A stretch of 64,000 nucleotides of DNA from Shewanella waksmanii ATCC BAA-643 (GTDB taxonomy: Bacteria; Pseudomonadota; Gammaproteobacteria; Enterobacterales; Shewanellaceae), in assembly GCF_000518805.1 (NCBI RefSeq), contig NZ_JAEH01000029.1, positions 1 through 64,000 of the forward strand, in the 5' to 3' direction. Below are positions 1-64,000 of this stretch, piece by piece (positions within the stretch are counted from its first letter, which is position 1; each line of letters opens with the position of its first letter). Below the pieces are notes generated by a model. That model saw only the letters and a list, made by a program, of their open reading frames with translations. It ran no database searches and had not been told where the DNA came from. Made by a program: the position numbers and the translations under genes.

Positions 1-1
1 G

Positions 2-1294
2 GGCAGCTTCTATGAAAACAACATCAATCATTTGAGTTTACCGCATCTCAATGATGTGTACTCAGCCAGTCCAGATAACCAAGCGCATCAGGTTTCGCTT
101 TCGGGTCAATACCAGCTTAACCGTACCGTGATGAGCGGCCGTTTAGTGACGGGGCGGATGATACAAGACGATGACCTTATCCAGATGAGCGGCAACCCGT
201 TGCAAAACTGGGACGGACAAGTGGACACCTTAGATGGTCGCTTGGCGGTTACGTCGATGTTGACCAACCGTTTGCGCTTAGGCGGCAGTGTCGATTACAG
301 CAAGCGCGACAACAAGAGCTCAGTGGCGGAGTTTGCGCAATACAACTTTAACAGTGTCACGGGGGCCTTTAGGCAAAACACTCCACGGGATTATGAGCGC
401 AATACCTACAAGGTGAACGCCAGTTACCGCATTGCCAGCGGTTACCGTTTGCAGGCGGGGTATAACCGCAAAGAGGTGGAGCGCAGCTTTAGTGAGCGTG
501 AGCAGACCCATGATGACAGTTTGTGGATGAAGTTTAACGTGCGGGCACTGGACAAGTTCAACATCAACCTCAAGGCAGAGCACGCCAATCGCGGTGGCTC
601 AGAGTATGAAGCAGACGCACTGACCTCATCAGAACAAAACGCCTTGATGCGCAAGTACTACCTGGCAGACCGTACCCGTAATGCGGTTGAGCTGAGTGTT
701 AACCATAGCCCAGTGCATTGGATGAGCTTAGATATCAACACCCGCTATGCCAAGGATGAGTATGACGAGACACAAATCGGCTTAACGGAGTCGGAAGATT
801 ATGGCTATGACGTGAGTGTGAGCTTGCAGCTCAGTGAACATGTGAACGCATATGGTTTTGCGGGTCAGCAGTGGATTAATTCAGCGCAAGCGGGCAGTCA
901 GTCCTTTGGCAGTGCGGATTGGTACAACGACATTGAAGATGAGTTTACCAACATAGGCGCGGGGCTGAGCTATGGCGGTTTGATGCAGGACAAGTTGACC
1001 TTGGGGCTGGACTATCTATTTAGCAACTCCGTGAGCGACACCTATGTGACGACTGAAGGCACACGGCCTTACGGGGATTACTACAGCTATAACCACAGCG
1101 CGAGTGTGTATGCCGATTATGCGCTGAATGAGCAGATGGCATTGAAGTTGAGTTATCGCTATGAGCGTTACTACGACACCGATGCGGCGGTAACCGATGT
1201 GAACAGTATTCCGGGTTTAGTGACCTTGGGTGACATCAATCATGACTATAACGCACACCAAGTGATGTTGTCGTTTAGCTACAAATTGCGTTAA
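2..1294 (+). CDS. dmsF: DmsF, MtrB/PioB-type outer-membrane beta-barrel (5' truncated)
   Basis: C-terminal 430 residues of an outer-membrane barrel; the reading frame is open from base 2 and the start lies upstream of the window. The protein shows alternating polar/aromatic strands, many Tyr/Asp/Asn turns and a terminal strand ending in SFSYKLR, as expected of the last barrel strand. MtrB/PioB family barrels are about 700 residues long and form the sheath that lets a decaheme cytochrome pass electrons through the outer membrane. The downstream order dmsA-dmsB-dmsG-dmsH matches the Shewanella extracellular DMSO-reductase operon, so the decaheme DmsE should lie just left of the window. The stop is 30 bases before the dmsA start, which indicates one transcript. 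The assignment to DmsF rather than another MtrB paralogue rests on this context. Confidence 0.88.
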   Translation, partial: GSFYENNINHLSLPHLNDVYSASPDNQAHQVSLSGQYQLNRTVMSGRLVTGRMIQDDDLIQMSGNPLQNWDGQVDTLDGRLAVTSMLTNRLRLGGSVDYSKRDNKSSVAEFAQYNFNSVTGAFRQNTPRDYERNTYKVNASYRIASGYRLQAGYNRKEVERSFSEREQTHDDSLWMKFNVRALDKFNINLKAEHANRGGSEYEADALTSSEQNALMRKYYLADRTRNAVELSVNHSPVHWMSLDINTRYAKDEYDETQIGLTESEDYGYDVSVSLQLSEHVNAYGFAGQQWINSAQAGSQSFGSADWYNDIEDEFTNIGAGLSYGGLMQDKLTLGLDYLFSNSVSDTYVTTEGTRPYGDYYSYNHSASVYADYALNEQMALKLSYRYERYYDTDAAVTDVNSIPGLVTLGDINHDYNAHQVMLSFSYKLR

Positions 1295-1324
1295 TCGCAA
1301 GCAGTGAACTACGAGGATAGAGGT

Positions 1325-3838
1325 ATGGAACGTAGAAGTTTTTTGAAAGCGAGTGCAGCACTGGGTTGTGCGGCGACAGTAACCGGTTGTAAGACCAGCT
1401 CGGATGACGCCAATGTCAATCCACCTGAGCCACCGGTCACTGATGAAGTGCAGTCATGGTCTGCTTGCTTGGTTAACTGTGGCTCAAACTGTCCAGTTAA
1501 GGTATTTAGTCGTGATGGCGTGATCACCCGCGTAGAGGCGGACAATGAGACCACCGATGAATACGGTTATAACCATCAGATCCGTGCTTGTGCACGGGGC
1601 CGTTCTTTGAAGCAGCGTACTTATGCCCCTGACCGTTTAAAAACGCCGATGAAGCGTATTGGTAAGCGTGGCGAAGGTAAATTCGTGCCTATTAGCTGGG
1701 ACGAAGCGGCATCAACAGTCGCGAGTGAACTTGCGCGTATTACCAATGAATTTGGCAATCGCTCTATTTTGAAATTGTATGGATCAGGCGCCTATTACGG
1801 TTTTGCTAGCTCAAGTTGCTTTAACCGCCTATTAAACTTGAATGGTGGTTTCTTAAATATCTATGGTAACTATTCTTGGGCGCAACAAACTGAAGCGGCT
1901 GCGGCCACTTGGGCTGGCGGGTCAACCAACGGTAGTTCAATGGTGTGTGTTGAAGATAGCGACCTGTTTTTAGGTATTGGCTACAACCCAAGTGAGATGC
2001 GTCAAAGTGGTTCAGGTGAAGGCTATGACTTCTTGCAGGCGATTCAAAAGAATCCAAGCATTGAGCTGATCATGGTTGATCCACGCTATACCGATTCGAT
2101 GGCAGGTAAAGAAGATAGCTGGCATGCGATTCGTCCAGGTACTGATGCGGTATTTGCCGAAGCTATTGCTTACGAGATGATCAGCTCAGGCTGGGTAGCG
2201 CAAAACTCTAAGTCGTTCCTGGACCAATACTGTGTTGGTTATGATCGTGAGTCATTGGAGAAGACCAAAGCGGAATTTGAAGCTTCAGCTGATGAAGCCA
2301 AGCTTGAATACGCTAAGCATATTGATGTTGAAGAGAACTACCATGACTACATTTTAGGTGTAGGTAAATTTAGTGAGCCTAAGACTGCACAGTGGGCGGC
2401 GACTATTTGCGGTATTTCAGAAAGCAACATTAAGAGTATCGCACAGAAGATCATGAATGCTCGTGCGCCATACATCATCACCGGTGCAGGTGTTAACCGT
2501 CATGCTAACGGTGAGCAAGCGATGCGTGCTTGTTACATGTTGCCGTTCTTGACCGGTAAAGTCGGACAAGCGGGTGTGAACAACGGTGCGATTCCTGTGC
2601 AAGGCGGCATGAGAAAATCTGCAATGTCAGGCCTATCTAACCCAGTTAAAGAGTCTATTTCATTCTTTACTTTCTCTGACGCGATTGAACGTGGGCATGA
2701 GATGACAGCGCGTAAAGATGGCCTACGTGGCATGGAAGATCTAGACACGCCATTGGGTCATGATGTTAAAGCGATCTTCGCGATTAACTCTAACTCACTA
2801 ATCAATCAGCATTCTGATTCAAACGGCACCCACAAAATCCTTGAGGATGACACTAAGTGTGAGTTGATTGTGGTGGCTGATTGCTGGATGACACCTTCTG
2901 CACGTTATGCCGATATCTTACTCCCAGATACTAGCTGGTTAGAGTCTAACGACTTGATTGACAACAGCTATGCCACCGGCCTAATGGGTTACCTTGTGGC
3001 GATGAAAGCGGCAGTTGACCCAATGTGGGAATGTAAGTCGATGTACGACATGTGTGGCGAAATCGCCAAGAAAATGGGCGTATACGGCGAATACTCAGAA
3101 GGTAAAGACGAAGCCGCATGGTTGGATCAGCTTTATGACGGCACCTTAGGTCAGTCAACCAGTGCTGATGCAATTCCCCCCATGCCGAGCACTTACCAAG
3201 AAGCGCAGGAAATTGGTGTTTTCCGTTCATTTAACGGTACTAAGCGAATTGCACTAGACAGCTTTATTAACGGTGGCACTCCACTAGGTACGCCATCAGG
3301 CAAAGTTGAAATTTACTCTCTGTCGTTTGCACAAAAAGCCGCAGAATGGGAGTTTGATGCTGATGTTAAGGGTGATTACATCACGGCATTGCCTAAGTAT
3401 CAGCAAACTTGGGAAGGCTTTGATGACGACGAGACAACTGAAGAATATCCACTGCAGCTAATGGGTTTCCATACCAAAGGTCGTACTCACTCTAGCTACC
3501 ACAATGTGCCTTGGTTACGTGAAGCGGTTGAAGATGCGGTGTGGATGAACCCACAAGATGCCTATGCCCGCGGTCTAGCTCAAGGTGACAAAGTTCATGT
3601 TTGGAGCAAGCGTGGGACCATTGAGTTACCAGTGCGTATTACTCCACGTATCTTGCCGGGTGTAGCCGGACTCGGTCAGGGAGCTTGGTATCAGCCAGAT
3701 CCAAGTGGGCGTGTAGGGCCATCGGGCCATGTTGTGGACATCGGTGGTTGTATTAACACCCTGACCCGTTACCAACCAAGCCCAGTGGCTAAAGGTAACC
3801 CGCAACACACTAACCGTGTACAGATCGCAAAAGCTTGA
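1325..3838 (+). CDS. dmsA: Dimethyl sulfoxide reductase catalytic subunit DmsA
   Basis: Molybdopterin oxidoreductase of 837 residues, the usual DmsA length. The N terminus carries a Tat motif (ERRSFLK) followed by a lipobox-like VTGC at residues 19-22, so it is probably a Tat-exported lipoprotein, consistent with the outer-surface location known for Shewanella DmsA. A [4Fe-4S] site follows (CLVNCGSNC then RACARGRS). The body is a bis-MGD domain and the C-terminal part is the molydopterin dinucleotide-binding region. It reduces DMSO to DMS, with electrons from DmsB and the outer-membrane cytochrome module. The ATG at 1325 is preferred over the in-frame GTG at 1304 because a GAGG stretch lies just before it and the Tat motif then sits at the extreme N terminus. 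A small chance remains that it acts on another S- or N-oxide. Confidence 0.93.
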   Translation: MERRSFLKASAALGCAATVTGCKTSSDDANVNPPEPPVTDEVQSWSACLVNCGSNCPVKVFSRDGVITRVEADNETTDEYGYNHQIRACARGRSLKQRTYAPDRLKTPMKRIGKRGEGKFVPISWDEAASTVASELARITNEFGNRSILKLYGSGAYYGFASSSCFNRLLNLNGGFLNIYGNYSWAQQTEAAAATWAGGSTNGSSMVCVEDSDLFLGIGYNPSEMRQSGSGEGYDFLQAIQKNPSIELIMVDPRYTDSMAGKEDSWHAIRPGTDAVFAEAIAYEMISSGWVAQNSKSFLDQYCVGYDRESLEKTKAEFEASADEAKLEYAKHIDVEENYHDYILGVGKFSEPKTAQWAATICGISESNIKSIAQKIMNARAPYIITGAGVNRHANGEQAMRACYMLPFLTGKVGQAGVNNGAIPVQGGMRKSAMSGLSNPVKESISFFTFSDAIERGHEMTARKDGLRGMEDLDTPLGHDVKAIFAINSNSLINQHSDSNGTHKILEDDTKCELIVVADCWMTPSARYADILLPDTSWLESNDLIDNSYATGLMGYLVAMKAAVDPMWECKSMYDMCGEIAKKMGVYGEYSEGKDEAAWLDQLYDGTLGQSTSADAIPPMPSTYQEAQEIGVFRSFNGTKRIALDSFINGGTPLGTPSGKVEIYSLSFAQKAAEWEFDADVKGDYITALPKYQQTWEGFDDDETTEEYPLQLMGFHTKGRTHSSYHNVPWLREAVEDAVWMNPQDAYARGLAQGDKVHVWSKRGTIELPVRITPRILPGVAGLGQGAWYQPDPSGRVGPSGHVVDIGGCINTLTRYQPSPVAKGNPQHTNRVQIAKA

Positions 3839-3852
3839 TGGAGTAACAAAAA

Positions 3853-4485
3853 ATGACTGAAGCAACCCAATATGGTTTTTATGTAGACACCACCAAGTGT
3901 ACTGGTTGTAAAGTGTGTCACGTATCGTGTAAAGACAGAAAAGATTTACCTGCAGGTGTCAACTGGCGCCGTGTGTATGAGTATGGCGGCGGCAGCTGGT
4001 CGACTAACGCTGATGGTAGTTTTGAGCAAAATGTTTACTCCTATTATATGTCTATAGGCTGTAACCACTGTAGTGAGCCTGTGTGCGTGAAAGCTTGCCC
4101 AACAGGCGCGATGCACAAACGCAAAGAAGATGGTCTGGTACAGGTTTTTGCTGAGCAATGTATTGGCTGTGAAAGCTGTGCGCGTGCCTGTCCTTATGAT
4201 GCACCGCAGTTAGATCAAGAGCGTAAAGTGATGACCAAGTGTGATGGCTGTGCTGACCGCGTTGCCGAAGGCAAACAGCCCATTTGTGTTGGTTCGTGCC
4301 CGCTGCGAGCACTGGATTTCGATACGATGGAAAACCTAACTGCTAAGTATGGTAATGGTGATGGTCATATCGCACCACTGCCATCGGCTAGTGTGACTTC
4401 GCCTAATTTGATTATTAAAGCGAACAAGCATGGTCAGCCAGTATCTGGCGGTAATGGTGAAATCTTAAACTTTGCAGAAGTATAA
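3853..4485 (+). CDS. dmsB: DMSO reductase iron-sulfur subunit DmsB
   Basis: Ferredoxin-type electron-transfer subunit, 210 residues, with four cysteine clusters typical of DmsB/NrfC-type proteins: CTGCKVCHVSC, CNHCSEPVCVKACP, CIGCESCARACP and CDGCADRVAEGKQPICVGSCP. These should bind four [4Fe-4S] clusters. It has no signal peptide, as expected for a subunit carried across the membrane by DmsA's Tat signal. It follows dmsA after 14 bases with an SD-like GGAG. No membrane anchor DmsC follows. In this Shewanella-type system the electrons come through the DmsE/DmsF module instead of a quinol-oxidising DmsC. Confidence 0.93.
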   Translation: MTEATQYGFYVDTTKCTGCKVCHVSCKDRKDLPAGVNWRRVYEYGGGSWSTNADGSFEQNVYSYYMSIGCNHCSEPVCVKACPTGAMHKRKEDGLVQVFAEQCIGCESCARACPYDAPQLDQERKVMTKCDGCADRVAEGKQPICVGSCPLRALDFDTMENLTAKYGNGDGHIAPLPSASVTSPNLIIKANKHGQPVSGGNGEILNFAEV

Positions 4486-4493
4486 GTAGTCTG

Positions 4494-4513
4494 GGCGCCC
4501 CTAATGGGGCGCC
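4494..4513 (+). terminator. Hairpin between dmsB and dmsG
   Basis: Perfect 8-bp stem GGCGCCCC/GGGGCGCC with a TAAT loop, 8 bases after the dmsB stop and 20 bases before dmsG. There is no good T-run, so it more likely protects or attenuates the dmsFAB message and lowers chaperone-gene expression than fully terminates it. Confidence 0.45.
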
Positions 4514-4533
4514 ATTTATTGAGATAACGACCT

Positions 4534-5196
4534 ATGACAACCAAACACAGAACCGAAGAATATCTAGCACTGCAAGCCATTGCTCGTATATTGCACAATG
4601 CGCTACTGAGTTACCCGAGTGAAGCATTGGTGCAGACCTTTGTTGATAATCAGCTAGGTGAGACTTGGCCACATCTAGCGAATTCTGAACAAAATCAACA
4701 AGGCAGAGATTTGTTGCAAGCGTTTACTCAGCAATGGACGGTTGCGCAACTAGACGAGTTGAAGCTTGACTATGGTCAGCTATTTTTTGGTCCAGGAGAG
4801 CCGACTGCTATGCCTTGGGGATCGGTCTATTTAGGCGAGCAGCAGCTGTTAAATGACGACTCGACCGTCGCGCTAATGGCATTTTATAAGCAGCAGCAAA
4901 TTAGTTTCGAGCTGGAATATAATCAGCCACTAGATCATATTGCTTTGTTCTATGCGGTATTGGACCAACTATTGGGGCAGCTGGCGCAAGAGCCAGACAA
5001 TAAAGCGGCGCTAGAAACAATGGTGGTACTGTTGCAACAGCATATGTTGCCGTGGTCGGGACGTTGTTTAAGTTTGGCAATTGAACATGCTGAAACTGAC
5101 TTTTACAAAGCGATTGCATTACTGGCAGCGGATTTTGAAACTCAGTTGGCTAAAACAGTCAATGTGGTACCAATGCCTATGCGTTTGTTTAGATAG
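4534..5196 (+). CDS. dmsG: TorD/DmsD-family molybdoenzyme chaperone DmsG
   Basis: All-helical cytoplasmic protein of 220 residues, the usual size for the TorD/DmsD/NarJ chaperone family. The motif region GPGEPTAMPWGSVYLGE (about residues 88-104) matches the family signature in which a conserved PWxSVY-type segment lines the Tat-peptide binding groove. Such chaperones bind the twin-arginine signal of the catalytic subunit and help insert the molybdenum cofactor before export. Its place directly behind dmsAB makes DmsA the obvious client. It is followed by dmsH after 12 bases. Confidence 0.85.
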   Translation: MTTKHRTEEYLALQAIARILHNALLSYPSEALVQTFVDNQLGETWPHLANSEQNQQGRDLLQAFTQQWTVAQLDELKLDYGQLFFGPGEPTAMPWGSVYLGEQQLLNDDSTVALMAFYKQQQISFELEYNQPLDHIALFYAVLDQLLGQLAQEPDNKAALETMVVLLQQHMLPWSGRCLSLAIEHAETDFYKAIALLAADFETQLAKTVNVVPMPMRLFR

Positions 5197-5208
5197 GACG
5201 GTAGAACA

Positions 5209-5661
5209 ATGAGTGTTATTCGTTCTGTGGCTGGTCAGTGGGAAAAAGCGGAGTATGCGCATCAGCTACAAGCTTTTTTTAAACAGCATGACCAGTTAGG
5301 CCACTTATTTGTTGGGGCGACGACTAGCAGTACTGTGTGCAACTTGCTTGCAGCCATGATCGAATTACCGGCAAAACCGAAAGATCTCGACTATCAACTT
5401 ACCTTGCCACACGTGTTCCATGACCTGTTTCAAGGCTTTCTTTTGCTTTTTGTGAAAGACGCGGAGCACAAAGCACTATCGCAAGCGGAGCAATTGATCT
5501 TATCGATCACCGTGCATTTTGCACAACACATCATTGAACACGCAGAGCAGTTTAATACAGCATTGATTGCGACAGCGCAGCGCGTGTTATCGGCAATGTC
5601 TCAGCTTGAGTTGCAGCGTAAGAGCCAGCGCCGTTCTTTGCAAAATATGGGGCGTAGTTAG
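5209..5661 (+). CDS. dmsH: DmsH, small conserved protein of unknown role in the dms operon
   Basis: 150-residue soluble, mostly helical protein without signal peptide, cysteine motif or membrane segment. Named by position: the last gene of the Shewanella dms cluster is dmsH, for which no biochemical function is established to my knowledge. The mid region has several His residues (LPHVFHDLFQ, HFAQHIIEHAEQ) but no recognisable metal motif. It starts 12 bases after dmsG, so the two are likely co-translated. An accessory role in DmsA maturation is a guess from context alone. Confidence 0.7.
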   Translation: MSVIRSVAGQWEKAEYAHQLQAFFKQHDQLGHLFVGATTSSTVCNLLAAMIELPAKPKDLDYQLTLPHVFHDLFQGFLLLFVKDAEHKALSQAEQLILSITVHFAQHIIEHAEQFNTALIATAQRVLSAMSQLELQRKSQRRSLQNMGRS

Positions 5662-5761
5662 TCGTTACGTGCCTGCCGAAGCTGTAGCGATGTTATTTAA
5701 TGCATAGGATTACCCTGAGGACTCACTAGCAAGGGCGGATAGAGCAGGGTAGATCTGATAT

Positions 5762-6196
5762 TTAACTACTGGCCTGATTGTCAATCCATTCACTCATTAC
5801 CACATGGGTTTTAATTTTGATGATGTCGGTTTGGGCATCGATATACTCGCGAATTTCGTGAAGACGCTTCATTGAACTCGCGCGCACGTATACTAGTAAG
5901 TCCATGTCGCCAGTGATGCCGCGGCAGGTGATGATCTCTGGAATGGTCTGAAATACATGAACGACATCGGCACAACGAGGGCAGCGATGTTGTATTTCAA
6001 AATAGGCCGATACCCCTTCTTTTTGTGACTCGCTCAATAAGACTTGATAGCCACGAATAATGCCGCTTTGCTCTAGCTTTTTGATCCGCTCTGATACCGC
6101 ACTGCGAGAAAGGTTCACCGAGTCAGCAATGTGGGAGATACTGTGGCGAGCATTTTGTCTTAGGGTGGCGATAATTGCTTTATCAAACTTATCCAA
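5762..6196 (-). CDS. Lrp/AsnC-family transcriptional regulator
   Basis: 144 residues with the standard Lrp layout: an N-terminal winged helix-turn-helix (about residues 4-60, ending KKLEQSGIIRGYQV) and a C-terminal ligand-binding RAM domain with GITGDMDLLVYV. It is divergent from a YjeH-like amino-acid exporter. Two near-identical palindromes lie between the two genes and are the likely operator. By analogy with other Lrp/exporter pairs it should sense an amino acid and control the exporter and itself. The specific ligand cannot be read from the sequence. Confidence 0.9.
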   Translation of the reverse strand: MDKFDKAIIATLRQNARHSISHIADSVNLSRSAVSERIKKLEQSGIIRGYQVLLSESQKEGVSAYFEIQHRCPRCADVVHVFQTIPEIITCRGITGDMDLLVYVRASSMKRLHEIREYIDAQTDIIKIKTHVVMSEWIDNQASS

Positions 6197-6215
6197 TGAT
6201 TTTTCCTATCAAAAT

Positions 6216-6230
6216 CCGACAATTTGTCGG
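6216..6230. promoter_or_regulatory. Palindromic operator 1 of the Lrp-type regulator
   Basis: Perfect 15-base palindrome CCGACAATTTGTCGG, 20 bases upstream of the regulator start. A second copy is centred 30 bp away, about three helical turns. Confidence 0.6.
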
Positions 6231-6245
6231 TTTAAGTTATTAAAG

Positions 6246-6260
6246 CCGTCAAATTGTCGG
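6246..6260. promoter_or_regulatory. Palindromic operator 2 of the Lrp-type regulator
   Basis: CCGTCAAATTGTCGG, differing from operator 1 mainly by one arm mismatch. Its spacing puts both sites on the same face of the helix, suiting an Lrp oligomer that wraps DNA between the divergent promoters. Confidence 0.55.
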
Positions 6261-6351
6261 TTGTTAATCTGTTTTTGTAGGTCAACTCCAACAGAATGTT
6301 GCGGTGACTAGATCTATACTAGCGCAATTGAACACTAGAGCGGTATTCGTT

Positions 6352-7602
6352 ATGACACATATTCAAGGAAACATTGGACGTTGGCAAGGCGCTGGATTAA
6401 TGGCCACCACTTTGCTTGGTACTGGGGTATTTATTTTGCCGCAAATGACCATCGCCACAGCTGGCATTGGCGCCTTATGGGCGTGGATTGGCTTAACTAT
6501 TGCGATATTACCGGTCACTTTGGTGTTTGCTCGCCTAGCAGGTGTTTTTCCTCATGCCGCTGGGCCCGCTTATTTTGTCGAGCAAGCGTTTGGTAAAATT
6601 GCGGGTCGCACTATTGGCTTGATCTTTCTCTTGGTGGTACCACTTGGTGCACCTGCTGCTATTTTGATGACATTTCAGTTCGTTAATGAACTCGTGAGTC
6701 TATCGGGCCTTTATCAACTGCTAACAGAGTTGTGCTTGTTACTACTATTGTTGCTATTGAACCTACGTGGCATTCAGGTTTCTGCCAAACTGCAATTTGC
6801 GCTAACGTTGGCAATTGTGTCTGTGGTGGTGGCGATGTTTGGTAGCGGTGGAGCCAATATTGCGGCACTGGAAGTTAATGTCAGTAAAGATTTTGATTTG
6901 AGTGTGGTTATGGCCGCTGCTGGTATCGCTTTTTGGAGCTTTTTAGGTGTAGAGGCGATGACCCATTTAGCCAATGACTTTAAAAACCCACGTGCTGATA
7001 TGATCCCAGCGATGATGATCGGTACTGCATTGGTGGGTTTAGTGTATTTAGCCTGCACGCTATTGTTGTTATTTGTGCCGCAAGGTGAAGGATTGGCCAT
7101 GGTGCGCGCATTTGATGAGTTGCTCGGCGGCTATGGAGCACAAGTGATTGGCGTACTCGGCATTGCAGGCGGCTTAGCGACCGTGAATGTGTATACCGCA
7201 AGTGTGGCGAGGCTAATCTGGAGCTTTAGCCGTGAAGGAGTGCTGCCAAACTACTTTGATAAGCTCAATCAACATCAGGTGCCAGTGCGTGCGCTTACCA
7301 CGGTTTTGTTAGTCATGGCGGTGGTGATAACGTTGACCCACCTAACTGGGCAAGAGTTAGAGCATCTGATTGCTTGGACTAACGGTGTATTCGTGATCAT
7401 CTATCTTGCTGCGATGTTAGCCGCGATTAAGTTATTACGCCGCCGCTATTTGCCTTTAGTGGCCATGGGCGTGTGCTTCTGTCTATTGCTGATGGTGGCT
7501 CTGGGCCAAAATATGTTGTACGCCTTGTTGTTAACAACGGTTGTATCGACTGCGCTAATGGCTAGAAAAAGACACCAACATCGTCGATGCCCTCAGCCTT
7601 AG
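6352..7602 (+). CDS. yjeH: YjeH-like amino-acid exporter (APC superfamily)
   Basis: 416-residue integral membrane protein with roughly 12 hydrophobic segments and the APC-family N-terminal signature GAGLMATTLLGTGVFILPQ. The closest recognised family is YjeH of E. coli, an exporter of L-methionine and branched-chain amino acids. The ATG at 6352 is preferred over the GTG at 6304 because it gives the normal family N terminus. It is divergent from the Lrp-type regulator with paired operators between, so it is probably induced by its own substrate. Substrate identity is inferred. Confidence 0.82.
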   Translation: MTHIQGNIGRWQGAGLMATTLLGTGVFILPQMTIATAGIGALWAWIGLTIAILPVTLVFARLAGVFPHAAGPAYFVEQAFGKIAGRTIGLIFLLVVPLGAPAAILMTFQFVNELVSLSGLYQLLTELCLLLLLLLLNLRGIQVSAKLQFALTLAIVSVVVAMFGSGGANIAALEVNVSKDFDLSVVMAAAGIAFWSFLGVEAMTHLANDFKNPRADMIPAMMIGTALVGLVYLACTLLLLFVPQGEGLAMVRAFDELLGGYGAQVIGVLGIAGGLATVNVYTASVARLIWSFSREGVLPNYFDKLNQHQVPVRALTTVLLVMAVVITLTHLTGQELEHLIAWTNGVFVIIYLAAMLAAIKLLRRRYLPLVAMGVCFCLLLMVALGQNMLYALLLTTVVSTALMARKRHQHRRCPQP

Positions 7603-7615
7603 CGGCTGTTTAAAT

Positions 7616-7645
7616 AAGGCCCTTAGTATTGTAACCAAGGGCCTT
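7616..7645. terminator. Bidirectional terminator between yjeH and tonB-like gene
   Basis: Stem AAGGCCCTT/AAGGGCCTT with a 12-base loop between two convergent genes, flanked by AT-rich sequence. Confidence 0.6.
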
Positions 7646-7649
7646 TGGG

Positions 7650-8261
7650 TTAAATCATTTGGTCGAGTTTAAAGTCAAGTTGGACTTGCTGATTGCCTTG
7701 GGGAACCGCTTGGCCGTTTTCAATTTTTGGCTTGTACTTCCACTTTTTAATGGCTTGTATTGCCGCACGATTGAAGATGCGCTTGGGATGCGCCTCAACT
7801 ACAGAGACATTCTCGACGCTGCCCGAGCTTGATATATCAAAATTGACAATGACATAGCCTTCCTTACCTCGTTGAGCAGCATCAATGGGGTATTGTGGTG
7901 ATATCTGAATCACCGGTAGCGCTTGTGCATCTGCAGCTTGCCTACCTTGATAATTTATTGTGGGTGTAACCATGGAAGGCATAGTTACCGCTACGGCCAT
8001 AGTATTATCATCGGTTGGTTGTAATTTAGGGATAGATGGCGGTGCAACAGCGGGTTTTGGCGGCGTTAAATCGTAGGTTTTTTTCTCAGGTGGAGACTCG
8101 TCTGGGATAAAACTTAAGTTAAATTCAGGTGCCTTGGCAATTTCGCCAGGCGGTTGATGTTCGATATTGATTAGGCTAGCCATAAAGGCAAACAGGGCAA
8201 AGGTAATAATACCGCCAAATAGTGCGGTGAGAGTGGGTTTTAGTAGTGCAGTTCTACTCAT
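7650..8261 (-). CDS. TonB-family energy transducer
   Basis: 203 residues: a short cytoplasmic N terminus, one membrane anchor (about residues 13-33), a proline-rich periplasmic linker (PPEKKTYDLTPPKPAVAPP) and a C-terminal TonB domain with the family signature YPIDAAQRGKEGYVIVNFDI and AIQAIKKWKYKP. It would couple the proton-motive force to TonB-dependent outer-membrane receptors. No exbB/exbD or receptor gene is adjacent, so it is a stand-alone TonB paralogue that must borrow an ExbBD complex from elsewhere. Confidence 0.88.
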   Translation of the reverse strand: MSRTALLKPTLTALFGGIITFALFAFMASLINIEHQPPGEIAKAPEFNLSFIPDESPPEKKTYDLTPPKPAVAPPSIPKLQPTDDNTMAVAVTMPSMVTPTINYQGRQAADAQALPVIQISPQYPIDAAQRGKEGYVIVNFDISSSGSVENVSVVEAHPKRIFNRAAIQAIKKWKYKPKIENGQAVPQGNQQVQLDFKLDQMI

Positions 8262-8862
8262 AATCGTATCCTTACATTATGTACTCAGTCGCAGCTTTGA
8301 AGTTTTTTTACTTGAAAGTTTGCTCATGAGTAGAAGAAACACACTTTTACATTTAGCAGTGTTTTGTTACTCCCGCTAGTAATAGTTTGATTTTTATTCG
8401 GTTTATTTCATATTGATAACAAGGTTGCAACCTTGTGTTTACAGGTGCGGTGGGTAAAGCCTAGCGGCTAATAATACCAATCAGTATAAGAATTTGATCT
8501 ACTCAGCGCGCTTTGGGCAAACTAATTCAAGGCGAATGATTGAAACAATGGTTGTTCCCTTGCGAAATTATTCAACGCAGAAGTAGGCAGCCTAAAACGC
8601 GCCAGAATGGCGAGTATTAGCGATTCTGATGCTGTGTTAACGAGCTTAACCGTAGAATAACTATGCTCTTCACTCGTTGCAAGCCACATGGATGTGGTGA
8701 ATGTCATTAATGCAGGAGCATTTAAGGACCTTGCCTCAGAATCGCTAAACTCTCGCTGAGTGACTAAATGTTTATACTGATTGGTATAATACCGAGCAGA
8801 TCTTAATGCGGTGCTAAATGTGCAAGCTAGGCTCTTGAAACATGAGCCTGTGAAAAGGACGT
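8262..8862. other. Non-coding stretch containing a MITE-like element
   Basis: About 600 bases without a convincing gene. The left 210 bases hold the tonB-like promoter region, the middle is the element at 8474-8787, and the right side is the 3' flank of the TerB-family gene. Confidence 0.7.
8474..8787. repeat. MITE-like element, 314 bp, with 16-bp perfect terminal inverted repeats
   Basis: The left end ATACCAATCAGTATAA (8474-8489) is exactly complementary to the right end TTATACTGATTGGTAT (8772-8787). Both ends are flanked by AATA (8470-8473 and 8788-8791), which could be a 4-bp target duplication. The interior has further complementary pairs, for example TAGCGATTCTGA with TCAGAATCGCTA, so the single strand can fold back. 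No transposase is encoded. Similar TAATACCAATC-type ends are, from memory, common in dispersed repeats of marine gammaproteobacteria. Confidence 0.75.
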
Positions 8863-9321
8863 TTATTGGCTGCGTTGTGTCTCGATTGCTAAGTTACGCA
8901 TCTGAATCAGTTCACTGTGTTTTAGGTACAACAGCTCTGCCGTGCGGCGCACAATTTGATCTTCATATTGGCAGAGTTGACCATCTGCGTAGGCCAATTG
9001 CCACATTGCTAAAATGAGTTTTTGTTTCTGCTCAACGCTACATTGTTGGTTAATCTCTTGGGTAAATTCGTACAAAGAGGTGGCATTGCCTTGAATCAAT
9101 TTCGCCTCATTAATTAACTCATTTGCCTCACCGATAGAAAGTTGCATGGATGAAGTCAGCAGCTGCGGCAATAGATCGGCTTCGTTATCGCTCAGGGTTT
9201 CGTCAGCATAAACGACTTCCAGCAGTAAACTCACAGCGGCAAGGCGTAATTGGCGCTCTTGCTCTTCTGGGGTGGCCGCTTCGGTGTGAGAGGTCAAAAA
9301 TTGCTTTAGTTTCACTAGCAT
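8863..9321 (-). CDS. TerB-family (tellurite-resistance-B-like) protein
   Basis: 152-residue helical cytoplasmic protein. Two repeats of the acidic TerB pattern are visible: EVVYADETLSDNEADLLPQLL and QLAYADGQLCQYEDQIVRRTAELL, in which the ADxxxxxxE residues form the metal-binding site in TerB and DjlA-type domains. Its function outside tellurite loci is not settled. It stands alone here, with no other ter gene, so a tellurite role is not supported. Confidence 0.82.
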   Translation of the reverse strand: MLVKLKQFLTSHTEAATPEEQERQLRLAAVSLLLEVVYADETLSDNEADLLPQLLTSSMQLSIGEANELINEAKLIQGNATSLYEFTQEINQQCSVEQKQKLILAMWQLAYADGQLCQYEDQIVRRTAELLYLKHSELIQMRNLAIETQRSQ

Positions 9322-9375
9322 AGATAGATACCTATTCGCTGTGACAATGATACTGATGGGTATTAGAGTCCGATT

Positions 9376-9413
9376 AAAAAAAAGAGTTCATCATAATCGC
9401 TTAGGATGAACTC
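9376..9413 (-). terminator. Rho-independent terminator of the DUF2780 gene
   Basis: Read on the minus strand: stem GAGTTCATC/GATGAACTC with a 12-base loop followed by eight T residues. It separates the DUF2780 gene from the TerB-family gene. Confidence 0.8.
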
Positions 9414-9448
9414 GATTTAATCTTAGCTAATGCCGTCTTTATAGTGGT

Positions 9449-9967
9449 TTATAGCAGTGCGCCTAACCCCTGCATCAGTAAATCGGTGGTGCCGGCACCG
9501 GCCGTTTCATCCACATAGCCTTTGAGAATATCTACCATAGGTGCGGCGAGCTCTTTTGATATACCGAGCTGTTCAAAAGCATCGTAAACCTGAGCCCCAC
9601 CTTGCAGCGAGCTACCTAAATCACCGGCTTTAGCGAGCAAACCTGACATACCAGAGTCACTATCCACTTCTGGTGCGGCAGCAAGTAGACCGTCAATGCC
9701 CGGTATCGCTGCGGCAATGGGACCAAATTGATCACCACCTAAAGTTGACTGGGCCAAAGATAATAGGCTGCCTAATCCACCTTCGGCTTGATTTTGATTG
9801 AGACCGAGTTGCGACATGACACTATCGACGAGTCCACTTGACTGGCTGTCAGTCACCTCAGTTTTACTCTCTTCTTTCTTGGTTAAATCATCAAACCAAC
9901 TCGCGTGCGAGGGAAAGGTTAGAATTGTGGCACTGATTAGTAGTGCAAATGCAGCAGAAAGTCTCAT
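9449..9967 (-). CDS. Exported DUF2780 (VcgC/VcgE-like) protein
   Basis: 172 residues with a clear Sec signal peptide (about residues 1-22, cleavage after SHA) and a glycine/leucine-rich mature part containing DSVMSQLGLNQNQAEGGLGSLLSLA, characteristic of the DUF2780 family. No enzymatic motif is visible. The family's function is unknown. It is monocistronic, with a strong terminator behind it and a divergent membrane-protein gene upstream. Confidence 0.75.
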   Translation of the reverse strand: MRLSAAFALLISATILTFPSHASWFDDLTKKEESKTEVTDSQSSGLVDSVMSQLGLNQNQAEGGLGSLLSLAQSTLGGDQFGPIAAAIPGIDGLLAAAPEVDSDSGMSGLLAKAGDLGSSLQGGAQVYDAFEQLGISKELAAPMVDILKGYVDETAGAGTTDLLMQGLGALL

Positions 9968-10130
9968 TGTTTGCCATCCTATGGTTACAACATCTAAATT
10001 AGCGATCCATTCTAGCGTAATTTGTCACACAGTTTGCAGTTATTTTATGACATCAGTTGTGCAAAAAAACTCAATTTTCGGTATCCTGTGCGACTTACTA
10101 CATTGTTTTAATTATTTATTGGAAAGACAC

Positions 10131-10844
10131 ATGTCATTGTCAGCGATATTAAGCGAAGCGTTTAATTTCTTTCGCAATCATATTAGCCAGTTAGCGATAC
10201 TTACTGTGCCTATTCTGTTTGTCCAAGTCGGCATTCAGTTATGGATTGGAATGGAAATGGCCAATGCCGATCTAGAAAATCCTCAGTTTGGTGCGCCGCA
10301 CATGGCGGCCATGATGGCATTGTTATTGGTATTTTCATTGTTGATTGCAGCTTTGACGCTGTTTTTAGAGCTGCGTTCGCAAGGGCATGACCCAAGCACT
10401 GGGCTTATTTTAAAAACCAGTTTGAACTTTGTGCCGGGCTTATTGCTTGCTGGTGTCTTTTCAGGTCTAGCCATTTTAGCGCCGGTGATGTTATTCGCAG
10501 CGTTTGGCCCATTGTGGCTCATTGGTTTGACGTTAAGTATCTATATTTTTGCGCGCCTAGCCTTCGTTAATTTCATGGTAGTGGTAGAGCGCCTTACGCC
10601 ATTAGAGGCGATAAAAGGTAGCTTTAAGTTCAGTGGGCCAATTGCGTTTAAAACCCTCATGGTGTTGATGCTCTATATCCCGCTGTCGCTATTAGGCGGC
10701 ACGTTTTCGCAAATTGCTCAAAGTGCTGGCTTTCCGGTGCAGCTTATCGTTGAAGTCGGCTTTGCGTTTATCGGTCTATTCGTCAATGTGGCCCTGTTCC
10801 GCTTGTATATGGTGTCGCGTCCATCTGTGGACGAGCAAGTGTAA
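10131..10844 (+). CDS. YciC/UPF0259-like integral membrane protein
   Basis: 237 residues with about six hydrophobic segments and an amphipathic N terminus (SLSAILSEAFNFFRNHISQLA) resembling the YciC/UPF0259 family. YciC has been connected with inner-membrane lipid/stress homeostasis in enterobacteria, but there is no established reaction. The ATG at 10131 has GGAAAG just before it; an upstream in-frame extension has no signal or SD and was not used. A DUF4145-Sel1 gene follows 49 bases later. Confidence 0.62.
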   Translation: MSLSAILSEAFNFFRNHISQLAILTVPILFVQVGIQLWIGMEMANADLENPQFGAPHMAAMMALLLVFSLLIAALTLFLELRSQGHDPSTGLILKTSLNFVPGLLLAGVFSGLAILAPVMLFAAFGPLWLIGLTLSIYIFARLAFVNFMVVVERLTPLEAIKGSFKFSGPIAFKTLMVLMLYIPLSLLGGTFSQIAQSAGFPVQLIVEVGFAFIGLFVNVALFRLYMVSRPSVDEQV

Positions 10845-10893
10845 TTAACGCTGAAACTTGTGGGTTTGTCGCTAAAATATTGGAGCCATTAAC

Positions 10894-12333
10894 GTGTTAA
10901 CTGATATTGAATTCGTGACGCAGTTTTCAGCTGAGCTAGGTGAAGATTACGCCATTGCCAAAAGTTACGTACGTGATGTACCGACCCATGCTTTACTGCA
11001 TATTCGTAGCTTTACCCACAAGTTGACCGATGCGTTGGCGGCTAGCCGACAAATCATTTTTGATAGCCCTAACCTGTATGATCGTATTGAGCGACTCAAT
11101 CAGCAGCGTGTTATCGATGTACGCGTCACTCGGGCGCTTCATCGCTTACGCGGGGACGGTAATCGCGGCGCCCATCCAGAAAAATATCACTTAACAGCAG
11201 AGCAGCTGCAAACATTGGGTGAACGCTCCATCGAACGCTTACTTAGTTTGGTGACGAGTCTTTATCCGGTGTTAAAACAGCAACCCACGCCTGAATATCA
11301 TTTTGAAGCATTCGATTCATTTGCTGGCCGTGACCTGTGTTATCGCGCAGTGATGGAAGATGATGTACAGGCGCAGTACTTATTGGGCATGTCACTGAAA
11401 ACACGTGCTTTGATGCAACGAGAACAAGAGCAAGCATTAGAGCAAAATGCGCAAAACTCCCAGTCTGTTGACGTTAAAAGTGATGCGACCTTTGCCAAAG
11501 CCGCTTATTGGTTTGGTTTAGCCGCCGAACAGCATCATGATGCTATGCATGAACATGGCGTTAGCTTAATTCATGGCTATAGCGGTAGTGTTGACGTGGC
11601 TGCCGGTGAGCAAGCGATTGCCCAAGCGGCTAAGCTCGGGGTGGCCAATGCCATGGCGCTGTTGGGTTACTTCTACTTAGTGGGTGGCGAGACCATTCAA
11701 GCCAATAGCGGGGATGCATTGCATTACTTGCAAGCGGCAGCTGCTAAAGAGCAATCTGAGGCGATGGCGAATCTGGGCGTACTTTATTATCAACAAGGCA
11801 ATATGCCACAAGCTCATCATTTCATTTCTAAAGCGGCTCAAGCTGGTTTTCCCCATGCCCAGTATCATCTAGCGTTAATGCTGGCCCGAGGGGAGGGCTG
11901 TACCGCGGATGCAATAGCCAGCGAGCAGTGGATGGCCGAAGCTGCTGAACAAGGTCAGCTAGATGCAATGCTGACTCGTGCACAGCATATGCTTAATGAT
12001 GAAAATGCATTTGGCAATGACCTTTCACAAGCAGAGCAGTATTTGCGTGAAGTCGTGCGCTATGGCCATAGTGTACCGGCGATGATTGAACTTAGCATTG
12101 CCTTAGCAGATGGTATTTTGGGGCGCATTGATGTAGTGGGTTCGGCGGCATTACTGAATATGGCTCGCAGCCGTGGCAATGAACAAGAGCAGCAGGTAAT
12201 TGCGCCTTTATGGCAATCATTACAGCAGCAAATCAGCAGTGTGTTGGCGGTAACCGATGATACTCATGAGCGCCAAGCGTTAACACGTGCACAAGAGTTG
12301 CTTAATGATGATCATGACTTGGCTTCAACATGA
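10894..12333 (+). CDS. DUF4145 plus Sel1-repeat protein
   Basis: 479-residue cytoplasmic protein. Residues about 1-125 match the DUF4145 pattern (ALHRLRGDGNRGAHPEKY), a domain frequently fused to restriction, helicase or signalling modules. The rest is a run of Sel1/TPR-like helical repeats, for example AMALLGYFYLVGGE, AMANLGVLYYQQGNMPQA and AQYHLALMLARGEGC. Such repeats form a solenoid scaffold for protein-protein contacts. The start is a GTG at 10894, with GGAG nine bases upstream. Function unknown; a scaffold or stress-signalling role is an inference from the repeats. Confidence 0.75.
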   Translation: MLTDIEFVTQFSAELGEDYAIAKSYVRDVPTHALLHIRSFTHKLTDALAASRQIIFDSPNLYDRIERLNQQRVIDVRVTRALHRLRGDGNRGAHPEKYHLTAEQLQTLGERSIERLLSLVTSLYPVLKQQPTPEYHFEAFDSFAGRDLCYRAVMEDDVQAQYLLGMSLKTRALMQREQEQALEQNAQNSQSVDVKSDATFAKAAYWFGLAAEQHHDAMHEHGVSLIHGYSGSVDVAAGEQAIAQAAKLGVANAMALLGYFYLVGGETIQANSGDALHYLQAAAAKEQSEAMANLGVLYYQQGNMPQAHHFISKAAQAGFPHAQYHLALMLARGEGCTADAIASEQWMAEAAEQGQLDAMLTRAQHMLNDENAFGNDLSQAEQYLREVVRYGHSVPAMIELSIALADGILGRIDVVGSAALLNMARSRGNEQEQQVIAPLWQSLQQQISSVLAVTDDTHERQALTRAQELLNDDHDLAST

Positions 12334-12421
12334 GCATTTTCGTCGATAACCCTCTACTTATTGAATACAATATTCAAAAATAGTACATTGGCGCATGATT
12401 TTCCACTGTAAGGTGAGCTCA

Positions 12422-13699
12422 GTGCCTATTTCAAGCGCGATCCAAGTTCAATTCCCGGTTGCCGAACAGCGTGTTAACAGTATGCTCGATCAGCAGGCCG
12501 AGGCGTATGTGAAATTAGTCTTGGCGGTGGGATGTCATCAAAGTGATTATGTTGACGCCTATTATGGTCCGCAATCATGGCGTTCAGAGCAGCGTTTGCT
12601 GCCACTGCCTTTGCTGCTACAAAGCGCAAAGGGCATCGACACTCAGTTTGCGGCATTAGCGCAGCAAACCCTCAGCCAGACGCAGTCGCAGCGTTTGTCG
12701 TTCTTGCAGTTGCAACTCGACTCGGTCATTTTTTACATTGAACAGTTACAGGGCAAATCGGTTAGCTTTCGTCAGCAGTCGGCTGGCTTGTATGATGCGC
12801 TGGCTCCTGAGTATCAACTGAGTGATTTTACGCTTAGTTTGTCGACGCTTGATCAGCTTTTGCCGGGCAATGGCGATTTAAGGCAGCGTTTTGAAGATTA
12901 TCGCGCCCAATTTATTGTGCCCAGTCATGCAGTCGCCTGCGTATTTAACGCGTGTGTGCAAAAGGCGCGGCAACTGACCGGATTGCACATTACGCTCCCA
13001 ACGGCTGAAAACTTTAAAATCGAATATGTGACAGACCAAATCTGGACGGCCTATAACTGGTATCAAGGCCAGTTCAATAGTGTGATTCAGTTAAATCAAG
13101 ATCAGCCTTTGTATCTTGAGCGAGCCATGGAGCTAGCCAGCCACGAAGGTTATCCAGGCCATCACGTATTTAACGTGCTACAAGAGCAAAGCTTAGTGCA
13201 GCAACAAGGCTGGGTAGAGTACGCGATTTACCCACTATTTAGCCCAATATCTTTTCTGTCTGAAGGCAGTGCCAATTATGCGCTTGCTATGATCATGACA
13301 GATGAGCAAAGACTAGCTTTTGAGCGTGATGTACTAATGCCAATGGCAGGTATTGAGGCGGATATTGCGCATTATCAGCAAGTGATGCAGGTCTATAAGC
13401 AGTTGGCGTATTTGGACAACTATGTATGCCAAAAGCTGACTGATGGCCACATTGATACCGATACTGCGGCTGCACTATTGGTCAAATATGGGTTGTACTC
13501 AGATTCGCGTGCCGCCCAGCGGGTACGCTTCTATCAAGCCAATCAAGCTTATGTGATTAATTATAACTTTGGCGAATACAGTGTGAAAAACTGGGTTGCG
13601 GCACAACAAGCCAAGGGCGCAACGGCTTGGCAAGCGTTTGAGGCCCTACTTAGAGGGCCTCTGAGTGCTTCACAAATATTGGCAGGACTTAGCCGTTAG
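12422..13699 (+). CDS. DUF885-family metallopeptidase-like protein
   Basis: About 425 residues. The zinc-site signature of DUF885 is clear: ELASHEGYPGHHVF with a downstream glutamate in FLSEGSANYA, as in HExxPGHH-type metalloproteins. There is no signal peptide, so it is probably cytoplasmic or not classically exported. The GTG at 12422 is preferred because AAGGTGAG sits five bases in front of it; ATGs at 12395 and 12482 are alternatives. Substrate unknown. The stop overlaps the end of the convergent small membrane-protein gene by 11 bases. Confidence 0.75.
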   Translation: MPISSAIQVQFPVAEQRVNSMLDQQAEAYVKLVLAVGCHQSDYVDAYYGPQSWRSEQRLLPLPLLLQSAKGIDTQFAALAQQTLSQTQSQRLSFLQLQLDSVIFYIEQLQGKSVSFRQQSAGLYDALAPEYQLSDFTLSLSTLDQLLPGNGDLRQRFEDYRAQFIVPSHAVACVFNACVQKARQLTGLHITLPTAENFKIEYVTDQIWTAYNWYQGQFNSVIQLNQDQPLYLERAMELASHEGYPGHHVFNVLQEQSLVQQQGWVEYAIYPLFSPISFLSEGSANYALAMIMTDEQRLAFERDVLMPMAGIEADIAHYQQVMQVYKQLAYLDNYVCQKLTDGHIDTDTAAALLVKYGLYSDSRAAQRVRFYQANQAYVINYNFGEYSVKNWVAAQQAKGATAWQAFEALLRGPLSASQILAGLSR

Positions 13700-14018
13700 G
13701 ATCGTGCTCAAACGTACGGCCTTGGTGAGGGCGTGGACTAAATGAAGTCTCGCGCTGGCCGAATCGTTGCGGTTGTGCAGGTTCAAAATCGCTTTGTTGT
13801 TGCTCAAACTGCTGTCGGTTAAATTTAGCTAGTTGGCGTTTCAAAAACACTCTGCCAAATAAACTTAACGCTATAAAACTGCTCGCACCAACTAATAATA
13901 CAAATGGCAGTGCGATTAAAACTAGTGTCATCACTAATAAGCCGATCACAAATGCTAACCAGCCTCTGCCGCCAGAAAAACGCTGCAATGGACTTTGGTT
14001 GAATTGGCTATAAATCAT
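13689..14018 (-). CDS. Small membrane protein of unknown function
   Basis: 109 residues: one long or two closely packed hydrophobic segments (about residues 20-55, GWLAFVIGLLVMTLVLIALPF then SSFIALSLFGRVFL), followed by a Gln-rich, Arg-rich cytoplasmic tail (FNRQQFEQQQSDFEPAQPQRF). No domain recognised. It is monocistronic and convergent with the DUF885 gene, whose last 11 bases it overlaps. Confidence 0.6.
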   Translation of the reverse strand: MIYSQFNQSPLQRFSGGRGWLAFVIGLLVMTLVLIALPFVLLVGASSFIALSLFGRVFLKRQLAKFNRQQFEQQQSDFEPAQPQRFGQRETSFSPRPHQGRTFEHDPNG

Positions 14019-14177
14019 TGGGTACTCCCTTGGTTACTTCGACTCAGTCTGCCTATTTACTAAACGAATTTCACGTTAAATCCGCTTAATCTTGATGCGC
14101 AAATGTAACTGAGTTTTTCATTGTTGCCATGGCAATGATAGCAGTTGGCGGATTAACCTAAGCTGAATCAGTACGAA

Positions 14178-15152
14178 TTAAGGGGCATCATGGTTATCGC
14201 GAAACGCTTCGGCGACTTTCTGACAAATCGTTTGCCGTATCCATTTATGCCCTGGTTCATCGTTATTACGTTCATGCCATAACAGTACATAGGCCAGCGG
14301 CAGAAACTTAATTGGCAGTGGCAGCTCAACCAATGGGTAGAGTTTGCTTGCATGGCGGGCGAAACTCGATGGCAAGGTAAAGATCAGATCGCTATGGGCA
14401 CAAATACTGGCAGCACCATAAAAGTCCGGTACCGTGGTACTGAGGCGTCGGCGGTGCCCTTGGGTGGCTAAGTGGTAGTCTAGCGCCCACCATTCGTTAC
14501 CCTCACAACGCACTTGTACATGGCTCATTTCCAAATAAACCGCTAAATTCCATTGCCCTTGCTGCACCGTAGATAAGATGGGGTGGTCTTGACGGACGAG
14601 ACAAACCTGATGGTCGGTAAACAAAGTTTGGTGGGCGATGCCTTCGGGTAATTGCTCAACGCGAAAATCTGACTGGGGATGCAGATCGCGACCGGCAATA
14701 CCAAAATCGATTTGACCTTGTTGCAGCGCTGGCATCGACTGCTCCAACCAAAAATAGGTATCTAGGCGCAGGTTGGGGGCGTTGTTCAGCAGTGGGCCAA
14801 TAAAATAAGGCATTAAGGTTTCATAGGCGCTTTCAACCATGGCAAAAGAGAATTGCCGCGTACTATTGGCCGGTATGAAACTCGGTGGCTGAGTTAGCTG
14901 ATGCAAGCGCTGCAACATATCGGGTAATTGCTGACTGAGTTGCACCGCATGGGCTGTCGGTTTTAATCCATGAGCGGTACGAATAAATAAGGGATCGTCT
15001 AAGGTTTCTCTTAGTCGATTTAAGCTTTTACTTAGCGCAGATTGGCTTAGGTGGAGCCGATTGGCGGCCCGCGTCACGCTGTGTTCTTCAAGTAACACCT
15101 GCAAAATGACTAACAGGTTAAGATCGATACGGGCTAGGTTATCTAGGCTCAT
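14178..15152 (-). CDS. LysR-family transcriptional regulator
   Basis: 324 residues: an N-terminal winged HTH (LLEEHSVTRAANRLHLSQSALSKSLNRLRETLDDPLFIR) of the NodD/LeuO-like branch, then a periplasmic-binding-protein-like effector domain. It is divergent from a Bcr/CflA drug exporter with a 141-bp shared intergenic region, the standard layout for a LysR regulator of an adjacent pump. The inducer cannot be inferred. Confidence 0.9.
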   Translation of the reverse strand: MSLDNLARIDLNLLVILQVLLEEHSVTRAANRLHLSQSALSKSLNRLRETLDDPLFIRTAHGLKPTAHAVQLSQQLPDMLQRLHQLTQPPSFIPANSTRQFSFAMVESAYETLMPYFIGPLLNNAPNLRLDTYFWLEQSMPALQQGQIDFGIAGRDLHPQSDFRVEQLPEGIAHQTLFTDHQVCLVRQDHPILSTVQQGQWNLAVYLEMSHVQVRCEGNEWWALDYHLATQGHRRRLSTTVPDFYGAASICAHSDLIFTLPSSFARHASKLYPLVELPLPIKFLPLAYVLLWHERNNDEPGHKWIRQTICQKVAEAFRDNHDAP

Positions 15153-15293
15153 TAAGATATTCCTCAGGGGAAATTCAGTTCTGAAATTATACCATTTCTA
15201 TTCATAACATTGTTTGGGTAATATCAACACTCAATAACGGATACACCAAGGCTCAACTGAGCACACTCACTGAGCTGTAATACTGAGAGAATC

Positions 15294-16496
15294 ATGCGTC
15301 GAAATTTACTGCCAATACTGATGTCGATGGTGGTGTTAAGCCCACTTGCCATTGATATTTATCTACCCTCTATGCCCACAATGGCCGCCGAATTTTCGGT
15401 GTCGGCCAGTGAAGTGCAGTCGACATTAGTATTGTTCCTATTTGCGATGGGTGTCGGGCAAATTCTAATTGGCCCGCTTGCTGACCGTTACGGTCGTCGA
15501 CCTGTCGCTTTAGGTGGGGTGTTACTCTATATCGCCAGCAGTATATTAGCGGCAATTGCCATTGAGTTTCATTGGTTGCAAATTGCCAGAGTGCTGCAAG
15601 GTTTAGCGGCTTGTTCCACCTCTATTGTGGTGTTTAGTGCCGTGCGCGATTGTTTTACACCAAAAGAGGGCGCACGTTACTACAGTTATCTCAACGGGGT
15701 GATTTGTGTCATTCCGGCTTTAGCACCTACCCTTGGAGGCTTATTAGCACTGCAATTTGGTTGGCGCTCTACTTTCGTATTTATGACGCTTTATGCGGTG
15801 GTCATTATGGTTTTGGTGGGTTACCGATTACCTGAAACTCGACCTAGCAATACCGTGACTACTGGCCCTCTATATCGTTGGGCCCGTTATCAGCCGGTAT
15901 TGAAAGAACCGCATTTCTTATTCTATGCCTTTGCATGTATGGCCGGTATGGCGGCGATTTTAACCTATGTGTCTTATTCACCAGTATGGTTAATCGATCG
16001 TCTCGGGGTATCTGAGCTGACCTTTAGTGGGCTTTTTGGACTTAATGCTCTGGTCAATATTGTGGCCTGCTTTGTGGCACCTATGGTGATAACACGTTTG
16101 GGCAACCGGCCAACGGTCATTGTGGCCTTGTCGGCAATGTTAGCATCGGCGGTGATTCAGGTTATTACCCAACAGGTTGGTCCGCAGCAAGGTCTAGCTG
16201 CTGCGTTTGCCTTTATGTTACCTATGATGCTGCTGTGTATAGGTTTTGCGTTATTGCTTGGCCCCGCAACTAGTATGGCGTTGTCAGCATTTGGTGAGCG
16301 GGCAGGTACAGCAACGGCAACGTTAGGCTTTATTCAGATGAGTGGTGCATCATTGCTGACCGGATTAGTGCAGCAAACGGCGATTCCCGCCCCTTATGCT
16401 GTGGCATTAGTGATGGGCTGTTTAGCCAGCGCACTGTTATTAATGATGGCGATGCCAAAGTTTGATAGTTGGCACCAAGAGCAACATCACCACTAA
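15294..16496 (+). CDS. Bcr/CflA-family MFS drug-efflux transporter
   Basis: 400 residues, 12 predicted membrane helices. Diagnostic segments: LSPLAIDIYLPSMPTMAAEF in TM1 and GPLADRYGRRPVALGG, the MFS loop 2-3 motif A. The DIYLP motif is typical of the Bcr/CflA (DHA1) group, which exports drugs such as bicyclomycin or chloramphenicol by proton antiport. The divergent LysR gene probably controls it. EmrD is an alternative name within the same superfamily. Confidence 0.88.
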   Translation: MRRNLLPILMSMVVLSPLAIDIYLPSMPTMAAEFSVSASEVQSTLVLFLFAMGVGQILIGPLADRYGRRPVALGGVLLYIASSILAAIAIEFHWLQIARVLQGLAACSTSIVVFSAVRDCFTPKEGARYYSYLNGVICVIPALAPTLGGLLALQFGWRSTFVFMTLYAVVIMVLVGYRLPETRPSNTVTTGPLYRWARYQPVLKEPHFLFYAFACMAGMAAILTYVSYSPVWLIDRLGVSELTFSGLFGLNALVNIVACFVAPMVITRLGNRPTVIVALSAMLASAVIQVITQQVGPQQGLAAAFAFMLPMMLLCIGFALLLGPATSMALSAFGERAGTATATLGFIQMSGASLLTGLVQQTAIPAPYAVALVMGCLASALLLMMAMPKFDSWHQEQHHH

Positions 16497-16574
16497 ATTG
16501 CACCGCAGTGACTCGAGTTGCTGCTCGCTATATCACTTAGTGATCTCTTACCCTATCACTCAGTGCTAACCCCA

Positions 16575-16605
16575 AACGCCACTGCTCACCACAGTGGCGT
16601 TTTTC
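16575..16605. terminator. Terminator after the Bcr/CflA gene
   Basis: 10-bp perfect stem AACGCCACTG/CAGTGGCGTT with a 7-base loop and a T-run. It lies between the exporter and the convergent porin gene. Confidence 0.82.
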
Positions 16606-16614
16606 TATGGTTAT

Positions 16615-17598
16615 CTAAAAACGCCCTATTAGGCTCGCGCCAGCGGAAAAGCCCTCTAATGTGCCATCGTATCGGTCACCAAAAAACTGTTCTGCATGAA
16701 ATTGAGCGGCTAGGTGATCAGAAAATTGCCACCAGTAGGCGGTGTTGAGGCTAAGCTGATCAATACTGTTACTTCCGCTCTCATAGTAGCCATTGTTCCT
16801 GTCGGAGTTATATTCATAGCTCAAATCCCGCCACATGTAGTGAGCTCCGAGTGACCACGAATTATTAATAAACCAGTCCAGTGACGCTGAAACTACATAC
16901 ACATCAGCCTGATACTGACTTGTCGTTGGACTAGATTGCCAATGACTTAAATTAGTTTGCTCTATATCTTGTTTTTCGCCAACAAGATAAAAATCAATAC
17001 CGGCGGTAGTCTCGAATCGAATAAAGTGTCGGTACTCAATCCCAAAACCATCAATGGTTTTTTCTTCACGATTTATAAAGTTATCTAACGTCTTATATGA
17101 ATCATCCTGTGATTCGTTGCTATAGAACACCGTAATAGATGCGTTATCGTTAAGGTAATACCCCAAAGATAAACCATATTCATCACTGTCTTGGGAAAAG
17201 GTGTTACTCAGTTGTGCAGGTTTAGATTGTTGATAACGTCCACCGACAAACCAGCCGTTATCGAACACATAGGTTGCATCAACACCGTAGAAGTCGCTAT
17301 CGGCTTTTGCACCGCCTGATAACGAGTCTTGTTGAGCGGTATAGAACGCACCAAATTGACTGCTTTGAGCTAAAAAACCGTTGAGTGCATAGGGGCCATT
17401 GGCAACATCAACTTCATCGAGGTAGTAACGATAATTGACTTGCCATAGATCACTGCCTGACAAATAACTGTCTATGTTATCATTGTTGATATAACTCAGA
17501 TCAGCTTGATGATTAAACTGGCCAGTGTTGGCAAGCACCAACGAGGGTACAGCGAGCATGGCAATGGCTATGATTGGGTACTTCGCAGGTTTGCGCAT
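16615..17598 (-). CDS. Putative outer-membrane porin
   Basis: 327 residues with a signal peptide (cleavage after VLA near residue 23) and a mature part of alternating aromatic/polar strands (YGLSLGYYLNDNASITVFYS, WSLGAHYMWRDLSYEYN), ending in the outer-membrane signature GASLIGRF with a C-terminal Phe recognised by the BAM complex. It is most like small Shewanella putative porins of unknown selectivity. Monocistronic. Confidence 0.75.
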   Translation of the reverse strand: MRKPAKYPIIAIAMLAVPSLVLANTGQFNHQADLSYINNDNIDSYLSGSDLWQVNYRYYLDEVDVANGPYALNGFLAQSSQFGAFYTAQQDSLSGGAKADSDFYGVDATYVFDNGWFVGGRYQQSKPAQLSNTFSQDSDEYGLSLGYYLNDNASITVFYSNESQDDSYKTLDNFINREEKTIDGFGIEYRHFIRFETTAGIDFYLVGEKQDIEQTNLSHWQSSPTTSQYQADVYVVSASLDWFINNSWSLGAHYMWRDLSYEYNSDRNNGYYESGSNSIDQLSLNTAYWWQFSDHLAAQFHAEQFFGDRYDGTLEGFSAGASLIGRF

Positions 17599-17802
17599 AT
17601 TACATCCTTGTTATTGTTGATCTATTTAGCGACAGCTTAATGATGCGACTAAATAGTGACGGCGTTATGTTAGCTAAGCGCAATAAAGCCAGCTAACTTA
17701 ATCTTCAACTAGTGCATTAAATTAGCATTTAACAGGCTGATACATATAGATATTAATTGAATCAAACTGTATCGATATCTCGTAATCAATCATTGGGAAG
17801 TC

Positions 17803-18414
17803 ATGTCTAGAAACTGCTGTGATGCTTGCTTATTTCCGCTTAATGCATGTATATGTGACGCCATTCGTCCGCTCAATCATCAGCAAGAATTGATTGTAAT
17901 GCAGCGCCCTAGTGAGGTGGGTCATGCCAAAAACAGTGTGCGGCTGATGCAGTTGGTACTGAGCAACTTAAAAGTGTTTGTGGGTGAGCAGAGTGCAGAT
18001 TTTGCCGCGTTACAACACTACTTAAACCAGTGCGGTAAACCGGTGTTTTTGATTTACCCCAGTGATGACAGCAAAGAGATAGGGCAAGCTGCAGTGCCGA
18101 GCAATGCAGTATTTATTCTACTTGATGGTACCTGGCGTAAGGCCTACAAATTATTGCAACTGAACCCCTGGTTGAGCCAGTATCGGGCATTGCATTTTGA
18201 TTTAGCGTCAGCGTCTAACTACACCATTCGTAAATCCAGTCGCAGTGATAGTCTATCCACGTTAGAGGCAGCCGCGATGACGTTAAAACAGCTGGACAAT
18301 AATCTCGATGTGACACCGCTCACCGACGCTTTGGCTGCAATGGTTAATAGGCGTTTAGCGGCAATGCCTGCAGAGGTGCGTCAACGTTACCGCAAATCAA
18401 CTGACACAGAATGA
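17803..18414 (+). CDS. DTW-domain tRNA-uridine aminocarboxypropyltransferase-like protein
   Basis: 203 residues with an N-terminal Cys cluster (CCDACLFPLNACICD) and the DTW-domain core LLDGTWRKAYKL followed by YTIRKSSRSDSLSTLEAAA. DTW proteins such as E. coli TapT (YfiP) use S-adenosylmethionine to add the 3-amino-3-carboxypropyl group to uridine in tRNA. The length and both motifs fit this family. The exact tRNA position modified in this organism is not shown by the sequence. Confidence 0.85.
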   Translation: MSRNCCDACLFPLNACICDAIRPLNHQQELIVMQRPSEVGHAKNSVRLMQLVLSNLKVFVGEQSADFAALQHYLNQCGKPVFLIYPSDDSKEIGQAAVPSNAVFILLDGTWRKAYKLLQLNPWLSQYRALHFDLASASNYTIRKSSRSDSLSTLEAAAMTLKQLDNNLDVTPLTDALAAMVNRRLAAMPAEVRQRYRKSTDTE

Positions 18415-18632
18415 TAAATCTAGGTCACTGGCTTTACTGCAATTTTGTGACATATATCAGGGCTTGCTGAACAAATCTTCGCTCAGATCACGATATTTCA
18501 ATAAGGATTCAGGTCTAATGCCTGTTGTCGCCCAATGGGGGATTGGGGGTTGTGTCATCGCGTTGTCCATGCAGGGAGGCAACGCTTTAGGGGAAACCCA
18601 GGTGGCACAGCTTCCCGCTAATCAAATTGATA

Positions 18633-20738
18633 TTAGTCGTCAAAATTGTCACTGGTAAATTGCTCTGCTGCACTCGGGTGACCAAAGAAATACCCTTGTG
18701 CAAAGCCTTTCCCCATGCGCGCCAGTAGCTCTTTTTGTTGCCGAGTTTCAACCCCTTCTACCACAAAGCTAATATCTAACGCCTGCGCCAATTGAATCAT
18801 TGCCTGGCATAACTCCTTACCCTGTGGCTCACTGAGGCGCTGGGCGAAACCTGCATCAATCTTTAAGCTATCAATGGGTAGCGAACCTAGCTTGCTCAGT
18901 GATGATAACCCGGCACCAAAGTCATCAATCGCAATATTAATGCCCAGACCTTTTAGCTTGATAAGCGTGGTCTTGATAAGCTCAGGTTGTCTTAATAGTG
19001 CCGATTCGGTGATTTCGAGCACTAACCCATCGGCTGGCAAATTACTGCGTTCTAGTGCGGTGGTGACATGCTCAAGAAAATCTGGGTGCGCGAGTTGCGT
19101 TGGAGAGATATTCACACAGGCTTTAAGGTCGGTATCGTGGCTGGCACGCCACTTTGCGATTTGGCTGCAAGCTTGATTTAGCACCCATTGGCCTAAGGTG
19201 ATCAGCAGCCCGGCTTCTTCTAGCAGTGGGACAAATTCAACCGCTGGGACAATTTGGCCATCAGGTTTTTGCCAGCGAAGCAGCGCTTCGGCGCCAATAA
19301 CACTGTTGCATTCAAGATTGACGATCACCTGATAAGCTAATTGAAATTGGTTCAGACTATGGGCATGGCGCAGCTCGCTAAGCATGTTGAGTTTCTTTTC
19401 GGCATCTTCATGCATACTGGCACTGTAGAACAGCAAATGATTGGGGCTTTTTTTCGCGCAATACATAGCTGTATCGGCAAAGCTTAGTAATTGTGATGCC
19501 TGGTCACTGTGCTCTGGGAACATGGCGATGCCAACACTGGTGCCGAGATAGGACTTTTGGCCGTCAATTTCAAAAGGTGCATCAAATACTTGCATGACCT
19601 GCCGTGAAACCTCTTCAACTTCATTTTTATCAACACAGCCTTGCAGGACTAAGGTAAATTCATCACCTCCAAGCCGCGCGATGTCGGCTTTTTCTATGCA
19701 GCAGGCCTCAAGCCGTGCCGAGACTAACTGCAACACCTTATCGCCAGTAGCATGACCAAAGCAGTCATTGATGTTTTTAAAGCCGTTGAGATCCATAAAC
19801 ATCAGTGCGCCAACTAAATGCGGCTGTTGTTTACTGTCCACTAAAGCTTGATTAAGAATCTCTTTGAGCTGATGGCGGTTGGGAAGGCCGGTTAATGTGT
19901 CAAATAGCGCCTGCTCTGTCAGTCGGTCTTCGAGTTTTTTCTTGGAACTAATATCACTAAAAAGCGTAATAAAATAAGCGGTTTGCTCTGTATGGATTTT
20001 ACGACAACTTTTCCAGGCCGGAAAATGTGTCGCATCTGAGCGCTGCATTTCGACTTCACCTTGCCAGTTGCCTCGCTCCTCGAGAGTACCAAGGTAACTT
20101 TTATCGACAACATCATTGGTACGGCTGCTGTCGATAAAGTCTTGGCTTCTACCGAGTAATTGATCTGCACTATAGCCACAAATACGGCACATGGCTTTGT
20201 TGACGGCAATAATTTTATACTGACTATCCGTGATATATACCGCTTCAGCGCTGTCTTCTAATGCAATTGAAAGCAGCTGTTTGGGCAAGCTCTCAAAGCC
20301 ATTTCGACTGCTTTTTCTGGTTCGACTACGGCGGTTAACTGGGGTGAGCTCGGCAATTAACACCGCTTGCTCATTGAGTGAGGCTGGATACAGAGTGACC
20401 TTTGTCGGCAGTTCAGCCCCTTGCTGGCTCATATGTAACCAATCGAATGATTTAATACTGCCGCGGGCGGCTTCTTGCATCACGTGCTGGGCGAACTCGA
20501 TGCTGTTGCGACCCGATGATTGAATGCGTGGCGAGAAGTCGTAGGGAGTCGCATTGATGAAGTTTTCAGCCTGACTTTCAAAATACGCTAAGGTTTGCGC
20601 GGTGGCATGAATAAAATGAAAGTCCTTAATAACCGCCAGCATAGGCAATGATGACGCTGATTGCCACGCAATAATATGGCGTTCAGTATCAGCGTGACTG
20701 GAGCGCAATTGGCTTAATGTGTCAGACCATAGGTCCAT
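18633..20738 (-). CDS. PAS-GGDEF-EAL c-di-GMP signalling protein
   Basis: 701 residues from the ATG at 20738, chosen because AAGGGA precedes it; an upstream ATG adds ten residues without SD support. Order: a PAS-like N-terminal region, a second PAS (about 160-270, DSQYKIIAVNKAMCRICGYSA), a GGDEF domain with intact ARLGGDEF, and an EAL domain with intact GAEALLRW and DDFGAGLSS. Both catalytic sites look intact, so it may make and break c-di-GMP, with PAS input deciding. There is no membrane segment, so it is cytoplasmic. It is divergent from a membrane-bound EAL gene. Confidence 0.9.
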   Translation of the reverse strand: MDLWSDTLSQLRSSHADTERHIIAWQSASSLPMLAVIKDFHFIHATAQTLAYFESQAENFINATPYDFSPRIQSSGRNSIEFAQHVMQEAARGSIKSFDWLHMSQQGAELPTKVTLYPASLNEQAVLIAELTPVNRRSRTRKSSRNGFESLPKQLLSIALEDSAEAVYITDSQYKIIAVNKAMCRICGYSADQLLGRSQDFIDSSRTNDVVDKSYLGTLEERGNWQGEVEMQRSDATHFPAWKSCRKIHTEQTAYFITLFSDISSKKKLEDRLTEQALFDTLTGLPNRHQLKEILNQALVDSKQQPHLVGALMFMDLNGFKNINDCFGHATGDKVLQLVSARLEACCIEKADIARLGGDEFTLVLQGCVDKNEVEEVSRQVMQVFDAPFEIDGQKSYLGTSVGIAMFPEHSDQASQLLSFADTAMYCAKKSPNHLLFYSASMHEDAEKKLNMLSELRHAHSLNQFQLAYQVIVNLECNSVIGAEALLRWQKPDGQIVPAVEFVPLLEEAGLLITLGQWVLNQACSQIAKWRASHDTDLKACVNISPTQLAHPDFLEHVTTALERSNLPADGLVLEITESALLRQPELIKTTLIKLKGLGINIAIDDFGAGLSSLSKLGSLPIDSLKIDAGFAQRLSEPQGKELCQAMIQLAQALDISFVVEGVETRQQKELLARMGKGFAQGYFFGHPSAAEQFTSDNFDD

Positions 20739-20974
20739 GGGTGAAACTCCCTTATCACCATCCTGCAACAGCTAGGGCGGCATCCCTTTAATACACGTTG
20801 ACGGTTTATAGCTTATTGTTATTGGTCTAAAAATAACCTTTATTGCCTGATTACTCAAACTTGTTAGCCAAATATTGCGACTGTTAAGAATAATTCGCTA
20901 ATTAATTAACACCTTTAGACCAATTTGCCGCTAGAATGGCACTAATTAGCCAATTGTTCTTGGGGGAGACAAGT

Positions 20975-21028
20975 ATGCACATAATCAATGGATTGGGCAG
21001 ACCCTGCCGGAATTGTGCTGCGCTATGA
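20975..21028 (+). CDS. 17-codon leader ORF with a CxxC motif, overlapping the CSS-EAL gene
   Basis: Short ORF encoding MHIINGLGRPCRNCAAL, preceded by an excellent SD (GGGGGAG, 20962-20968, six-base spacing). Its TGA overlaps the start codon of the phosphodiesterase gene (ATGA at 21025-21028). The downstream gene has no obvious SD of its own, so translation is probably coupled to the leader. The pair of cysteines spaced CRNC is notable beside a phosphodiesterase whose sensor domain is of the redox-linked CSS type. Whether the peptide itself acts is unknown. Confidence 0.5.
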   Translation: MHIINGLGRPCRNCAAL

Positions 21029-22623
21029 TGTCATCGCGGCGGAGGCGTTTCACTCTGAGGGTATTGTTGACCTTAGTGTTTGCACTCTTTGCACTCAGTA
21101 GTGCTTATTTTTATAGTGCTTGGTCGTTGCGCAGTGAGTCGCTGACCGATGCGCGCAAATTACTTCATTTTGTTGATAATAAACTGCGCATTGCCGAGCA
21201 CAGTTTGGCAGAACTCAATGCCCTAGACTTCAAGCAGTGTGATGTTCAAGGTCGTGAGGCGCTTGAATCATTTATCTTTAATCACTTAGGCTCAGGATTG
21301 TTCCTTATTCGCGACGATGATGCGCCGCCGTGGACCTATTGCTCTGTAGTGGGCAATTTAGTTATTGAAGATAAAGATCGTGATCCTTCTCGCTACTTGT
21401 TTCTTGATGGGCAGGCGCAGAAAAAGCCGCTGGCGGTTATAGGCCATTATTGGCAGGGGCAGAAACGTCGCGATCTATTTATCGGTTTGGTCGGTGATGA
21501 TCGCGTCAATGCCGTGCGTGTGGCACTGGGTGAAACTGCCTTTTACACCGACAATCGCAATCCGCAGCAAAAAATGGTGTCACTCAATCTGACTAATCAT
21601 GTTGAAGTGCTCAAATTTGGGCAGCTGCCTGAGACGGTGGCGATGACGGTAGAAGCGTCGAGTAGCAGCTATCCACTTTATGCCACGACTTATATTAGCC
21701 AAACCGATTTACTGGCAAAGTTTAAACATAGCTTGCTGATCACCGCTCCCCTTTCAGCCATGCTGGTTTTGTTAATTTACTATTTACTGCGACTGTTACA
21801 TACATTAAGAAATTCATTGAGTTATCAGTTGCAAGTTGCTGCCGAACAAGGTGATTTCATCGCTTACTATCAACCCATCGTTGATGCGCAGACCGGTAGG
21901 GTTGTTGCGGCTGAAGCCTTATTACGTTGGCGTAAGAGCGATGGCAGTATTGAGCCACCAGGGTATTTTATTCAAACGTTGGAAGAGAGCGACCTGATTA
22001 ATGAGGTCACCCTGCAGATATTGCGCCGTATGCCTACCGATTTAGCGCCAATTTTAGCGCAGTCAAAGTCGTTTCGTTGCAGTATCAATTTGGTACCTAA
22101 GCACGTGGAGTTGCCCGACTTTTCCGATGAACTGACGCGATTAGCGGCGCAAGGTTTCCCAACAATGCAGTTAGCGGTTGAGATAACGGAGCGATTGCCG
22201 TTACATGATTTAGTGAGTGCCAATAAACATTTAAAGGCGATGAGAGATTTAGGCGTATGTGTTGAGCTTGATGATGCGGGCACCGGATATGGTGGCTCGT
22301 CATATTTACAAGAGCTCAGTATCGATGTGATGAAAATTGATAAGCTATTTGTGGATACTTTGCTATATTCGCCGCAGAAAACCCAAGTATTAGATGCCAA
22401 TATCCAGCTGGCCAATATGTTAAAGTTGCAAGTCATTGCTGAAGGGGTCGAAACCGCCGCGCAATCTGCAGATCTGTTGAGTAAAGGGGTGCGTTTGCAG
22501 CAAGGTTACTTCTTTGCTAAACCGCTGAGTGCCGCAGATTTTGTTGACTATTGGCAGGCCTCTACCAAGGAGACCGTGGATGATAACGCGCAGTTTTTGT
22601 CAAAGGGAGCGACAAATGAGTAA
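21025..22623 (+). CDS. CSS-motif EAL-domain c-di-GMP phosphodiesterase, membrane-bound
   Basis: About 532 residues: TM1 near the N terminus, a periplasmic domain with the CSS motif (WTYCSVVG, about residue 110) and a second conserved cysteine (FKQCDVQG), TM2 (LLITAPLSAMLVLLIYYLLRL) and a cytoplasmic EAL domain with intact AAEALLRW, ELDDAGTGYGG and KIDKLF. In the CSS-EAL family of E. coli the periplasmic cysteines form a disulfide that holds the enzyme inactive until it is reduced or the domain is lost, so redox control is expected. The start at 21025 overlaps the leader stop. The end overlaps the next gene by 8 bases. Confidence 0.88.
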   Translation: MMSSRRRRFTLRVLLTLVFALFALSSAYFYSAWSLRSESLTDARKLLHFVDNKLRIAEHSLAELNALDFKQCDVQGREALESFIFNHLGSGLFLIRDDDAPPWTYCSVVGNLVIEDKDRDPSRYLFLDGQAQKKPLAVIGHYWQGQKRRDLFIGLVGDDRVNAVRVALGETAFYTDNRNPQQKMVSLNLTNHVEVLKFGQLPETVAMTVEASSSSYPLYATTYISQTDLLAKFKHSLLITAPLSAMLVLLIYYLLRLLHTLRNSLSYQLQVAAEQGDFIAYYQPIVDAQTGRVVAAEALLRWRKSDGSIEPPGYFIQTLEESDLINEVTLQILRRMPTDLAPILAQSKSFRCSINLVPKHVELPDFSDELTRLAAQGFPTMQLAVEITERLPLHDLVSANKHLKAMRDLGVCVELDDAGTGYGGSSYLQELSIDVMKIDKLFVDTLLYSPQKTQVLDANIQLANMLKLQVIAEGVETAAQSADLLSKGVRLQQGYFFAKPLSAADFVDYWQASTKETVDDNAQFLSKGATNE

Positions 22624-22951
22624 CTTAAGCCGTATAACGTGGACAGTGGCTTTGCTGGTGGTGAGCGTGGGTAGCTGGGCTAATTCGGCCAAAGAAAAGC
22701 CCTACATAAAAGCGCAGGATATTGCAGCAAAAACTGAGCAGCAACAGTTACTCAAAGCTCAAGAAGCGGCTAAGCAGACGCAAGATCGAGAAAAGCAGGT
22801 GCTTGAGCGGCAAGCATCTGGCGATTGGGAGGCTGAGCAAAAGGCGAAAGCCAATGCACAGTTCAATCAGCGTGAAAGTCGTGAGCAGCGATATTTACGC
22901 GAAGCCAAAGAAGCAGCCGCAAAAGATCGTAAAATCCCCAAGCCAAACTAA
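22616..22951 (+). CDS. Small exported, charged coiled-coil-like protein
   Basis: 111 residues: signal peptide (about 1-21, SVGSWA|NSA), then a Lys/Glu/Gln/Ala-rich stretch with heptad character (EKQVLERQASGDWEAEQKAKA) predicted to be helical. No family recognised. It starts inside the last codons of the CSS-EAL gene with its own SD (AAGGGAG at 22602-22608), so it is probably co-expressed and may be a periplasmic partner of the CSS sensor domain. That role is inference from gene order only. Confidence 0.65.
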   Translation: MSNLSRITWTVALLVVSVGSWANSAKEKPYIKAQDIAAKTEQQQLLKAQEAAKQTQDREKQVLERQASGDWEAEQKAKANAQFNQRESREQRYLREAKEAAAKDRKIPKPN

Positions 22952-22995
22952 GTCATGATAAATTTAGGCCTTTGTTGCCGATTTTTGGAGTTTTT

Positions 22996-23634
22996 TTGAA
23001 GTATTGTCCCCTATGTGACAGCCAACAACTGGATGATTTTCATCAAGATAAGTTTCGCCGCTATGTACGTTGTCGCCAGTGTGATTTGGTTAGCGTACCC
23101 GATGAATACTTGCTTTCGACCGAGCAGGAAAAAGCCATTTATGATCAACATCAAAATGATGCCACAGACCTCGGCTATCGACGGTTTTTAAGCCGAGCTT
23201 GGCAGCCGCTATTGGCCTACATAGATGGCAGTATGCAAGGGTTGGATTTTGGCTGTGGCCCGGGGCCAACGATTAGCGAAATGGCCAAAGAGCAGGGCAT
23301 CAATATGAGCAATTATGACCTGTACTACTTTAATGAGCCGCAGTTGCTCACGCGCCGTTATGATTTTATCACCATGACCGAGGTGATTGAGCATGTTGCC
23401 GATGCCAAGCAGTTAATCGCACAACTGGATAGCGTGATGGCGAGTGGCTCGGTTATTGCGATTATGACCAAACGGGCTAAAGATGAAGCGGCATTTGCCG
23501 GCTGGCACTATAAAAATGATTTGACCCACATTCGTTTCTATAGTGATAACACCTTTAAGTGGTTGGCAGAAAAACGGGGCTGGCGGCTTGAGTTTGCTGA
23601 TAAAGACGTGGTGTTAATGTTTAAACCTAGCTAA
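22996..23634 (+). CDS. Zinc-ribbon class I SAM-dependent methyltransferase
   Basis: 212 residues from a TTG start at 22996, preferred because GGAG sits five bases upstream and the protein then begins MKYCPLC. An N-terminal zinc ribbon (CPLC ... CRQC) is followed by a methyltransferase fold with the SAM-binding loop GLDFGCGPGPT and the post-motif TMTEVIEHV. Zn-ribbon methyltransferases of this kind often act on sugars, tRNA or protein; the substrate cannot be read. It follows the small exported protein after 44 bases and is ended by a bidirectional terminator. Confidence 0.82.
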   Translation: MKYCPLCDSQQLDDFHQDKFRRYVRCRQCDLVSVPDEYLLSTEQEKAIYDQHQNDATDLGYRRFLSRAWQPLLAYIDGSMQGLDFGCGPGPTISEMAKEQGINMSNYDLYYFNEPQLLTRRYDFITMTEVIEHVADAKQLIAQLDSVMASGSVIAIMTKRAKDEAAFAGWHYKNDLTHIRFYSDNTFKWLAEKRGWRLEFADKDVVLMFKPS

Positions 23635-23663
23635 GTATCGATTAAACTCACCGTATTCACAAT

Positions 23664-23688
23664 AAATAGGCCGCTAAGCGGCCTATTT
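23664..23688. terminator. Bidirectional terminator between methyltransferase and PilZ genes
   Basis: Perfect 11-bp stem AAATAGGCCGC/GCGGCCTATTT with a TAA loop, placed between two convergent genes; it can serve both. Confidence 0.85.
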
Positions 23689-23691
23689 TAG

Positions 23692-24399
23692 TTATTGCAT
23701 CAGATGGCTAAGAATTACCTTTTGGACAAACTGTTCTGCATCTTCGCTGGATTCTGCGATACAAAATCCATATTGGCATAGCCCAGCTTGTTCAATGGGC
23801 TGAATATTTTTGATTTGAATTGGCACGTATAAGGTTTCCATTGCGTGCTCAATGTTGACCTGTAATTGATATTCATCGTCTGCAGAAGCTTCAGCAATAG
23901 CTTCTCCAAGGTAGGCGCCACCTTTAATCGAAATATCTTCTAAATGGCCGCGTGATAGTGGTTTTACGCTGACATTGTCACCGGTAACGTCAGTATTGCT
24001 GCTAGTGGAATAAATTGCTGCTTCAACGCGGATCGGGATACGCGAATGCTGACGCAGGGCGACACTTTGCAGTTGTTTGGGATAATCGATAATAAGCCAT
24101 TGCCCCGCACTATTAAGTAACTTCAATATCTTACTGCGAAACGCAACGATATTGGCCTCGGGATCTTCAGCATTGATGATGCGCACCACTACGCCCTGAC
24201 CATGAGTGATGAACTCAGATGCCAGTTGCCATTGGCGGTCTTTACCTAATGCTAATATCACCGCTTTGCCACTGTCGACGCCGATTAAGCGGGTTTTAAG
24301 CCGAATGGCCTGCGTGGGGGTTAACACCTGTAGGTTGACCTCGGTGTTGCAGCTAATACTGTCTAAGTGAGCATGGTCGTTATCACTGGGGCTAGCCAC
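23692..24399 (-). CDS. PilZ-domain c-di-GMP effector (YcgR-like layout)
   Basis: 235 residues: an N-terminal PilZN-type beta domain (about 15-115) and a C-terminal PilZ domain with the c-di-GMP binding residues RQHSRIPIR (RxxxR) and EDISIKGG (D/NxSxxG). This two-domain arrangement is that of YcgR, the flagellar brake. It is soluble and cytoplasmic. It lies in a stretch with two c-di-GMP enzymes, so it is probably a reader of the same signal. It is convergent with the methyltransferase gene. Confidence 0.88.
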   Translation of the reverse strand: MASPSDNDHAHLDSISCNTEVNLQVLTPTQAIRLKTRLIGVDSGKAVILALGKDRQWQLASEFITHGQGVVVRIINAEDPEANIVAFRSKILKLLNSAGQWLIIDYPKQLQSVALRQHSRIPIRVEAAIYSTSSNTDVTGDNVSVKPLSRGHLEDISIKGGAYLGEAIAEASADDEYQLQVNIEHAMETLYVPIQIKNIQPIEQAGLCQYGFCIAESSEDAEQFVQKVILSHLMQ

Positions 24400-24640
24400 T
24401 GACGATTCTCCTTAATATGTCAATGCGATGGGCGCTGTTAGCCGTTTAAATCTCTTGGCTTGACGCTTAATAGTAGCGAATAAACGTATTAAGTTACAAA
24501 TAACTAGCGTTGAATAATGTTCGGCGCTTGATCTTAGTGGCCAGATAGCTTTTGATAGTGAAGTTTTGATTGGCGCGGGATAGTGCTAATCAGTTAAGTT
24601 GCAAGTTCAAATGACTTTGCTCATCCAAAAGGGGCGACAC

Positions 24641-25972
24641 ATGAAGTGTAAAATGATGGCGGTCTGTCTGTCGATTGCGATGCTATTAGTATCGCTGACA
24701 ACCAAGGCCACACAAGTTGAAGATATTAAGAGCTTTACGCTCGACAATGGCATGAAGATTATGGTGATAGAAGATGCTTCTATTCCTAACGCTAACATGT
24801 ACTTATTTTGGAAAGTGGGTTCACGTAATGAAGTCCCCGGGATTACCGGAATTTCTCATTTTTTCGAGCATATGATGTTTAATGGCTCAAAAAAGTATGG
24901 ACCTAAGATGTTTGACCGCACCATGGAAGCGGCGGGTGGAGCAAATAATGCTTACACCACCGAAAACCTCACGGTTTACACCAATTGGTTTCCCGCCAAT
25001 GCCATAGAAACTATTTTTGATTTAGAGGCTGACCGTATCGCCGATCTTGATATCGATCCGGGTATGGTGGAAAGCGAGCGTGGCGTGGTGGCCTCAGAGC
25101 GAACAACAGGGCTAGAGAACTCTAACTGGCGTACCTTGCAAGAAGAGGTCAAAGGCGCTGCTTTTCGTGCCCATCCTTATAGCTGGTCAGTGATTGGTCA
25201 TGAGTCAGATATTGCTGCTTGGACCTTAGACGATCTAGTGCAATACCACAAAACCTATTATGCCCCTAACAACGCAGTAGTCGTTATTGCGGGTGATGTG
25301 AAATTAGCACAAGTTAAAAAACTCGCTAATCAATATTTCGCGTCTATTCCTGCCCAGGCCCCACCAAGAGAAGTGAAAACCGTGGAGCCGTTGCAAAAAG
25401 GTGAGCGCCGCGTGTTTGTGCATAAAGCTTCGGTAAGTACGCCAAATGTCATGTTGGCCTACCACGTGCCAGCGACATCGAATGCCGATTATTATGCGTT
25501 GGATTTATTGTCATCCATTCTTACTGAAGGCAATAGCTCTCGCTTATATCAATCTTTGGTGGAAAAGCAGGTTGCGTTGAATGTAGAAACCTACATGCCA
25601 ATGAGTTTTGACCCGAACCTGTTTTATATTATGGGCGTAGCCAATCCTGGCATTACCGCCGTTGAACTCGAGAAAGGTCTGATTGCCGAAATCAATCGTA
25701 TCGCCACAGAAGGGGTGAGCCAGCACGAGTTAGATAAAGTGAAGAACATTAAACTAATGGATTTTTACCGGGCGATGGAAACCATTAATGGTAAGGCTAA
25801 TACGTTGGGCACCTATGAGCTGTACTTTGGCAGCTATGCTCAGCTATTTAACGCGCCAGAGCAATATAACAAGGTCACCGTTGCCGATGTACAACGGGTA
25901 GCTCAAACCTATTTACGCCGCTCAAACCGCACTGTTGGTGTACTGGCTGCAACCGAGGAGACGGACCAATGA
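24641..25972 (+). CDS. M16-family zinc metallopeptidase, catalytic subunit
   Basis: 443 residues from ATG 24641 (AAGGGG upstream), with a signal peptide (about 1-22, cut near TKA|TQV). The inverted zinc motif HFFEHMMF (HxxEH) and a downstream glutamate in ESERGVVASE mark an active M16 peptidase domain. The C-terminal half is the usual non-catalytic M16_C domain. It is exported to the periplasm. It overlaps the next gene by four bases (ATGA). M16 proteases of this kind commonly work as a heterodimer with a catalytically dead partner, which the next gene provides. Confidence 0.88.
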   Translation: MKCKMMAVCLSIAMLLVSLTTKATQVEDIKSFTLDNGMKIMVIEDASIPNANMYLFWKVGSRNEVPGITGISHFFEHMMFNGSKKYGPKMFDRTMEAAGGANNAYTTENLTVYTNWFPANAIETIFDLEADRIADLDIDPGMVESERGVVASERTTGLENSNWRTLQEEVKGAAFRAHPYSWSVIGHESDIAAWTLDDLVQYHKTYYAPNNAVVVIAGDVKLAQVKKLANQYFASIPAQAPPREVKTVEPLQKGERRVFVHKASVSTPNVMLAYHVPATSNADYYALDLLSSILTEGNSSRLYQSLVEKQVALNVETYMPMSFDPNLFYIMGVANPGITAVELEKGLIAEINRIATEGVSQHELDKVKNIKLMDFYRAMETINGKANTLGTYELYFGSYAQLFNAPEQYNKVTVADVQRVAQTYLRRSNRTVGVLAATEETDQ

Positions 25973-27414
25973 TATTTGCCAAATTAACCTCAGCGCCATT
26001 ATCCAAGCTCGCGCAAGTTATCAGCTTAGGCGCTGCATTAACTTTAGGTGGTTGCGCTGCCACTCAAACCAGTGATGTGGTTGATACCGGTAGCTTTGCC
26101 GTACCAAGTTATGAAACCTATCAGCTTGAAAACGGCTTAACTGTGTACTTAATGCCGCAACGAGAAGTGCCTCTGATCACTGTCAATGCGGTTGTGCGCG
26201 CCGGTGCTGTTAAAGACACCACATCCGGCGTTGCTGCCATGACCGCTCAAGCACTATTGCTCGGCGCTAATGGTAAAACCAAAACCGATATCGAACAGAC
26301 GGTTGATTTCCTTGGGGCATCCATTGATGCCGATGCCGGTAAAGAAGGTAGCTATATCGTCAGTGACTTTATGGCCAAAGATCTCGATGTGATGTTGCCG
26401 TTAGTGCGTGATGTCCTTACCGCTCCAGAATTTAATGCGGCGGAGTTTGAAAAATTACGTCAGCGTCAAATTGCTGGGCTATCGCAAGCGAAGGAAAGTC
26501 CACGTCGAGTGATTTCACGTTACTTTGATAAGCTGGTGTTTGGCGAGCATCCTTATGGTAATGCCGTCTCTGGTGATAGTGTTGCGCTGCAATCGTTAAC
26601 TATTTCGCAATTGCGTGCATTTCATCAAAGTTACTATCAACCAAGCAACAGTGCGCTTTCGATAGTGGGTGATTTTGATGTCGCAGCGATGAAGCGCCAA
26701 CTGCAGTCACTTTTCGGCCAGTGGCAAAACACTGAACAGTTGCAAGCGCCCGCGTTGGATACCGGTTTAGCCCCGTTAACTGCAAGCCGCGTATTACTCG
26801 TCAACAAAGGTGATGCGATTGAAACCACATTTATGATTGGTGGTAAGGGTATTGCTCGCAGCAATCCCGATTATGTTGGTCTACAAGTCGTCAACACTAT
26901 CTTAGGTGGACGATTCACTTCTTGGCTAAATGATGAGCTCAGGGTTAATGCGGGTCTCACCTATGGGGCACGTTCTGGATTTCGCGCTTATTCTCAAGCC
27001 GGTGTGTTTCAAATCAGTACCTTTACTAAAAGCGAAACCACAAAAGAGGCAATGGACTTAGCGCTGAAAACCTATGCAAGGTTGTGGGAAAAAGGCATCG
27101 ATGAAGCCACATTGGCTTCAGCCAAAGCTTACGTTAAAGGGCAATTTCCACCTAAGTTTGAAACCAGTGCCCAATTGGCTGGCTTGTTGGCCGATATGTA
27201 CCTGTATGGTTTTGACGATCAATTTATCAATAACTTCCAAGCGCAGGTGGATGGCTTGACCATCGCCGAAAGTCAGCGTCTAGTGGCGGATTACTTTCCG
27301 CAGCAAAACCTGCAGTACGTGCTGATAGGAAACGCTGCAAAAATTGCCGATGTTGCTAAGCAATATGGGGAAGTGCAGCAAGTTGAAATTAAAGATGTCG
27401 GCTTTGGTAAGTAA
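25969..27414 (+). CDS. M16-family non-catalytic partner, predicted lipoprotein
   Basis: 481 residues with a lipobox (LTLGGC, Cys at about residue 29), so it is probably a membrane-anchored lipoprotein. The M16 fold is clear (ENGLTVYLMPQREVPLITVNAVVRAGA; YQPSNSALSIVGDFD), but the HxxEH position reads GVAAMTAQAL, so the zinc site is missing. This fits the known pairing of an active and an inactive M16 subunit. It is translationally coupled to the upstream active subunit. Confidence 0.87.
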   Translation: MIFAKLTSAPLSKLAQVISLGAALTLGGCAATQTSDVVDTGSFAVPSYETYQLENGLTVYLMPQREVPLITVNAVVRAGAVKDTTSGVAAMTAQALLLGANGKTKTDIEQTVDFLGASIDADAGKEGSYIVSDFMAKDLDVMLPLVRDVLTAPEFNAAEFEKLRQRQIAGLSQAKESPRRVISRYFDKLVFGEHPYGNAVSGDSVALQSLTISQLRAFHQSYYQPSNSALSIVGDFDVAAMKRQLQSLFGQWQNTEQLQAPALDTGLAPLTASRVLLVNKGDAIETTFMIGGKGIARSNPDYVGLQVVNTILGGRFTSWLNDELRVNAGLTYGARSGFRAYSQAGVFQISTFTKSETTKEAMDLALKTYARLWEKGIDEATLASAKAYVKGQFPPKFETSAQLAGLLADMYLYGFDDQFINNFQAQVDGLTIAESQRLVADYFPQQNLQYVLIGNAAKIADVAKQYGEVQQVEIKDVGFGK

Positions 27415-27440
27415 TTGCTGTTAGTCGATTTACTGATGTG

Positions 27441-27469
27441 AAAAGGCGCTCTTATCGAGCGCCTTTTTT
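27441..27469 (+). terminator. Terminator of the M16 operon
   Basis: 11-bp stem AAAAGGCGCTC/GAGCGCCTTTT with a 5-base loop and a T-run, 27 bases after the M16 partner. Confidence 0.88.
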
Positions 27470-27542
27470 ATGCTAGCCATTTTGCTAGGTCAGCGCTAGG
27501 ATAATAATTAACCTCAGTTACCGCCTGACAAGAGCTGCATCT

Positions 27543-28058
27543 ATGCCCAACCTACTTGTTGCTATCTTACTGAACATTGGCATGCTGGTTTCCTTTAGCG
27601 CGACCGCTAGCCAGCGGGTTGAGCTGGCTTCATTATGCCAAGCACTAGAGGGATATTGGGTAGGTGACTCTGCGCAGCCGCAAGGCGAGGTGGTGGCAAG
27701 TTCGGTCAAGGGGTTGTGTAGCGCCGATGGTCAACAGTTGATGCTCTATGTTAGTGCCAAGCATCCCAGCGCTGCCACAGAAGCTTGGTGGTTTCGCCAG
27801 CAAGGCGATGAGGTGCTATTAACCTTTTATGCCGGTGAAGATGAAGACAAACAACAGCGCTTTACCCTTTATCAACAAGCGACTAGCTATACCTTGCTAG
27901 GTGAAGGCCAGCGTCTGTCTCGTCCGGCGCTGATTCAGCTTAGGTTTGATAGGCAAGCCCAAGGGTGGCTATGGCGTCAAAGTGTCATGTACCTCGATGA
28001 CGATAGCGATCAGTACCAACTCTTTCGTGGCATCAGCTTGCAACAGGCCAAGCCTTAA
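27543..28058 (+). CDS. Exported protein of unknown function
   Basis: 171 residues with an N-terminal signal-like hydrophobic segment (LLVAILLNIGMLVSFSATAS, cleavage near residue 22). The mature part is beta-rich (EAWWFRQQGDEVLLTFYAG; GWLWRQSVMYLDDDSDQYQLFRG), resembling lipocalin-like or copper-resistance-like small barrels by eye, though no family is certain. It is convergent with trmL. Confidence 0.55.
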   Translation: MPNLLVAILLNIGMLVSFSATASQRVELASLCQALEGYWVGDSAQPQGEVVASSVKGLCSADGQQLMLYVSAKHPSAATEAWWFRQQGDEVLLTFYAGEDEDKQQRFTLYQQATSYTLLGEGQRLSRPALIQLRFDRQAQGWLWRQSVMYLDDDSDQYQLFRGISLQQAKP

Positions 28059-28099
28059 CCTCAAAAAGTTAAGGCCATAGCGCGAGGTTGATGTTAAGC

Positions 28100-28564
28100 C
28101 TACAAGGCGCCGCGATAGTCGATTTGTCGCCATGCCTCATAGCTGATAATCGCCACTGCGTTAGATAGATTTAACGACCGGCTGCTTTGCGCCATTGGAA
28201 TGCGAATACGTTGATCTAATGGCAATGACTCGATAATATCAGCGGGTAACCCTCGGGTTTCTGGGCCAAAGAGCAGCACGTCATCTTGGGCAAATTTCAA
28301 TTCAGAATGTGGCCGACTACCTTTTGTCGTGCAGGCCATAATTCGTTTGCCTTGCATGGCCTGCAGAAAGCTGTCGAAATCTTTATGGCGGGTCACTCGG
28401 GTCAAGTCGCTATAATCTAATCCCGCTCGGCGCAACTTCTTTTCTTCTAAATCAAACCCTAAAGGTTCGATTAAGTGCAGCTGACAACCATTGTTAGCGC
28501 AAAGGCGAATAATATTACCGGTATTGGGAGCTATCTCTGGCTCGTAAAGGGCGATATGAAACAT
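28100..28564 (-). CDS. trmL: tRNA (cytidine/uridine-34-2'-O)-methyltransferase TrmL
   Basis: 154 residues, the usual TrmL length. SpoU/TrmD knot-fold motifs are visible: [17 protein letters not shown] at the N terminus, [14 protein letters not shown] (SAM loop) and [18 protein letters not shown] (catalytic Arg/Ser/Asn motif). It methylates the wobble-base ribose of the tRNA-Leu isoacceptors. It is monocistronic and not functionally tied to its neighbours. Confidence 0.93.
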
Positions 28565-28673
28565 ATGAGTCTTTTGCTAAAAGTGAATGTTGGCATTATA
28601 CCTAAATCTACTGGTGATGGGCGATTCAATCTTGAGCGCTAATGAGAGCAGTGATCGATGTTTGCATTGCGCG

Positions 28674-28686
28674 CATGTTCAACATG
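28674..28686. promoter_or_regulatory. Palindrome upstream of acuI
   Basis: Perfect 13-base palindrome CATGTTCAACATG, 71 bases before acuI. It overlaps a wider inverted repeat TGTTTGCAT (28659-28667)/ATGCAAACA (28684-28692). It shares the half-site ATGTTCA with the palindrome in front of the TetR gene at 36704. Operator candidate. Confidence 0.4.
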
Positions 28687-28757
28687 CAAACAATGCATTT
28701 CAATCATAATTAAATTTAGATTATGCTGCTTGAGTTAGTTACTCATAGGAGCCAATG

Positions 28758-29738
28758 ATGTTTGATGCATTAATCTTAACCCAAGAAGATAAACAAACTT
28801 TTGCCAACGTAGGGCAGCTGAGCACAGAGCAACTGCCAGCTGGTGATGTCTTGGTTGAAGTGAGCTATTCATCATTAAACTATAAAGATGGATTGGCGGT
28901 GACCGGTCTGGGCAAAATCATTCGTCAGTTCCCCATGGTGCCAGGTATCGACTTTGCCGGTGTGGTTAAATCTTCAGCCGATCCACGTTATCAACCCGGT
29001 GACAGTGTCATTCTTACCGGTTGGGGAGTGGGCGAAAACCACTGGGGCGGCATGGCGCAGCAAGCCAGAGTGAAAGCCGACTGGTTAGTGCCTATGCCTG
29101 CTGGTTGTGATGCTAAAAAAGCCATGGCGATTGGCACTGCAGGTTTAACAGCCATGTTATGTGTGCAGGCGCTGCAGCAAGTCGGCATCAAGCCCGAAGA
29201 TGGTGAGATATTGGTCACCGGTGCTAGCGGCGGGGTGGGCAGTGTGGCGGTAACCCTGTTAGCCAAGTTAGGCTATCAAGTGGTGGCTAGCTCAGGTCGA
29301 GTTGCCGAAAACGGCGATTGGCTTAAGCAGCTGGGTGCCAATGCAGTTATTGATCGCAGTGAATTATCTATCGATGCACGGCCATTAGAAAAGCAGCGCT
29401 GGGCTGGCGTAGTTGATACTGTGGGTGACAAAGTGCTCGCTACCGCCTTAGCACAGATGAATTACGGTGGCGCAGCTGCCATTTGTGGTTTAGCTGGTGG
29501 CTTTGGTTTACCCACCACGGTGATGCCATTCATTCTACGTGGGGTAAATTTGCTAGGAGTCGACTCCGTATCTTGTCCATTTGCTAAACGCCAAGCTGCG
29601 TGGCAGCGTGTGGTTGAATTGCTGCCAGAAGCCTACTATGACCAAGCGAGTACCACCATTGAACTGTCACAGGTGCCTGAGTTCGCGCAAAAGATTGTTA
29701 AAGGCGCAGTGACGGGCCGAGTATTGGTTAAGCTGTAG
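28758..29738 (+). CDS. acuI: Acryloyl-CoA reductase AcuI (YhdH/YhfP MDR family)
   Basis: 326 residues of the medium-chain dehydrogenase/reductase YhdH-YhfP group: SSLNYKDGLAVTG, PGIDFAGVV and the NADPH loop VTGASGGVGSVAVTLLAKLGY. AcuI enzymes reduce acryloyl-CoA to propionyl-CoA and are the standard detoxification step beside DMSP lyases. The second ATG (28758) is chosen because AGGAG then has six-base spacing. Its end overlaps the convergent LysR gene by 11 bases. Position beside a DMSP-lyase cluster supports AcuI over a generic quinone oxidoreductase. Confidence 0.88.
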   Translation: MFDALILTQEDKQTFANVGQLSTEQLPAGDVLVEVSYSSLNYKDGLAVTGLGKIIRQFPMVPGIDFAGVVKSSADPRYQPGDSVILTGWGVGENHWGGMAQQARVKADWLVPMPAGCDAKKAMAIGTAGLTAMLCVQALQQVGIKPEDGEILVTGASGGVGSVAVTLLAKLGYQVVASSGRVAENGDWLKQLGANAVIDRSELSIDARPLEKQRWAGVVDTVGDKVLATALAQMNYGGAAAICGLAGGFGLPTTVMPFILRGVNLLGVDSVSCPFAKRQAAWQRVVELLPEAYYDQASTTIELSQVPEFAQKIVKGAVTGRVLVKL

Positions 29739-30666
29739 TTTCCGCCGCGGTATTATTTAATAGTTTGGTAATTGCAGTGGTTAAGGTGTGCCGTAACCAC
29801 TGCTGTCCTTTATCTAATTGTCCACGGGAATGCCAAAATAAGCTGTAGTTCAATGGTGCGATAGCAAAGGGTAGCGGCTTGATCACTAATTGATGCTGCT
29901 CAGCAGCAAGTTGCGCCATCCCTTGGGGCAGGGTGATAATGACCGGTTGCAGCTCTATCAAGTTGAGTGCGCCGCCTAAATACGGGGTGCGCAGTAACTC
30001 TTTTCTTGGTGGGTAAGCTTCAATAGCCCCGTCGACAATGGCTTTTACGCCATCACTAATGGCAGTAGTCACATGGGGGTAATGTAAGTAATCACTTAGA
30101 CTCATGCTGGCATTTGCCAATGGATGATCGGTTGCCACTAAACAACTGACACCCACTAGGCCCAATGGATGGTGGTGCAGGTTATCAGTCGGGCCGATTG
30201 CCCGGCAAATGGCGACATCGACGTCTTGCACACTCAACTGTGATAACAAAGTTTGGTGCTGCACCGGCACAATCTCGATGCTGATATTGGGTGCTTGACG
30301 ATAGATGTCTGCCAATACAAATGGTAATAAGGCTTGAATAGCAAAGTCAGTCGCCGCAATGGTGAACTTTTGCTGGCAGTGCTGTGGCACAAAAGCTTGT
30401 GGTGTGAGCACTTCAATAATTTCACCAAGTGGGTTTTGTAACTGTTGATAACAATCTAGGGCAAATTGTGTCGGTACCAGTTGTTGGCCTACCCGTGAAA
30501 ATAATGGGTCGTTGAGCATCACCCGCAAGCGACTGAGAATTCTGCTGGTGGCTGATTGACTTAGATGAAGCCGTTTTGCAGTTTGCGTTACACTGCGCTC
30601 TTCTACTAAAATTTGCAATGCAATCAAAAGACTAATGTCTTGCCTGTAAACTTCTTCAAGTTCCAT
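29728..30666 (-). CDS. LysR-family regulator of the DMSP/acrylate cluster
   Basis: 312 residues: winged HTH (LVEERSVTQTAKRLHLSQSATSRILSRLR) plus a LysR effector domain of the NodD/LeuO-like branch. It is divergent from the flavoprotein reductase gene and convergent with acuI. A 24-base perfect palindrome stands 59 bases before its start and a related one before the reductase and before dddY, making it the best candidate regulator of the reductase/lyase genes. LysR regulators are known beside dddY in other bacteria. The inducer may be acrylate or DMSP (inference). Confidence 0.87.
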   Translation of the reverse strand: MELEEVYRQDISLLIALQILVEERSVTQTAKRLHLSQSATSRILSRLRVMLNDPLFSRVGQQLVPTQFALDCYQQLQNPLGEIIEVLTPQAFVPQHCQQKFTIAATDFAIQALLPFVLADIYRQAPNISIEIVPVQHQTLLSQLSVQDVDVAICRAIGPTDNLHHHPLGLVGVSCLVATDHPLANASMSLSDYLHYPHVTTAISDGVKAIVDGAIEAYPPRKELLRTPYLGGALNLIELQPVIITLPQGMAQLAAEQHQLVIKPLPFAIAPLNYSLFWHSRGQLDKGQQWLRHTLTTAITKLLNNTAAETTA

Positions 30667-30724
30667 ATTGCTAATCCACTCTGTTTATCGTCAAGCCTAT
30701 TGTTAGGCTTATTGCATCAGATAT

Positions 30725-30748
30725 CAATTTGGAATGGCTTCCAAATTG
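30725..30748. promoter_or_regulatory. Cluster operator 1: 24-base perfect palindrome
   Basis: Arms CAATTTGGAA and TTCCAAATTG separated by TGGC. The core TTGGAA-N4-TTCCAA recurs at 30845 and 33123. It lies between the divergent LysR and flavoprotein genes. Confidence 0.65.
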
Positions 30749-30844
30749 TTAGCCATTGACCATTTCTGCAGAAATTATAACCGCGAACATATTTCTAACA
30801 TTTACCGCAACAAGGGACAGCACAATTGTGCCTTTATTCCCATT

Positions 30845-30860
30845 TTGGAACCGATTCCAG
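30845..30860. promoter_or_regulatory. Cluster operator 2 upstream of the flavoprotein reductase
   Basis: TTGGAA-CCGA-TTCCAG, one mismatch from the symmetric core, 45 bases before the reductase start. A separate 12-base palindrome GCACAATTGTGC lies at 30820-30831. Confidence 0.6.
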
Positions 30861-30905
30861 CTCTATGATGACAGCGTCAATTAAAACTAAAAAGGGTGAT
30901 GACAG

Positions 30906-32426
30906 ATGAGCAATGTAGATCTGCTTGGACGCCGTAATTTCATTAAAGGTATGGGAGCTGCAGCAGGTGTTGCTATGGCCGCCCCAGCAATGGCAGTTTC
31001 AGAGAAAGCTGACGGTGTAACATGGGACAAAGAAGTTGAAGTCTTAATTATTGGTTCAGGGTTTGCGGGATTAGCCGCGGCAATCGAAGCGACTCGAAAA
31101 GGCGCAAAAGATGTGCACATTTTCGAGAAGATGTCTTATTTCGGTGGTAACTCAGCGATTAACGGTGGCTTGTTTGCTGCGCCGGGTACGCCTATGCAGA
31201 AAAAAGAAGGCGTTAAGGATAGTGTTGATCGCATGGTTGCGGATCAACTTGCCGCGGGTCGCGGTATTGCCGATGAAGCGTTACTACGCCATGTGGCGGA
31301 ACATGCAGTTGAAGCGTTAGAAATGACCTTTGATGCCGGCAGTGAGTATCACCCTTATCTGCAACAATTAGGCGGTCACTCGGTTGCACGGACTTATCAA
31401 ACCACGGTGAGTTGTGGCGCTGGGATTACCCAGCCATTACTAAAAATGTGTCGTAAGTTAGGCGTTAACACACACAACCGTAGCAAGTTTGAAGGCTTCC
31501 TTGTTGGCGAAAAAGGTGAAGTGGTTGGGGTTAAAATGCGCCAAAACTATCACTTCGGTGAAGACCAGCCAGGTGAAGTACTTAAAATAAAAGCCAAGCG
31601 TGGCGTGATTATGGCGACCGGTGGGTTTGCACAAAATGTTGACTTACGTATGGCACAAGACCCGACTCTAACATCTGAAGTGGGTTGTACCAATGCGCCA
31701 GGGGCGACCGGTGAAGGCATGTATGAAATGTTCCGCTTAGGGGCGATTCCTGTGCATTTAGCGCATATTCAGTCAGGCCCATGGGCATCGCCAGATGAAG
31801 GTGGTTTTGGCTATGTGTCTAACTACTCTATCTATAATTTCCCGCATTCAATGGCGATTAACCGCTTAACGGGTAAACGCTTTATGGATGAAATTGCTGA
31901 CCGTAAAACCCGTGCTGATGCCGAGTTAGCGTGTCGCGATGAGCAAGGTAATGCATTACCTCCAATTTTGATCACTAGCTACAAAGACTCGAAAAAACAC
32001 CCAAATACTAAGAAGGTTATCAAGTATAACGTGGGCTGGAAGTTCGATAGCGTCGAGGAACTAGCTAAACACTTTGATGTGCCACTTAAGCCACTAAAAG
32101 CGCAAATTGAAGAGTACAACAGCTATGTGAAATCTGGTGAAGATAAACAGTTTGGCAAAAATATGACTAAAGCCGCTGGCAAGTACATTGAAGCGCCCTT
32201 TACTGTGGTTCGCCTATGGCCAAAAGTGCACTACTGCCAAGGCGGTGTACAGATCAACACTAAGGCCGAAGTGAAAGATAGCTTCACAGGTCAGTCAATC
32301 GCTGGGCTCTATGCAGCGGGTGAGGTTTGCGGTGGTATCCATGGTGTGAGTCGTTTAGGTAGTTGCTCTATTCCTGAGTGCATGGTGATGGGTATGACAG
32401 CCGCTCGCTCAATGATGAAGGCTTAA
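30906..32426 (+). CDS. Tat-exported flavoprotein reductase (flavocytochrome c flavin subunit; probable acrylate reductase)
   Basis: 506 residues. A Tat signal (GRRNFIKG, Arg 9-10; cleavage near AMA at 28-30) is followed by the FAD GxGxxG loop IIGSGFAGLAAA and the fumarate-reductase/flavocytochrome c fold. The catalytic arginine (R333 in EIADRKTRAD), H442 (KVHYCQGGV) and R483 (GVSRLG) appear retained. The fumarate-binding His near IQSGPW is replaced, so fumarate is an unlikely substrate. It has neither a heme domain nor an FMN-binding domain; the heme subunit is the next gene. Placed between acuI and dddY, it most probably reduces acrylate to propionate in the periplasm. The substrate is inferred; another enoate is possible. 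Confidence 0.82.
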   Translation: MSNVDLLGRRNFIKGMGAAAGVAMAAPAMAVSEKADGVTWDKEVEVLIIGSGFAGLAAAIEATRKGAKDVHIFEKMSYFGGNSAINGGLFAAPGTPMQKKEGVKDSVDRMVADQLAAGRGIADEALLRHVAEHAVEALEMTFDAGSEYHPYLQQLGGHSVARTYQTTVSCGAGITQPLLKMCRKLGVNTHNRSKFEGFLVGEKGEVVGVKMRQNYHFGEDQPGEVLKIKAKRGVIMATGGFAQNVDLRMAQDPTLTSEVGCTNAPGATGEGMYEMFRLGAIPVHLAHIQSGPWASPDEGGFGYVSNYSIYNFPHSMAINRLTGKRFMDEIADRKTRADAELACRDEQGNALPPILITSYKDSKKHPNTKKVIKYNVGWKFDSVEELAKHFDVPLKPLKAQIEEYNSYVKSGEDKQFGKNMTKAAGKYIEAPFTVVRLWPKVHYCQGGVQINTKAEVKDSFTGQSIAGLYAAGEVCGGIHGVSRLGSCSIPECMVMGMTAARSMMKA

Positions 32427-32453
32427 CTGGACCAATAATAAGAGGAATCAATA

Positions 32454-32807
32454 ATGAAAACACTGAATATTGTACTCGCACTGGTCCTGACCGGTTTAGT
32501 GAGCCTATCAGCCCAAGCGGTGGAAATTCGCGACCACCACAAAGATGTTATTGGCAAAGACTGTAAAGCTTGTCACGACAACGGTATCAAGCAGTTCCCT
32601 TCTGATCAGGCTTGCTTGCAGTGTCACGATGTTGATGAGTTAGCCAAACAAACGGCACGTAGTGAAGAAGACAAGTGGCAAAATCCACATAATAACTTGC
32701 ACTATGGCAAAGAGCTGCCTTGCCAAGAGTGTCACGGTGAGCATGAATCTAAGCAGCCGATGTGCAGCAACTGTCATACATTTAAGTTTGATAAACATAA
32801 AGAGTAA
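32454..32807 (+). CDS. Periplasmic tetraheme cytochrome c (FccA heme-domain-like)
   Basis: 117 residues with a Sec signal (cut after AQA near residue 22) and four CxxCH motifs: CKACH, CLQCH, CQECH and CSNCH. Spacing and flanks (the last motif followed by TFKFD) resemble the N-terminal tetraheme domain of Shewanella fumarate reductase FccA. It starts 27 bases after the flavoprotein, so the two form a split flavocytochrome c. Electrons would come from a quinol-oxidising NapC/NirT-type cytochrome such as CymA, which is not encoded here. Confidence 0.92.
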   Translation: MKTLNIVLALVLTGLVSLSAQAVEIRDHHKDVIGKDCKACHDNGIKQFPSDQACLQCHDVDELAKQTARSEEDKWQNPHNNLHYGKELPCQECHGEHESKQPMCSNCHTFKFDKHKE

Positions 32808-32852
32808 ATAGAACTCAAATAGCTTCACTCATCTCTATATTTCCTTGCATCT

Positions 32853-32881
32853 AAAAGCCGCCCGTTAGGGCGGCTTTTTTT
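32853..32881 (+). terminator. Terminator after the tetraheme cytochrome
   Basis: 11-bp GC-rich stem AAAAGCCGCCC/GGGCGGCTTTT with a GTTA loop and a T-run, 45 bases after the cytochrome stop. Confidence 0.9.
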
Positions 32882-33073
32882 CGTTGTAAATATAACTAAA
32901 TAGCCTCCGGTTAATTTTTATTTTTTGTGTGGTTATTTTTGTTTTTTATATTTTGATAGGAAATTATTTTGTTGGTGGCTATGTTTTATTTTATCTTTCA
33001 ATTTGCCAGCTTTTATCTAAATTAATATCTGGTTTATTAACGTTTTGACCTATAAATGTTTTTGTTATGTAAG

Positions 33074-33089
33074 TGTGACTGGGTTAACA
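33074..33089. promoter_or_regulatory. Possible CRP-type site upstream of dddY
   Basis: TGTGA-N6-TAACA, one mismatch from TGTGA-N6-TCACA. In Shewanella, CRP controls many anaerobic respiration genes. Evidence is limited to this one near-match. Confidence 0.3.
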
Positions 33090-33122
33090 ATGTTAATTGG
33101 TTACTTTGCTTTGGTTAAATTT

Positions 33123-33138
33123 TTGGAATTGATTCCAA
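33123..33138. promoter_or_regulatory. Cluster operator 3 upstream of dddY
   Basis: TTGGAATTGATTCCAA, perfectly symmetric, 58 bases before the dddY start. Same core as the two palindromes in front of the flavoprotein reductase. Confidence 0.65.
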
Positions 33139-33196
33139 TATTACTATTGATGTCGAAAAGGGGTGTTGATTAATTAATAAATATAAGTGGTGATGT

Positions 33197-34441
33197 ATGA
33201 AGTTTAATATTTTGTTTGGTTCTTTATTACTATCAAGCGGTGCAATGGCTGCTGATATTCCTGATTATCTTGATGTCAATGATATTGATAGTGCGCAGTT
33301 TGTTTGTTTGGGTGAGTCGCCTAGTTATTCTCAAAAAGATCAAAAGTACATAGACATACTTTGGCAGGAAACGCTGAGCTATTTGCAAGCTTATGCAACG
33401 GCATTGACTAATGACAGTGCAGGTGATTGTCTCAACTCTGATACGGCGATGTTTGATACTACCAATGGTGGTCAGAAAATGTGTGTGATGGATCGTCGTG
33501 ATATGAAGTTAATGGTGAAAAATATTCATCAAGTACTCAACAATCCGGATGAAGCAAAACGGTGTTTTGGCGCCAGAGAGGATGTGAATTGGATTTACAA
33601 CCCAGGTGGTGAACTTACTAAAAATTCTCCTGTTGCACAGCACTTTAAACGCACAACCTTTAAAGAGTTTTTTGACACTAAAGTCACTAACAAAGACGTT
33701 AAAAAACTAGGTCATTCATTCACCAAAAACTTCTACAAAATGGTGACTGGCGATGAAGTTAAAATGCCAGCGGTTTTCCCCTATGACATTAGCGCCAAAT
33801 CTCTCCCTAATTTATGGGCGGCGGCCGGTTGGTTCCCTATGTATGCCGAAGAGAGCAAACGCAACGACAAAAATTTCAATAATATCCGCGGTGGTTATGC
33901 CTATGCTGAAATTTTTGGCCATTGGGGGTTATTGCGAATTGATACCATTAATGGCGAGAAAGTCGGTGCTGAAGTGGGTATGACAGTACAGTCAGTTAAT
34001 ACCCTGTATCCATTCCACAATCATGCCATTTCAGAAATGTACTACAACATGCGTGAGCCCGCTTGTGCCAATCAATTCCAAACTATGGCAATTCGCGAAG
34101 ATTCGCCATTGGTTAATACCGTAAAAGAGACCGACAGCATGCGTCGAGTTCAGTTTGACGAGGGTCAGCATAATTCGCAAACCATGTGGTTATCAGGTAG
34201 TGCCAATCAAGATGCGCTGTTGTACTTCCACCAAAACACCATCCATGGTTTTGACATCGATGGTAGTTGTGAAGCTAAGCCAGAAGAGCGCGCTATTGTC
34301 TCGGTATGGGCGCGCAGTAATGCCCATGATACCCGCAATGATTACGGTACTACGTTGTTGTGTGAATCAGCTAAAAATCCCGGCACCCCAGCCAAACGCG
34401 GCGAAATAATTCAGTGTGATTTAACGAAGTTGAAATGGTAG
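33197..34441 (+). CDS. dddY: Periplasmic DMSP lyase DddY
   Basis: 414 residues with a Sec signal (cut after AMA, about residue 19), close to the usual DddY length. The metal site of the cupin-like DddY/DLL superfamily is plain: H274, H276, E280 and catalytic Y282 in FHNHAISEMYY, and a distal H350 in TIHGFD, with the same spacing as the His-x-His-x3-Glu-x-Tyr ... His set described for structurally studied DddY. Eight Cys in the mature protein fit an oxidising periplasm. It cleaves DMSP to dimethyl sulfide and acrylate. The neighbours acuI, acrylate-reductase candidates and a porin support the call. Confidence 0.9.
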   Translation: MKFNILFGSLLLSSGAMAADIPDYLDVNDIDSAQFVCLGESPSYSQKDQKYIDILWQETLSYLQAYATALTNDSAGDCLNSDTAMFDTTNGGQKMCVMDRRDMKLMVKNIHQVLNNPDEAKRCFGAREDVNWIYNPGGELTKNSPVAQHFKRTTFKEFFDTKVTNKDVKKLGHSFTKNFYKMVTGDEVKMPAVFPYDISAKSLPNLWAAAGWFPMYAEESKRNDKNFNNIRGGYAYAEIFGHWGLLRIDTINGEKVGAEVGMTVQSVNTLYPFHNHAISEMYYNMREPACANQFQTMAIREDSPLVNTVKETDSMRRVQFDEGQHNSQTMWLSGSANQDALLYFHQNTIHGFDIDGSCEAKPEERAIVSVWARSNAHDTRNDYGTTLLCESAKNPGTPAKRGEIIQCDLTKLKW

Positions 34442-34563
34442 TTGCCAATAGGTATTGGTGGTGGGCGCTCCCCCTGCCACCAACGCCAAGGAACGGGATC
34501 TATCAGTTTTAGTACGGTCTTTTAATAAATATTCTAACGCTTAATAATTAATTAGAGGTTTTG

Positions 34564-35673
34564 ATGAGTAAACGTAATTTTGCCATGTCTATGGTGGCAT
34601 TGGTGGTGGGTATTAATAGTGTGTCAGCGTTTGCTGATGATTCGGTGGTTAGTGGTTCTCTACGCGCTAATTATAGTTACAAAGAATATTCTGATGCATC
34701 TAAAGATAAAGGTGGTGATTTAGATTTTAATATGCTTGGTATTAAAATTAATCATAGTTGGGATGATTTTGGTGTGGCAGCAGAATATCGGTTTTATGAT
34801 GGCTATGATCATTTAAAATATGGCTACGCATTTTGGAATTATAGTGATGAGATCACGTTTGATATAGGGGCAATTAGTAAACCATTTGGTAATAAAAATT
34901 ATGCATCACACAACTGGTGGTACAGCCTTAATTACTATTTAGGTTTTGAAGATGATTTTGGGCTGGGTTTAGGAATGGCCTATGAGAATGGGGCGTCGAC
35001 CACCGAGTTGGCGTTTATCAAAAATGCCGTTTATGGCGGAACCGACCATCGCGATTTTGCAGGGACTGTTGCAAAGGGCACGATTGGCGACACGACCTAT
35101 AACAATGAACAGACCAATATGTTGGCGGGTCGTCAAAGCTTCACTTTCAATAGTGGTGAACTGACCACCGTTGTTGGTGCTTCAGTCGAATATGGCCAGT
35201 TATACAATGATGAATTTGGTGAAAACGGCGATATGTTCAACTATGCACTGCATGTTGATATGAACTACGCAGGTTGGGGGTTGCAGGCGCAGTATTTGGC
35301 GTTTGATTTTGATCAGTATGATGATGGCCAAATTGATCCAAACAAAATCGGTATGGGCATGCTAGGTGGCTTTTATGAAGTGGCGAGCAAAGGCAATATA
35401 TATACGGCCAACTTATCTAAAACTATTGCGACTAGCTGGGGCAGTTATACCTTATATAATGACTTTAGCATGGTGCAGCCTGAGGTGGACGAGTTTGATG
35501 ACTCAATACTAAACACGACAGGTGTCTCGGTAGGTTATGGACAATTCTTTGTCTATGTTGACCTGTATAGCGCTAAAAATGTCTTGTGGTTAGGAGGAAA
35601 CAACTTAGGTCTAACGCAAGCAAATGACGACTGGAATTATCGTTTCAACATCAACATGCAATATTACTTCTAA
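34564..35673 (+). CDS. Outer-membrane porin of the DMSP cluster
   Basis: 369 residues; signal peptide (cut after AFA near residue 24) and a barrel-like mature part rich in Tyr/Asp/Gly, ending NINMQYYF with a C-terminal Phe. AGAGG lies six bases before the ATG at 34564. It is 122 bases downstream of dddY and has its own terminator, so it is probably co-expressed. It may let DMSP reach the periplasmic lyase; this is inferred from position, since small porins cannot be given a substrate from sequence alone. Confidence 0.75.
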   Translation: MSKRNFAMSMVALVVGINSVSAFADDSVVSGSLRANYSYKEYSDASKDKGGDLDFNMLGIKINHSWDDFGVAAEYRFYDGYDHLKYGYAFWNYSDEITFDIGAISKPFGNKNYASHNWWYSLNYYLGFEDDFGLGLGMAYENGASTTELAFIKNAVYGGTDHRDFAGTVAKGTIGDTTYNNEQTNMLAGRQSFTFNSGELTTVVGASVEYGQLYNDEFGENGDMFNYALHVDMNYAGWGLQAQYLAFDFDQYDDGQIDPNKIGMGMLGGFYEVASKGNIYTANLSKTIATSWGSYTLYNDFSMVQPEVDEFDDSILNTTGVSVGYGQFFVYVDLYSAKNVLWLGGNNLGLTQANDDWNYRFNINMQYYF

Positions 35674-35700
35674 TGGTTAGCCATTGACGTAATCAATAAC

Positions 35701-35730
35701 AAAACGCCAACCGATAAGGTTGGCGTTTTT
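35701..35730. terminator. Terminator after the cluster porin
   Basis: 12-bp stem AAAACGCCAACC/GGTTGGCGTTTT with a 5-base loop and a T-run, between the porin and a convergent LysR gene. Confidence 0.88.
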
Positions 35731-35761
35731 GTAGGTAGGTGTAACCAAACCACAGCTTGTG

Positions 35762-36667
35762 CTAAGGGACTTCAGCTAACTCCAGTACGTTTGCCTTTAT
35801 CAATGAAATCAGCTGCATGGTAGCATCTGTTTGGGTCTCTGGGTTGAGATAAAGTGACTCATTAAATGTCGGCAAACAGGGTAGGCCATGCTCCATAGGG
35901 TCGAGGATTTCCATCGCGTCTGTGATGCGAAACTCTGCGATAGGTGCTACGACTAAGTCGTTTTCAACCGCCATGCACAAAGCCTGCGGCGATGGGGTCG
36001 ACAGTAATACATTGATGGGTCGCATAGAAATCTGATGGTTAGCAAAAACTTGCGCGCGGATCGGGCAGTTTTCAGGGTATAGCGCCATCGGGATGGTATC
36101 ACGAGTATGGGCCAGACCATTTTTTGCCGAGACCCAATGGAATTTGCGCTCAAACAATAGCTCTCCGTGGGCTGGCGGTTGCCAGTGAGTTGCCACTATC
36201 AGATCAAACTCACCTTGTTGTAGGCGCTTGTATAAGTTGCCACTGACATCGGTATCGATCACCAGTTCAATACAAGTAAATTCACGAATGAACTCCAATA
36301 AACAGCTACTTAAATAGCGTTTGATGTAGTCAGTGGGAACACCTAGGCGAATCACTTCTCGATTTTGACAATCTTTGATGTCATCAAGCGCTTGAGAACT
36401 CAATTGCATCATTTTATAAGCGTAGTTGAGTAGTGTTGTACCTGATTCGGTCAACTGCACGCCTTTGTTGTCTCGAACCAGTAGGGTTTGGCCCACAGAT
36501 TCTTCCAATTTCTTGATTTGCAAACTCAATGCTGATTGGGTGCGACACACTTGTTCAGCGGCTTTAGAGAGGTTGCCGCATTCTGCCACAGCGATGAAAC
36601 TTTCAAGTAGTTCTATCTTTAACATAGTGCTATTGAGTTTATTGATAGTGGTATCAGTATTACTCAA
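35762..36667 (-). CDS. LysR-family transcriptional regulator
   Basis: 301 residues; HTH ECGNLSKAAEQVCRTQSALSLQIKKLEESVGQTLL near the N terminus and a LysR effector domain of the CysB/IciA-like branch. Convergent with the cluster porin and divergent from a TetR gene (81-bp gap). It is a second candidate controller of the DMSP genes, or of an unrelated regulon. Confidence 0.87.
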   Translation of the reverse strand: MSNTDTTINKLNSTMLKIELLESFIAVAECGNLSKAAEQVCRTQSALSLQIKKLEESVGQTLLVRDNKGVQLTESGTTLLNYAYKMMQLSSQALDDIKDCQNREVIRLGVPTDYIKRYLSSCLLEFIREFTCIELVIDTDVSGNLYKRLQQGEFDLIVATHWQPPAHGELLFERKFHWVSAKNGLAHTRDTIPMALYPENCPIRAQVFANHQISMRPINVLLSTPSPQALCMAVENDLVVAPIAEFRITDAMEILDPMEHGLPCLPTFNESLYLNPETQTDATMQLISLIKANVLELAEVP

Positions 36668-36703
36668 TATGGGGTAGTCGCAAAGCTTGCTATATTGGTA
36701 TTG

Positions 36704-36718
36704 TGAACTGAATGTTCA
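36704..36718. promoter_or_regulatory. Palindrome between divergent LysR and TetR genes
   Basis: TGAAC-TGAAT-GTTCA, 30 bases before the TetR start: a plausible autoregulatory operator, sharing the half-site ATGTTCA with the acuI palindrome. Confidence 0.4.
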
Positions 36719-36748
36719 TGCCATTTAACAAAGTGTGACGGGGTCGAT

Positions 36749-37393
36749 ATGAGTAACTGGGAACAGCGTGGACAATATTTAGTTGAGGTTGCTCAACGTT
36801 GCCTCAAAGGCCATAAATCGTTTGATTTATGTCGCTCACATTTGGTTAAAGCCAGCCAAATTTCTAAAGGTACTATCTATAATCATTTTCCCAGTGAGGC
36901 CGATCTAATCGTTGCAGTAGCGGTAGATGATTTGCAAATGTGTTTGGCCCAAGCGCAGTTGGATGAACAGCGTTATAGCAATCCATTTTTACGCTTTTTA
37001 TATCACCATTGCTGGCGTCTGCATCATGTTCTATCGCAGCAGAAGTTTGTGATTCAGCGGGTGATGCCCAATGAAGATATCCTCAATGCTGCAGGTGATT
37101 ACTACCGAGACCAATTCAACCATCACTACCAGCAATACAAACAGTGGCTAGCAGCGACCATTGCTGAGATAGGCTTGGTAGAAGGCTTTGATCGCCACGA
37201 GCTCGTCTCTCAATACTTGCGTGGCGCGATCATTAACTGTGATGACGACAACAAGTCAGCAGATGATCCGCAGTTATATCATCAATACAGCTACGCCATT
37301 ACTCACTTATTGGGTCACTCAGATAAGCGCATTCCCACCAAAGCCCACTTTAGCCAATGGCTGCAACAACTGCAGGGTAGCAAAGCGGCCTAA
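36749..37393 (+). CDS. TetR-family transcriptional regulator
   Basis: 214 residues; the HTH is seen in LVKASQISKGTIYNHFPSEADLIVAV (about residues 28-53), followed by a helical ligand domain. It lies at the end of the DMSP/acrylate cluster. TetR-type AcuR controls acuI in other DMSP users, so an AcuR-like role is possible but not shown by sequence identity. Convergent with a chemoreceptor gene. Confidence 0.82.
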   Translation: MSNWEQRGQYLVEVAQRCLKGHKSFDLCRSHLVKASQISKGTIYNHFPSEADLIVAVAVDDLQMCLAQAQLDEQRYSNPFLRFLYHHCWRLHHVLSQQKFVIQRVMPNEDILNAAGDYYRDQFNHHYQQYKQWLAATIAEIGLVEGFDRHELVSQYLRGAIINCDDDNKSADDPQLYHQYSYAITHLLGHSDKRIPTKAHFSQWLQQLQGSKAA

Positions 37394-37409
37394 GTGTTAG
37401 CCAAGTGTC

Positions 37410-39341
37410 CTAAGTCTTAGCCGGCGTTAGGTGAAATTTATTGCAATCAGTGCTTAGCTGATTAGTCAGCTCACTAAGCTGAGCGGCGCCCTGCGCCACT
37501 TGCTGTGAGATACTGGCAACTTGACCGCTGGCATCTTCTATTTGTGCCAAACTTCGCGTGAGTTCATCGGTGGCCTGAGCTTGTTCATGACAGCCAGAGG
37601 CAATCGATGCCAAATGTGAAGTGGCTTGATCCATTTGTGCCACAATCCCCTCAAATGCCAGCTCGGTTTGTGCGGCAATATCGTTGCCGTCGGCCATCTG
37701 CGTGATGGATGCGTTAACCAATAGCGTGGTTTTTGAGGCTGCGGTAGCCGTGCGATTAGCAAGCTGCCGAACTTCATCGGCAACGACGGCAAACCCTCGT
37801 CCATGTTCGCCCGCTCGGGCCGCTTCAATGGCCGCGTTCAGTGCAATTAAGTTAGTTTGATCGGCAATATTGGTGATTTCACTCATGATATGGGCAATCT
37901 CATCGCCAGAAGTTCGCATCTGCGCTAAGGCTAAAGATAGCTGCTGCATCTGCTGATGGCTCTGGCTGGCCTGCGTTAAACTGTGTTGACCTTGTACATT
38001 GATATCGGTTGAAGCCGTGGCGGTGATTTTAGTCTGGCTATCAATTTCATGTAGTGCAGAGCTCATGGCGGTGACCAAATCGAGCTGTTCGGTTGCACCT
38101 TGAGCCAGATCTAGACTGCCGTTGTTAAGATCATGACTATTCTGTTCAATGGCTTGGGTACACTGCTGCACCGAGCGTACTAGGTGGGACAAATTCAGCA
38201 GCATTTTTTGTAGCGCTAGCCCCAGTGCGTCTCGCTCGCCGGTCAATTGCACCTCAAAGGCGAGATCGCCGTGGGCAATTTTCTCTGCCGTGGCAATCTG
38301 TTGCTTTTGTACTTGCACCAAATGCGCCACCGCATGGGCAATATGCCCAAGCTCATCTTGGCGTTGCAATAGCTTGTGCCAAGCTGTTTGATTTAGCTGA
38401 CTGAGTTGAATATCCCCTTCTGCAAGGTGAGCCACGGCGCTGGAAACGGTACTCAAACCTCGGGTGACGACATTCACCAGTTTAACAATTAGCAGTGCCA
38501 CAATGATGATGGCAACAGCAGCCACAGCCGAGCTAACAAGTATCAACTTACGCTCATTGGCAATTAACACTTGGGTATCTACGGCGCTGATAATTGACCA
38601 GCCACTAGTTGGCTCTTTGACCACCCAGCCGCGATAGTGAAGTTGTGCTTGGTTAAACTGCACCGTTTGTTCAGACAAATGACATAAGCTATCTAAATCA
38701 AGTTGTTCGTTCGCTAGCGTTGGCTGCGGGTGTGCGACCAATTGGCAACGACTCGACAGAACAAAACTGCTGCTATGGGGCTGAGTTTGGCTCAAGTCGA
38801 CATACTCGTTGTAAAAATTGTCCAGTGGTAGGCTCATGAATAAGATATTGTCGCGGGAAACCTGCTGGGCAAAAGTGACCAATAACTTGCCATCAACTCG
38901 GCTATGCACAGGTTCAGAAATAACCAGTTGCTTACTGTTCAGCGCCTGCGTGACATAGGGCATGGTTTGATAGTTTTTACCGATACGTTGTGGATTACTG
39001 GCGGCAATCACCTGTTGTTGACTGTCCAATAACGCGATGTTTCTGGCGCCATTGTGTTGGGCTGTGGCCGCTAAGTGAGCCGATAGCTTGGTCTGCCAAG
39101 CCTGATCTTTTGTCGCTAAGTGCACAAATGGACTCTCTGCCAGTGCAGCTAAGGTGTGCTGGTGGTTGTTCACCCAACTACTGATATTGTCACGGAGCAA
39201 TGCTGCACTGGTTTGCATGGCATTCGATGATGCCGTTTGCATCATAGTCAAACTTAGGCTGATACACACATAGGCAATGCTAACGAGTGCCAATGTGACT
39301 AAGGGGATCAGTAAGGCATTAAATCGATGACGTAGCTTCAT
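37410..39341 (-). CDS. Methyl-accepting chemotaxis protein with a Cache-type sensor
   Basis: 643 residues: TM1 (about 8-32), a periplasmic double-Cache-like domain (about 35-270; [17 protein letters not shown] and [11 protein letters not shown] are typical), TM2 (about 275-297), HAMP, and a signalling domain with the MCP hairpin [38 protein letters not shown]. Cache domains bind small solutes such as amino or organic acids. Its position beside the DMSP cluster makes a cluster metabolite a conceivable ligand, but this is only proximity. Confidence 0.9.
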
Positions 39342-39379
39342 AGCGCACCTTTGTTGGCAAAGAGCAGAGCACAGTGGCG

Positions 39380-40423
39380 CTAAATGACCACTTGCTTAAA
39401 CAGGTTTTGGATGATGAACAAGCCAATAAAGCAGGCGATTGCAGACATAATTGGTGTGATGACCCAACCGATTAGAATCCGCCCCAATACTCGCCACTGT
39501 ACCGGTAACTTTTTCAATAATGCGATACCAACCACCGCGCCAATCACCGCCTGTGAACTCGATACCGGCACCAGCGGGATTGCGGGTAAACCTAAGCTAA
39601 CAAAGGCATTGGATAGGCTTTGAGATGAGAAGATAAACAGCACAATTGAATGAGCCATCACTACCACCCAAGCGGTAACAGGCGTCATGGCGATGAGGTT
39701 ATCGCCTACGGTTAACATCACTTTTTTAGAGTAGGTAAATACGCCGATGCTAATGGCGACGGCGCCAATGAAGAACAGCTGCATGGCCGGGGTTAATGTC
39801 AGCCCAAACAGATCCATTGGATCAATGGGAGCGCTGAGTACAAATACACCCATTACGTTGGCAATATTATTAGCCCCCAAACTATAAGAACCAAACGCAC
39901 CCGCAAGGATTAATCCAATGCGGGTCCATTTATCCAGTTGGAACAACCCTGGGCGCAATCGCGCGATACTGGTACTCACAAGCTTGAACAGTAACACCGC
40001 GGTAATGGCCGCTAAAATAGGGCAGAGCACCCAAGTGCTGAGGATTTTAGTCAGCACTTCTGAATCTGTAGGCATACCGCTAAACAGGTTCCAACCGATG
40101 ATAGCGCCCACAATCGCTTGGCCTGTAGAGACCGGCAGGCCGGATTTAGTCATAAAATAAACCGTGGTAGCGGCAGATAATGCCACGGTAAATGCACCGC
40201 CTATGGCAGAGACTTTTCCTAGCGCGCCTAAGGTGTGTGATGCCCCAGCGCCACTGATCACCGCGCCTAGAATCACCATAACCGAACAGATGAGGGCCGC
40301 GGTGGAAAACTTGACCATTTTCGAACCTACAGCGGTACCGAAAACGTTAGCAGCGTCATTCGCGCCTAGTGACCAGCCGAGAAATAAGCCGCTAGAGAGA
40401 AAGACCCAAATCGCAATATCCAT
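39380..40423 (-). CDS. PiT-family inorganic phosphate transporter
   Basis: 347 residues with about ten membrane helices and the duplicated PiT signature: [22 protein letters not shown] near the N terminus and [18 protein letters not shown] in the second half. It moves inorganic phosphate (usually as a metal-phosphate complex) with protons or sodium. It follows a DUF47 gene after 11 bases, the common PiT-DUF47 operon. Shorter than E. coli PitA (499) but normal for this subgroup. Confidence 0.92.
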
Positions 40424-40434
40424 ATTGTCGCCCC

Positions 40435-41103
40435 TTACTGCACACGTTTGAGGGTGAAGATGGCAATGCGGTCACTGATATCTTCGGCCAAGTTGGCGAC
40501 TTGGTCTAAGCGGTCGCAAAAATAGCGCAGTTGGATTTTATTCACGAGTGGCATGTCGGTATCGAATAACATCACTTTGGTGCGGGTGCACTGCTTGTCG
40601 GCTTGACTCTCAAAAGCGATGACTTTGGTGTGATACTCCTGTACTCGCTGCAAGTCGGTAAAGAAACTTTTGGCGCACAGCAATGTATGGTCGATGGTTG
40701 CACCAACAATATCGAGTAAAGCCAGCAGCTCTTGGCCTACAGGCTGGGGAATCAATGGTTGCTCAATTTTAAGATGCAGGCCAATAGTCTCTTGGCGGTT
40801 GATTAATCGATCGGTCAGATCGATAAGTGAAGCCACGTCGGAGCGTAGATCGGGGATCAAGGTTTTTCGATACAGGGTTTGTTCGATTTCGCGTTTAAGT
40901 AAATCCGCTTGATGTTCAATCTCTTGCAGTTCTTTTAGTGCTTGGGCAAAGACGTCGCTTTGTGGGCCGTAGTTTAAGTAGCTAGTCCACATTTCTACCG
41001 ATTTATGATGCGATAAAGTGACTTGATCTAAGAACAGATAGACCTTGGTTTCGGTCGATTGGGACTGAGAAAGCAGCGTAGTGAGCCGAGAAAAGCCAAA
41101 CAT
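40435..41103 (-). CDS. DUF47 / PhoU-like protein partnered with the PiT transporter
   Basis: 222-residue helical protein; acidic ExxxD patterns (LKELQEIEHQADLLKREIE; FESQADKQCTR) are those of the DUF47/PhoU-like fold. DUF47 proteins are nearly always next to PiT transporters and are thought to modulate them. It is the first gene of a pair transcribed leftward into the PiT gene. Confidence 0.88.
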   Translation of the reverse strand: MFGFSRLTTLLSQSQSTETKVYLFLDQVTLSHHKSVEMWTSYLNYGPQSDVFAQALKELQEIEHQADLLKREIEQTLYRKTLIPDLRSDVASLIDLTDRLINRQETIGLHLKIEQPLIPQPVGQELLALLDIVGATIDHTLLCAKSFFTDLQRVQEYHTKVIAFESQADKQCTRTKVMLFDTDMPLVNKIQLRYFCDRLDQVANLAEDISDRIAIFTLKRVQ

Positions 41104-41199
41104 GGCATCTCCTTGTCGTGAGGGAAGTAGGGATTTTTTGAGGTGGCAGGCTCGCTAGACGGGAGCAGGGACTAGCGAGCCTGCAGTGGTCGCGCAGTA

Positions 41200-42024
41200 C
41201 TACTTGAAGGCGTTACTCATTTCAAACGTCGCTTTAGTTTTAGAGCCTTGATGGCCCTGTCCTAGATTGACGGCGTTGACCTGTTCAAATAAATGCTCAT
41301 AAGCTTGTTCGAGTCTGTCCTGATTCTTTAAGCTGCCTTTAAATGAAAACTCAGTAAACGTGATACGCGGTTGTCGGTAGTAGGGCGTCCAAAGTTGAAA
41401 GTCTATTTCCAAATCATCAAAGCGACGATCCTTAAGTGCACCCTCCCAACCATGGGTACGCATAACAATGGTTTGTGCAAGATCTTGTTGGTTGGCTTGA
41501 TAGATATCACCGACGATAGACCAAATTGCTTTATCTTTTTTCAAGATATTAAACACTTGCTCGTAATCAACATCTTTGACGTTAATATCGCCAGGTGAGT
41601 AGGGAATATCGTAGCTGACGCTGTAAGCCGCCTTACCATTGGTAAAATCGATTTCCGCTTTACGGTACTGGCTCACATCACCAAAACCTTGCGGGTCTTC
41701 AGCGCGGAGTTTGACGGTAATTTTGCTCTTGCGCGGTTTAGTGACATGCTCTCTCACTCGAATATTGATATCTTTGGCTTTAAAAGCGCGGTTAGGAGTA
41801 TCAATATAAGTCACTAATTTAACCGAGATATCATCGTCAAACGTGATGAAGTCAAAAGCTTGTTTGAAGTCGTTACTGAGCTTATTCGCGCCATAGGGTA
41901 ATGTTTTACCTACCCCAGTATTGACGTGATATTCCAACGAAGTAAATTGCTCTGGTGATAACACATAAGCGCTTGAACTTAGGCATAAATTGACCAGACC
42001 GATTAGAAATAGATTGTTTCTCAT
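41200..42024 (-). CDS. Exported CYTH-like (triphosphate-tunnel-fold-like) protein
   Basis: 274 residues with a signal peptide (about 1-18, SSSA). The mature part has a pattern recalling CYTH/triphosphate-tunnel enzymes: KLVTYIDTPNRAFKAKDINIRVRE (tYxDTpxxxLxxxxxxlRiR) followed by KITVKLRAED (the T(L/V)K strand) and alternating acidic strands (AEIDF; DDLEIDFQL). The N-terminal ExExK signature is not evident (SLEYHV instead). A periplasmic CYTH protein would be unusual. It sits between a phosphate porin and the PiT-DUF47 pair, pointing to phosphate or polyphosphate. The fold call is by eye. Confidence 0.55.
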   Translation of the reverse strand: MRNNLFLIGLVNLCLSSSAYVLSPEQFTSLEYHVNTGVGKTLPYGANKLSNDFKQAFDFITFDDDISVKLVTYIDTPNRAFKAKDINIRVREHVTKPRKSKITVKLRAEDPQGFGDVSQYRKAEIDFTNGKAAYSVSYDIPYSPGDINVKDVDYEQVFNILKKDKAIWSIVGDIYQANQQDLAQTIVMRTHGWEGALKDRRFDDLEIDFQLWTPYYRQPRITFTEFSFKGSLKNQDRLEQAYEHLFEQVNAVNLGQGHQGSKTKATFEMSNAFK

Positions 42025-42038
42025 CTGCTTGGCTCCTT

Positions 42039-43406
42039 TTAGAATGCGTACTGTAAGCGGGCTTGGAATATGTTGCCGTCTTGCTCATACAACATCAGGT
42101 CGGGGTCGCTATGATGCTCGAACCCCTGTTCATAATCGGCTTTGGTATGCACGTAGTTAAACTGCGCTTTTAAGTTGTTTTCGATATACCAGTTAACGCC
42201 AATAACATAGTCGGTTTTCTTGCCGCCATAGATGTTGGCATCGGTATCATTGAAATCAGCGTAGTCGACTCGCGCGGCAATTTCCCAGGCACCATAACCA
42301 CCTTTTGATAGTGCGTTTTCAGGTTTAACCGTTTTAAAGGTGCCTTTCTTATCGCCGTAGCGCCAGCTCTCTCCTGTTAAGGTATAAACTGCTTGTGCAT
42401 AGCCACTGTTAAAGGTCGCGCTGCCCATGTTATCGCCCTTAATGTACAGATCATCGGTTTTTGCTAGCATGTATTCGGCTTGCATCAGTAAGCTACGATG
42501 TTGGTATGCCGCTTCCAAACCATAATGCTGGGTTGATTGGGTATTGAATTTACCCGTATCAATCAAACGACCCGTGGCTTTGGTATTTGGTCGAGCGCGG
42601 TAACGGGTCTCTTCCATATTGCTATTGTTTTTGGTGCACAGTGCGCTGGCGCCTATGTGCAATAGGTGGTCACTGTTGTTGATGGGGGCCATGGTAAATC
42701 GGGCATTAAATACGTCTTGCTTTTCATTGAGGTCATCATCATTCACCAAGGCTGTCACACCGTAGCCAGCGCTAAAATTATAGCCGTCGCCGTAGTACAA
42801 CCAAGAAGCACCAACCGCACGCTCAGGTGAGAAGGTATCGGTACTGGCGCGTTCCAAAAATGCTAAATGGGCTGAACTGCCTGTGGCCTCAAGGCCAAAA
42901 CCAAACTTCTGGAAACCGAGTTTAATTTCGCTGTTATCAAACCCACGGTAATTGACGTTGGCATCTTTAACTTCAACTTCTGACACGCCATCAAAATCAA
43001 ATTCCAGCGAGTATTTCCATACATTGGAGAAATACCCTTCTACCCCAAACCGAACACGGCGGAAGCTGACTTCATTAATGCCCTCTTGGTATTCCAGTTT
43101 GTTGCCGGTATAGAAAGGATCGGCGTTAACATAGTCGAGCTGAATACGCCCCGTAAACTGCATGGTTGATTGGCCATCTTTGGACATTAACTCTGGTGAC
43201 GGGTCACCGGTTTCAAATTTGACTCTATCGCTAGCGTTGGCAGCATCTTTTGCTTCTATGAGCTCAATTTCTAGCGCGTTTAGGCGCTCCTCTAGCTCAG
43301 TGATTTTATCTGCTTCAGTCGCCATCGCGGCTGATGAAAAACACAGTAGTGAGGTTGAGATTGCAACGGCAATGCGAGACCGAGAAAAACCATTTTTGTT
43401 CACCAT
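42039..43406 (-). CDS. OprO/OprP-type (phosphate-selective) porin
   Basis: 455 residues: signal peptide (cut near AMA|TEA, about residue 30), a short coiled coil (DKITELEERLNALEIELIEAKDA) typical of OprO/OprP-family trimer porins, then a 16-strand-type barrel with QFTGRIQLDYV and the GYFSNVWKYSLEFDF segment, ending FQARLQYAF. The family transports phosphate or polyphosphate in Pseudomonas. The exported CYTH-like gene follows after 14 bases, so the two are co-transcribed. No convincing Pho box was found upstream. Confidence 0.85.
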   Translation of the reverse strand: MVNKNGFSRSRIAVAISTSLLCFSSAAMATEADKITELEERLNALEIELIEAKDAANASDRVKFETGDPSPELMSKDGQSTMQFTGRIQLDYVNADPFYTGNKLEYQEGINEVSFRRVRFGVEGYFSNVWKYSLEFDFDGVSEVEVKDANVNYRGFDNSEIKLGFQKFGFGLEATGSSAHLAFLERASTDTFSPERAVGASWLYYGDGYNFSAGYGVTALVNDDDLNEKQDVFNARFTMAPINNSDHLLHIGASALCTKNNSNMEETRYRARPNTKATGRLIDTGKFNTQSTQHYGLEAAYQHRSLLMQAEYMLAKTDDLYIKGDNMGSATFNSGYAQAVYTLTGESWRYGDKKGTFKTVKPENALSKGGYGAWEIAARVDYADFNDTDANIYGGKKTDYVIGVNWYIENNLKAQFNYVHTKADYEQGFEHHSDPDLMLYEQDGNIFQARLQYAF

Positions 43407-43698
43407 AATGCATATCCTTAATATCTTATTCTAGATGTTAACGCGGTGTAAGAAATCTGCTGTTTCCTGATGAACTAATAGTAAGCAGATCGCGGTAAGA
43501 AAAACTTGATCCATGTCTATTAATTTCAACTTAATCGTACAAAATGTTTTTGTTTTATTTTTGCGAGTAATGATGGTTTTTTAGCAGTGATATAGTTCAG
43601 TATAAGTTGAGAGATTTAGTTTAAGGCGTGGGGAGGCGACGCTCAATCACAAGGGAGTTTATGCGTAATAAAAGTGAGTTGGTTAATACTGGTTTCGA

Positions 43699-45036
43699 CT
43701 ATAAGTTATTGATTTCGATCTTGTATATACCGTGAGCCCCTTTTCTGCTAGTGACGATTCGGTGCTGACTATAGGTCAAGCCATCGCCTAAATCTACGCT
43801 GATCAACAGGTGAATTGTATGGACTTTGTGTACCGTCGCTAGGCGAATGTTTTGCCCTTGCTGGTAGTGATGGTTGCTGAGGATTTTCGGCAAAGAACGC
43901 AAAGTTTTACTTAAGTTAATTGTAAGTTCATCTATAAACTTTTCTTTGCTTTTTCGTTGTTTCTCAGTGTTAAAATTGTAACGTCGTTGGTAGACCCAAT
44001 GACGACTATCCTGGGACGTCTCTTGTCCCGGGCGGCGATTTAATATCGACTGAATTTGCTTGGGTAAATGCTGTTGTGATTGGCTAAAAAAGCTCTCAGT
44101 GGTGGCAGCAATTTCTACCTGACGACTGCCTTGATAGTAGCGAGACTGGTGTTGAAAATAACGAGAAGAAAACACTTGCATTAAATATTGCCGCCCAAGC
44201 TCTTTAATTCGATCCTTGAGGATGTAGGAGATAACCAAAGAGAAAAAGAACGGTGTAGAGAAATTGCCAAATGCTTGCTGGGTGAAAAATGCCACTGCGG
44301 TTGCGAATGCCATCGCTAGCGCAGCCGCTACACCAAAAATCAGCTGCTCAGCATATTGGCCGTTTTTGAGTTTCTTACGCTTGACTTTATACGGCGTATT
44401 TATCACTTTTCGGCCGAGATGGAGCTTATTCAGTAAACGCTCTTGGCCCTCTTCACTGTCATCATGCAGCTTAAATTTATGCTGCTTTGCTAAGGCAATA
44501 TTGCGCTCGAGTAATCGGCTTAGCCTAGGCGTATCTGCTGAGTTTTGCTGGCGCAATAGTGCCAGCAGCGACTGGTGCAAATCATAGATGAGCTGGTGGC
44601 GGGCGAGTTTATATAGTCGTGCTTGACCAAGAAGTTGCTCGTTGTCATGAATTGCACAACATTGCTCGATCGCGTCATTCAGTTGTAATAGTAGTGGCTC
44701 ATCGGCACCGTTAAGTAACTGACGGATGTCGGTGACAAAGTGAGACAGTGCTAGTCGGTAGTGGCGTTGATTGGTCCGGGCTTGTGCATATGCCGTATGT
44801 TTTAAAGTGAATAGTGCACGCTGCACTGAATCCACACTGGCGGTTTCATCAAACCTAATCACTTGCTTCTGTGATAGATTTTGATAGAAGCTACTGGGGT
44901 TGGCAATGTCGCTATTTTCGGCCAATTGCGAGGGAAGAAAAAAGTGAACCTTAAGCTGGGCGCGCTTAACGTGGGCCGGAAATTCGGCGCGCACGTTAAG
45001 GTGGTACTGGTCAGCTTTAAATAGCGACACTGTCAT
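43699..45036 (-). CDS. Membrane protein of unknown function in a CYTH operon
   Basis: 445 residues: a helical, Gln/Arg/Leu-rich N-terminal part (about 1-225), two adjacent membrane segments (about 230-275; LIFGVAAALAMAFATAVAFF and FSTPFFFSLVISYIL) and a basic C-terminal domain ending in beta strands (THRIVTSRKGAHGIYKIEINN-like). Not recognised as any known family. It is encoded three bases after a CYTH enzyme gene, suggesting a membrane partner. The overall plan (CYTH module plus membrane module) is reminiscent of eukaryotic VTC polyphosphate polymerase, but there is no detectable sequence similarity that I can claim. Confidence 0.7.
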   Translation of the reverse strand: MTVSLFKADQYHLNVRAEFPAHVKRAQLKVHFFLPSQLAENSDIANPSSFYQNLSQKQVIRFDETASVDSVQRALFTLKHTAYAQARTNQRHYRLALSHFVTDIRQLLNGADEPLLLQLNDAIEQCCAIHDNEQLLGQARLYKLARHQLIYDLHQSLLALLRQQNSADTPRLSRLLERNIALAKQHKFKLHDDSEEGQERLLNKLHLGRKVINTPYKVKRKKLKNGQYAEQLIFGVAAALAMAFATAVAFFTQQAFGNFSTPFFFSLVISYILKDRIKELGRQYLMQVFSSRYFQHQSRYYQGSRQVEIAATTESFFSQSQQHLPKQIQSILNRRPGQETSQDSRHWVYQRRYNFNTEKQRKSKEKFIDELTINLSKTLRSLPKILSNHHYQQGQNIRLATVHKVHTIHLLISVDLGDGLTYSQHRIVTSRKGAHGIYKIEINNL

Positions 45037-45039
45037 GGG

Positions 45040-45513
45040 CTATTGCCAGGTGCTGTAGGGTTGCTTCATCAGCATGGAGTTATAGTAACGTGCATCTCCA
45101 GTCACTTCTTGCGCCAACCAAGAGGGTTTATTGACCACTTGATCTTCGCTAGTTAACTCCACTTCAGCGACAACTAAGCCCTGATTACTTTGATAAAACT
45201 CATCGACTTCAAATATGTGGTTAAGATGCTCAACCAGGTAACGTGTTTTATCAATGACTCCAGGCTCGCAGATGGCCAGTAATGCTTTGGCTTCTTCAAC
45301 AGGGATCTCTTGCTCCCACTCATAGCGCGAAGCACCAGATTCATTGCCGATTCCTTTGATGGTTAGGAAGCCTTTTTCACCTTTTATGCGTACTCTGACT
45401 GTGCGCTCGGGTACGCTGCTTAGGTAGCCCTGTACAATACGTACAGCGCGAGCAGCTTGATGTTTGAAGTCATCATTTTTGACTAGGTACTTACGTTCAA
45501 TCTCTTGAGCCAT
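45040..45513 (-). CDS. CYTH-domain triphosphate-tunnel enzyme
   Basis: 157 residues, the size of short TTM enzymes. The full CYTH signature is present: EIERK at residues 4-8 (ExExK), RTVRVRIKGEKGFLTIKG, YEWEQEIP, DKTRYLV, FEVDEF and AEVEL. These residues line the tunnel that binds triphosphates with Mg or Mn. Bacterial short TTMs of this type hydrolyse inorganic tripolyphosphate or related triphosphates; adenylate-cyclase activity is also known in the superfamily. It is cytoplasmic. It sits between a divergent CYTH-like gene (18 bases upstream) and a membrane protein gene (3 bases downstream). Confidence 0.88.
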   Translation of the reverse strand: MAQEIERKYLVKNDDFKHQAARAVRIVQGYLSSVPERTVRVRIKGEKGFLTIKGIGNESGASRYEWEQEIPVEEAKALLAICEPGVIDKTRYLVEHLNHIFEVDEFYQSNQGLVVAEVELTSEDQVVNKPSWLAQEVTGDARYYNSMLMKQPYSTWQ

Positions 45514-45531
45514 TGCGCTGTTCTCCTATAT

Positions 45532-46167
45532 TTAGTTTGCTAACGGCATGTTTTTCATACCGATAACACGTTTAATAGCTTGTAAATAGTTGATGTTTTC
45601 TACGCCTTCTAGCTGCACATCCTTAATGGTTTTTTGAATATCTTCTAGCTCAGTAGATTCGCTGTTAATGCTGACAATCTTGGCACCATTAACCAGCACA
45701 TTGGCCACTTCACAAATGGTGTCGTTAACCATATAGCCAAAGCGTTGCTTGTGAATTTTTACCGCTTGCAAATCAGCGTGGGCATCAATAATGGCGATGA
45801 ACTCGTCAAAGCTGTATTGGTTTTGAGTCAGTTCAGGAAGTTCGACCATAAAGGCAGGAAAAATCTCTTCAACCAGCTGGGCTCGGCTAATGGGGAACTC
45901 GGCTTTGAGCTTTGGATCCCATTGCTCAAGTCCATCTACGGTTTGTACATAAGATTTCACATCCATCTTGCCATCGCGAATTTTGGTGTTATTGAGATCA
46001 TTGGTACGCGACATGATATAGATTTCATCGCTTTCGCGATGCCAAACTTTTTCTGGAACCGGATTAGACAAGCGTGCCATACGCTCTGCTGCGGCGCTAA
46101 AGTCTTGACCAAAGGTACGAAATTCAAATCGAGGCTTAGATATTTCACCAATTTTAAGTGCTGACAT
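45532..46167 (-). CDS. Divergent CYTH-like protein, first gene of the operon
   Basis: 211-residue cytoplasmic protein. Features resembling the CYTH fold: RFEFRTF near the N terminus (in place of ExExK), DEIYIMSRTNDLNNTKIRDGKMDVKSYV (x-D-x-Y-...-N-x-K-I-R) and a later FGYMVNDTICEVANVLVNG strand pair (conserved E before the last strands). The match is weaker than for the adjacent canonical CYTH gene. If correct, two different CYTH proteins are made from one transcript. No other family is apparent. Confidence 0.55.
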   Translation of the reverse strand: MSALKIGEISKPRFEFRTFGQDFSAAAERMARLSNPVPEKVWHRESDEIYIMSRTNDLNNTKIRDGKMDVKSYVQTVDGLEQWDPKLKAEFPISRAQLVEEIFPAFMVELPELTQNQYSFDEFIAIIDAHADLQAVKIHKQRFGYMVNDTICEVANVLVNGAKIVSINSESTELEDIQKTIKDVQLEGVENINYLQAIKRVIGMKNMPLAN

Positions 46168-46488
46168 TGAGGTTTCCTTACAAGTATTTGTGTTTGTTTG
46201 GACTGCCTAAATACAGTACTGACAAAATCGTCAACAAAAATCGATCTAGATCAAGTTTTATTAAAATTAGTTTAGATCTAATCTTACATTCAATTTCATT
46301 TTTTGATGTTTACTATAAATTAAATTCAATTAAAACAGTGTTTTGATTTGATCGTTTTTACTGGTTGCTTTCTTTTGTTTATTTTTTATTTAAAACTAAA
46401 AGTATTTTTTGTTGATCTTGATCGCCTTTTTATTAAGCCAATATGGGTAAAGTTGTTTTACAGTTAATTCGCTTAGGGAATAAGAATA
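46168..46488. other. AT-rich divergent promoter region
   Basis: 321 bases between the CYTH operon (leftward) and the SLC13-type transporter (rightward). It is strongly AT-rich. It contains an FNR-like palindrome at 46241-46254 and a weaker relative (TTGAT-CTTG-ATCGC) at 46412-46425. Confidence 0.65.
46241..46254. promoter_or_regulatory. FNR/EtrA-like box in the CYTH/transporter intergenic region
   Basis: TCGAT-CTAG-ATCAA, one mismatch from TTGAT-N4-ATCAA, 74 bases before the CYTH operon start. Oxygen-linked control is possible but unproven. Confidence 0.35.
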
Positions 46489-48090
46489 ATGTCTAAAACT
46501 GAAGTGCCCCAAACCGACCCGCTCGATATGAGCCAATATCGAATGGAAACGCTCCCCGTTAGGTCAAAAAGTCGTTTCGAACTCTGGTTGGCACAAGCAG
46601 GTATTTGGATCGCTCTAGCGGTATTTGTGGGCATTCTTATGGCAGAGCCGGCGAGCTTTTTAGTTAACTTTGACCCACAAACATTAAGTCAGACCGCACT
46701 AGAGCGGTTTGAAACCGATGGTCTCGCTATGTTTAGTGCTCGCGGCACTGCAATGCTTGCCATTTTTTGTGCCGCAGTCATTTTGTGGATCACCGAGCCC
46801 ATTCCCAACTACTTAACCTCGCTGATGGTGATTATTGCGATGGTGCTAACTGGAGTATTACCGGAAAAAGTGGCTTATGCCCAGTTAGGTCATCCGATTA
46901 TGTGGCTCAATATCCTGTCATTTATTCTCGCGTCTATGTTAGTGACTTCCGGCGCTGCCAAACGCTTTGCGCTATGGTTCATTTGCCGATTTGGCACCAG
47001 TGCAACACCGATTTTTTATAGCTTTATGGTGATCAATTTAGTGCTGTCCGCGTTTATTTCAGCCACCACCGCTAAAGCCGCCATTCTGATGCCGATTTTC
47101 ATGGTGATTGCAGCGGTATATGGCGCCCGTGGCGGTGACAATAAAAACAACTTTGGCCGTAACTTAGTGCTGCAAAATTTACTGCAAATTAATCTGTGTG
47201 CCGGCGCGTTTGTGACAGGCTCTGGCGCTAACCTGTTGGCAGCGAGTTTGATTGCCGGGGCGATAGGCGGCAGCTTTTTCTTTGCAGACTGGATGATTGT
47301 CGCACTGCCGATTGTGCTGTGTATGATTGTCATTGGTTGGCTAGTGGCGACTAAAATCTTCTTTCCTTTAGCACCAGAAGAGCGCTTGCCGCAGATTGAA
47401 GGTGGCATGGAGCGTTTGCAATCTGAGCTCGATAAAATGGGCAAGGTGTCGTGGCGTGAAATCAAATCTCTAGTGATATTTGTCACCATCTTATTCTTTT
47501 GGGCTACGGATAAATACCATGGAGTCAGTGCCACAGCGATTGCCTTTATTGGCGCCATCGTTGCCCTGTGTCCACGTATTGGTGTGGTGAACTGGAATGA
47601 GGTGGATGTGCCCTGGCATTTACTGCTATTTTCAGCGGGAGCGTACACTTTAGGTGCTGGTTTTAAACAGACTGATTTACCGAATCTGGCGGTGAATTTC
47701 AGCCTGGAGTATTTTGGTTTAGATGAAAGTACACCGTTTAGCGTGTTCTACATTGCGCTTACAGGGGCGATGTTATTGTCATCACTGGTATTTCAGTCCA
47801 AGACCATGCGGACTATGTTGTTTGTGCCGATTGCTATCGGTATTGCGCAGCGATTTGATTTTCCCATTATGAGCTTGGCGTTGCCGGTGGCGTTACTCAT
47901 TGAACATGTTTACGTTTTACCGTTTAATAGTAAGCCTGCGTTGTTACTATATTCGACCGATCATTATAGTTTGAGTGATACCTTCAAGTTTGGCTTCACC
48001 ATGTTGATGATTGGTTGGGCAAGCAGTATTTTAATGGGTGAGACTTGGTTTAAATGGTTAGGTTACGCACCCAATGGTGTATTCTGGTAG
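46489..48090 (+). CDS. SLC13/DASS-type sodium:anion symporter
   Basis: 533 residues, about 11-12 membrane helices, with a 35-residue polar N terminus. DASS features: ILWITEPIPNYLTSLMVI near the first helices, SAFISATTAKAAILMPI (the SNT-like sodium/substrate loop, here SAT) and the duplicate region GSGANLLAAS and SSLVFQSKTM. Family members carry di-/tricarboxylates, sulfate or phosphate. The divergent CYTH operon and nearby phosphate genes make phosphate, or a phosphate-like oxyanion, a reasonable guess, but substrate is not determined by the sequence. Confidence 0.85.
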   Translation: MSKTEVPQTDPLDMSQYRMETLPVRSKSRFELWLAQAGIWIALAVFVGILMAEPASFLVNFDPQTLSQTALERFETDGLAMFSARGTAMLAIFCAAVILWITEPIPNYLTSLMVIIAMVLTGVLPEKVAYAQLGHPIMWLNILSFILASMLVTSGAAKRFALWFICRFGTSATPIFYSFMVINLVLSAFISATTAKAAILMPIFMVIAAVYGARGGDNKNNFGRNLVLQNLLQINLCAGAFVTGSGANLLAASLIAGAIGGSFFFADWMIVALPIVLCMIVIGWLVATKIFFPLAPEERLPQIEGGMERLQSELDKMGKVSWREIKSLVIFVTILFFWATDKYHGVSATAIAFIGAIVALCPRIGVVNWNEVDVPWHLLLFSAGAYTLGAGFKQTDLPNLAVNFSLEYFGLDESTPFSVFYIALTGAMLLSSLVFQSKTMRTMLFVPIAIGIAQRFDFPIMSLALPVALLIEHVYVLPFNSKPALLLYSTDHYSLSDTFKFGFTMLMIGWASSILMGETWFKWLGYAPNGVFW

Positions 48091-48134
48091 TGCATCGACG
48101 TAGTATTTTTAATGATTGTCAGGCGAGATAAAGT

Positions 48135-49157
48135 ATGAGTGCCAAGAACAATGAAATTCGCAGTAAGCTAGCGCTGTTACAGCTAGCAGAAGAGCTTGGT
48201 AGTATTAGTAAGGCCTGTGAGATAATGGGCTATAGTCGTGACAGTTATTACCGCTTTAAAAAGCAATATGCCACAGCCGGCGAGCGTGGCCTGAAAAACC
48301 TCTCGCGCAAGAAGCCGGCACTGAAAAACCGAGTGTCTGCCGAAGTAGAAGAGCAGGTGATAGAGATTGCGCTCGACTATCCCAATTATGGTCAGGCCAA
48401 AGTCGCCGAGCTACTGACTGCCCGCGGCTGCAATGTGTCGGCATCGGGAGTGAGAACAATATGGGTGCGGCATAACTTAGAGACTCGCAAAAACCGACTG
48501 TTAGCCCTTAATGCCAAGCTTAAACATGAGCAGTCTTGGTCCCCCCTAGAGCAGCAGCATCTTGAGCAACTACACAAGCTCACTCCAGATGATCCGGTAT
48601 TTGAATGCCTTTTCCCCGGCGATATCTGCGTGCAGGATACCTTTGATTTGGGGGATATAGCCCCGCTAGGTCAGCTTTATCAGCACACGTTTGTCGATGG
48701 TTATAGCCAATATGCGATTGCGGTGGTGATGACCGACAACAGTTCGGCATCGGCGGCCGAATTTTTGCAAAATATCGTTCAGCCTTGGTATCAGTCACAG
48801 CAGTTACCTATCAATAGTATCTTAACCGATAGAGGTACCGAGTTTTCGGGTAAAAAGGGCGCCGCATTTAATGACGTATTGGCGCAAAGCCAGATTAAGC
48901 ACATTCAAATGCGTGCGTATAACGGTCCGGTCGTGAATGGTTTAGCTGCGCGATTTCAGGCGTTTGCCCACAACGCATTTTTTGAACCTTTCTTAAAGGC
49001 CAATAAGGTGACGTCGTTAGCGGAGCTCAATCAACATTTTGCCCAGTGGCAGCACGATTACAACGTTAATCAGCCCCTATCTGGCAGGTATACCTTAGGT
49101 AAAACCGCTACCGAAGTGCTAGACAGCAGCCGCCACTTGATAAGTGGCGTGGAGTAA
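48135..49157 (+). CDS. IS481-like DDE transposase-derived protein lacking the catalytic Glu
   Basis: 340 residues: an N-terminal HTH (LGSISKACEIMGYSRDSYYRFKK), an HTH_Tnp-type linker, and an rve integrase core with D168 (VQDTF) and D232 (ILTDRGTEFSG). The third acidic residue, normally in NGxxERF, is replaced: NGLAARF at 268-274 has Ala272. The ORF is full length and uninterrupted. No terminal inverted repeats or target duplication are visible immediately around it. It may be a domesticated DNA-binding protein or a recently inactivated insertion. It follows the SLC13-type gene after 44 bases. Confidence 0.82.
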   Translation: MSAKNNEIRSKLALLQLAEELGSISKACEIMGYSRDSYYRFKKQYATAGERGLKNLSRKKPALKNRVSAEVEEQVIEIALDYPNYGQAKVAELLTARGCNVSASGVRTIWVRHNLETRKNRLLALNAKLKHEQSWSPLEQQHLEQLHKLTPDDPVFECLFPGDICVQDTFDLGDIAPLGQLYQHTFVDGYSQYAIAVVMTDNSSASAAEFLQNIVQPWYQSQQLPINSILTDRGTEFSGKKGAAFNDVLAQSQIKHIQMRAYNGPVVNGLAARFQAFAHNAFFEPFLKANKVTSLAELNQHFAQWQHDYNVNQPLSGRYTLGKTATEVLDSSRHLISGVE

Positions 49158-49193
49158 CTGCTGAGCTAAGGCGGTGACGGTCAACGTGCGCCG

Positions 49194-50564
49194 CTAATAC
49201 CTTGGTAAACTAATGGTAACCTTTAGGCCATGAGGCTGCGCATTACTGGCGCGGATGGTGCCTTGGTGCGCATCGATTGCCGCCTTAGTGATGGCCAAGC
49301 CTAATCCCCAGCCACCCGACTCTCTTTCTCGCGCTGTTTGCGGACGATAGAACGGCTCAAATATTGATAGCAAATCTTGCTCATCTTCAATACCCGGACC
49401 ATCATCAAGAATGATTAACTCCACCGTGGGGCCGTTGTTGCGCGCAGAGATGGATATTTGCTTATCGGCATAGCGAATTGCGTTGCGCAGTAAGTTTTCC
49501 ACTGCACGAGCCAATGGCCGCGGGTAAGTGGGCAACATAATATCGTCATCAATCTCAATCGCCAGCTGTTTTTGCTGTTGCTCAGCTTCAAAGTCGGCGT
49601 CATCGAGCACTTGGGTTAATGTTTCGTTGAGTGCTAATGAATGTTTAGAGTCATTAAAATTCAGTTTTACCCGTGATAACTCCAGCAGCTCGCCAATCAT
49701 TTGATCAAGTTGTTCGGCTTCATAGCTAATTCGTTCTATCTCGCTAGAGCTTTGCTCTTTTTTGCGCGCTAAAGCTAACGCCAATTGCAGCCGAGTGAGC
49801 GGCGTGCGCAGCTCGTGGGAGATATCACTGATAAGTCGTTGTTGGCTATTGACCATGTTTTCAACGGCATCCGCCATGCCATTAAAGGCTTGCGCGAGCT
49901 GTCCAAGCTCATCGGTGCGTTTGCTCGTGCTGGCATCCACGCGGTGCTTAAGATCGCCCCTAGCTAAGGTTTCAGCGCTTTGTTTTAACGAGCGCAAAGG
50001 CTTGCCCAAATGCCACGCAAGGAGACCACATAGCAATCCTGATAGCAGGATTGCTAAGCTTAATGTCAGCAGTTTATTTTCAGCAAAGAAGAAAAACCAC
50101 GGCCGTGGATGATGATCATCAATACGACCATAAAGGCTATAACTTTTGCCTCTTGCGCTGAATTCATAGGGGCCAAAGATCAGCTCATTTTTAAATTGGT
50201 GACTGATTGGGTGGTTGGCTTCTTCGGCCATTAGAATAAAGCGGCGCATTCCCCGCGACATGCGGTCCCGGTTAATTACTTGGCCCTGATCGTTGAGCAA
50301 ATAGATACGCAGTGGTTTGCCGCGAAAGTTCTTGAGTTCGCGAAAGTGCCTAAAATGACGCTGTTCTAGTAAATCGGGTTGCTCGACAATGCGGTTGGCA
50401 ATGCGCGACAGTAAGGATTCAAGGTGCGGTGGCAGCGGGGCTTGGTCGTGGTTCTGTTGCAGTAATGGTAGCAAGCCTACCGCAGCGATAATTAAGCTAC
50501 TGCACAGCCAAAAGCCGAGCAGTAACTTAATAAATATACGGTTGGGCGTGGTGCTTAATATCAT
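49194..50564 (-). CDS. cpxA: Envelope-stress sensor histidine kinase CpxA
   Basis: 456 residues, the E. coli CpxA length. TM1 (about 9-30), a periplasmic sensor (about 31-160) and TM2 (about 161-187) are followed by HAMP, a dimerisation/phosphoacceptor motif ISDISHELRTPLTRLQLALAL and the ATPase N-box LLRNAIRYA. It is co-transcribed with cpxR, with one base between the stop of cpxR and its ATG. CpxP is encoded divergently. It phosphorylates CpxR in response to misfolded envelope proteins. Confidence 0.93.
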   Translation of the reverse strand: MILSTTPNRIFIKLLLGFWLCSSLIIAAVGLLPLLQQNHDQAPLPPHLESLLSRIANRIVEQPDLLEQRHFRHFRELKNFRGKPLRIYLLNDQGQVINRDRMSRGMRRFILMAEEANHPISHQFKNELIFGPYEFSARGKSYSLYGRIDDHHPRPWFFFFAENKLLTLSLAILLSGLLCGLLAWHLGKPLRSLKQSAETLARGDLKHRVDASTSKRTDELGQLAQAFNGMADAVENMVNSQQRLISDISHELRTPLTRLQLALALARKKEQSSSEIERISYEAEQLDQMIGELLELSRVKLNFNDSKHSLALNETLTQVLDDADFEAEQQQKQLAIEIDDDIMLPTYPRPLARAVENLLRNAIRYADKQISISARNNGPTVELIILDDGPGIEDEQDLLSIFEPFYRPQTARERESGGWGLGLAITKAAIDAHQGTIRASNAQPHGLKVTISLPRY

Positions 50565-50565
50565 G

Positions 50566-51249
50566 TTAAGTCAGCCAAATATAACCTTTGCCGCGAATGG
50601 TTTTTACCCGTGGGCGGCCATCGGTGCGCTCAGGTAGCTTCTTACGCAAATTAGATAAATGCATATCTAGGCTGCGGTCAAAAGGCATCAGCTTTTTACC
50701 CAACACTTTCTCGCTGAGCTGGTCTTTACTGATTAACTCGCCAGCGTGCTGGATCATTTCTAGTAGCAGCCCAAACTCGGTGCCGGTTAAGATGAGGGAT
50801 TGCTCTTGGCAGTATACCTCTTGGCGACTGGCATCCAGTTTGATATCGCCAAACTCCAGTACCGTGTTGGCGCTCTCTTCTGTCGTGTGATGAGTGCGGC
50901 GAATAATGGCTTTAATTCTGGCCACGAGTTCACGGTCATTAAATGGCTTGGGCAGGTAGTCATCGGCGCCAATTTCTAAACCCACCACTCTATCTATTTC
51001 GTCGCCACGTGCGGTGAGCATTAATACGGGGGTTTGCTTCTGTGCGCGTAGGGCTTTGAGAACCTCAAAGCCATTCATTTGCGGTAGCATCACATCTAGC
51101 AAGATAAGATCGAAAGATTGAGTAAGCGCTAGATTTAATCCACTTTGGCCATCGTGGGCTAAAGTCAGCTCAAATCCTTCTAACTCTAATAACTGAGCCA
51201 GTAACTCGGCAAGGCCAAGATCATCGTCAATTAGTAATATGTGGCTCAT
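50566..51249 (-). CDS. cpxR: Response regulator CpxR
   Basis: 227 residues: receiver domain (LLIDDDLGLAELLAQLLE; phospho-acceptor Asp in FDLILLDVMLPQMNGFEVL) and an OmpR-type winged-helix DNA-binding domain (GTEFGLLLEMIQHAGELISKDQLSEKVL). It is the first gene of cpxRA, divergent from cpxP. Two CpxR boxes lie in the shared intergenic region, implying autoregulation. Confidence 0.94.
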   Translation of the reverse strand: MSHILLIDDDLGLAELLAQLLELEGFELTLAHDGQSGLNLALTQSFDLILLDVMLPQMNGFEVLKALRAQKQTPVLMLTARGDEIDRVVGLEIGADDYLPKPFNDRELVARIKAIIRRTHHTTEESANTVLEFGDIKLDASRQEVYCQEQSLILTGTEFGLLLEMIQHAGELISKDQLSEKVLGKKLMPFDRSLDMHLSNLRKKLPERTDGRPRVKTIRGKGYIWLT

Positions 51250-51318
51250 GCGCTACCTCTTTGAAATGTATATCTAGTGCCAGTATACCCATTTAGACGT
51301 CAATTGCAGTCTAGCTAT

Positions 51319-51333
51319 GTAATTCTGTGTAAA
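51319..51333. promoter_or_regulatory. CpxR box 1
   Basis: GTAAT-TCTGT-GTAAA, one mismatch from the GTAAA-N5-GTAAA consensus, in the cpxR/cpxP divergent region. Confidence 0.6.
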
Positions 51334-51382
51334 GTTTGGCGGATAGGCTAGTTTCAGCGCTGACACAGTTGTTTGCAACATA

Positions 51383-51397
51383 TTTACAGTGATTTAC
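51383..51397. promoter_or_regulatory. CpxR box 2, perfect match
   Basis: TTTAC-AGTGA-TTTAC, which on the other strand is an exact GTAAA-N5-GTAAA. It lies 71 bases before cpxP. Confidence 0.75.
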
Positions 51398-51467
51398 CTT
51401 AGCTAAACCCTCAATTACATTGCAAGGTCTAAACTGGTAGCAACTTCATCGACAAGAGAGAAACATT

Positions 51468-51944
51468 ATGAATACTCGTCAACTTAAAGCAGGTGTTATT
51501 GCCCTACTCGCCAGTTCAGCCGTGATGATGGCGCCGGCAACTTATGCTAATGATAATGGCCAACAAAAAAGTGGCTACCATCAGATGGAGCGTGGTGGAC
51601 ACCATGGCAATCTGAAAAAGATGTTCCGCGGTTTGGATTTAACTGATGAGCAGCGTGAACAGGTTAAAACCATTGTTAAGCAGACCCGCGAAGATGTAAA
51701 AGCTCTAGGTGCAAGCAATGAAGATCGCCAAAGCCATAAAGCTGATATGCTAGCGCTAATCACGGCAGACGGTTTTGATGAAGCGCAAGCTGCGCAGCTA
51801 CTTGATGCCAAGCAGCAAAAGCGTCAACAGGCTGGTGTCATTATGCTTAAAGCACAAAATCAGGTTTATCAATTGCTAACCCCTGAGCAACAAGAGAAAT
51901 TCAAAGCTAACTTTGAGAAAAAGGGTAAGCGTAAACACAGGTAA
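51468..51944 (+). CDS. cpxP: Periplasmic stress protein CpxP/Spy-like
   Basis: 158 residues with a signal peptide (cut near TYA|NDN at about residue 27). It contains the LTxxQ family motifs as LDLTDEQREQVKTIV and LLTPEQQEKF, and a His/Gly-rich patch (GHHGNLKKMF). CpxP inhibits CpxA and acts as an envelope chaperone; Spy is the related ATP-independent chaperone. The divergent cpxRA pair and two CpxR boxes support CpxP. Confidence 0.9.
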   Translation: MNTRQLKAGVIALLASSAVMMAPATYANDNGQQKSGYHQMERGGHHGNLKKMFRGLDLTDEQREQVKTIVKQTREDVKALGASNEDRQSHKADMLALITADGFDEAQAAQLLDAKQQKRQQAGVIMLKAQNQVYQLLTPEQQEKFKANFEKKGKRKHR

Positions 51945-51976
51945 AGTCGGCCACATTTGACTTATTTGATGTAAAC

Positions 51977-52021
51977 TAACGTTATATGCTTCCCCCTACA
52001 TAAAGTAGTGATATAACGTTA
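51977..52021 (+). promoter_or_regulatory. Inverted repeat that buries the fieF start codon
   Basis: TAACGTTATAT (51977-51987) and ATATAACGTTA (52011-52021) are exactly complementary; the right arm includes the A of the fieF ATG. A nested CTAC/GTAG pair lies in the loop. No clear SD is visible. It could be an RNA hairpin gating translation, or a pair of TAACGTTA DNA sites. Confidence 0.5.
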
Positions 52022-52896
52022 TGACGCAAGCTTCCCAATATGACTTTTGGGTAAAACTAGCCAGCCGCGCTGCTGTCGCTACCGCTTTTACCCTGATTAT
52101 TATCAAACTGGCCGCCTGGATTTATTCAGGTTCGGCCAGTATGCTCGCCTCTCTCACAGACTCCTTTGCCGATGCACTCGCATCAATCGTTAATTTTATT
52201 GCGATTCGTTACGCCATTGTCCCGGCTGACAAAGACCATAGGTATGGCCATGGTAAGGCCGAACCTTTAGCCGCCTTGGCGCAATCGGCGTTTATTCTTG
52301 GTACCGCCTTCTTATTGTTATTTCATGGCGGCGATCGTCTCATCAACCCGGCACCAGTAAATAGCCCTATGTTGGGCGTCGTCGTTTCAATTATTGCCAT
52401 CATATTGACCTTTGCTTTGGTGATGTTGCAGAAAAAGGCGGTAGCCGCTACCTCCAGCACTGTGATTGAGGCAGATGCCTTGCACTACAAATCTGATTTA
52501 CTGCTCAATGCGGCGGTATTGCTGGCTTTGGTGCTGGCCTATTACGGCTGGTGGTGGGCTGATGGTTTGTTTGCTGTGCTGATCGCCTTGTTTATTGGCC
52601 AGCAAGCAATTGATTTAGGGTATCGCTCGATTCAGAGTTTGTTAGACAGAGAGCTGGAACCTGAGGTGAGAGCCCAAATTGCCAGTCATATTAATCAAGA
52701 TGACCGCATTATTGGTTTTCACGACCTGCGTACCCGCGAATCGGGCAAAACAACTTTTGTGCAATTTCACCTTGAGTTAGATGGTAACTTAAGCCTGCAT
52801 CAGGCCCATGAGATTGCCGATGCCGCTGAGCATCGAGTTGCAGCCCTGTTTGATGATGCTGAGGTGATTGTTCATCAAGATCCCGCCAGGAATTAG
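52021..52896 (+). CDS. fieF: Cation-efflux pump FieF (YiiP), CDF family
   Basis: 291 residues, six membrane helices and a cytoplasmic C-terminal domain. The transport-site residues of YiiP are present: DSFADALAS in TM2 (D-x3-D) and HYKSD in TM5 (H-x3-D). It exports Fe(II)/Zn(II) by proton exchange. The cpxP-fieF order is the same as in E. coli. The start is the ATG inside the inverted repeat. Confidence 0.94.
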   Translation: MTQASQYDFWVKLASRAAVATAFTLIIIKLAAWIYSGSASMLASLTDSFADALASIVNFIAIRYAIVPADKDHRYGHGKAEPLAALAQSAFILGTAFLLLFHGGDRLINPAPVNSPMLGVVVSIIAIILTFALVMLQKKAVAATSSTVIEADALHYKSDLLLNAAVLLALVLAYYGWWWADGLFAVLIALFIGQQAIDLGYRSIQSLLDRELEPEVRAQIASHINQDDRIIGFHDLRTRESGKTTFVQFHLELDGNLSLHQAHEIADAAEHRVAALFDDAEVIVHQDPARN

Positions 52897-53048
52897 TATT
52901 AACGTGCTGGCCACGAATTGCATTGAGTGGTCAGCTATTACTAGGTTATATGGCGGTTTGGTGTGAGTGAAACGGGCATAAATTCCACATAGATCCCAAA
53001 TCGAGGAATTATTTTACTGCCAATTTGTGAGTGGTTCTCCTAGACTTT

Positions 53049-53066
53049 ATTCTTCAATTGAAGAAT
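53049..53066. promoter_or_regulatory. Operator palindrome of the TetR-RND operon
   Basis: Perfect 18-base palindrome with arms ATTCTTCAA/TTGAAGAAT, 20 bases before the TetR start. A partial copy (AATCGAGGAATTAT) lies near 52999. Likely autoregulatory operator. Confidence 0.6.
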
Positions 53067-53085
53067 TATCTTGGTAGCGACGAAT

Positions 53086-53742
53086 ATGACCACCAGTACT
53101 CACGCGAAAGTTGGCCGTCCCCGCGGGGATAATCAAATTCGGGCTAAGTTACTTGATGCCGCACGCACATTATTTATTGAGCGTGAATATGGCCAAGTGA
53201 CTGTGCGGGATATTGCCAAATTGGCCGCCACCGATCCGGCGATGATCCGTTACTACTTTGGCAACAAGCAAAGCTTGTTTTCAGCCATGTTGCAAGAAAC
53301 AGCCATGCCAGTTATTGCACAGTTGCAGCAAAGCCGCAGCGAGCTGGGTGCCGATAGCCCCGCCAAGTTAATGCAAACTTACTATAGTGTGATGCAACAC
53401 CATCCTCATTTTCCACGGTTAATGTTTCGCTTAGCTGGACTCGACCGCAGTAATCCCGATAACCAAGCGGTACTGAGTGCCTTTCATCGTGTGGTGCAAA
53501 TTGATCATATGATGATGTTTGAACAATTACAGCATCAAGGTGTCCTACGTGACGATGTCGACGGCAGGTGTGCTCAATTGAGCTTTTTCGCCATGATGGT
53601 GTTCCCATTTCTAATCCCAGACAATGTACTGAAAAATTTTGCTATTGAGTTAACGCCAGAATTTTTAAGTCAGTTGGCGCAGCAAAATGCTAATTTGCTA
53701 AATCGAGGCCTGATGGCCACTAAGGAAGAGTCAAATGCATGA
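53086..53742 (+). CDS. TetR-family repressor of the RND operon
   Basis: About 218 residues; HTH TVRDIAKLAATDPAMIRYYFGNKQSLFSAML (about residues 35-65). The ATG at 53086 is preferred to an upstream TTG. It is the first gene of TetR-MFP-RND; its stop overlaps the adaptor start by 8 bases. The usual role is repression until the pump's substrate binds. Confidence 0.88.
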   Translation: MTTSTHAKVGRPRGDNQIRAKLLDAARTLFIEREYGQVTVRDIAKLAATDPAMIRYYFGNKQSLFSAMLQETAMPVIAQLQQSRSELGADSPAKLMQTYYSVMQHHPHFPRLMFRLAGLDRSNPDNQAVLSAFHRVVQIDHMMMFEQLQHQGVLRDDVDGRCAQLSFFAMMVFPFLIPDNVLKNFAIELTPEFLSQLAQQNANLLNRGLMATKEESNA

Positions 53743-55054
53743 CAAGAAGCGTATGTTAATTCCGGGCATTGCTGCCGGTGTTTTCATATTGATACTGGCG
53801 AATATTCTCAAACCTTCACCAACCTTGGTGCAAGGTTATGATCAAGCTCGCTTAGTGGAAGTCAGCGAATTGCAGCAACAACAAGTCGCGCCGGTTATTC
53901 AAGGCTTTGGGCGGGTAGAACCCAAACATGTGTGGCAAGCGGTGGCAGAAGTTACCGGTAAAGTGATTTATCGCCACCCACAGTTAGAAACCGGCCGCAT
54001 GTTACCGGCGGGCACGCTGGTGCTAGAAATTGACCCCTTAGAGTATGAACTAAAGCTGGCTCAAGCCGTGGCAAACCTTAATGCCACTGAAGCTAAGCTA
54101 ACACAGCTTGACCAACAGCAGCGTAACCTGGAAACCAGTCTCGCCATTGAACAGAAAAAAACCGTGTTGGTGGAGCAGGAATATGAGCGTAAGCAGTCAC
54201 TGCAACAACAAAATCTTATCTCAAGTTCTGAACTTGAAAGCCAAAAGCAGAGCCTATTGGCGCAAACTAAGCTGGTTGAAGATCTACAAAGTTCGTTAAA
54301 GCTGTTACCTGACGATCGCAAAGTCACCCAAGCACAAGCCAGTGTTGACCGCGCGACCTTGCAAGACGCAGAGCGCCGCCTAGCGCAAACCAAAATTACC
54401 TTACCCTTTGATGCCCGTGTCTCTGACATCAACATTGAACAAGATCAAGTAGTGGCCAATGGCGCAGTGATGATAGTCGCTCACCAACTTGGCACCGCAG
54501 AGATTAAAGCCGAGCTATCACTGAGTGATATGCGCACCTTGGTTAGCAGCATTGTGCCGCGATCGCAAAAACAGAACATGCCATCAATAGAAAAATATGG
54601 CTTGCAAGCGCAGGTACAGTTTGGCGCTGGTGAGCATGAGTTTATTTGGCCAGCAAAAGTGACTCGCGTGGCAGAAACCGTCAACCCTACCCAAGGCACC
54701 ATTGGTGTGTACTTAGAGGTAGAGCAAGATTTCCATCAACTCGATCTACTGGCTAAACCACCGCTCACTAAAGGCATGTTTGTCGCAGCTAAAATTTATG
54801 GCGGTGCTAAGACGCATTATGTGGTGCCTGAGCAAGCGTTGCATGGCAATAGCATCTATATCATGAGTGCTGAGCAGCGCTTGCAGATTGTGGCGGTGGA
54901 TGTGCTATTTCGTCATGAAGACAAAGTGGCTATTGATGGCGAGATTGCACCCGGAGCACTGTTAGTGCTCAATGACCTTATTCCCGCCATTGAAGGGATG
55001 AGTTTGAAAGTGGCGCAAGATGATATCGATGCTGGTAAGGAGACAACGCAGTGA
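53735..55054 (+). CDS. RND-efflux periplasmic adaptor (MFP/HlyD family)
   Basis: 439 residues: an N-terminal membrane anchor (about 8-26), a lipoyl-like half (AEVTGKVIYRHPQLETGRML), a long alpha-helical hairpin (about 110-200, strongly coiled) and the matching second half with LPFDARVSDINIEQDQVVANG. It bridges the inner-membrane pump and an outer-membrane channel. Overlapping ends with both neighbours show one translational unit. No outer-membrane channel gene follows, so a shared TolC-like protein must be used. Confidence 0.92.
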   Translation: MHDKKRMLIPGIAAGVFILILANILKPSPTLVQGYDQARLVEVSELQQQQVAPVIQGFGRVEPKHVWQAVAEVTGKVIYRHPQLETGRMLPAGTLVLEIDPLEYELKLAQAVANLNATEAKLTQLDQQQRNLETSLAIEQKKTVLVEQEYERKQSLQQQNLISSSELESQKQSLLAQTKLVEDLQSSLKLLPDDRKVTQAQASVDRATLQDAERRLAQTKITLPFDARVSDINIEQDQVVANGAVMIVAHQLGTAEIKAELSLSDMRTLVSSIVPRSQKQNMPSIEKYGLQAQVQFGAGEHEFIWPAKVTRVAETVNPTQGTIGVYLEVEQDFHQLDLLAKPPLTKGMFVAAKIYGGAKTHYVVPEQALHGNSIYIMSAEQRLQIVAVDVLFRHEDKVAIDGEIAPGALLVLNDLIPAIEGMSLKVAQDDIDAGKETTQ

Positions 55055-58000
55055 TCGCTTATGTCACGCGACATCCCACGCTGGCCAACTTGTTAATGTT
55101 GGCGCTGCTGTTACTGGGATTATTAAATGTAGGCTCCATCAAGCGGGAGACCTTTCCTGAGTTTGCGCCGCTTTATGTGGTGGCGTCAGTGGTGTACCCC
55201 GGTGCGTCTCCGGTCGAGGTTGAAGAGAGTATTTGCCTGAGGATGGAAGATGCCGTCGACGGCTTATCCAATATCGAAGAGGTCAATTGTGATGCCCAAG
55301 AAGGTATTGCATCGATGCGGATTAAGTTAGACACCGGTGCCGACATGGGACGTATGTTGGTGGACGTACAAACCCAGATCAATGCTATTAAGAACTTCCC
55401 CAGCCAGATTGAACCGCCTATTGTCAAAGAGCTTGATTGGGCCGAGCCCGTGGTTGATGTCGCCATTGTTGCCAATACCAGCTGGCCACATTTAAAAGCC
55501 TATGCCGAGGATGTAAAACGGCGACTTAAAATTGATGCGGGCGTCAGTCTTGTGTCTATTGCTGGCTTTTCAGATCACCAGTTACGCATTGAGCTAAACG
55601 AAGCAGATATGCGCCGTCTGGGGCTAAGCGCGGCCGATGTAGCAGATAAAGTGGGCCGGCAAAATGTCAAAATGCCTGCGGGTAATATTGAGCTGGCAGA
55701 TAAAAATATCTTGCTGCGTTTTGACGAGCGTAAAGTCACCCCTGAAGCCATGGCGCGCACTATTGTGTCTTCGGCAAGCGACGGCAGTGTGGTGCGTTTA
55801 GGCGATATTGCCACCATTACCGACCGGTTTGAACTGGATGAAGAACACATTCAGTTTAATGGTCAGAATGCGGCGATGATCAAAATCCAGAAAAATAAGG
55901 CCGATGACGCGCTGCGGATTAAGCAGCGAGTTAGCGATTTTATCGAGCAGGAACGGTTACAGGCACCTGAAGGGGTGAGCCTGACGATGACCAATGATTT
56001 GTCGTCGGTACTGCAAGATCGCCTAGACATGATGCTGACCAATGGTTGGCAGGGCATCATCTTAGTGTTCTTTAGTATGTGGTTATTCTTCTCGTTGCGT
56101 TACTCATTTTGGGTATCGGCAGGTTTACCGGTGGCATTCTTAGGCGGCCTGTACCTAATGAGCTTATTTGGGGTGTCAATTAACCTGATGAGCTTAGTGG
56201 GCCTGCTGATGGCGATTGGTATCATGATGGATGATGCCATTGTGATTGCCGAATCGATAGCAGCGCACATTGACCGCGGCCTAGAGCCCCATGATGCGGT
56301 GGTCAAAGGGGTGTCGAAAGTTGCCCCTGGCGTTGTTTTATCATTCTTAACCACGGTGCTTATTTTTAGTGCGCTGCTGGGGTTAGATGGGCAGATGGGC
56401 GCAGTGCTGTCGGCGATACCTATTGTGCTAATCATGGTATTGACCATTAGTTTAATTGAAGCGTTTTTGATCTTGCCAAACCATTTAAATCACTCATTGA
56501 GTCATGCCAATGATAGTGAGTCACGCTTTAAGCCACTAAAGTTTAAAACCCGGTTTCTAGAGAAGTTTGAGCAATTCCGTAACGGTAAATTAGTGGAAAT
56601 GGTCGAGTTTGTGGTGCGTTGGCGCTATGTCAGTGTGGGGGCCACTTTAGGGTTCTTATTGGTGTCTATCTCGCTGGTGGCGGGCGGGGCACTTAAATTT
56701 GTGCCATTTCCTGAGCTTGATGGTGATATTGCCGAAGCCCGCATCATCTTACCGCCGGGCACTTCTTTAAGCCGTACTGAAAATGTGGTGCAGCATATTA
56801 TTGCCAGTGCTGAGCAAGTCGGCGCCCAGTACAGCACCGACTTTGAAGATGGCGAACCGTTAATTCGAGACATTACCGCTCAGTATAACTTCAACGCTGA
56901 TGCCGGAGAGCAGGGGCCACATGTGGCAACAGTTCGCTTAGATATTTTGTCGGCCGAAATCCGTGAGACCCGGATTGATGATTTTATCGAGTCATGGCGT
57001 GACGCTGTTGGCGAGCAAGCCTTGCCACTGTCGTTAGTGTTTAAGCAACCTAGCATGGGGCCAGCAGGTCGCGATATTGAAGTGCGCTTGCAAGGCGATA
57101 ATCTCGATCATCTCAAACAAGCCTCGGTATCACTGCAATCTTATCTGGCGCAATTTGATGGTGTGAATGGCATTTTAGACGACATGCGCCCAGGTAAAGA
57201 GGAGATTAAGGTCAGTTTGCGCCCTGGTGCTGAGTCGTATGGCGTGGATGGCCAGTTGATTGCTAATCAATTACGCAGTGCGTTCTTTGGTCAAATTGCC
57301 GATGAGATCCAAGTCGGGCCGGAGAACATTGAAATTGAAGTGCGACTGAATAAGGCGCAAGCAGGTGACCTGCAAGCCTTGGCTAATTTCCCAATTATGC
57401 TTGCCGATGGGAATCAACTGCCATTGTCAGCGGTGGCAATATTAGAAAACCAGCGTTCTTATGTGCGCATTCAGCGCATTAATGGGCTACGTACTGTGAC
57501 GGTGATGGCTGATGTGAACAATCATAAAGCCAACAGCGGTGAGACTTTGGCTAAGGTTAAAAGCGAATGGCTGGTGCAAATTAATCAGCAATATCCTGAT
57601 GTGCGTATCGATTTTGAAGGCTCTGCGAAGGAAACTGCCAAAACCGGTAGTTCAATGGCTAAAGGCTTCTTAATTGGCCTATTTGGTTTATTTGCCATTT
57701 TGAGTTTTCAGTTCCGCAGTTACCTGGAGCCCACTGTGGTGATGCTGGCAATTCCATTGGCCCTTATTGGGGTGTTGTGGGGACATTTATTGCTGGGGCA
57801 CAATCTGTCGATGCCGTCGATCATGGGCTTTATTTCGCTGGCGGGGATTGTGGTGAACGATTCAATATTGTTGGTGCAGTATATTCGTCATCATATCGAT
57901 CAAGGCGACAGTGTCCACCAAGCTGTGGTCAGTGCCAGTAGAGAGCGCTTTAGGGCGGTATTTTTAACGTCGTTGACCACTGCTGCCGGTTTGCTGCCTC

Positions 58001-58161
58001 TGCTGCTTGAATCTAGCTTACAAGCACAAGTGGTGCAGCCGCTGGTGGTGTCGATTGTGTTTGGTATATTTGCATCCACCCTGTTGGTGCTGTTTATCAT
58101 TCCTTGTGCTTATGCCATTTTAGGTGATTTTGGTAAAGTACGTCAGCATCAAGCCTTATAG
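55051..58161 (+). CDS. RND multidrug-efflux transporter, inner-membrane subunit
   Basis: 1036 residues, two repeats of one plus five helices around large periplasmic domains. The proton-relay aspartates of RND pumps are in TM4 (AIGIMMDDAIVIAES) and the second-half counterpart VVNDSILLVQYIRHH is present. It belongs to the AcrB-like superfamily, in a branch with a shorter docking region (NFPSQIEPPIVKELDWAEP). It starts four bases before the adaptor stop. It expels drugs, solvents or other lipophilic compounds; the TetR gene upstream is the probable regulator. Confidence 0.92.
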   Translation: MIAYVTRHPTLANLLMLALLLLGLLNVGSIKRETFPEFAPLYVVASVVYPGASPVEVEESICLRMEDAVDGLSNIEEVNCDAQEGIASMRIKLDTGADMGRMLVDVQTQINAIKNFPSQIEPPIVKELDWAEPVVDVAIVANTSWPHLKAYAEDVKRRLKIDAGVSLVSIAGFSDHQLRIELNEADMRRLGLSAADVADKVGRQNVKMPAGNIELADKNILLRFDERKVTPEAMARTIVSSASDGSVVRLGDIATITDRFELDEEHIQFNGQNAAMIKIQKNKADDALRIKQRVSDFIEQERLQAPEGVSLTMTNDLSSVLQDRLDMMLTNGWQGIILVFFSMWLFFSLRYSFWVSAGLPVAFLGGLYLMSLFGVSINLMSLVGLLMAIGIMMDDAIVIAESIAAHIDRGLEPHDAVVKGVSKVAPGVVLSFLTTVLIFSALLGLDGQMGAVLSAIPIVLIMVLTISLIEAFLILPNHLNHSLSHANDSESRFKPLKFKTRFLEKFEQFRNGKLVEMVEFVVRWRYVSVGATLGFLLVSISLVAGGALKFVPFPELDGDIAEARIILPPGTSLSRTENVVQHIIASAEQVGAQYSTDFEDGEPLIRDITAQYNFNADAGEQGPHVATVRLDILSAEIRETRIDDFIESWRDAVGEQALPLSLVFKQPSMGPAGRDIEVRLQGDNLDHLKQASVSLQSYLAQFDGVNGILDDMRPGKEEIKVSLRPGAESYGVDGQLIANQLRSAFFGQIADEIQVGPENIEIEVRLNKAQAGDLQALANFPIMLADGNQLPLSAVAILENQRSYVRIQRINGLRTVTVMADVNNHKANSGETLAKVKSEWLVQINQQYPDVRIDFEGSAKETAKTGSSMAKGFLIGLFGLFAILSFQFRSYLEPTVVMLAIPLALIGVLWGHLLLGHNLSMPSIMGFISLAGIVVNDSILLVQYIRHHIDQGDSVHQAVVSASRERFRAVFLTSLTTAAGLLPLLLESSLQAQVVQPLVVSIVFGIFASTLLVLFIIPCAYAILGDFGKVRQHQAL

Positions 58162-58180
58162 CGTTGGCCATAATGCAATT

Positions 58181-58215
58181 GCCACAGAAGCCATGAGAGT
58201 CATGGCTTTTGTGGC
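58181..58215. terminator. Bidirectional terminator after the RND operon
   Basis: Long hairpin: outer GCCACA/TGTGGC and inner AGCCATGA/TCATGGCT. It lies between the RND gene and a convergent oxidoreductase gene. Confidence 0.75.
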
Positions 58216-58242
58216 GTAATGCTGAGCTTATACTCGCTGTTA

Positions 58243-59172
58243 TTATTGTTCAACGCGCTGCAGAATATGCTCGCACATTTGATGACTGGCAATCTGTTCG
58301 TCTAGGCGTTGCCAATCGATTTGTGGCTGGGCAGCACAATGGAACCAGTCGGTAATCATGGCCTCAAATCCACGGCTATGCAGATAGCTGGTCCAGTCAT
58401 TAAAGCCTAGGTTTTGGCATTGTCCCGCTTGAAAGTGTTGCCCTTGAGTTAAGCTATCAATTTGATACTTCTCGTTGTGCCGATACAGCTGTAACTGCTC
58501 TTCAGTCACGCCACTTTGACGATTCATTGAAGCTTCAAACAGTTTGTTGTTATGGCTAAATTGAATGTGAATACGCTGCAGTTTGCCATCAATGACGGCA
58601 CTATTCACTTGCAGATCACTTGGCTGATAGTCCGGCGCAAGACCGGCTAAAAAGCGTAAGCCGTCCACTAGATGAATAAAATCATCAAAGATAAATTGTC
58701 GCGGCGCGGCAGCCAAATCAACACGATTTTTTTGCCAGATAACATGCAGATTGTCGCCCGATGCCAGTGGTGATATCAGCGGGGCAAAGCGGCGATTAAA
58801 ACCAACATAAAGCAAGGTATTGTGCTGTTTAGCTAGCGCTGCAAGCTCTTGGCATTGCGCTTGATTATCACACAGTGGTTTATCGACAAAGGTGGCAATA
58901 TTAGCCGCCAAGCAGGCTTGAGCTAAGGCAAAATGACTTGAGGTAGCAGAGTGAATCATTACCGCATCGGGCTGGCTGGCAATGAGCTTATCGACATTGT
59001 CATAGACGGTGTCGATACGATATTGCTGCTTTAGCTGTGCCAATACTTGCTTATCTCGGGTGCACAGTATTGGATTCACATCGGCACGATTGGCCAAAAT
59101 AGGCGGATAGGCTTTTTGAGCAATATCGCCCAGCCCAACGAGGGCGATATTAAGTGTCTTGGTCATTGTCAT
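58243..59172 (-). CDS. Gfo/Idh/MocA-family oxidoreductase (YceM/MviM-like)
   Basis: 309 residues. A Rossmann N terminus (IALVGLGDIAQKAYPPILANR) is followed by the family EKP-type motif as VDKPLCDN and a C-terminal alpha/beta dimer domain. YceM of E. coli (307 residues) is the nearest recognised member by length and pattern. Substrate and product are not known. It is downstream of ntrC in the same direction but 29 bases apart, so it may be read through. Confidence 0.82.
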   Translation of the reverse strand: MTMTKTLNIALVGLGDIAQKAYPPILANRADVNPILCTRDKQVLAQLKQQYRIDTVYDNVDKLIASQPDAVMIHSATSSHFALAQACLAANIATFVDKPLCDNQAQCQELAALAKQHNTLLYVGFNRRFAPLISPLASGDNLHVIWQKNRVDLAAAPRQFIFDDFIHLVDGLRFLAGLAPDYQPSDLQVNSAVIDGKLQRIHIQFSHNNKLFEASMNRQSGVTEEQLQLYRHNEKYQIDSLTQGQHFQAGQCQNLGFNDWTSYLHSRGFEAMITDWFHCAAQPQIDWQRLDEQIASHQMCEHILQRVEQ

Positions 59173-59201
59173 GTTGTCTAGTTGCTTGCGGTAATGGCGG
59201 G

Positions 59202-60614
59202 TTACACATCCATTTCTAATTCTTTGAGTTTACGGGTTAAGGTGTTGCGGCCCCAACCCAAGCGTTTGGCCGCCTCTTGTTTATGACCATTGGTGTGTTT
59301 TAGCGCAGTCTGCAGCAAAATGCGTTCAATGGCAGGCTGCACATCGGTGAGCAGATCGCTATCGCCTTGGCTCAGGCGCTGGTCGATAAACGCAGTCAGT
59401 GCCTGTTGCCATGAGCCTTGGGTTTCACCATCAGCTTGTAAACTCTCAAGGGGTTGTTCGAGCAGCTCTGGTGGCAAGTCTTGCGGCAGAATCTCTTGGC
59501 CTGAGGCCATTACCATTAACCAACGGCAAGTATTCTCTAACTGGCGCACATTCCCCGGCCAAGGCAGGTTTGATAAGGTTTCCGCCGCCTCAGCGGTTAA
59601 GGTTTTTGGCTCAACGCTGATCTCCTTAGCGGCAATGGCGAGAAAGTGTCGTGCCAGTTGGGCAATATCTTCGCGACGCTGTGACAAGGGCGGTAGGTGG
59701 ACGCGAATCACATTGAGGCGATGGAACAGATCCTCACGAAACTCGCCCTTGGCCACTAACGACTCTAGGTTTTGGTGGGTGGCGGCAATAATGCGCACAT
59801 CTACTTGCACCGGCGAATGGCCGCCAACGCGGTAAAATTGGCCGTCGGCTAAGACTCTTAACAGTCGAGTTTGCACATCAAGGGGCATATCGCCGATTTC
59901 ATCGAGAAATAGCGTGCCTTGGTTAGCTTGTTCAAAACGCCCTTGGCGAATGCCTGCTGCACCAGTGAAGGCGCCTTTTTCATGGCCAAATAGCTCCGAT
60001 TCAATCAGATCTTTTGGAATAGCCGCCATATTGATGGCGATAAACGGCTTATCTTTACGGGGGCTGTGTTTATGTAGCGCGCCGGCCACTAACTCTTTAC
60101 CGGTACCAGATTGACCATTAATTAATACACTAATTGATGAACGTGATAAACGACCAATGGCACGAAACACCTCTTGCATTGCCGGTGCTTCACCAATAAT
60201 TTCAGGCGTTTTTACCTCATCACTTGCTTTAGCCACAGGCACTTGCTCGGTAGCGTGAGTGAGTGCCCGTTCAACGAGACTGATGGCTTCATCAATATCA
60301 AACGGTTTAGGCAGATATTCAAATGCCCCTGCTTGATAAGCGCTTACTGCACTGTCGAGATCAGAATGCGCGGTCATGATGATCACGGGGATGTGCGGGT
60401 AGTGGATCTGGATGCGCTCAAGCAATGTGAGTCCATCTGTGCCGGGCATACGGATATCAGAGATGATGACCTGAGGCTGAGCCAGCTCCAGTGCTTCCCA
60501 CAATGATTCGGCAGCGGCAAAGCTGGCGCAGCTGATTTTAGCCCCTTTAAGTGCGCGTTCGACTACCCAACGTATCGAGTTGTCATCATCAAGTACCCAT
60601 ACTTTTTCAGTCAT
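59202..60614 (-). CDS. ntrC: Nitrogen regulator NtrC (GlnG/NR-I)
   Basis: 470 residues in the NtrC layout: receiver (VWVLDDDNSIRWVVERAL; Asp in VIISDIRMPGTDGL), a sigma-54 AAA+ domain with GQSGTGKE and GAFTGA, and a Fis-type HTH (KRLGWGRNTLTRKLKELEMDV). The ATG at 60614 is chosen over GTG 60623 because GGGAG is correctly spaced before it. It activates nitrogen-scavenging genes with RpoN when phosphorylated by NtrB, encoded just upstream. Confidence 0.94.
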   Translation of the reverse strand: MTEKVWVLDDDNSIRWVVERALKGAKISCASFAAAESLWEALELAQPQVIISDIRMPGTDGLTLLERIQIHYPHIPVIIMTAHSDLDSAVSAYQAGAFEYLPKPFDIDEAISLVERALTHATEQVPVAKASDEVKTPEIIGEAPAMQEVFRAIGRLSRSSISVLINGQSGTGKELVAGALHKHSPRKDKPFIAINMAAIPKDLIESELFGHEKGAFTGAAGIRQGRFEQANQGTLFLDEIGDMPLDVQTRLLRVLADGQFYRVGGHSPVQVDVRIIAATHQNLESLVAKGEFREDLFHRLNVIRVHLPPLSQRREDIAQLARHFLAIAAKEISVEPKTLTAEAAETLSNLPWPGNVRQLENTCRWLMVMASGQEILPQDLPPELLEQPLESLQADGETQGSWQQALTAFIDQRLSQGDSDLLTDVQPAIERILLQTALKHTNGHKQEAAKRLGWGRNTLTRKLKELEMDV

Positions 60615-60659
60615 ACTGCTCACTCCCGCGTTGTAAAACGTTATTCGCCATTGGGTCTA

Positions 60660-61715
60660 CTAACCGTTCAGTGGTAATAAAATAGTGAAGGTTGTCGACC
60701 CAGGTACAGAACGACAATCAATGCGCCCGCCGTGCAGCCGAGCAAAGTTATGTGCAATAGACAGCCCAAGGCCTGAACCTTGTTCTCGACCCGTGACCAT
60801 GGGATAGAACAAGGTATCCATTAACTCTGGTTTGATACCGGGCCCATCGTCAATAATCGACAGCACCAGTACCAACTTATGCCGCACCGTACCAATAGTG
60901 ACTTGGTGTTGGGTGCGGGTTTGAATGCGAATATGGCCACCATAATGCTCGAGCGCCTGAATGGCGTTTTGTACGATATTGAGGATCGCCTGCTGCAGCT
61001 GATCTTGGTTCATCTCCATATCGGGGATCGACGGGTCATAATCTTGAGTTAGCTCAATATTATTGGGTAGTGCCATGCTCACGAGTTTGAGCACTTTCTG
61101 AATGACTTCGTGAATATTGTGGCGGCTATGCTTGGTTGGCTTTTGCGGCCCTAATAAGCGGTCGACCAAATTACGAAGTCGGTCTGCTTGTTCAATAATC
61201 AAGTCAGTGAATTCACCGAGCTCTGGATCTTTTAGCTCACGGGACAGCAACTGCGCCGCGCCTCTTAACCCCCCTAATGGGTTTTTAATTTCGTGGGCTA
61301 AGTTACGCACTAAATACTGTGCCGCTTGTTGCTGGGCATCAAGCGACAACTGTTGATGGATACGGCGTTGTTGATCGACCTGACGGATTTCAATCAGCGC
61401 GAGGTTCTCGTCGCTCAGGTTCAGTGCTTGTTCTAGCGGAGTGAGGGTAATATCAACCGTGTGCTGCTGGCCATCTAAGGTCACTAATGGGGCGGTATTA
61501 ACCGTTAAGCCTTGGTGATCGGCTAAGGCACTGGCCAATAGTTCTGAGTCGACACCCAGCACTTGATAGCTGTCGACAAAGTTGTGATCGGTCAGCTTGT
61601 GGCTGCCTAGACCGAGCAGCTGCTCTGCGGCGCCATTGGCATAGCGCAGCATCAGTTCGTCGTTGATGACGATAACTGCTGTCACAAGGTGATTGAGCAA
61701 GTCATCAAATTTCAT
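60660..61715 (-). CDS. ntrB: Nitrogen sensor kinase NtrB (GlnL/NR-II)
   Basis: 351 residues: an N-terminal PAS domain (FDDLLNHLVTAVIVINDELM), a histidine phosphotransfer motif LVRNLAHEIKNPLGGLRGAAQ and the ATPase NIVQNAIQALEHYGG. It is soluble. It phosphorylates or dephosphorylates NtrC under control of PII/GlnB. It is followed by ntrC. Two overlapping NtrC boxes stand just before its start, consistent with autoregulation. Confidence 0.93.
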   Translation of the reverse strand: MKFDDLLNHLVTAVIVINDELMLRYANGAAEQLLGLGSHKLTDHNFVDSYQVLGVDSELLASALADHQGLTVNTAPLVTLDGQQHTVDITLTPLEQALNLSDENLALIEIRQVDQQRRIHQQLSLDAQQQAAQYLVRNLAHEIKNPLGGLRGAAQLLSRELKDPELGEFTDLIIEQADRLRNLVDRLLGPQKPTKHSRHNIHEVIQKVLKLVSMALPNNIELTQDYDPSIPDMEMNQDQLQQAILNIVQNAIQALEHYGGHIRIQTRTQHQVTIGTVRHKLVLVLSIIDDGPGIKPELMDTLFYPMVTGREQGSGLGLSIAHNFARLHGGRIDCRSVPGSTTFTILLPLNG

Positions 61716-61736
61716 TTGTCACTCCCAGAAAGCGAT

Positions 61737-61766
61737 TGCACCATTATGGTGCACCAATTTGGTGCA
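61737..61766. promoter_or_regulatory. Two overlapping NtrC-binding palindromes upstream of ntrB
   Basis: TGCACC-N5-GGTGCA at 61737-61753 and again at 61750-61766, sharing one TGCA. Each is close to the NtrC site pattern TGCAC(C/T)-N5-GGTGCA, 22 bases upstream of ntrB. Confidence 0.75.
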
Positions 61767-61843
61767 CGCTGCAAGCTATGCTCACCGGGACGGGGTAAAA
61801 TTAAGAGGCTCTTAAGTTACCGAATACAAAGCAATTATTCTAA

Positions 61844-62383
61844 TTATCCACCAAAAGGTGTCGCTCTTGGGGTTGCTTTTATCGTTGCCCGGTGAAGATA
61901 AATGGTTCTTTTCTCTGAGGATGCAAGTTGTTTGCCGCTTTGTGCCACGGCTTTGATTTCAAAGGTATGTTCACCGCGATCAATACCACTGAGAGCGAAA
62001 ATAGGGCTATTTTGAGGCGCGCCTTTGACCTTGCCATCCATCATTAATACCAATACATGACCAGGCGCCAATTTGGGGCTAATGGTGGCCATAATGGTGA
62101 TTTCGCCATTATTGTCGCGAATTGTCTCCTCTTCGCTAGGGCTGCTGATGTTAATTCGATAGCTAGGTTGCGCCTGCGGTTCAGGTTCTGGATTACCTTC
62201 AATGACAGGTTTAGCGGGTAAGGCGACATTATTTTGGGTGTTACTTTTGAATTCAACCGCGGTAGCGTTTTCTACAGGCTCATCGGAATAATGCACCTTG
62301 CCGTCTTTATCGACCCATTTATAGACGGTCGCCTGAGCAAGCGTGGTAAGTAGAAGTAATGCCATTATCACTGCTGTACGCAT
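61844..62383 (-). CDS. Exported DUF4124-domain protein
   Basis: 179 residues: signal peptide (about 1-18, LAQA), then the DUF4124 motif YKWVDKDGKVHYSDEP, a Pro/Glu linker, and a C-terminal Ig-like beta domain (about 75-165; HVLVLMMDGKVKGAPQN). DUF4124 proteins are often encoded next to ntrBC in gammaproteobacteria. Periplasmic function unknown. Confidence 0.8.
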   Translation of the reverse strand: MRTAVIMALLLLTTLAQATVYKWVDKDGKVHYSDEPVENATAVEFKSNTQNNVALPAKPVIEGNPEPEPQAQPSYRINISSPSEEETIRDNNGEITIMATISPKLAPGHVLVLMMDGKVKGAPQNSPIFALSGIDRGEHTFEIKAVAQSGKQLASSEKRTIYLHRATIKATPRATPFGG

Positions 62384-62967
62384 AAGCTGTCCTTTGTTGC
62401 GCGGTTGTGAACATTACTAGATTAGCCGTTTTTGGATTAAAAATCATGGTAAAAGCCAACAAGTTTACTGACTTAACTGCTTAAGCGCTGCAGTGTATCA
62501 GCACGATGGAGGAGTTGAATCATCGCGCTAACATAAATGACGCCCTAGTTAGCTGTTGTTGATGACAATGGATAGGTCAATATATACCCTTGATCTATAT
62601 CTCATTCCCCTAGGTTATAGCAATTGTGTTGCTTAAAATTTACACAGCTCTGGCTACTCAGTTTATTCGGCACGCTAAGGCTAACTAAGTGAATGTTTCA
62701 GCATAACTAATTGGTATTTGTCGACTAATTATTCTAATCGTACCTAAATATTTACGCATTTTCCCCGGCCAGACCATTAGATTCATTTTCTCACTAAGTC
62801 ACTGATATTTTGTTTGACTGCTGCATTAACTCGCGCTTAATTAAATGCGAGCAAAGTGAATAAATAGTTACTTATTTTGCTTGTTAGACATGTAAATACA
62901 CGGCTCCTGTTGACGTGTTAAGTTGTCGCGTTTTCACAGCGAGCTTCACACAATGTGAAGGTACACA
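62384..62967. other. 584-bp non-coding region before the protease
   Basis: AT-rich, no supported gene. Visible structure: CTCGC/GCGAG around a TTAATTAA palindrome (near 62830-62850), and the leader hairpin at 62944. It probably holds the DUF4124 promoter on the left and the protease promoter on the right. Confidence 0.65.
62944..62960 (+). promoter_or_regulatory. Hairpin over the protease ribosome-binding site
   Basis: CTTCACA-CAA-TGTGAAG; the right arm overlaps GAAGG (62957-62961), the likely SD of the protease start at 62968. It may restrict translation. Confidence 0.35.
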
Positions 62968-64000
62968 ATGAAAACAATAAATAAACAAACACTCCCTCTG
63001 GCAGCAGCTTTTACCCTGAGTCTAGTTGCCGCCACCGTTAATGCTCAAACCCAGAGCATGGTCGAACCCGCCGTTGTCGACAACCAAGCGCAACGATTTA
63101 TCGTACAGCTCACTGACCGCAGTGTCTTGAGTTTGCAGCAAGGGAAATCATCCGCTGCGGTAGTGACTCAAGCTAAGGTTGACTTGATGCAGCGCACTGC
63201 AGCAACAGTCAGCGCCGATGTGGTGCTGTCATTACCGCAAATCAATGCGATGGCGGTGATGCTGGACTCTGAGCAATACCAGGCTTTGTCAGCTGATCCT
63301 AATGTCGCTTTGGTTGAGGTCGATCCTAAGCGTTACCTGATGGCTGAGTCATCTCCCTATGGTATCAGCATGGTGCAGGCTAACTTAGTGTCAGATAGTC
63401 AGACGGCTAATCGTAAAGTCTGTATCACCGATACCGGTTATGACTTAGGCCATGTAGACCTGCCTAATGCGGGGGTAACTGGTGACGATGGTTATGGCAG
63501 TAACAATACCGGTAATTGGTATAACGATGGCAATGGTCATGGTACCCATGTTGCCGGCACCATTGCTGCGATAGGGGGCAACAATCAAGGTGTGGTCGGT
63601 GTTAATCCATCAGGGTTAATTGGCCTGCATATTGTTAAAGTCTTCAATGATAGTGGTAACTGGGCATATGGCTCGGACATGGTTGCCGCAGTGAATCAAT
63701 GTGTTGCTGCTGGGGCTGATGTGATCAGTATGAGTCTAGGTGGTGGCGCGGCTTCTTCTGCCGAGCGCCAAGCGCTTGCCAATGCTGCTAGCCAAGGCGT
63801 GTTAAGCATTGCTGCAGCAGGTAATGATGGTAACAGCACCCTGTCTTATCCCGCTTCTTATGATGAGGTGATGTCGGTCGCTGCGGTGGATAGTTCGGGC
63901 ACTAAGGCATCTTTTTCGCAATACAACTCGCAAGTAGAAATTGCTGCGCCTGGTGTTAATGTGAACTCGACTTGGAATGATGGTGGCTACAAATCTATTA
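62968..64000 (+). CDS. Exported subtilisin-like (S8) serine protease, 3' truncated by the window
   Basis: 344 residues visible: signal peptide (cut after VNA near residue 26), an I9-type propeptide (about 27-125, QRFIVQLTDRS and VALVEVDPKRYLMAE), then the S8 catalytic domain with Asp in CITDTGYD and His in GHGTHVAGTIAA, and the Asn oxyanion region AAGNDGNS. The catalytic Ser lies beyond the window. It is a secreted protease; C-terminal domains that often direct type II secretion cannot be seen. Confidence 0.92.
   Translation, partial: MKTINKQTLPLAAAFTLSLVAATVNAQTQSMVEPAVVDNQAQRFIVQLTDRSVLSLQQGKSSAAVVTQAKVDLMQRTAATVSADVVLSLPQINAMAVMLDSEQYQALSADPNVALVEVDPKRYLMAESSPYGISMVQANLVSDSQTANRKVCITDTGYDLGHVDLPNAGVTGDDGYGSNNTGNWYNDGNGHGTHVAGTIAAIGGNNQGVVGVNPSGLIGLHIVKVFNDSGNWAYGSDMVAAVNQCVAAGADVISMSLGGGAASSAERQALANAASQGVLSIAAAGNDGNSTLSYPASYDEVMSVAAVDSSGTKASFSQYNSQVEIAAPGVNVNSTWNDGGYKSI

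Follow-up and report, generated by a model that had tools for sequence, protein, structure and literature searches.

The window, a stretch of 64,000 nucleotides from Shewanella waksmanii, carries at positions 39380-48090 eight genes, which encode a PiT transporter, a DUF47 protein, an exported CYTH-like protein, an OprO/OprP-type porin, a two-helix membrane protein (MP2H), a canonical CYTH protein, a divergent CYTH protein and an SLC13 transporter (Table 1). This neighbourhood had been proposed by a sequence-only reading, and all eight genes are found in the list of open reading frames with matching coordinates. The same reading had seen a phosphorus theme, which is supported by the OprO/P porin, the PiT and DUF47 pair and the NeuTTM-like triphosphatase. 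It knew of no described system with such a gene set, and no description of such a cassette appeared among the listed results of a literature search. Its proposal of a complete uptake and processing route for inorganic (poly)phosphate is a hypothesis, only partly supported by the present results.

Table 1. Features of the cassette and its surroundings (window positions)
Feature	Position	Strand	Evidence
PiT-family transporter, two intact motifs of 10 residues each	39380..40423	-	Pfam PHO4 6e-49
DUF47/PhoU-like partner of PiT	40435..41103	-	Pfam PhoU_div/DUF47 3e-19
Exported CYTH-like protein, likely tunnel protein; signal-peptide-like N-terminus by eye	41200..42024	-	Weak Pfam CYTH, orthologue hits
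OprO/OprP-type outer-membrane porin	42039..43406	-	Pfam Porin_O_P 7e-59; PDB OprO E 7e-19
MP2H, membrane protein with predicted helical hairpin 226-256/261-290	43699..45036	-	AlphaFold2, pLDDT 88.1
Canonical NeuTTM-like CYTH, predicted inorganic triphosphatase	45040..45513	-	Pfam, PDB profile matches, motifs
Divergent CYTH, predicted tunnel fold with basic tunnel	45532..46167	-	AlphaFold2, Foldseek, VIA, alignments
Palindrome GATCTAGATC, Fnr/EtrA-like, before divergent CYTH operon	46243..46252		GATC halves conserved
GATCTTGATC, Fnr/EtrA-like, before SLC13 gene	46414..46423		GATC halves conserved; 171 bp from first site
SLC13/DASS transporter, SAT and SKT for SNT motifs	46489..48090	+	Na_sulph_symp 7e-53; TIGR00785
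Integrase-like gene (HTH + rve), third catalytic Glu lost, single-copy	48135..49157	+	Pfam

The canonical CYTH protein matches the Pfam CYTH model (3e-15; 57 bits against a cut-off of 23.2), and its profile finds the PDB entries 3typ (E 1e-20) and 2fbl (E 4e-20). ExExK, RxR, TxK, ExD and ExE are invariant in 29 aligned rows; the motif residues are E4/E6/K8, R40/R42 and E117/E119, and Thr occupies the W position, leaving no WxRxR. In excerpts of one study (PMC8233210), CYTH triphosphatases are distinguished by ExExK, RxR and ExE together with the absence of HF and WxRxR, and class IV adenylate cyclases require an N-terminal HF motif. The canonical CYTH shows the triphosphatase pattern, with neither HF nor WxRxR. 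The HFxxxxExExK of class IV adenylate cyclases is absent, only M-A-Q preceding ExExK. From its motifs, the protein is predicted to be a NeuTTM-like inorganic triphosphatase.

The divergent CYTH is 72-88% identical to 29 cassette orthologues among the matches listed. It has no Pfam family and no CYTH match at E<=1, and profile-profile comparison with CYTH (hhalign probability 0.14%) gave no sequence-level link, so that the tunnel-fold claim rests on the predicted fold. Structure prediction, which had been proposed as a check, gave an AlphaFold2 model (pLDDT 84.3) with the eight-stranded CYTH/TTM tunnel. Foldseek (E 1.6e-6) returned 37 matches at E<=0.001, comprising CYTH/TTM entries, one mimivirus RNA triphosphatase and Med18 of the Mediator head, which we take to share this fold. 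In VIA, the model aligned with PH1819 at Z 12.5 (rmsd 3.6 A, 154 residues), hydrolases scoring Z 10.4-12.5 against Z 7.1-7.9 for Vtc2/Vtc4 entries. A CYTH/TTM tunnel fold is thereby predicted for this protein. By hand mapping, RxExR replaces ExExK and NxE replaces the last ExE invariantly in 30 rows; two of the four metal-ligand glutamates are lost and the basic tunnel is kept. In the cassette form an Asn stands at the position mapped to the site-1 Glu, and six of the distant relatives keep the last ExE. The full ExExK and ExE metal-ligand set of a catalytic TTM hydrolase is not present, and a binder or sensor is more likely than a hydrolase. Relatives are fused to Ppx/GppA at locus L099 and, by sequence resemblance, at L156, and one lies beside Ppx/GppA at L126. 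The Ppx/GppA family also covers (p)ppGpp phosphatases.

The exported CYTH-like protein scores 17.5 bits with Pfam CYTH, below the cut-off of 23.2. Among its orthologues, 17 of 18 (itself included) match this model at E<=1 (best 0.0018), and RVR, TVK-type and KAE stretches are invariant in their alignment, but a PDB search with its profile gave no chain and profile-profile comparison with CYTH found no link; a third tunnel protein is consequently only likely. The earlier suggestion of up to three CYTH-fold proteins thus stands for the two cytosolic proteins, the third being likely on weak sequence evidence.

MP2H had been described as a two-helix membrane protein, and two long membrane-type helices are indeed present in its AlphaFold2 model, in which an N-terminal alpha/beta part precedes the hairpin and a C-terminal beta part follows it. 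It has no Pfam family. The best Foldseek E is only 0.021 and the VIA rows mostly match the helical part only (residues 62-204), a common type of bundle, so that the fold is unassigned and cannot be called new. An obligate pairing of MP2H with the divergent CYTH is not supported, since this genome and two further ones have MP2H genes with no divergent CYTH in their vicinity. At the S. frigidimarina locus L032, MP2H was not found; the loci of S. colwelliana and S. electrodiphila (L019 and L027) have the complete set.

Among the transporters, the SLC13 protein scores 200.8 bits with TIGR00785 (cut-off 198.6). The role of the SNT motifs in DASS transporters is addressed in excerpts of PMC7553777. 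In nearly all aligned rows these motifs are replaced by SAT and SK[T/N], with Lys in the second motif in 83 of 83 rows; the paralogue elsewhere in the S. waksmanii genome keeps SNT/SNT. By family score the protein belongs with the DASS Na+/dicarboxylate symporters, but it has neither of their two SNT motifs. The PiT protein scores higher with the NCBIfam sulfate permease (79.6 bits) than with PitA (17.5 bits), both far below cut-off, and in many Bacteroidota loci the PiT is degenerate and carries a fused DNA-binding domain, an HTH of the LuxR type. By its Porin_O_P match, the porin belongs to the OprP/OprO phosphate-selective family; its Arg119 and Lys167 are conserved, all 70 non-gap rows among the 72 having Arg and Lys at these positions.

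The GATC halves of the two Fnr/EtrA-like sites are invariant in 13 aligned loci, and in 14 of 20 loci the two sites lie 170-173 bp apart. Such sites in Shewanella suggest redox control, and the cassette is probably redox-regulated. No classic Pho box was found near the cassette; the sole match in the window, at 18065, has 3 mismatches, where 5.5 matches are expected by chance. The integrase-like gene accompanies the cassette in 15 gamma-proteobacterial loci and is possibly a domesticated regulator.

Co-occurrence in other genomes had been named beforehand as a test, and the gene set recurs in Pseudomonadota and Bacteroidota. The search for divergent CYTH loci covered 80 of 367 loci among the matches listed; 90 loci were gathered and the 64 with enough flank were counted. 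This count leaves out L099, L100, L101 and L126, where a distant divergent-CYTH relative stands without an adjacent CYTH or SLC13 gene. CYTH accompanies the divergent CYTH in 64/64 loci, SLC13 (within 9 kb) and the OprP-type porin each in 63, DUF47 in 47, MP2H in 45 and the exported CYTH in 16, none of them from Bacteroidota; 22 different strings of detected genes occur. For SLC13, about 1% would be expected within 9 kb by chance (3 PF00939 matches, including that of the cassette, in 4.97 Mb), so that its co-occurrence is beyond chance. The gene set is a conserved unit across two phyla. In Bacteroidota, the place that the exported CYTH takes in gamma-proteobacterial loci is filled by lamin-tail and SdiA-regulated/phytase-like lipoproteins. 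A PhnD-like binding protein is divergently placed in 6/64 loci and, as checked with Pfam at L128, occurs there with a histidine kinase and an NtrC-type regulator. On a Citrobacter plasmid only CYTH, divergent CYTH, SLC13 (with the same SAT/SKT motifs) and MP2H are present, with no porin, PiT, DUF47 or exported CYTH alongside and a tricarboxylate-type permease nearby; this minimal set suggests that these four genes are the core of the cassette. Two plasmid copies of the divergent CYTH, both distant, and none of the exported CYTH were found, and no relative was confirmed in viral contigs. An anti-phage defence system was rejected: PADLOC with 9 proteins at E<=0.01 gave only Csn2 on DUF47 (E 0.0086), taken as chance.

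What the unit does may be approached from its conservation and its families. We give an even chance to the reading that these genes act together as a single system, which would take up a phosphorus oxyanion, hydrolyse it in the cytosol and sense it; the substrate would most likely be condensed phosphate, either tripolyphosphate or short polyphosphate. The porin would pass the anion across the outer membrane, and the exported CYTH in Pseudomonadota, or the lamin-tail and SdiA-regulated lipoproteins in Bacteroidota, would act in the periplasm, either binding it or shortening it. The SKT-type SLC13, judging from its motifs, may carry the short polyanion over the inner membrane, possibly by exchange. 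With its intact motifs, the NeuTTM-like CYTH would cleave triphosphate to PPi and Pi, the latter being handled by PiT and DUF47, and the divergent CYTH would bind the polyanion but not hydrolyse it fast and, together with MP2H, would gate the transporter or report its state. This reading is favoured because the unit is conserved and the four-gene Citrobacter core has the same SAT/SKT motifs; because OprO/P, PiT with DUF47, the NeuTTM-like CYTH and the PhnD-like protein are phosphorus-linked families; because divergent-CYTH relatives are fused to or lie beside Ppx/GppA; and because of the basic residues at the two porin positions, the second-motif Lys of SLC13 and the tunnel fold of the divergent CYTH. 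Against it count the Citrobacter core lacking porin and PiT near a tricarboxylate-type permease, the four excluded loci without CYTH, the PiT scoring nearer to sulfate permease, the missing Pho box and the (p)ppGpp phosphatases within the Ppx/GppA family. PPK1 is present in 12/20 genomes with the divergent CYTH versus 14/15 without, and in 3/6 Shewanella with the exported CYTH versus 10/29 without. Dependence on PPK1 is not supported, neither comparison giving a positive link, and the lack of a positive tie to polyphosphate synthesis also counts against this reading.

The absent PPK1 link suits another reading, unlikely on balance but to be taken seriously, in which the transporters carry plain phosphate, or else an oxyanion such as arsenate, sulfate or phosphonate, and the two tunnel proteins have a regulatory role, sensing the level of polyphosphate or nucleotides and setting transporter activity through MP2H. 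The divergent CYTH, keeping basic residues and losing acidic ligands, would fit this role, and the PhnD-like protein, kinase and NtrC-type regulator at L128 resemble arsenic-sensing AioXSR as presented in excerpts of PMC5908839. However, the partner CYTH has the full hydrolase motif set in 29/29 rows, which is unexpected for a pure sensor, and a porin of the Pi/PPi type also speaks against this reading. For arsenic islands, a text search of the main text of PMC3834237 found none of OprP, porin, CYTH and Pit.

The fold shared with class IV adenylate cyclases (Foldseek, VIA), and Ppx/GppA neighbours and fusions that could point to (p)ppGpp, would be in keeping with tunnel proteins that synthesise or degrade cAMP or (p)ppGpp and thereby regulate the uptake of anions; yet the CYTH protein has no HF motif and keeps the RxR arginines, and we regard such a nucleotide-signal module as very unlikely. 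Only a slim chance is given to a VTC-like machine, in which the divergent CYTH and MP2H would synthesise polyphosphate or thread it through the membrane, for export or synthesis and not uptake. Vtc4 has basic residues where hydrolases have an acidic patch, according to excerpts of PMC4641920, and the RxExR and Lys88 of the divergent CYTH (hand mapping) are similar; the membrane hairpin of MP2H also fits this scheme. The VIA scores of the divergent CYTH with VTC tunnels are nevertheless below those with hydrolases, the site-1 position is Asn in the cassette form, and among the proteins of the window Pfam detects neither a VTC nor an SPX domain. That independent genes are neighbours by chance is hardly credible, even though PiT, MP2H and CYTH relatives are also found outside the cassette, given that CYTH, SLC13 and the porin accompany the divergent CYTH in 64, 63 and 63 loci out of 64, from two phyla and with 22 different strings of detected genes.

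Returning to condensed phosphate, it is conceivable, if rather doubtful, that the four-gene core represents a new class of transporter complex, which would import condensed inorganic phosphate to cytosolic tunnel proteins, one cutting and one sensing, mainly under anaerobic conditions and possibly also to gain energy from the release of phosphate. According to the abstract of PMC13318637, the polyphosphate metabolism of microbes is regarded as confined to cycling within the cell; the proposal, if true, would add a dedicated bacterial import route for condensed phosphate. The unit, found in two phyla and also on a plasmid, includes a tunnel-protein subfamily and a family of membrane proteins that are not in Pfam, as well as an SLC13 whose substrate motifs are altered; it offers a genetic system for testing what bacterial CYTH proteins do.

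Several parts of the cassette resemble known systems. As in known phosphate transport pairs, PiT and DUF47 are adjacent in the window, whereas many Bacteroidota cassettes carry the degenerate PiT-HTH fusion. The porin aligns over nearly full length with OprO/OprP of Pseudomonas aeruginosa, but the positions that differ between two deposited OprO sequences, presumably F62 and D114, are Arg and Lys in the cassette porin. The SLC13 protein belongs to the family of VcINDY, LaINDY and plant DiT1 (the best PDB match, E 2e-19) and differs in its SAT and SK[T/N] motifs. The VTC complex likewise places a basic-patch tunnel protein (hand mapping) beside a membrane protein, although it is set apart by its VTC/SPX domains and by the lower fold scores. 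AioXSR-type three-component sensing has the same PhnD-like protein, kinase and NtrC-type regulator as stand beside the cassette at L128. NeuTTM/NE1496 (3TYP, 2FBL), compared as a protein only, is like the canonical CYTH over nearly the whole length, motif residues included, whereas the enzyme of the window has another, divergent tunnel protein as its partner and a set of transporters beside it.

The genes running from the PiT transporter to the SLC13-type transporter form a real, conserved cassette, which combines known families in a new way and is apparently undescribed so far. No Pfam model covers its tunnel-protein subfamily or the two-helix membrane protein MP2H. The earlier, sequence-only reading knew of no system with such a set, and a literature search found no description of it either, mainly in open-licence papers, so that this absence is weak evidence. 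The minus-strand genes are separated by gaps of 3 to 96 bp, except for 292 bp upstream of the porin gene, and 321 bp of intergenic DNA lies between the divergent CYTH and SLC13 genes.

Genes and sites of the cassette and its flanks
Feature	Position	Strand	Remark
Methyl-accepting chemotaxis protein	37410-39341		Directly downstream of PiT
PiT	39380-40423	-	Pfam family match; most downstream of minus-strand row
DUF47	40435-41103	-	Pfam family match
Exported CYTH-like protein	41200-42024	-	Pfam CYTH match below cut-off
OprP-type porin	42039-43406	-	Pfam family match
MP2H, two-helix membrane protein	43699-45036	-	No Pfam family
CYTH (canonical)	45040-45513	-	Pfam family match
Divergent CYTH	45532-46167	-	No Pfam family; most upstream of minus-strand row
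GATCTNGATC site	46243-46252		Divergent intergenic region
GATCTNGATC site	46414-46423		Divergent intergenic region
SLC13	46489-48090	+	Pfam family match; divergent from minus-strand row
Integrase-like gene	48135-49157	+	Beyond SLC13

A search of 84,980 species, one genome per species, found 367 relatives of divergent CYTH. Only the best 80 were taken, so the identities quoted (72-88% in a 30-row alignment) are biased upward; further relatives lie at about 25-39%. With ten Bacteroidota loci these made a set of 90 (L numbers denote loci in compared genomes), and 64 with 6 kb or more on each side were counted; the 26 left out beforehand include L126, which has no CYTH gene. The sequence-only reading had made its case depend on the genes recurring together elsewhere, and they do: within 9 kb of divergent CYTH, in these 64 loci from the best 80 of 367 plus ten, CYTH is present in 64, SLC13 and OprP in 63 each, DUF47 in 47, MP2H in 45, a lamin-tail lipoprotein in 40, PiT in 29 (an under-count, because degenerate PiT genes escape detection), exported CYTH in 16 and an SdiA-regulated protein in 15. 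The detected genes form 22 different strings in these loci, which are partly non-independent (L028 and L031 share a contig; L039 and L040 gave identical results). An uncultured Pseudomonadales genome has the cassette twice, with about 12 kb between the copies (L028 and L031). At three loci with distant relatives, outside the 90 (L099, L100, L101), neither CYTH nor SLC13 adjoins divergent CYTH. With the own or centre genome included, divergent CYTH occurs in 2/143 genomes of a class draw, 7/295 of an order draw and 11/296 of a Bacteroidota draw, and exported CYTH in 7/60 relatives' genomes.

Relatives of the chemotaxis protein hold the same place in L019, L020 and L023, and it might sense the same ligand as the cassette. 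The integrase-like gene is single-copy. It adjoins SLC13 here, as it does at 14 of 15 other loci. The third catalytic Glu of the motif is gone in 16/16 rows, and the protein looks domesticated.

Pfam search and profile-profile comparison gave no link between divergent CYTH and the CYTH family. Its AlphaFold2 model (pLDDT 84.3, pTM 0.78; 30-row alignment as input) has Arabidopsis TTM3 as top Foldseek match (E 1.6e-6, TM about 0.5, rmsd 8 Å), and a second structural alignment relates it to PH1819 (Z 12.5, rmsd 3.6 Å, 154 residues) and E. coli YgiF (Z 10.8). The predicted structure thus points to a CYTH/TTM-type fold, in agreement with the original CYTH-like call. Residues were mapped from strand order and motif spacing. 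On this mapping ExExK would become R13-x-E15-x-R17, RxR K62-x-R64, TxK D69-x-K71, the beta-5 Glu Lys88 and the last ExE N168-x-E170, with K140-x-R142 retained. ExE is retained in six distant relatives (L099, L126, L127, L128, L130, L131).

The canonical CYTH profile matches NE1496/NeuTTM (3typ, E 1e-20; 2fbl, 4e-20), and all 29 aligned rows share E4, E6, K8, R40, R42, T51, K53, E65, E67, K89, R91, E102, D104, E117 and E119. Judged by the class criteria of PMC8233210, it has neither the HF motif of adenylate cyclases nor the Trp of thiamine triphosphatases, which leaves a predicted triphosphatase. For the exported protein, Pfam CYTH is reached at E<=1 in 17 of 18 orthologues (best 0.0018). In Crenobacter, a protein that looks exported and includes a CYTH-like stretch adjoins a porin; it scores weakly against the profile (E 0.014, five-sequence search), and a Pfam search gave no match at E<=10. 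Where up to three CYTH-fold proteins had been proposed, the canonical one stands by profile and the divergent one by model, and the exported one is likely the third. A 608-residue exported-looking paralogue of the latter lies downstream of PiT (L021:17718-19541, also L022 and L024).

On a Citrobacter freundii plasmid (L155:6433-10718), CYTH, divergent CYTH, SLC13 and MP2H stand in a row; other cassette parts were not found in the 14.6 kb examined, and the neighbours include a LysR regulator and a tricarboxylate-type permease. L100 has divergent CYTH and MP2H together and the rest of the cassette is absent there. MP2H relatives also exist outside the cassette, one in the window's own genome, so MP2H is tied to the tunnel proteins by neighbourhood only. 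At L152:8335-9726 a second MP2H gene in the same genome, outside the cassette, lies, by eye, near glycolysis genes. Relatives of divergent CYTH are fused to Ppx/GppA (L099:8551-10185) or adjoin it (L126:211-1825), and a 497-residue Cupriavidus plasmid protein (L156:6986-8479) resembles the fusion in sequence. In another distant relative (L101:7881-9134) the fusion partner is a GPP34 (Golgi phosphoprotein 3) domain.

The divergent intergenic region holds the two GATCTNGATC sites, and in 14 of 20 loci scanned it has GATCNNGATC pairs spaced 170-173 bp apart; across 13 aligned loci the GATC halves do not vary. The window contains two copies of TGATCTNGATC (0.12 expected), and TTGATCTNGATC has 8 genome matches against 1 for a reversed control, one palindrome being counted on both strands. 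Judged by eye, three of its five places outside the cassette precede cox, nap and cbb3 oxidase genes; the remaining two are not respiratory-looking. Among the EtrA (Fnr) sites predicted in S. oneidensis are GTTGATCTAGATCAAT and TGTGATCTAGATCGGT (PMC3078092). From this enrichment, the genomic places and the likeness to predicted EtrA sites, redox control through putative Fnr/EtrA-like sites is likely.

Among 51 ORFs following DUF47, a few of them not PiT, 24 carry a C-terminal LuxR-type HTH. The PiT motif is missing from 21 of the 24; an intact-PiT profile still matches 18 of these, though not their reversed decoys, and has no match in the other three. This suggests a transporter turned membrane-bound regulator. 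The PiT-HTH homologues are from Bacteroidota (including L037, L039, L052, L064 and L069; HTH Pfam-checked in L037 and L052).

Porin Arg119 and Lys167 align with F62 and D114, the positions at which two deposited OprO sequences disagree; in the cassette porins they are Arg/Lys in 70/70 non-gap rows of 72, which may be general to the porin family. In SLC13 (L030 and L125 being the same gene), the first SNT motif is SAT in 80/83 rows and the second SKT (70) or SKN (13) in all 83. The plasmid homologue has SAT/SKT, and a paralogue elsewhere in the window's genome retains SNT/SNT. The top PDB match is plant DiT1.

Several observations count against condensed phosphate. PPK1 is present in 12/20 genomes with divergent CYTH versus 14/15 without, and in 3/6 Shewanella with exported CYTH versus 10/29 without. 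The plasmid core, near its tricarboxylate-type permease, lacks porin and PiT; PiT scores higher against a sulfate permease model than against PitA, both below cut-off; and a Pho box, looked for in the window, was not found near the cassette. Of the complete (poly)phosphate route first proposed, the conserved cassette stands, and condensed-phosphate handling is the best reading of it, with about an even chance of being right.

Several known systems offer comparisons. By profile match, canonical CYTH appears alike to NE1496/NeuTTM. In L128, genes for a PhnD-like protein, histidine kinase and NtrC-type regulator are placed divergently, an arrangement that matches AioXSR (PMC5908839); a divergently placed PhnD-like gene occurs in 6 of the 64 loci (best 80 of 367 plus ten). 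According to PMC7553777, VcINDY coordinates the carboxylates through its SNT motifs, and in the exchanger LaINDY Na+ is proposed to be replaced by basic residues. For the tunnel proteins, PMC4641920 gives Glu4, Glu6, Glu160 and Glu162 as the YgiF metal ligands; on the inferred mapping divergent CYTH would retain only two of the four. The same source describes basic residues in Vtc4 that give way to an acidic patch in the hydrolase AtTTM3; divergent CYTH would have Arg13 and Lys88 in place of Glu. Because of both features, we take divergent CYTH for a putative protein that binds or senses polyanions instead of hydrolysing them fast.
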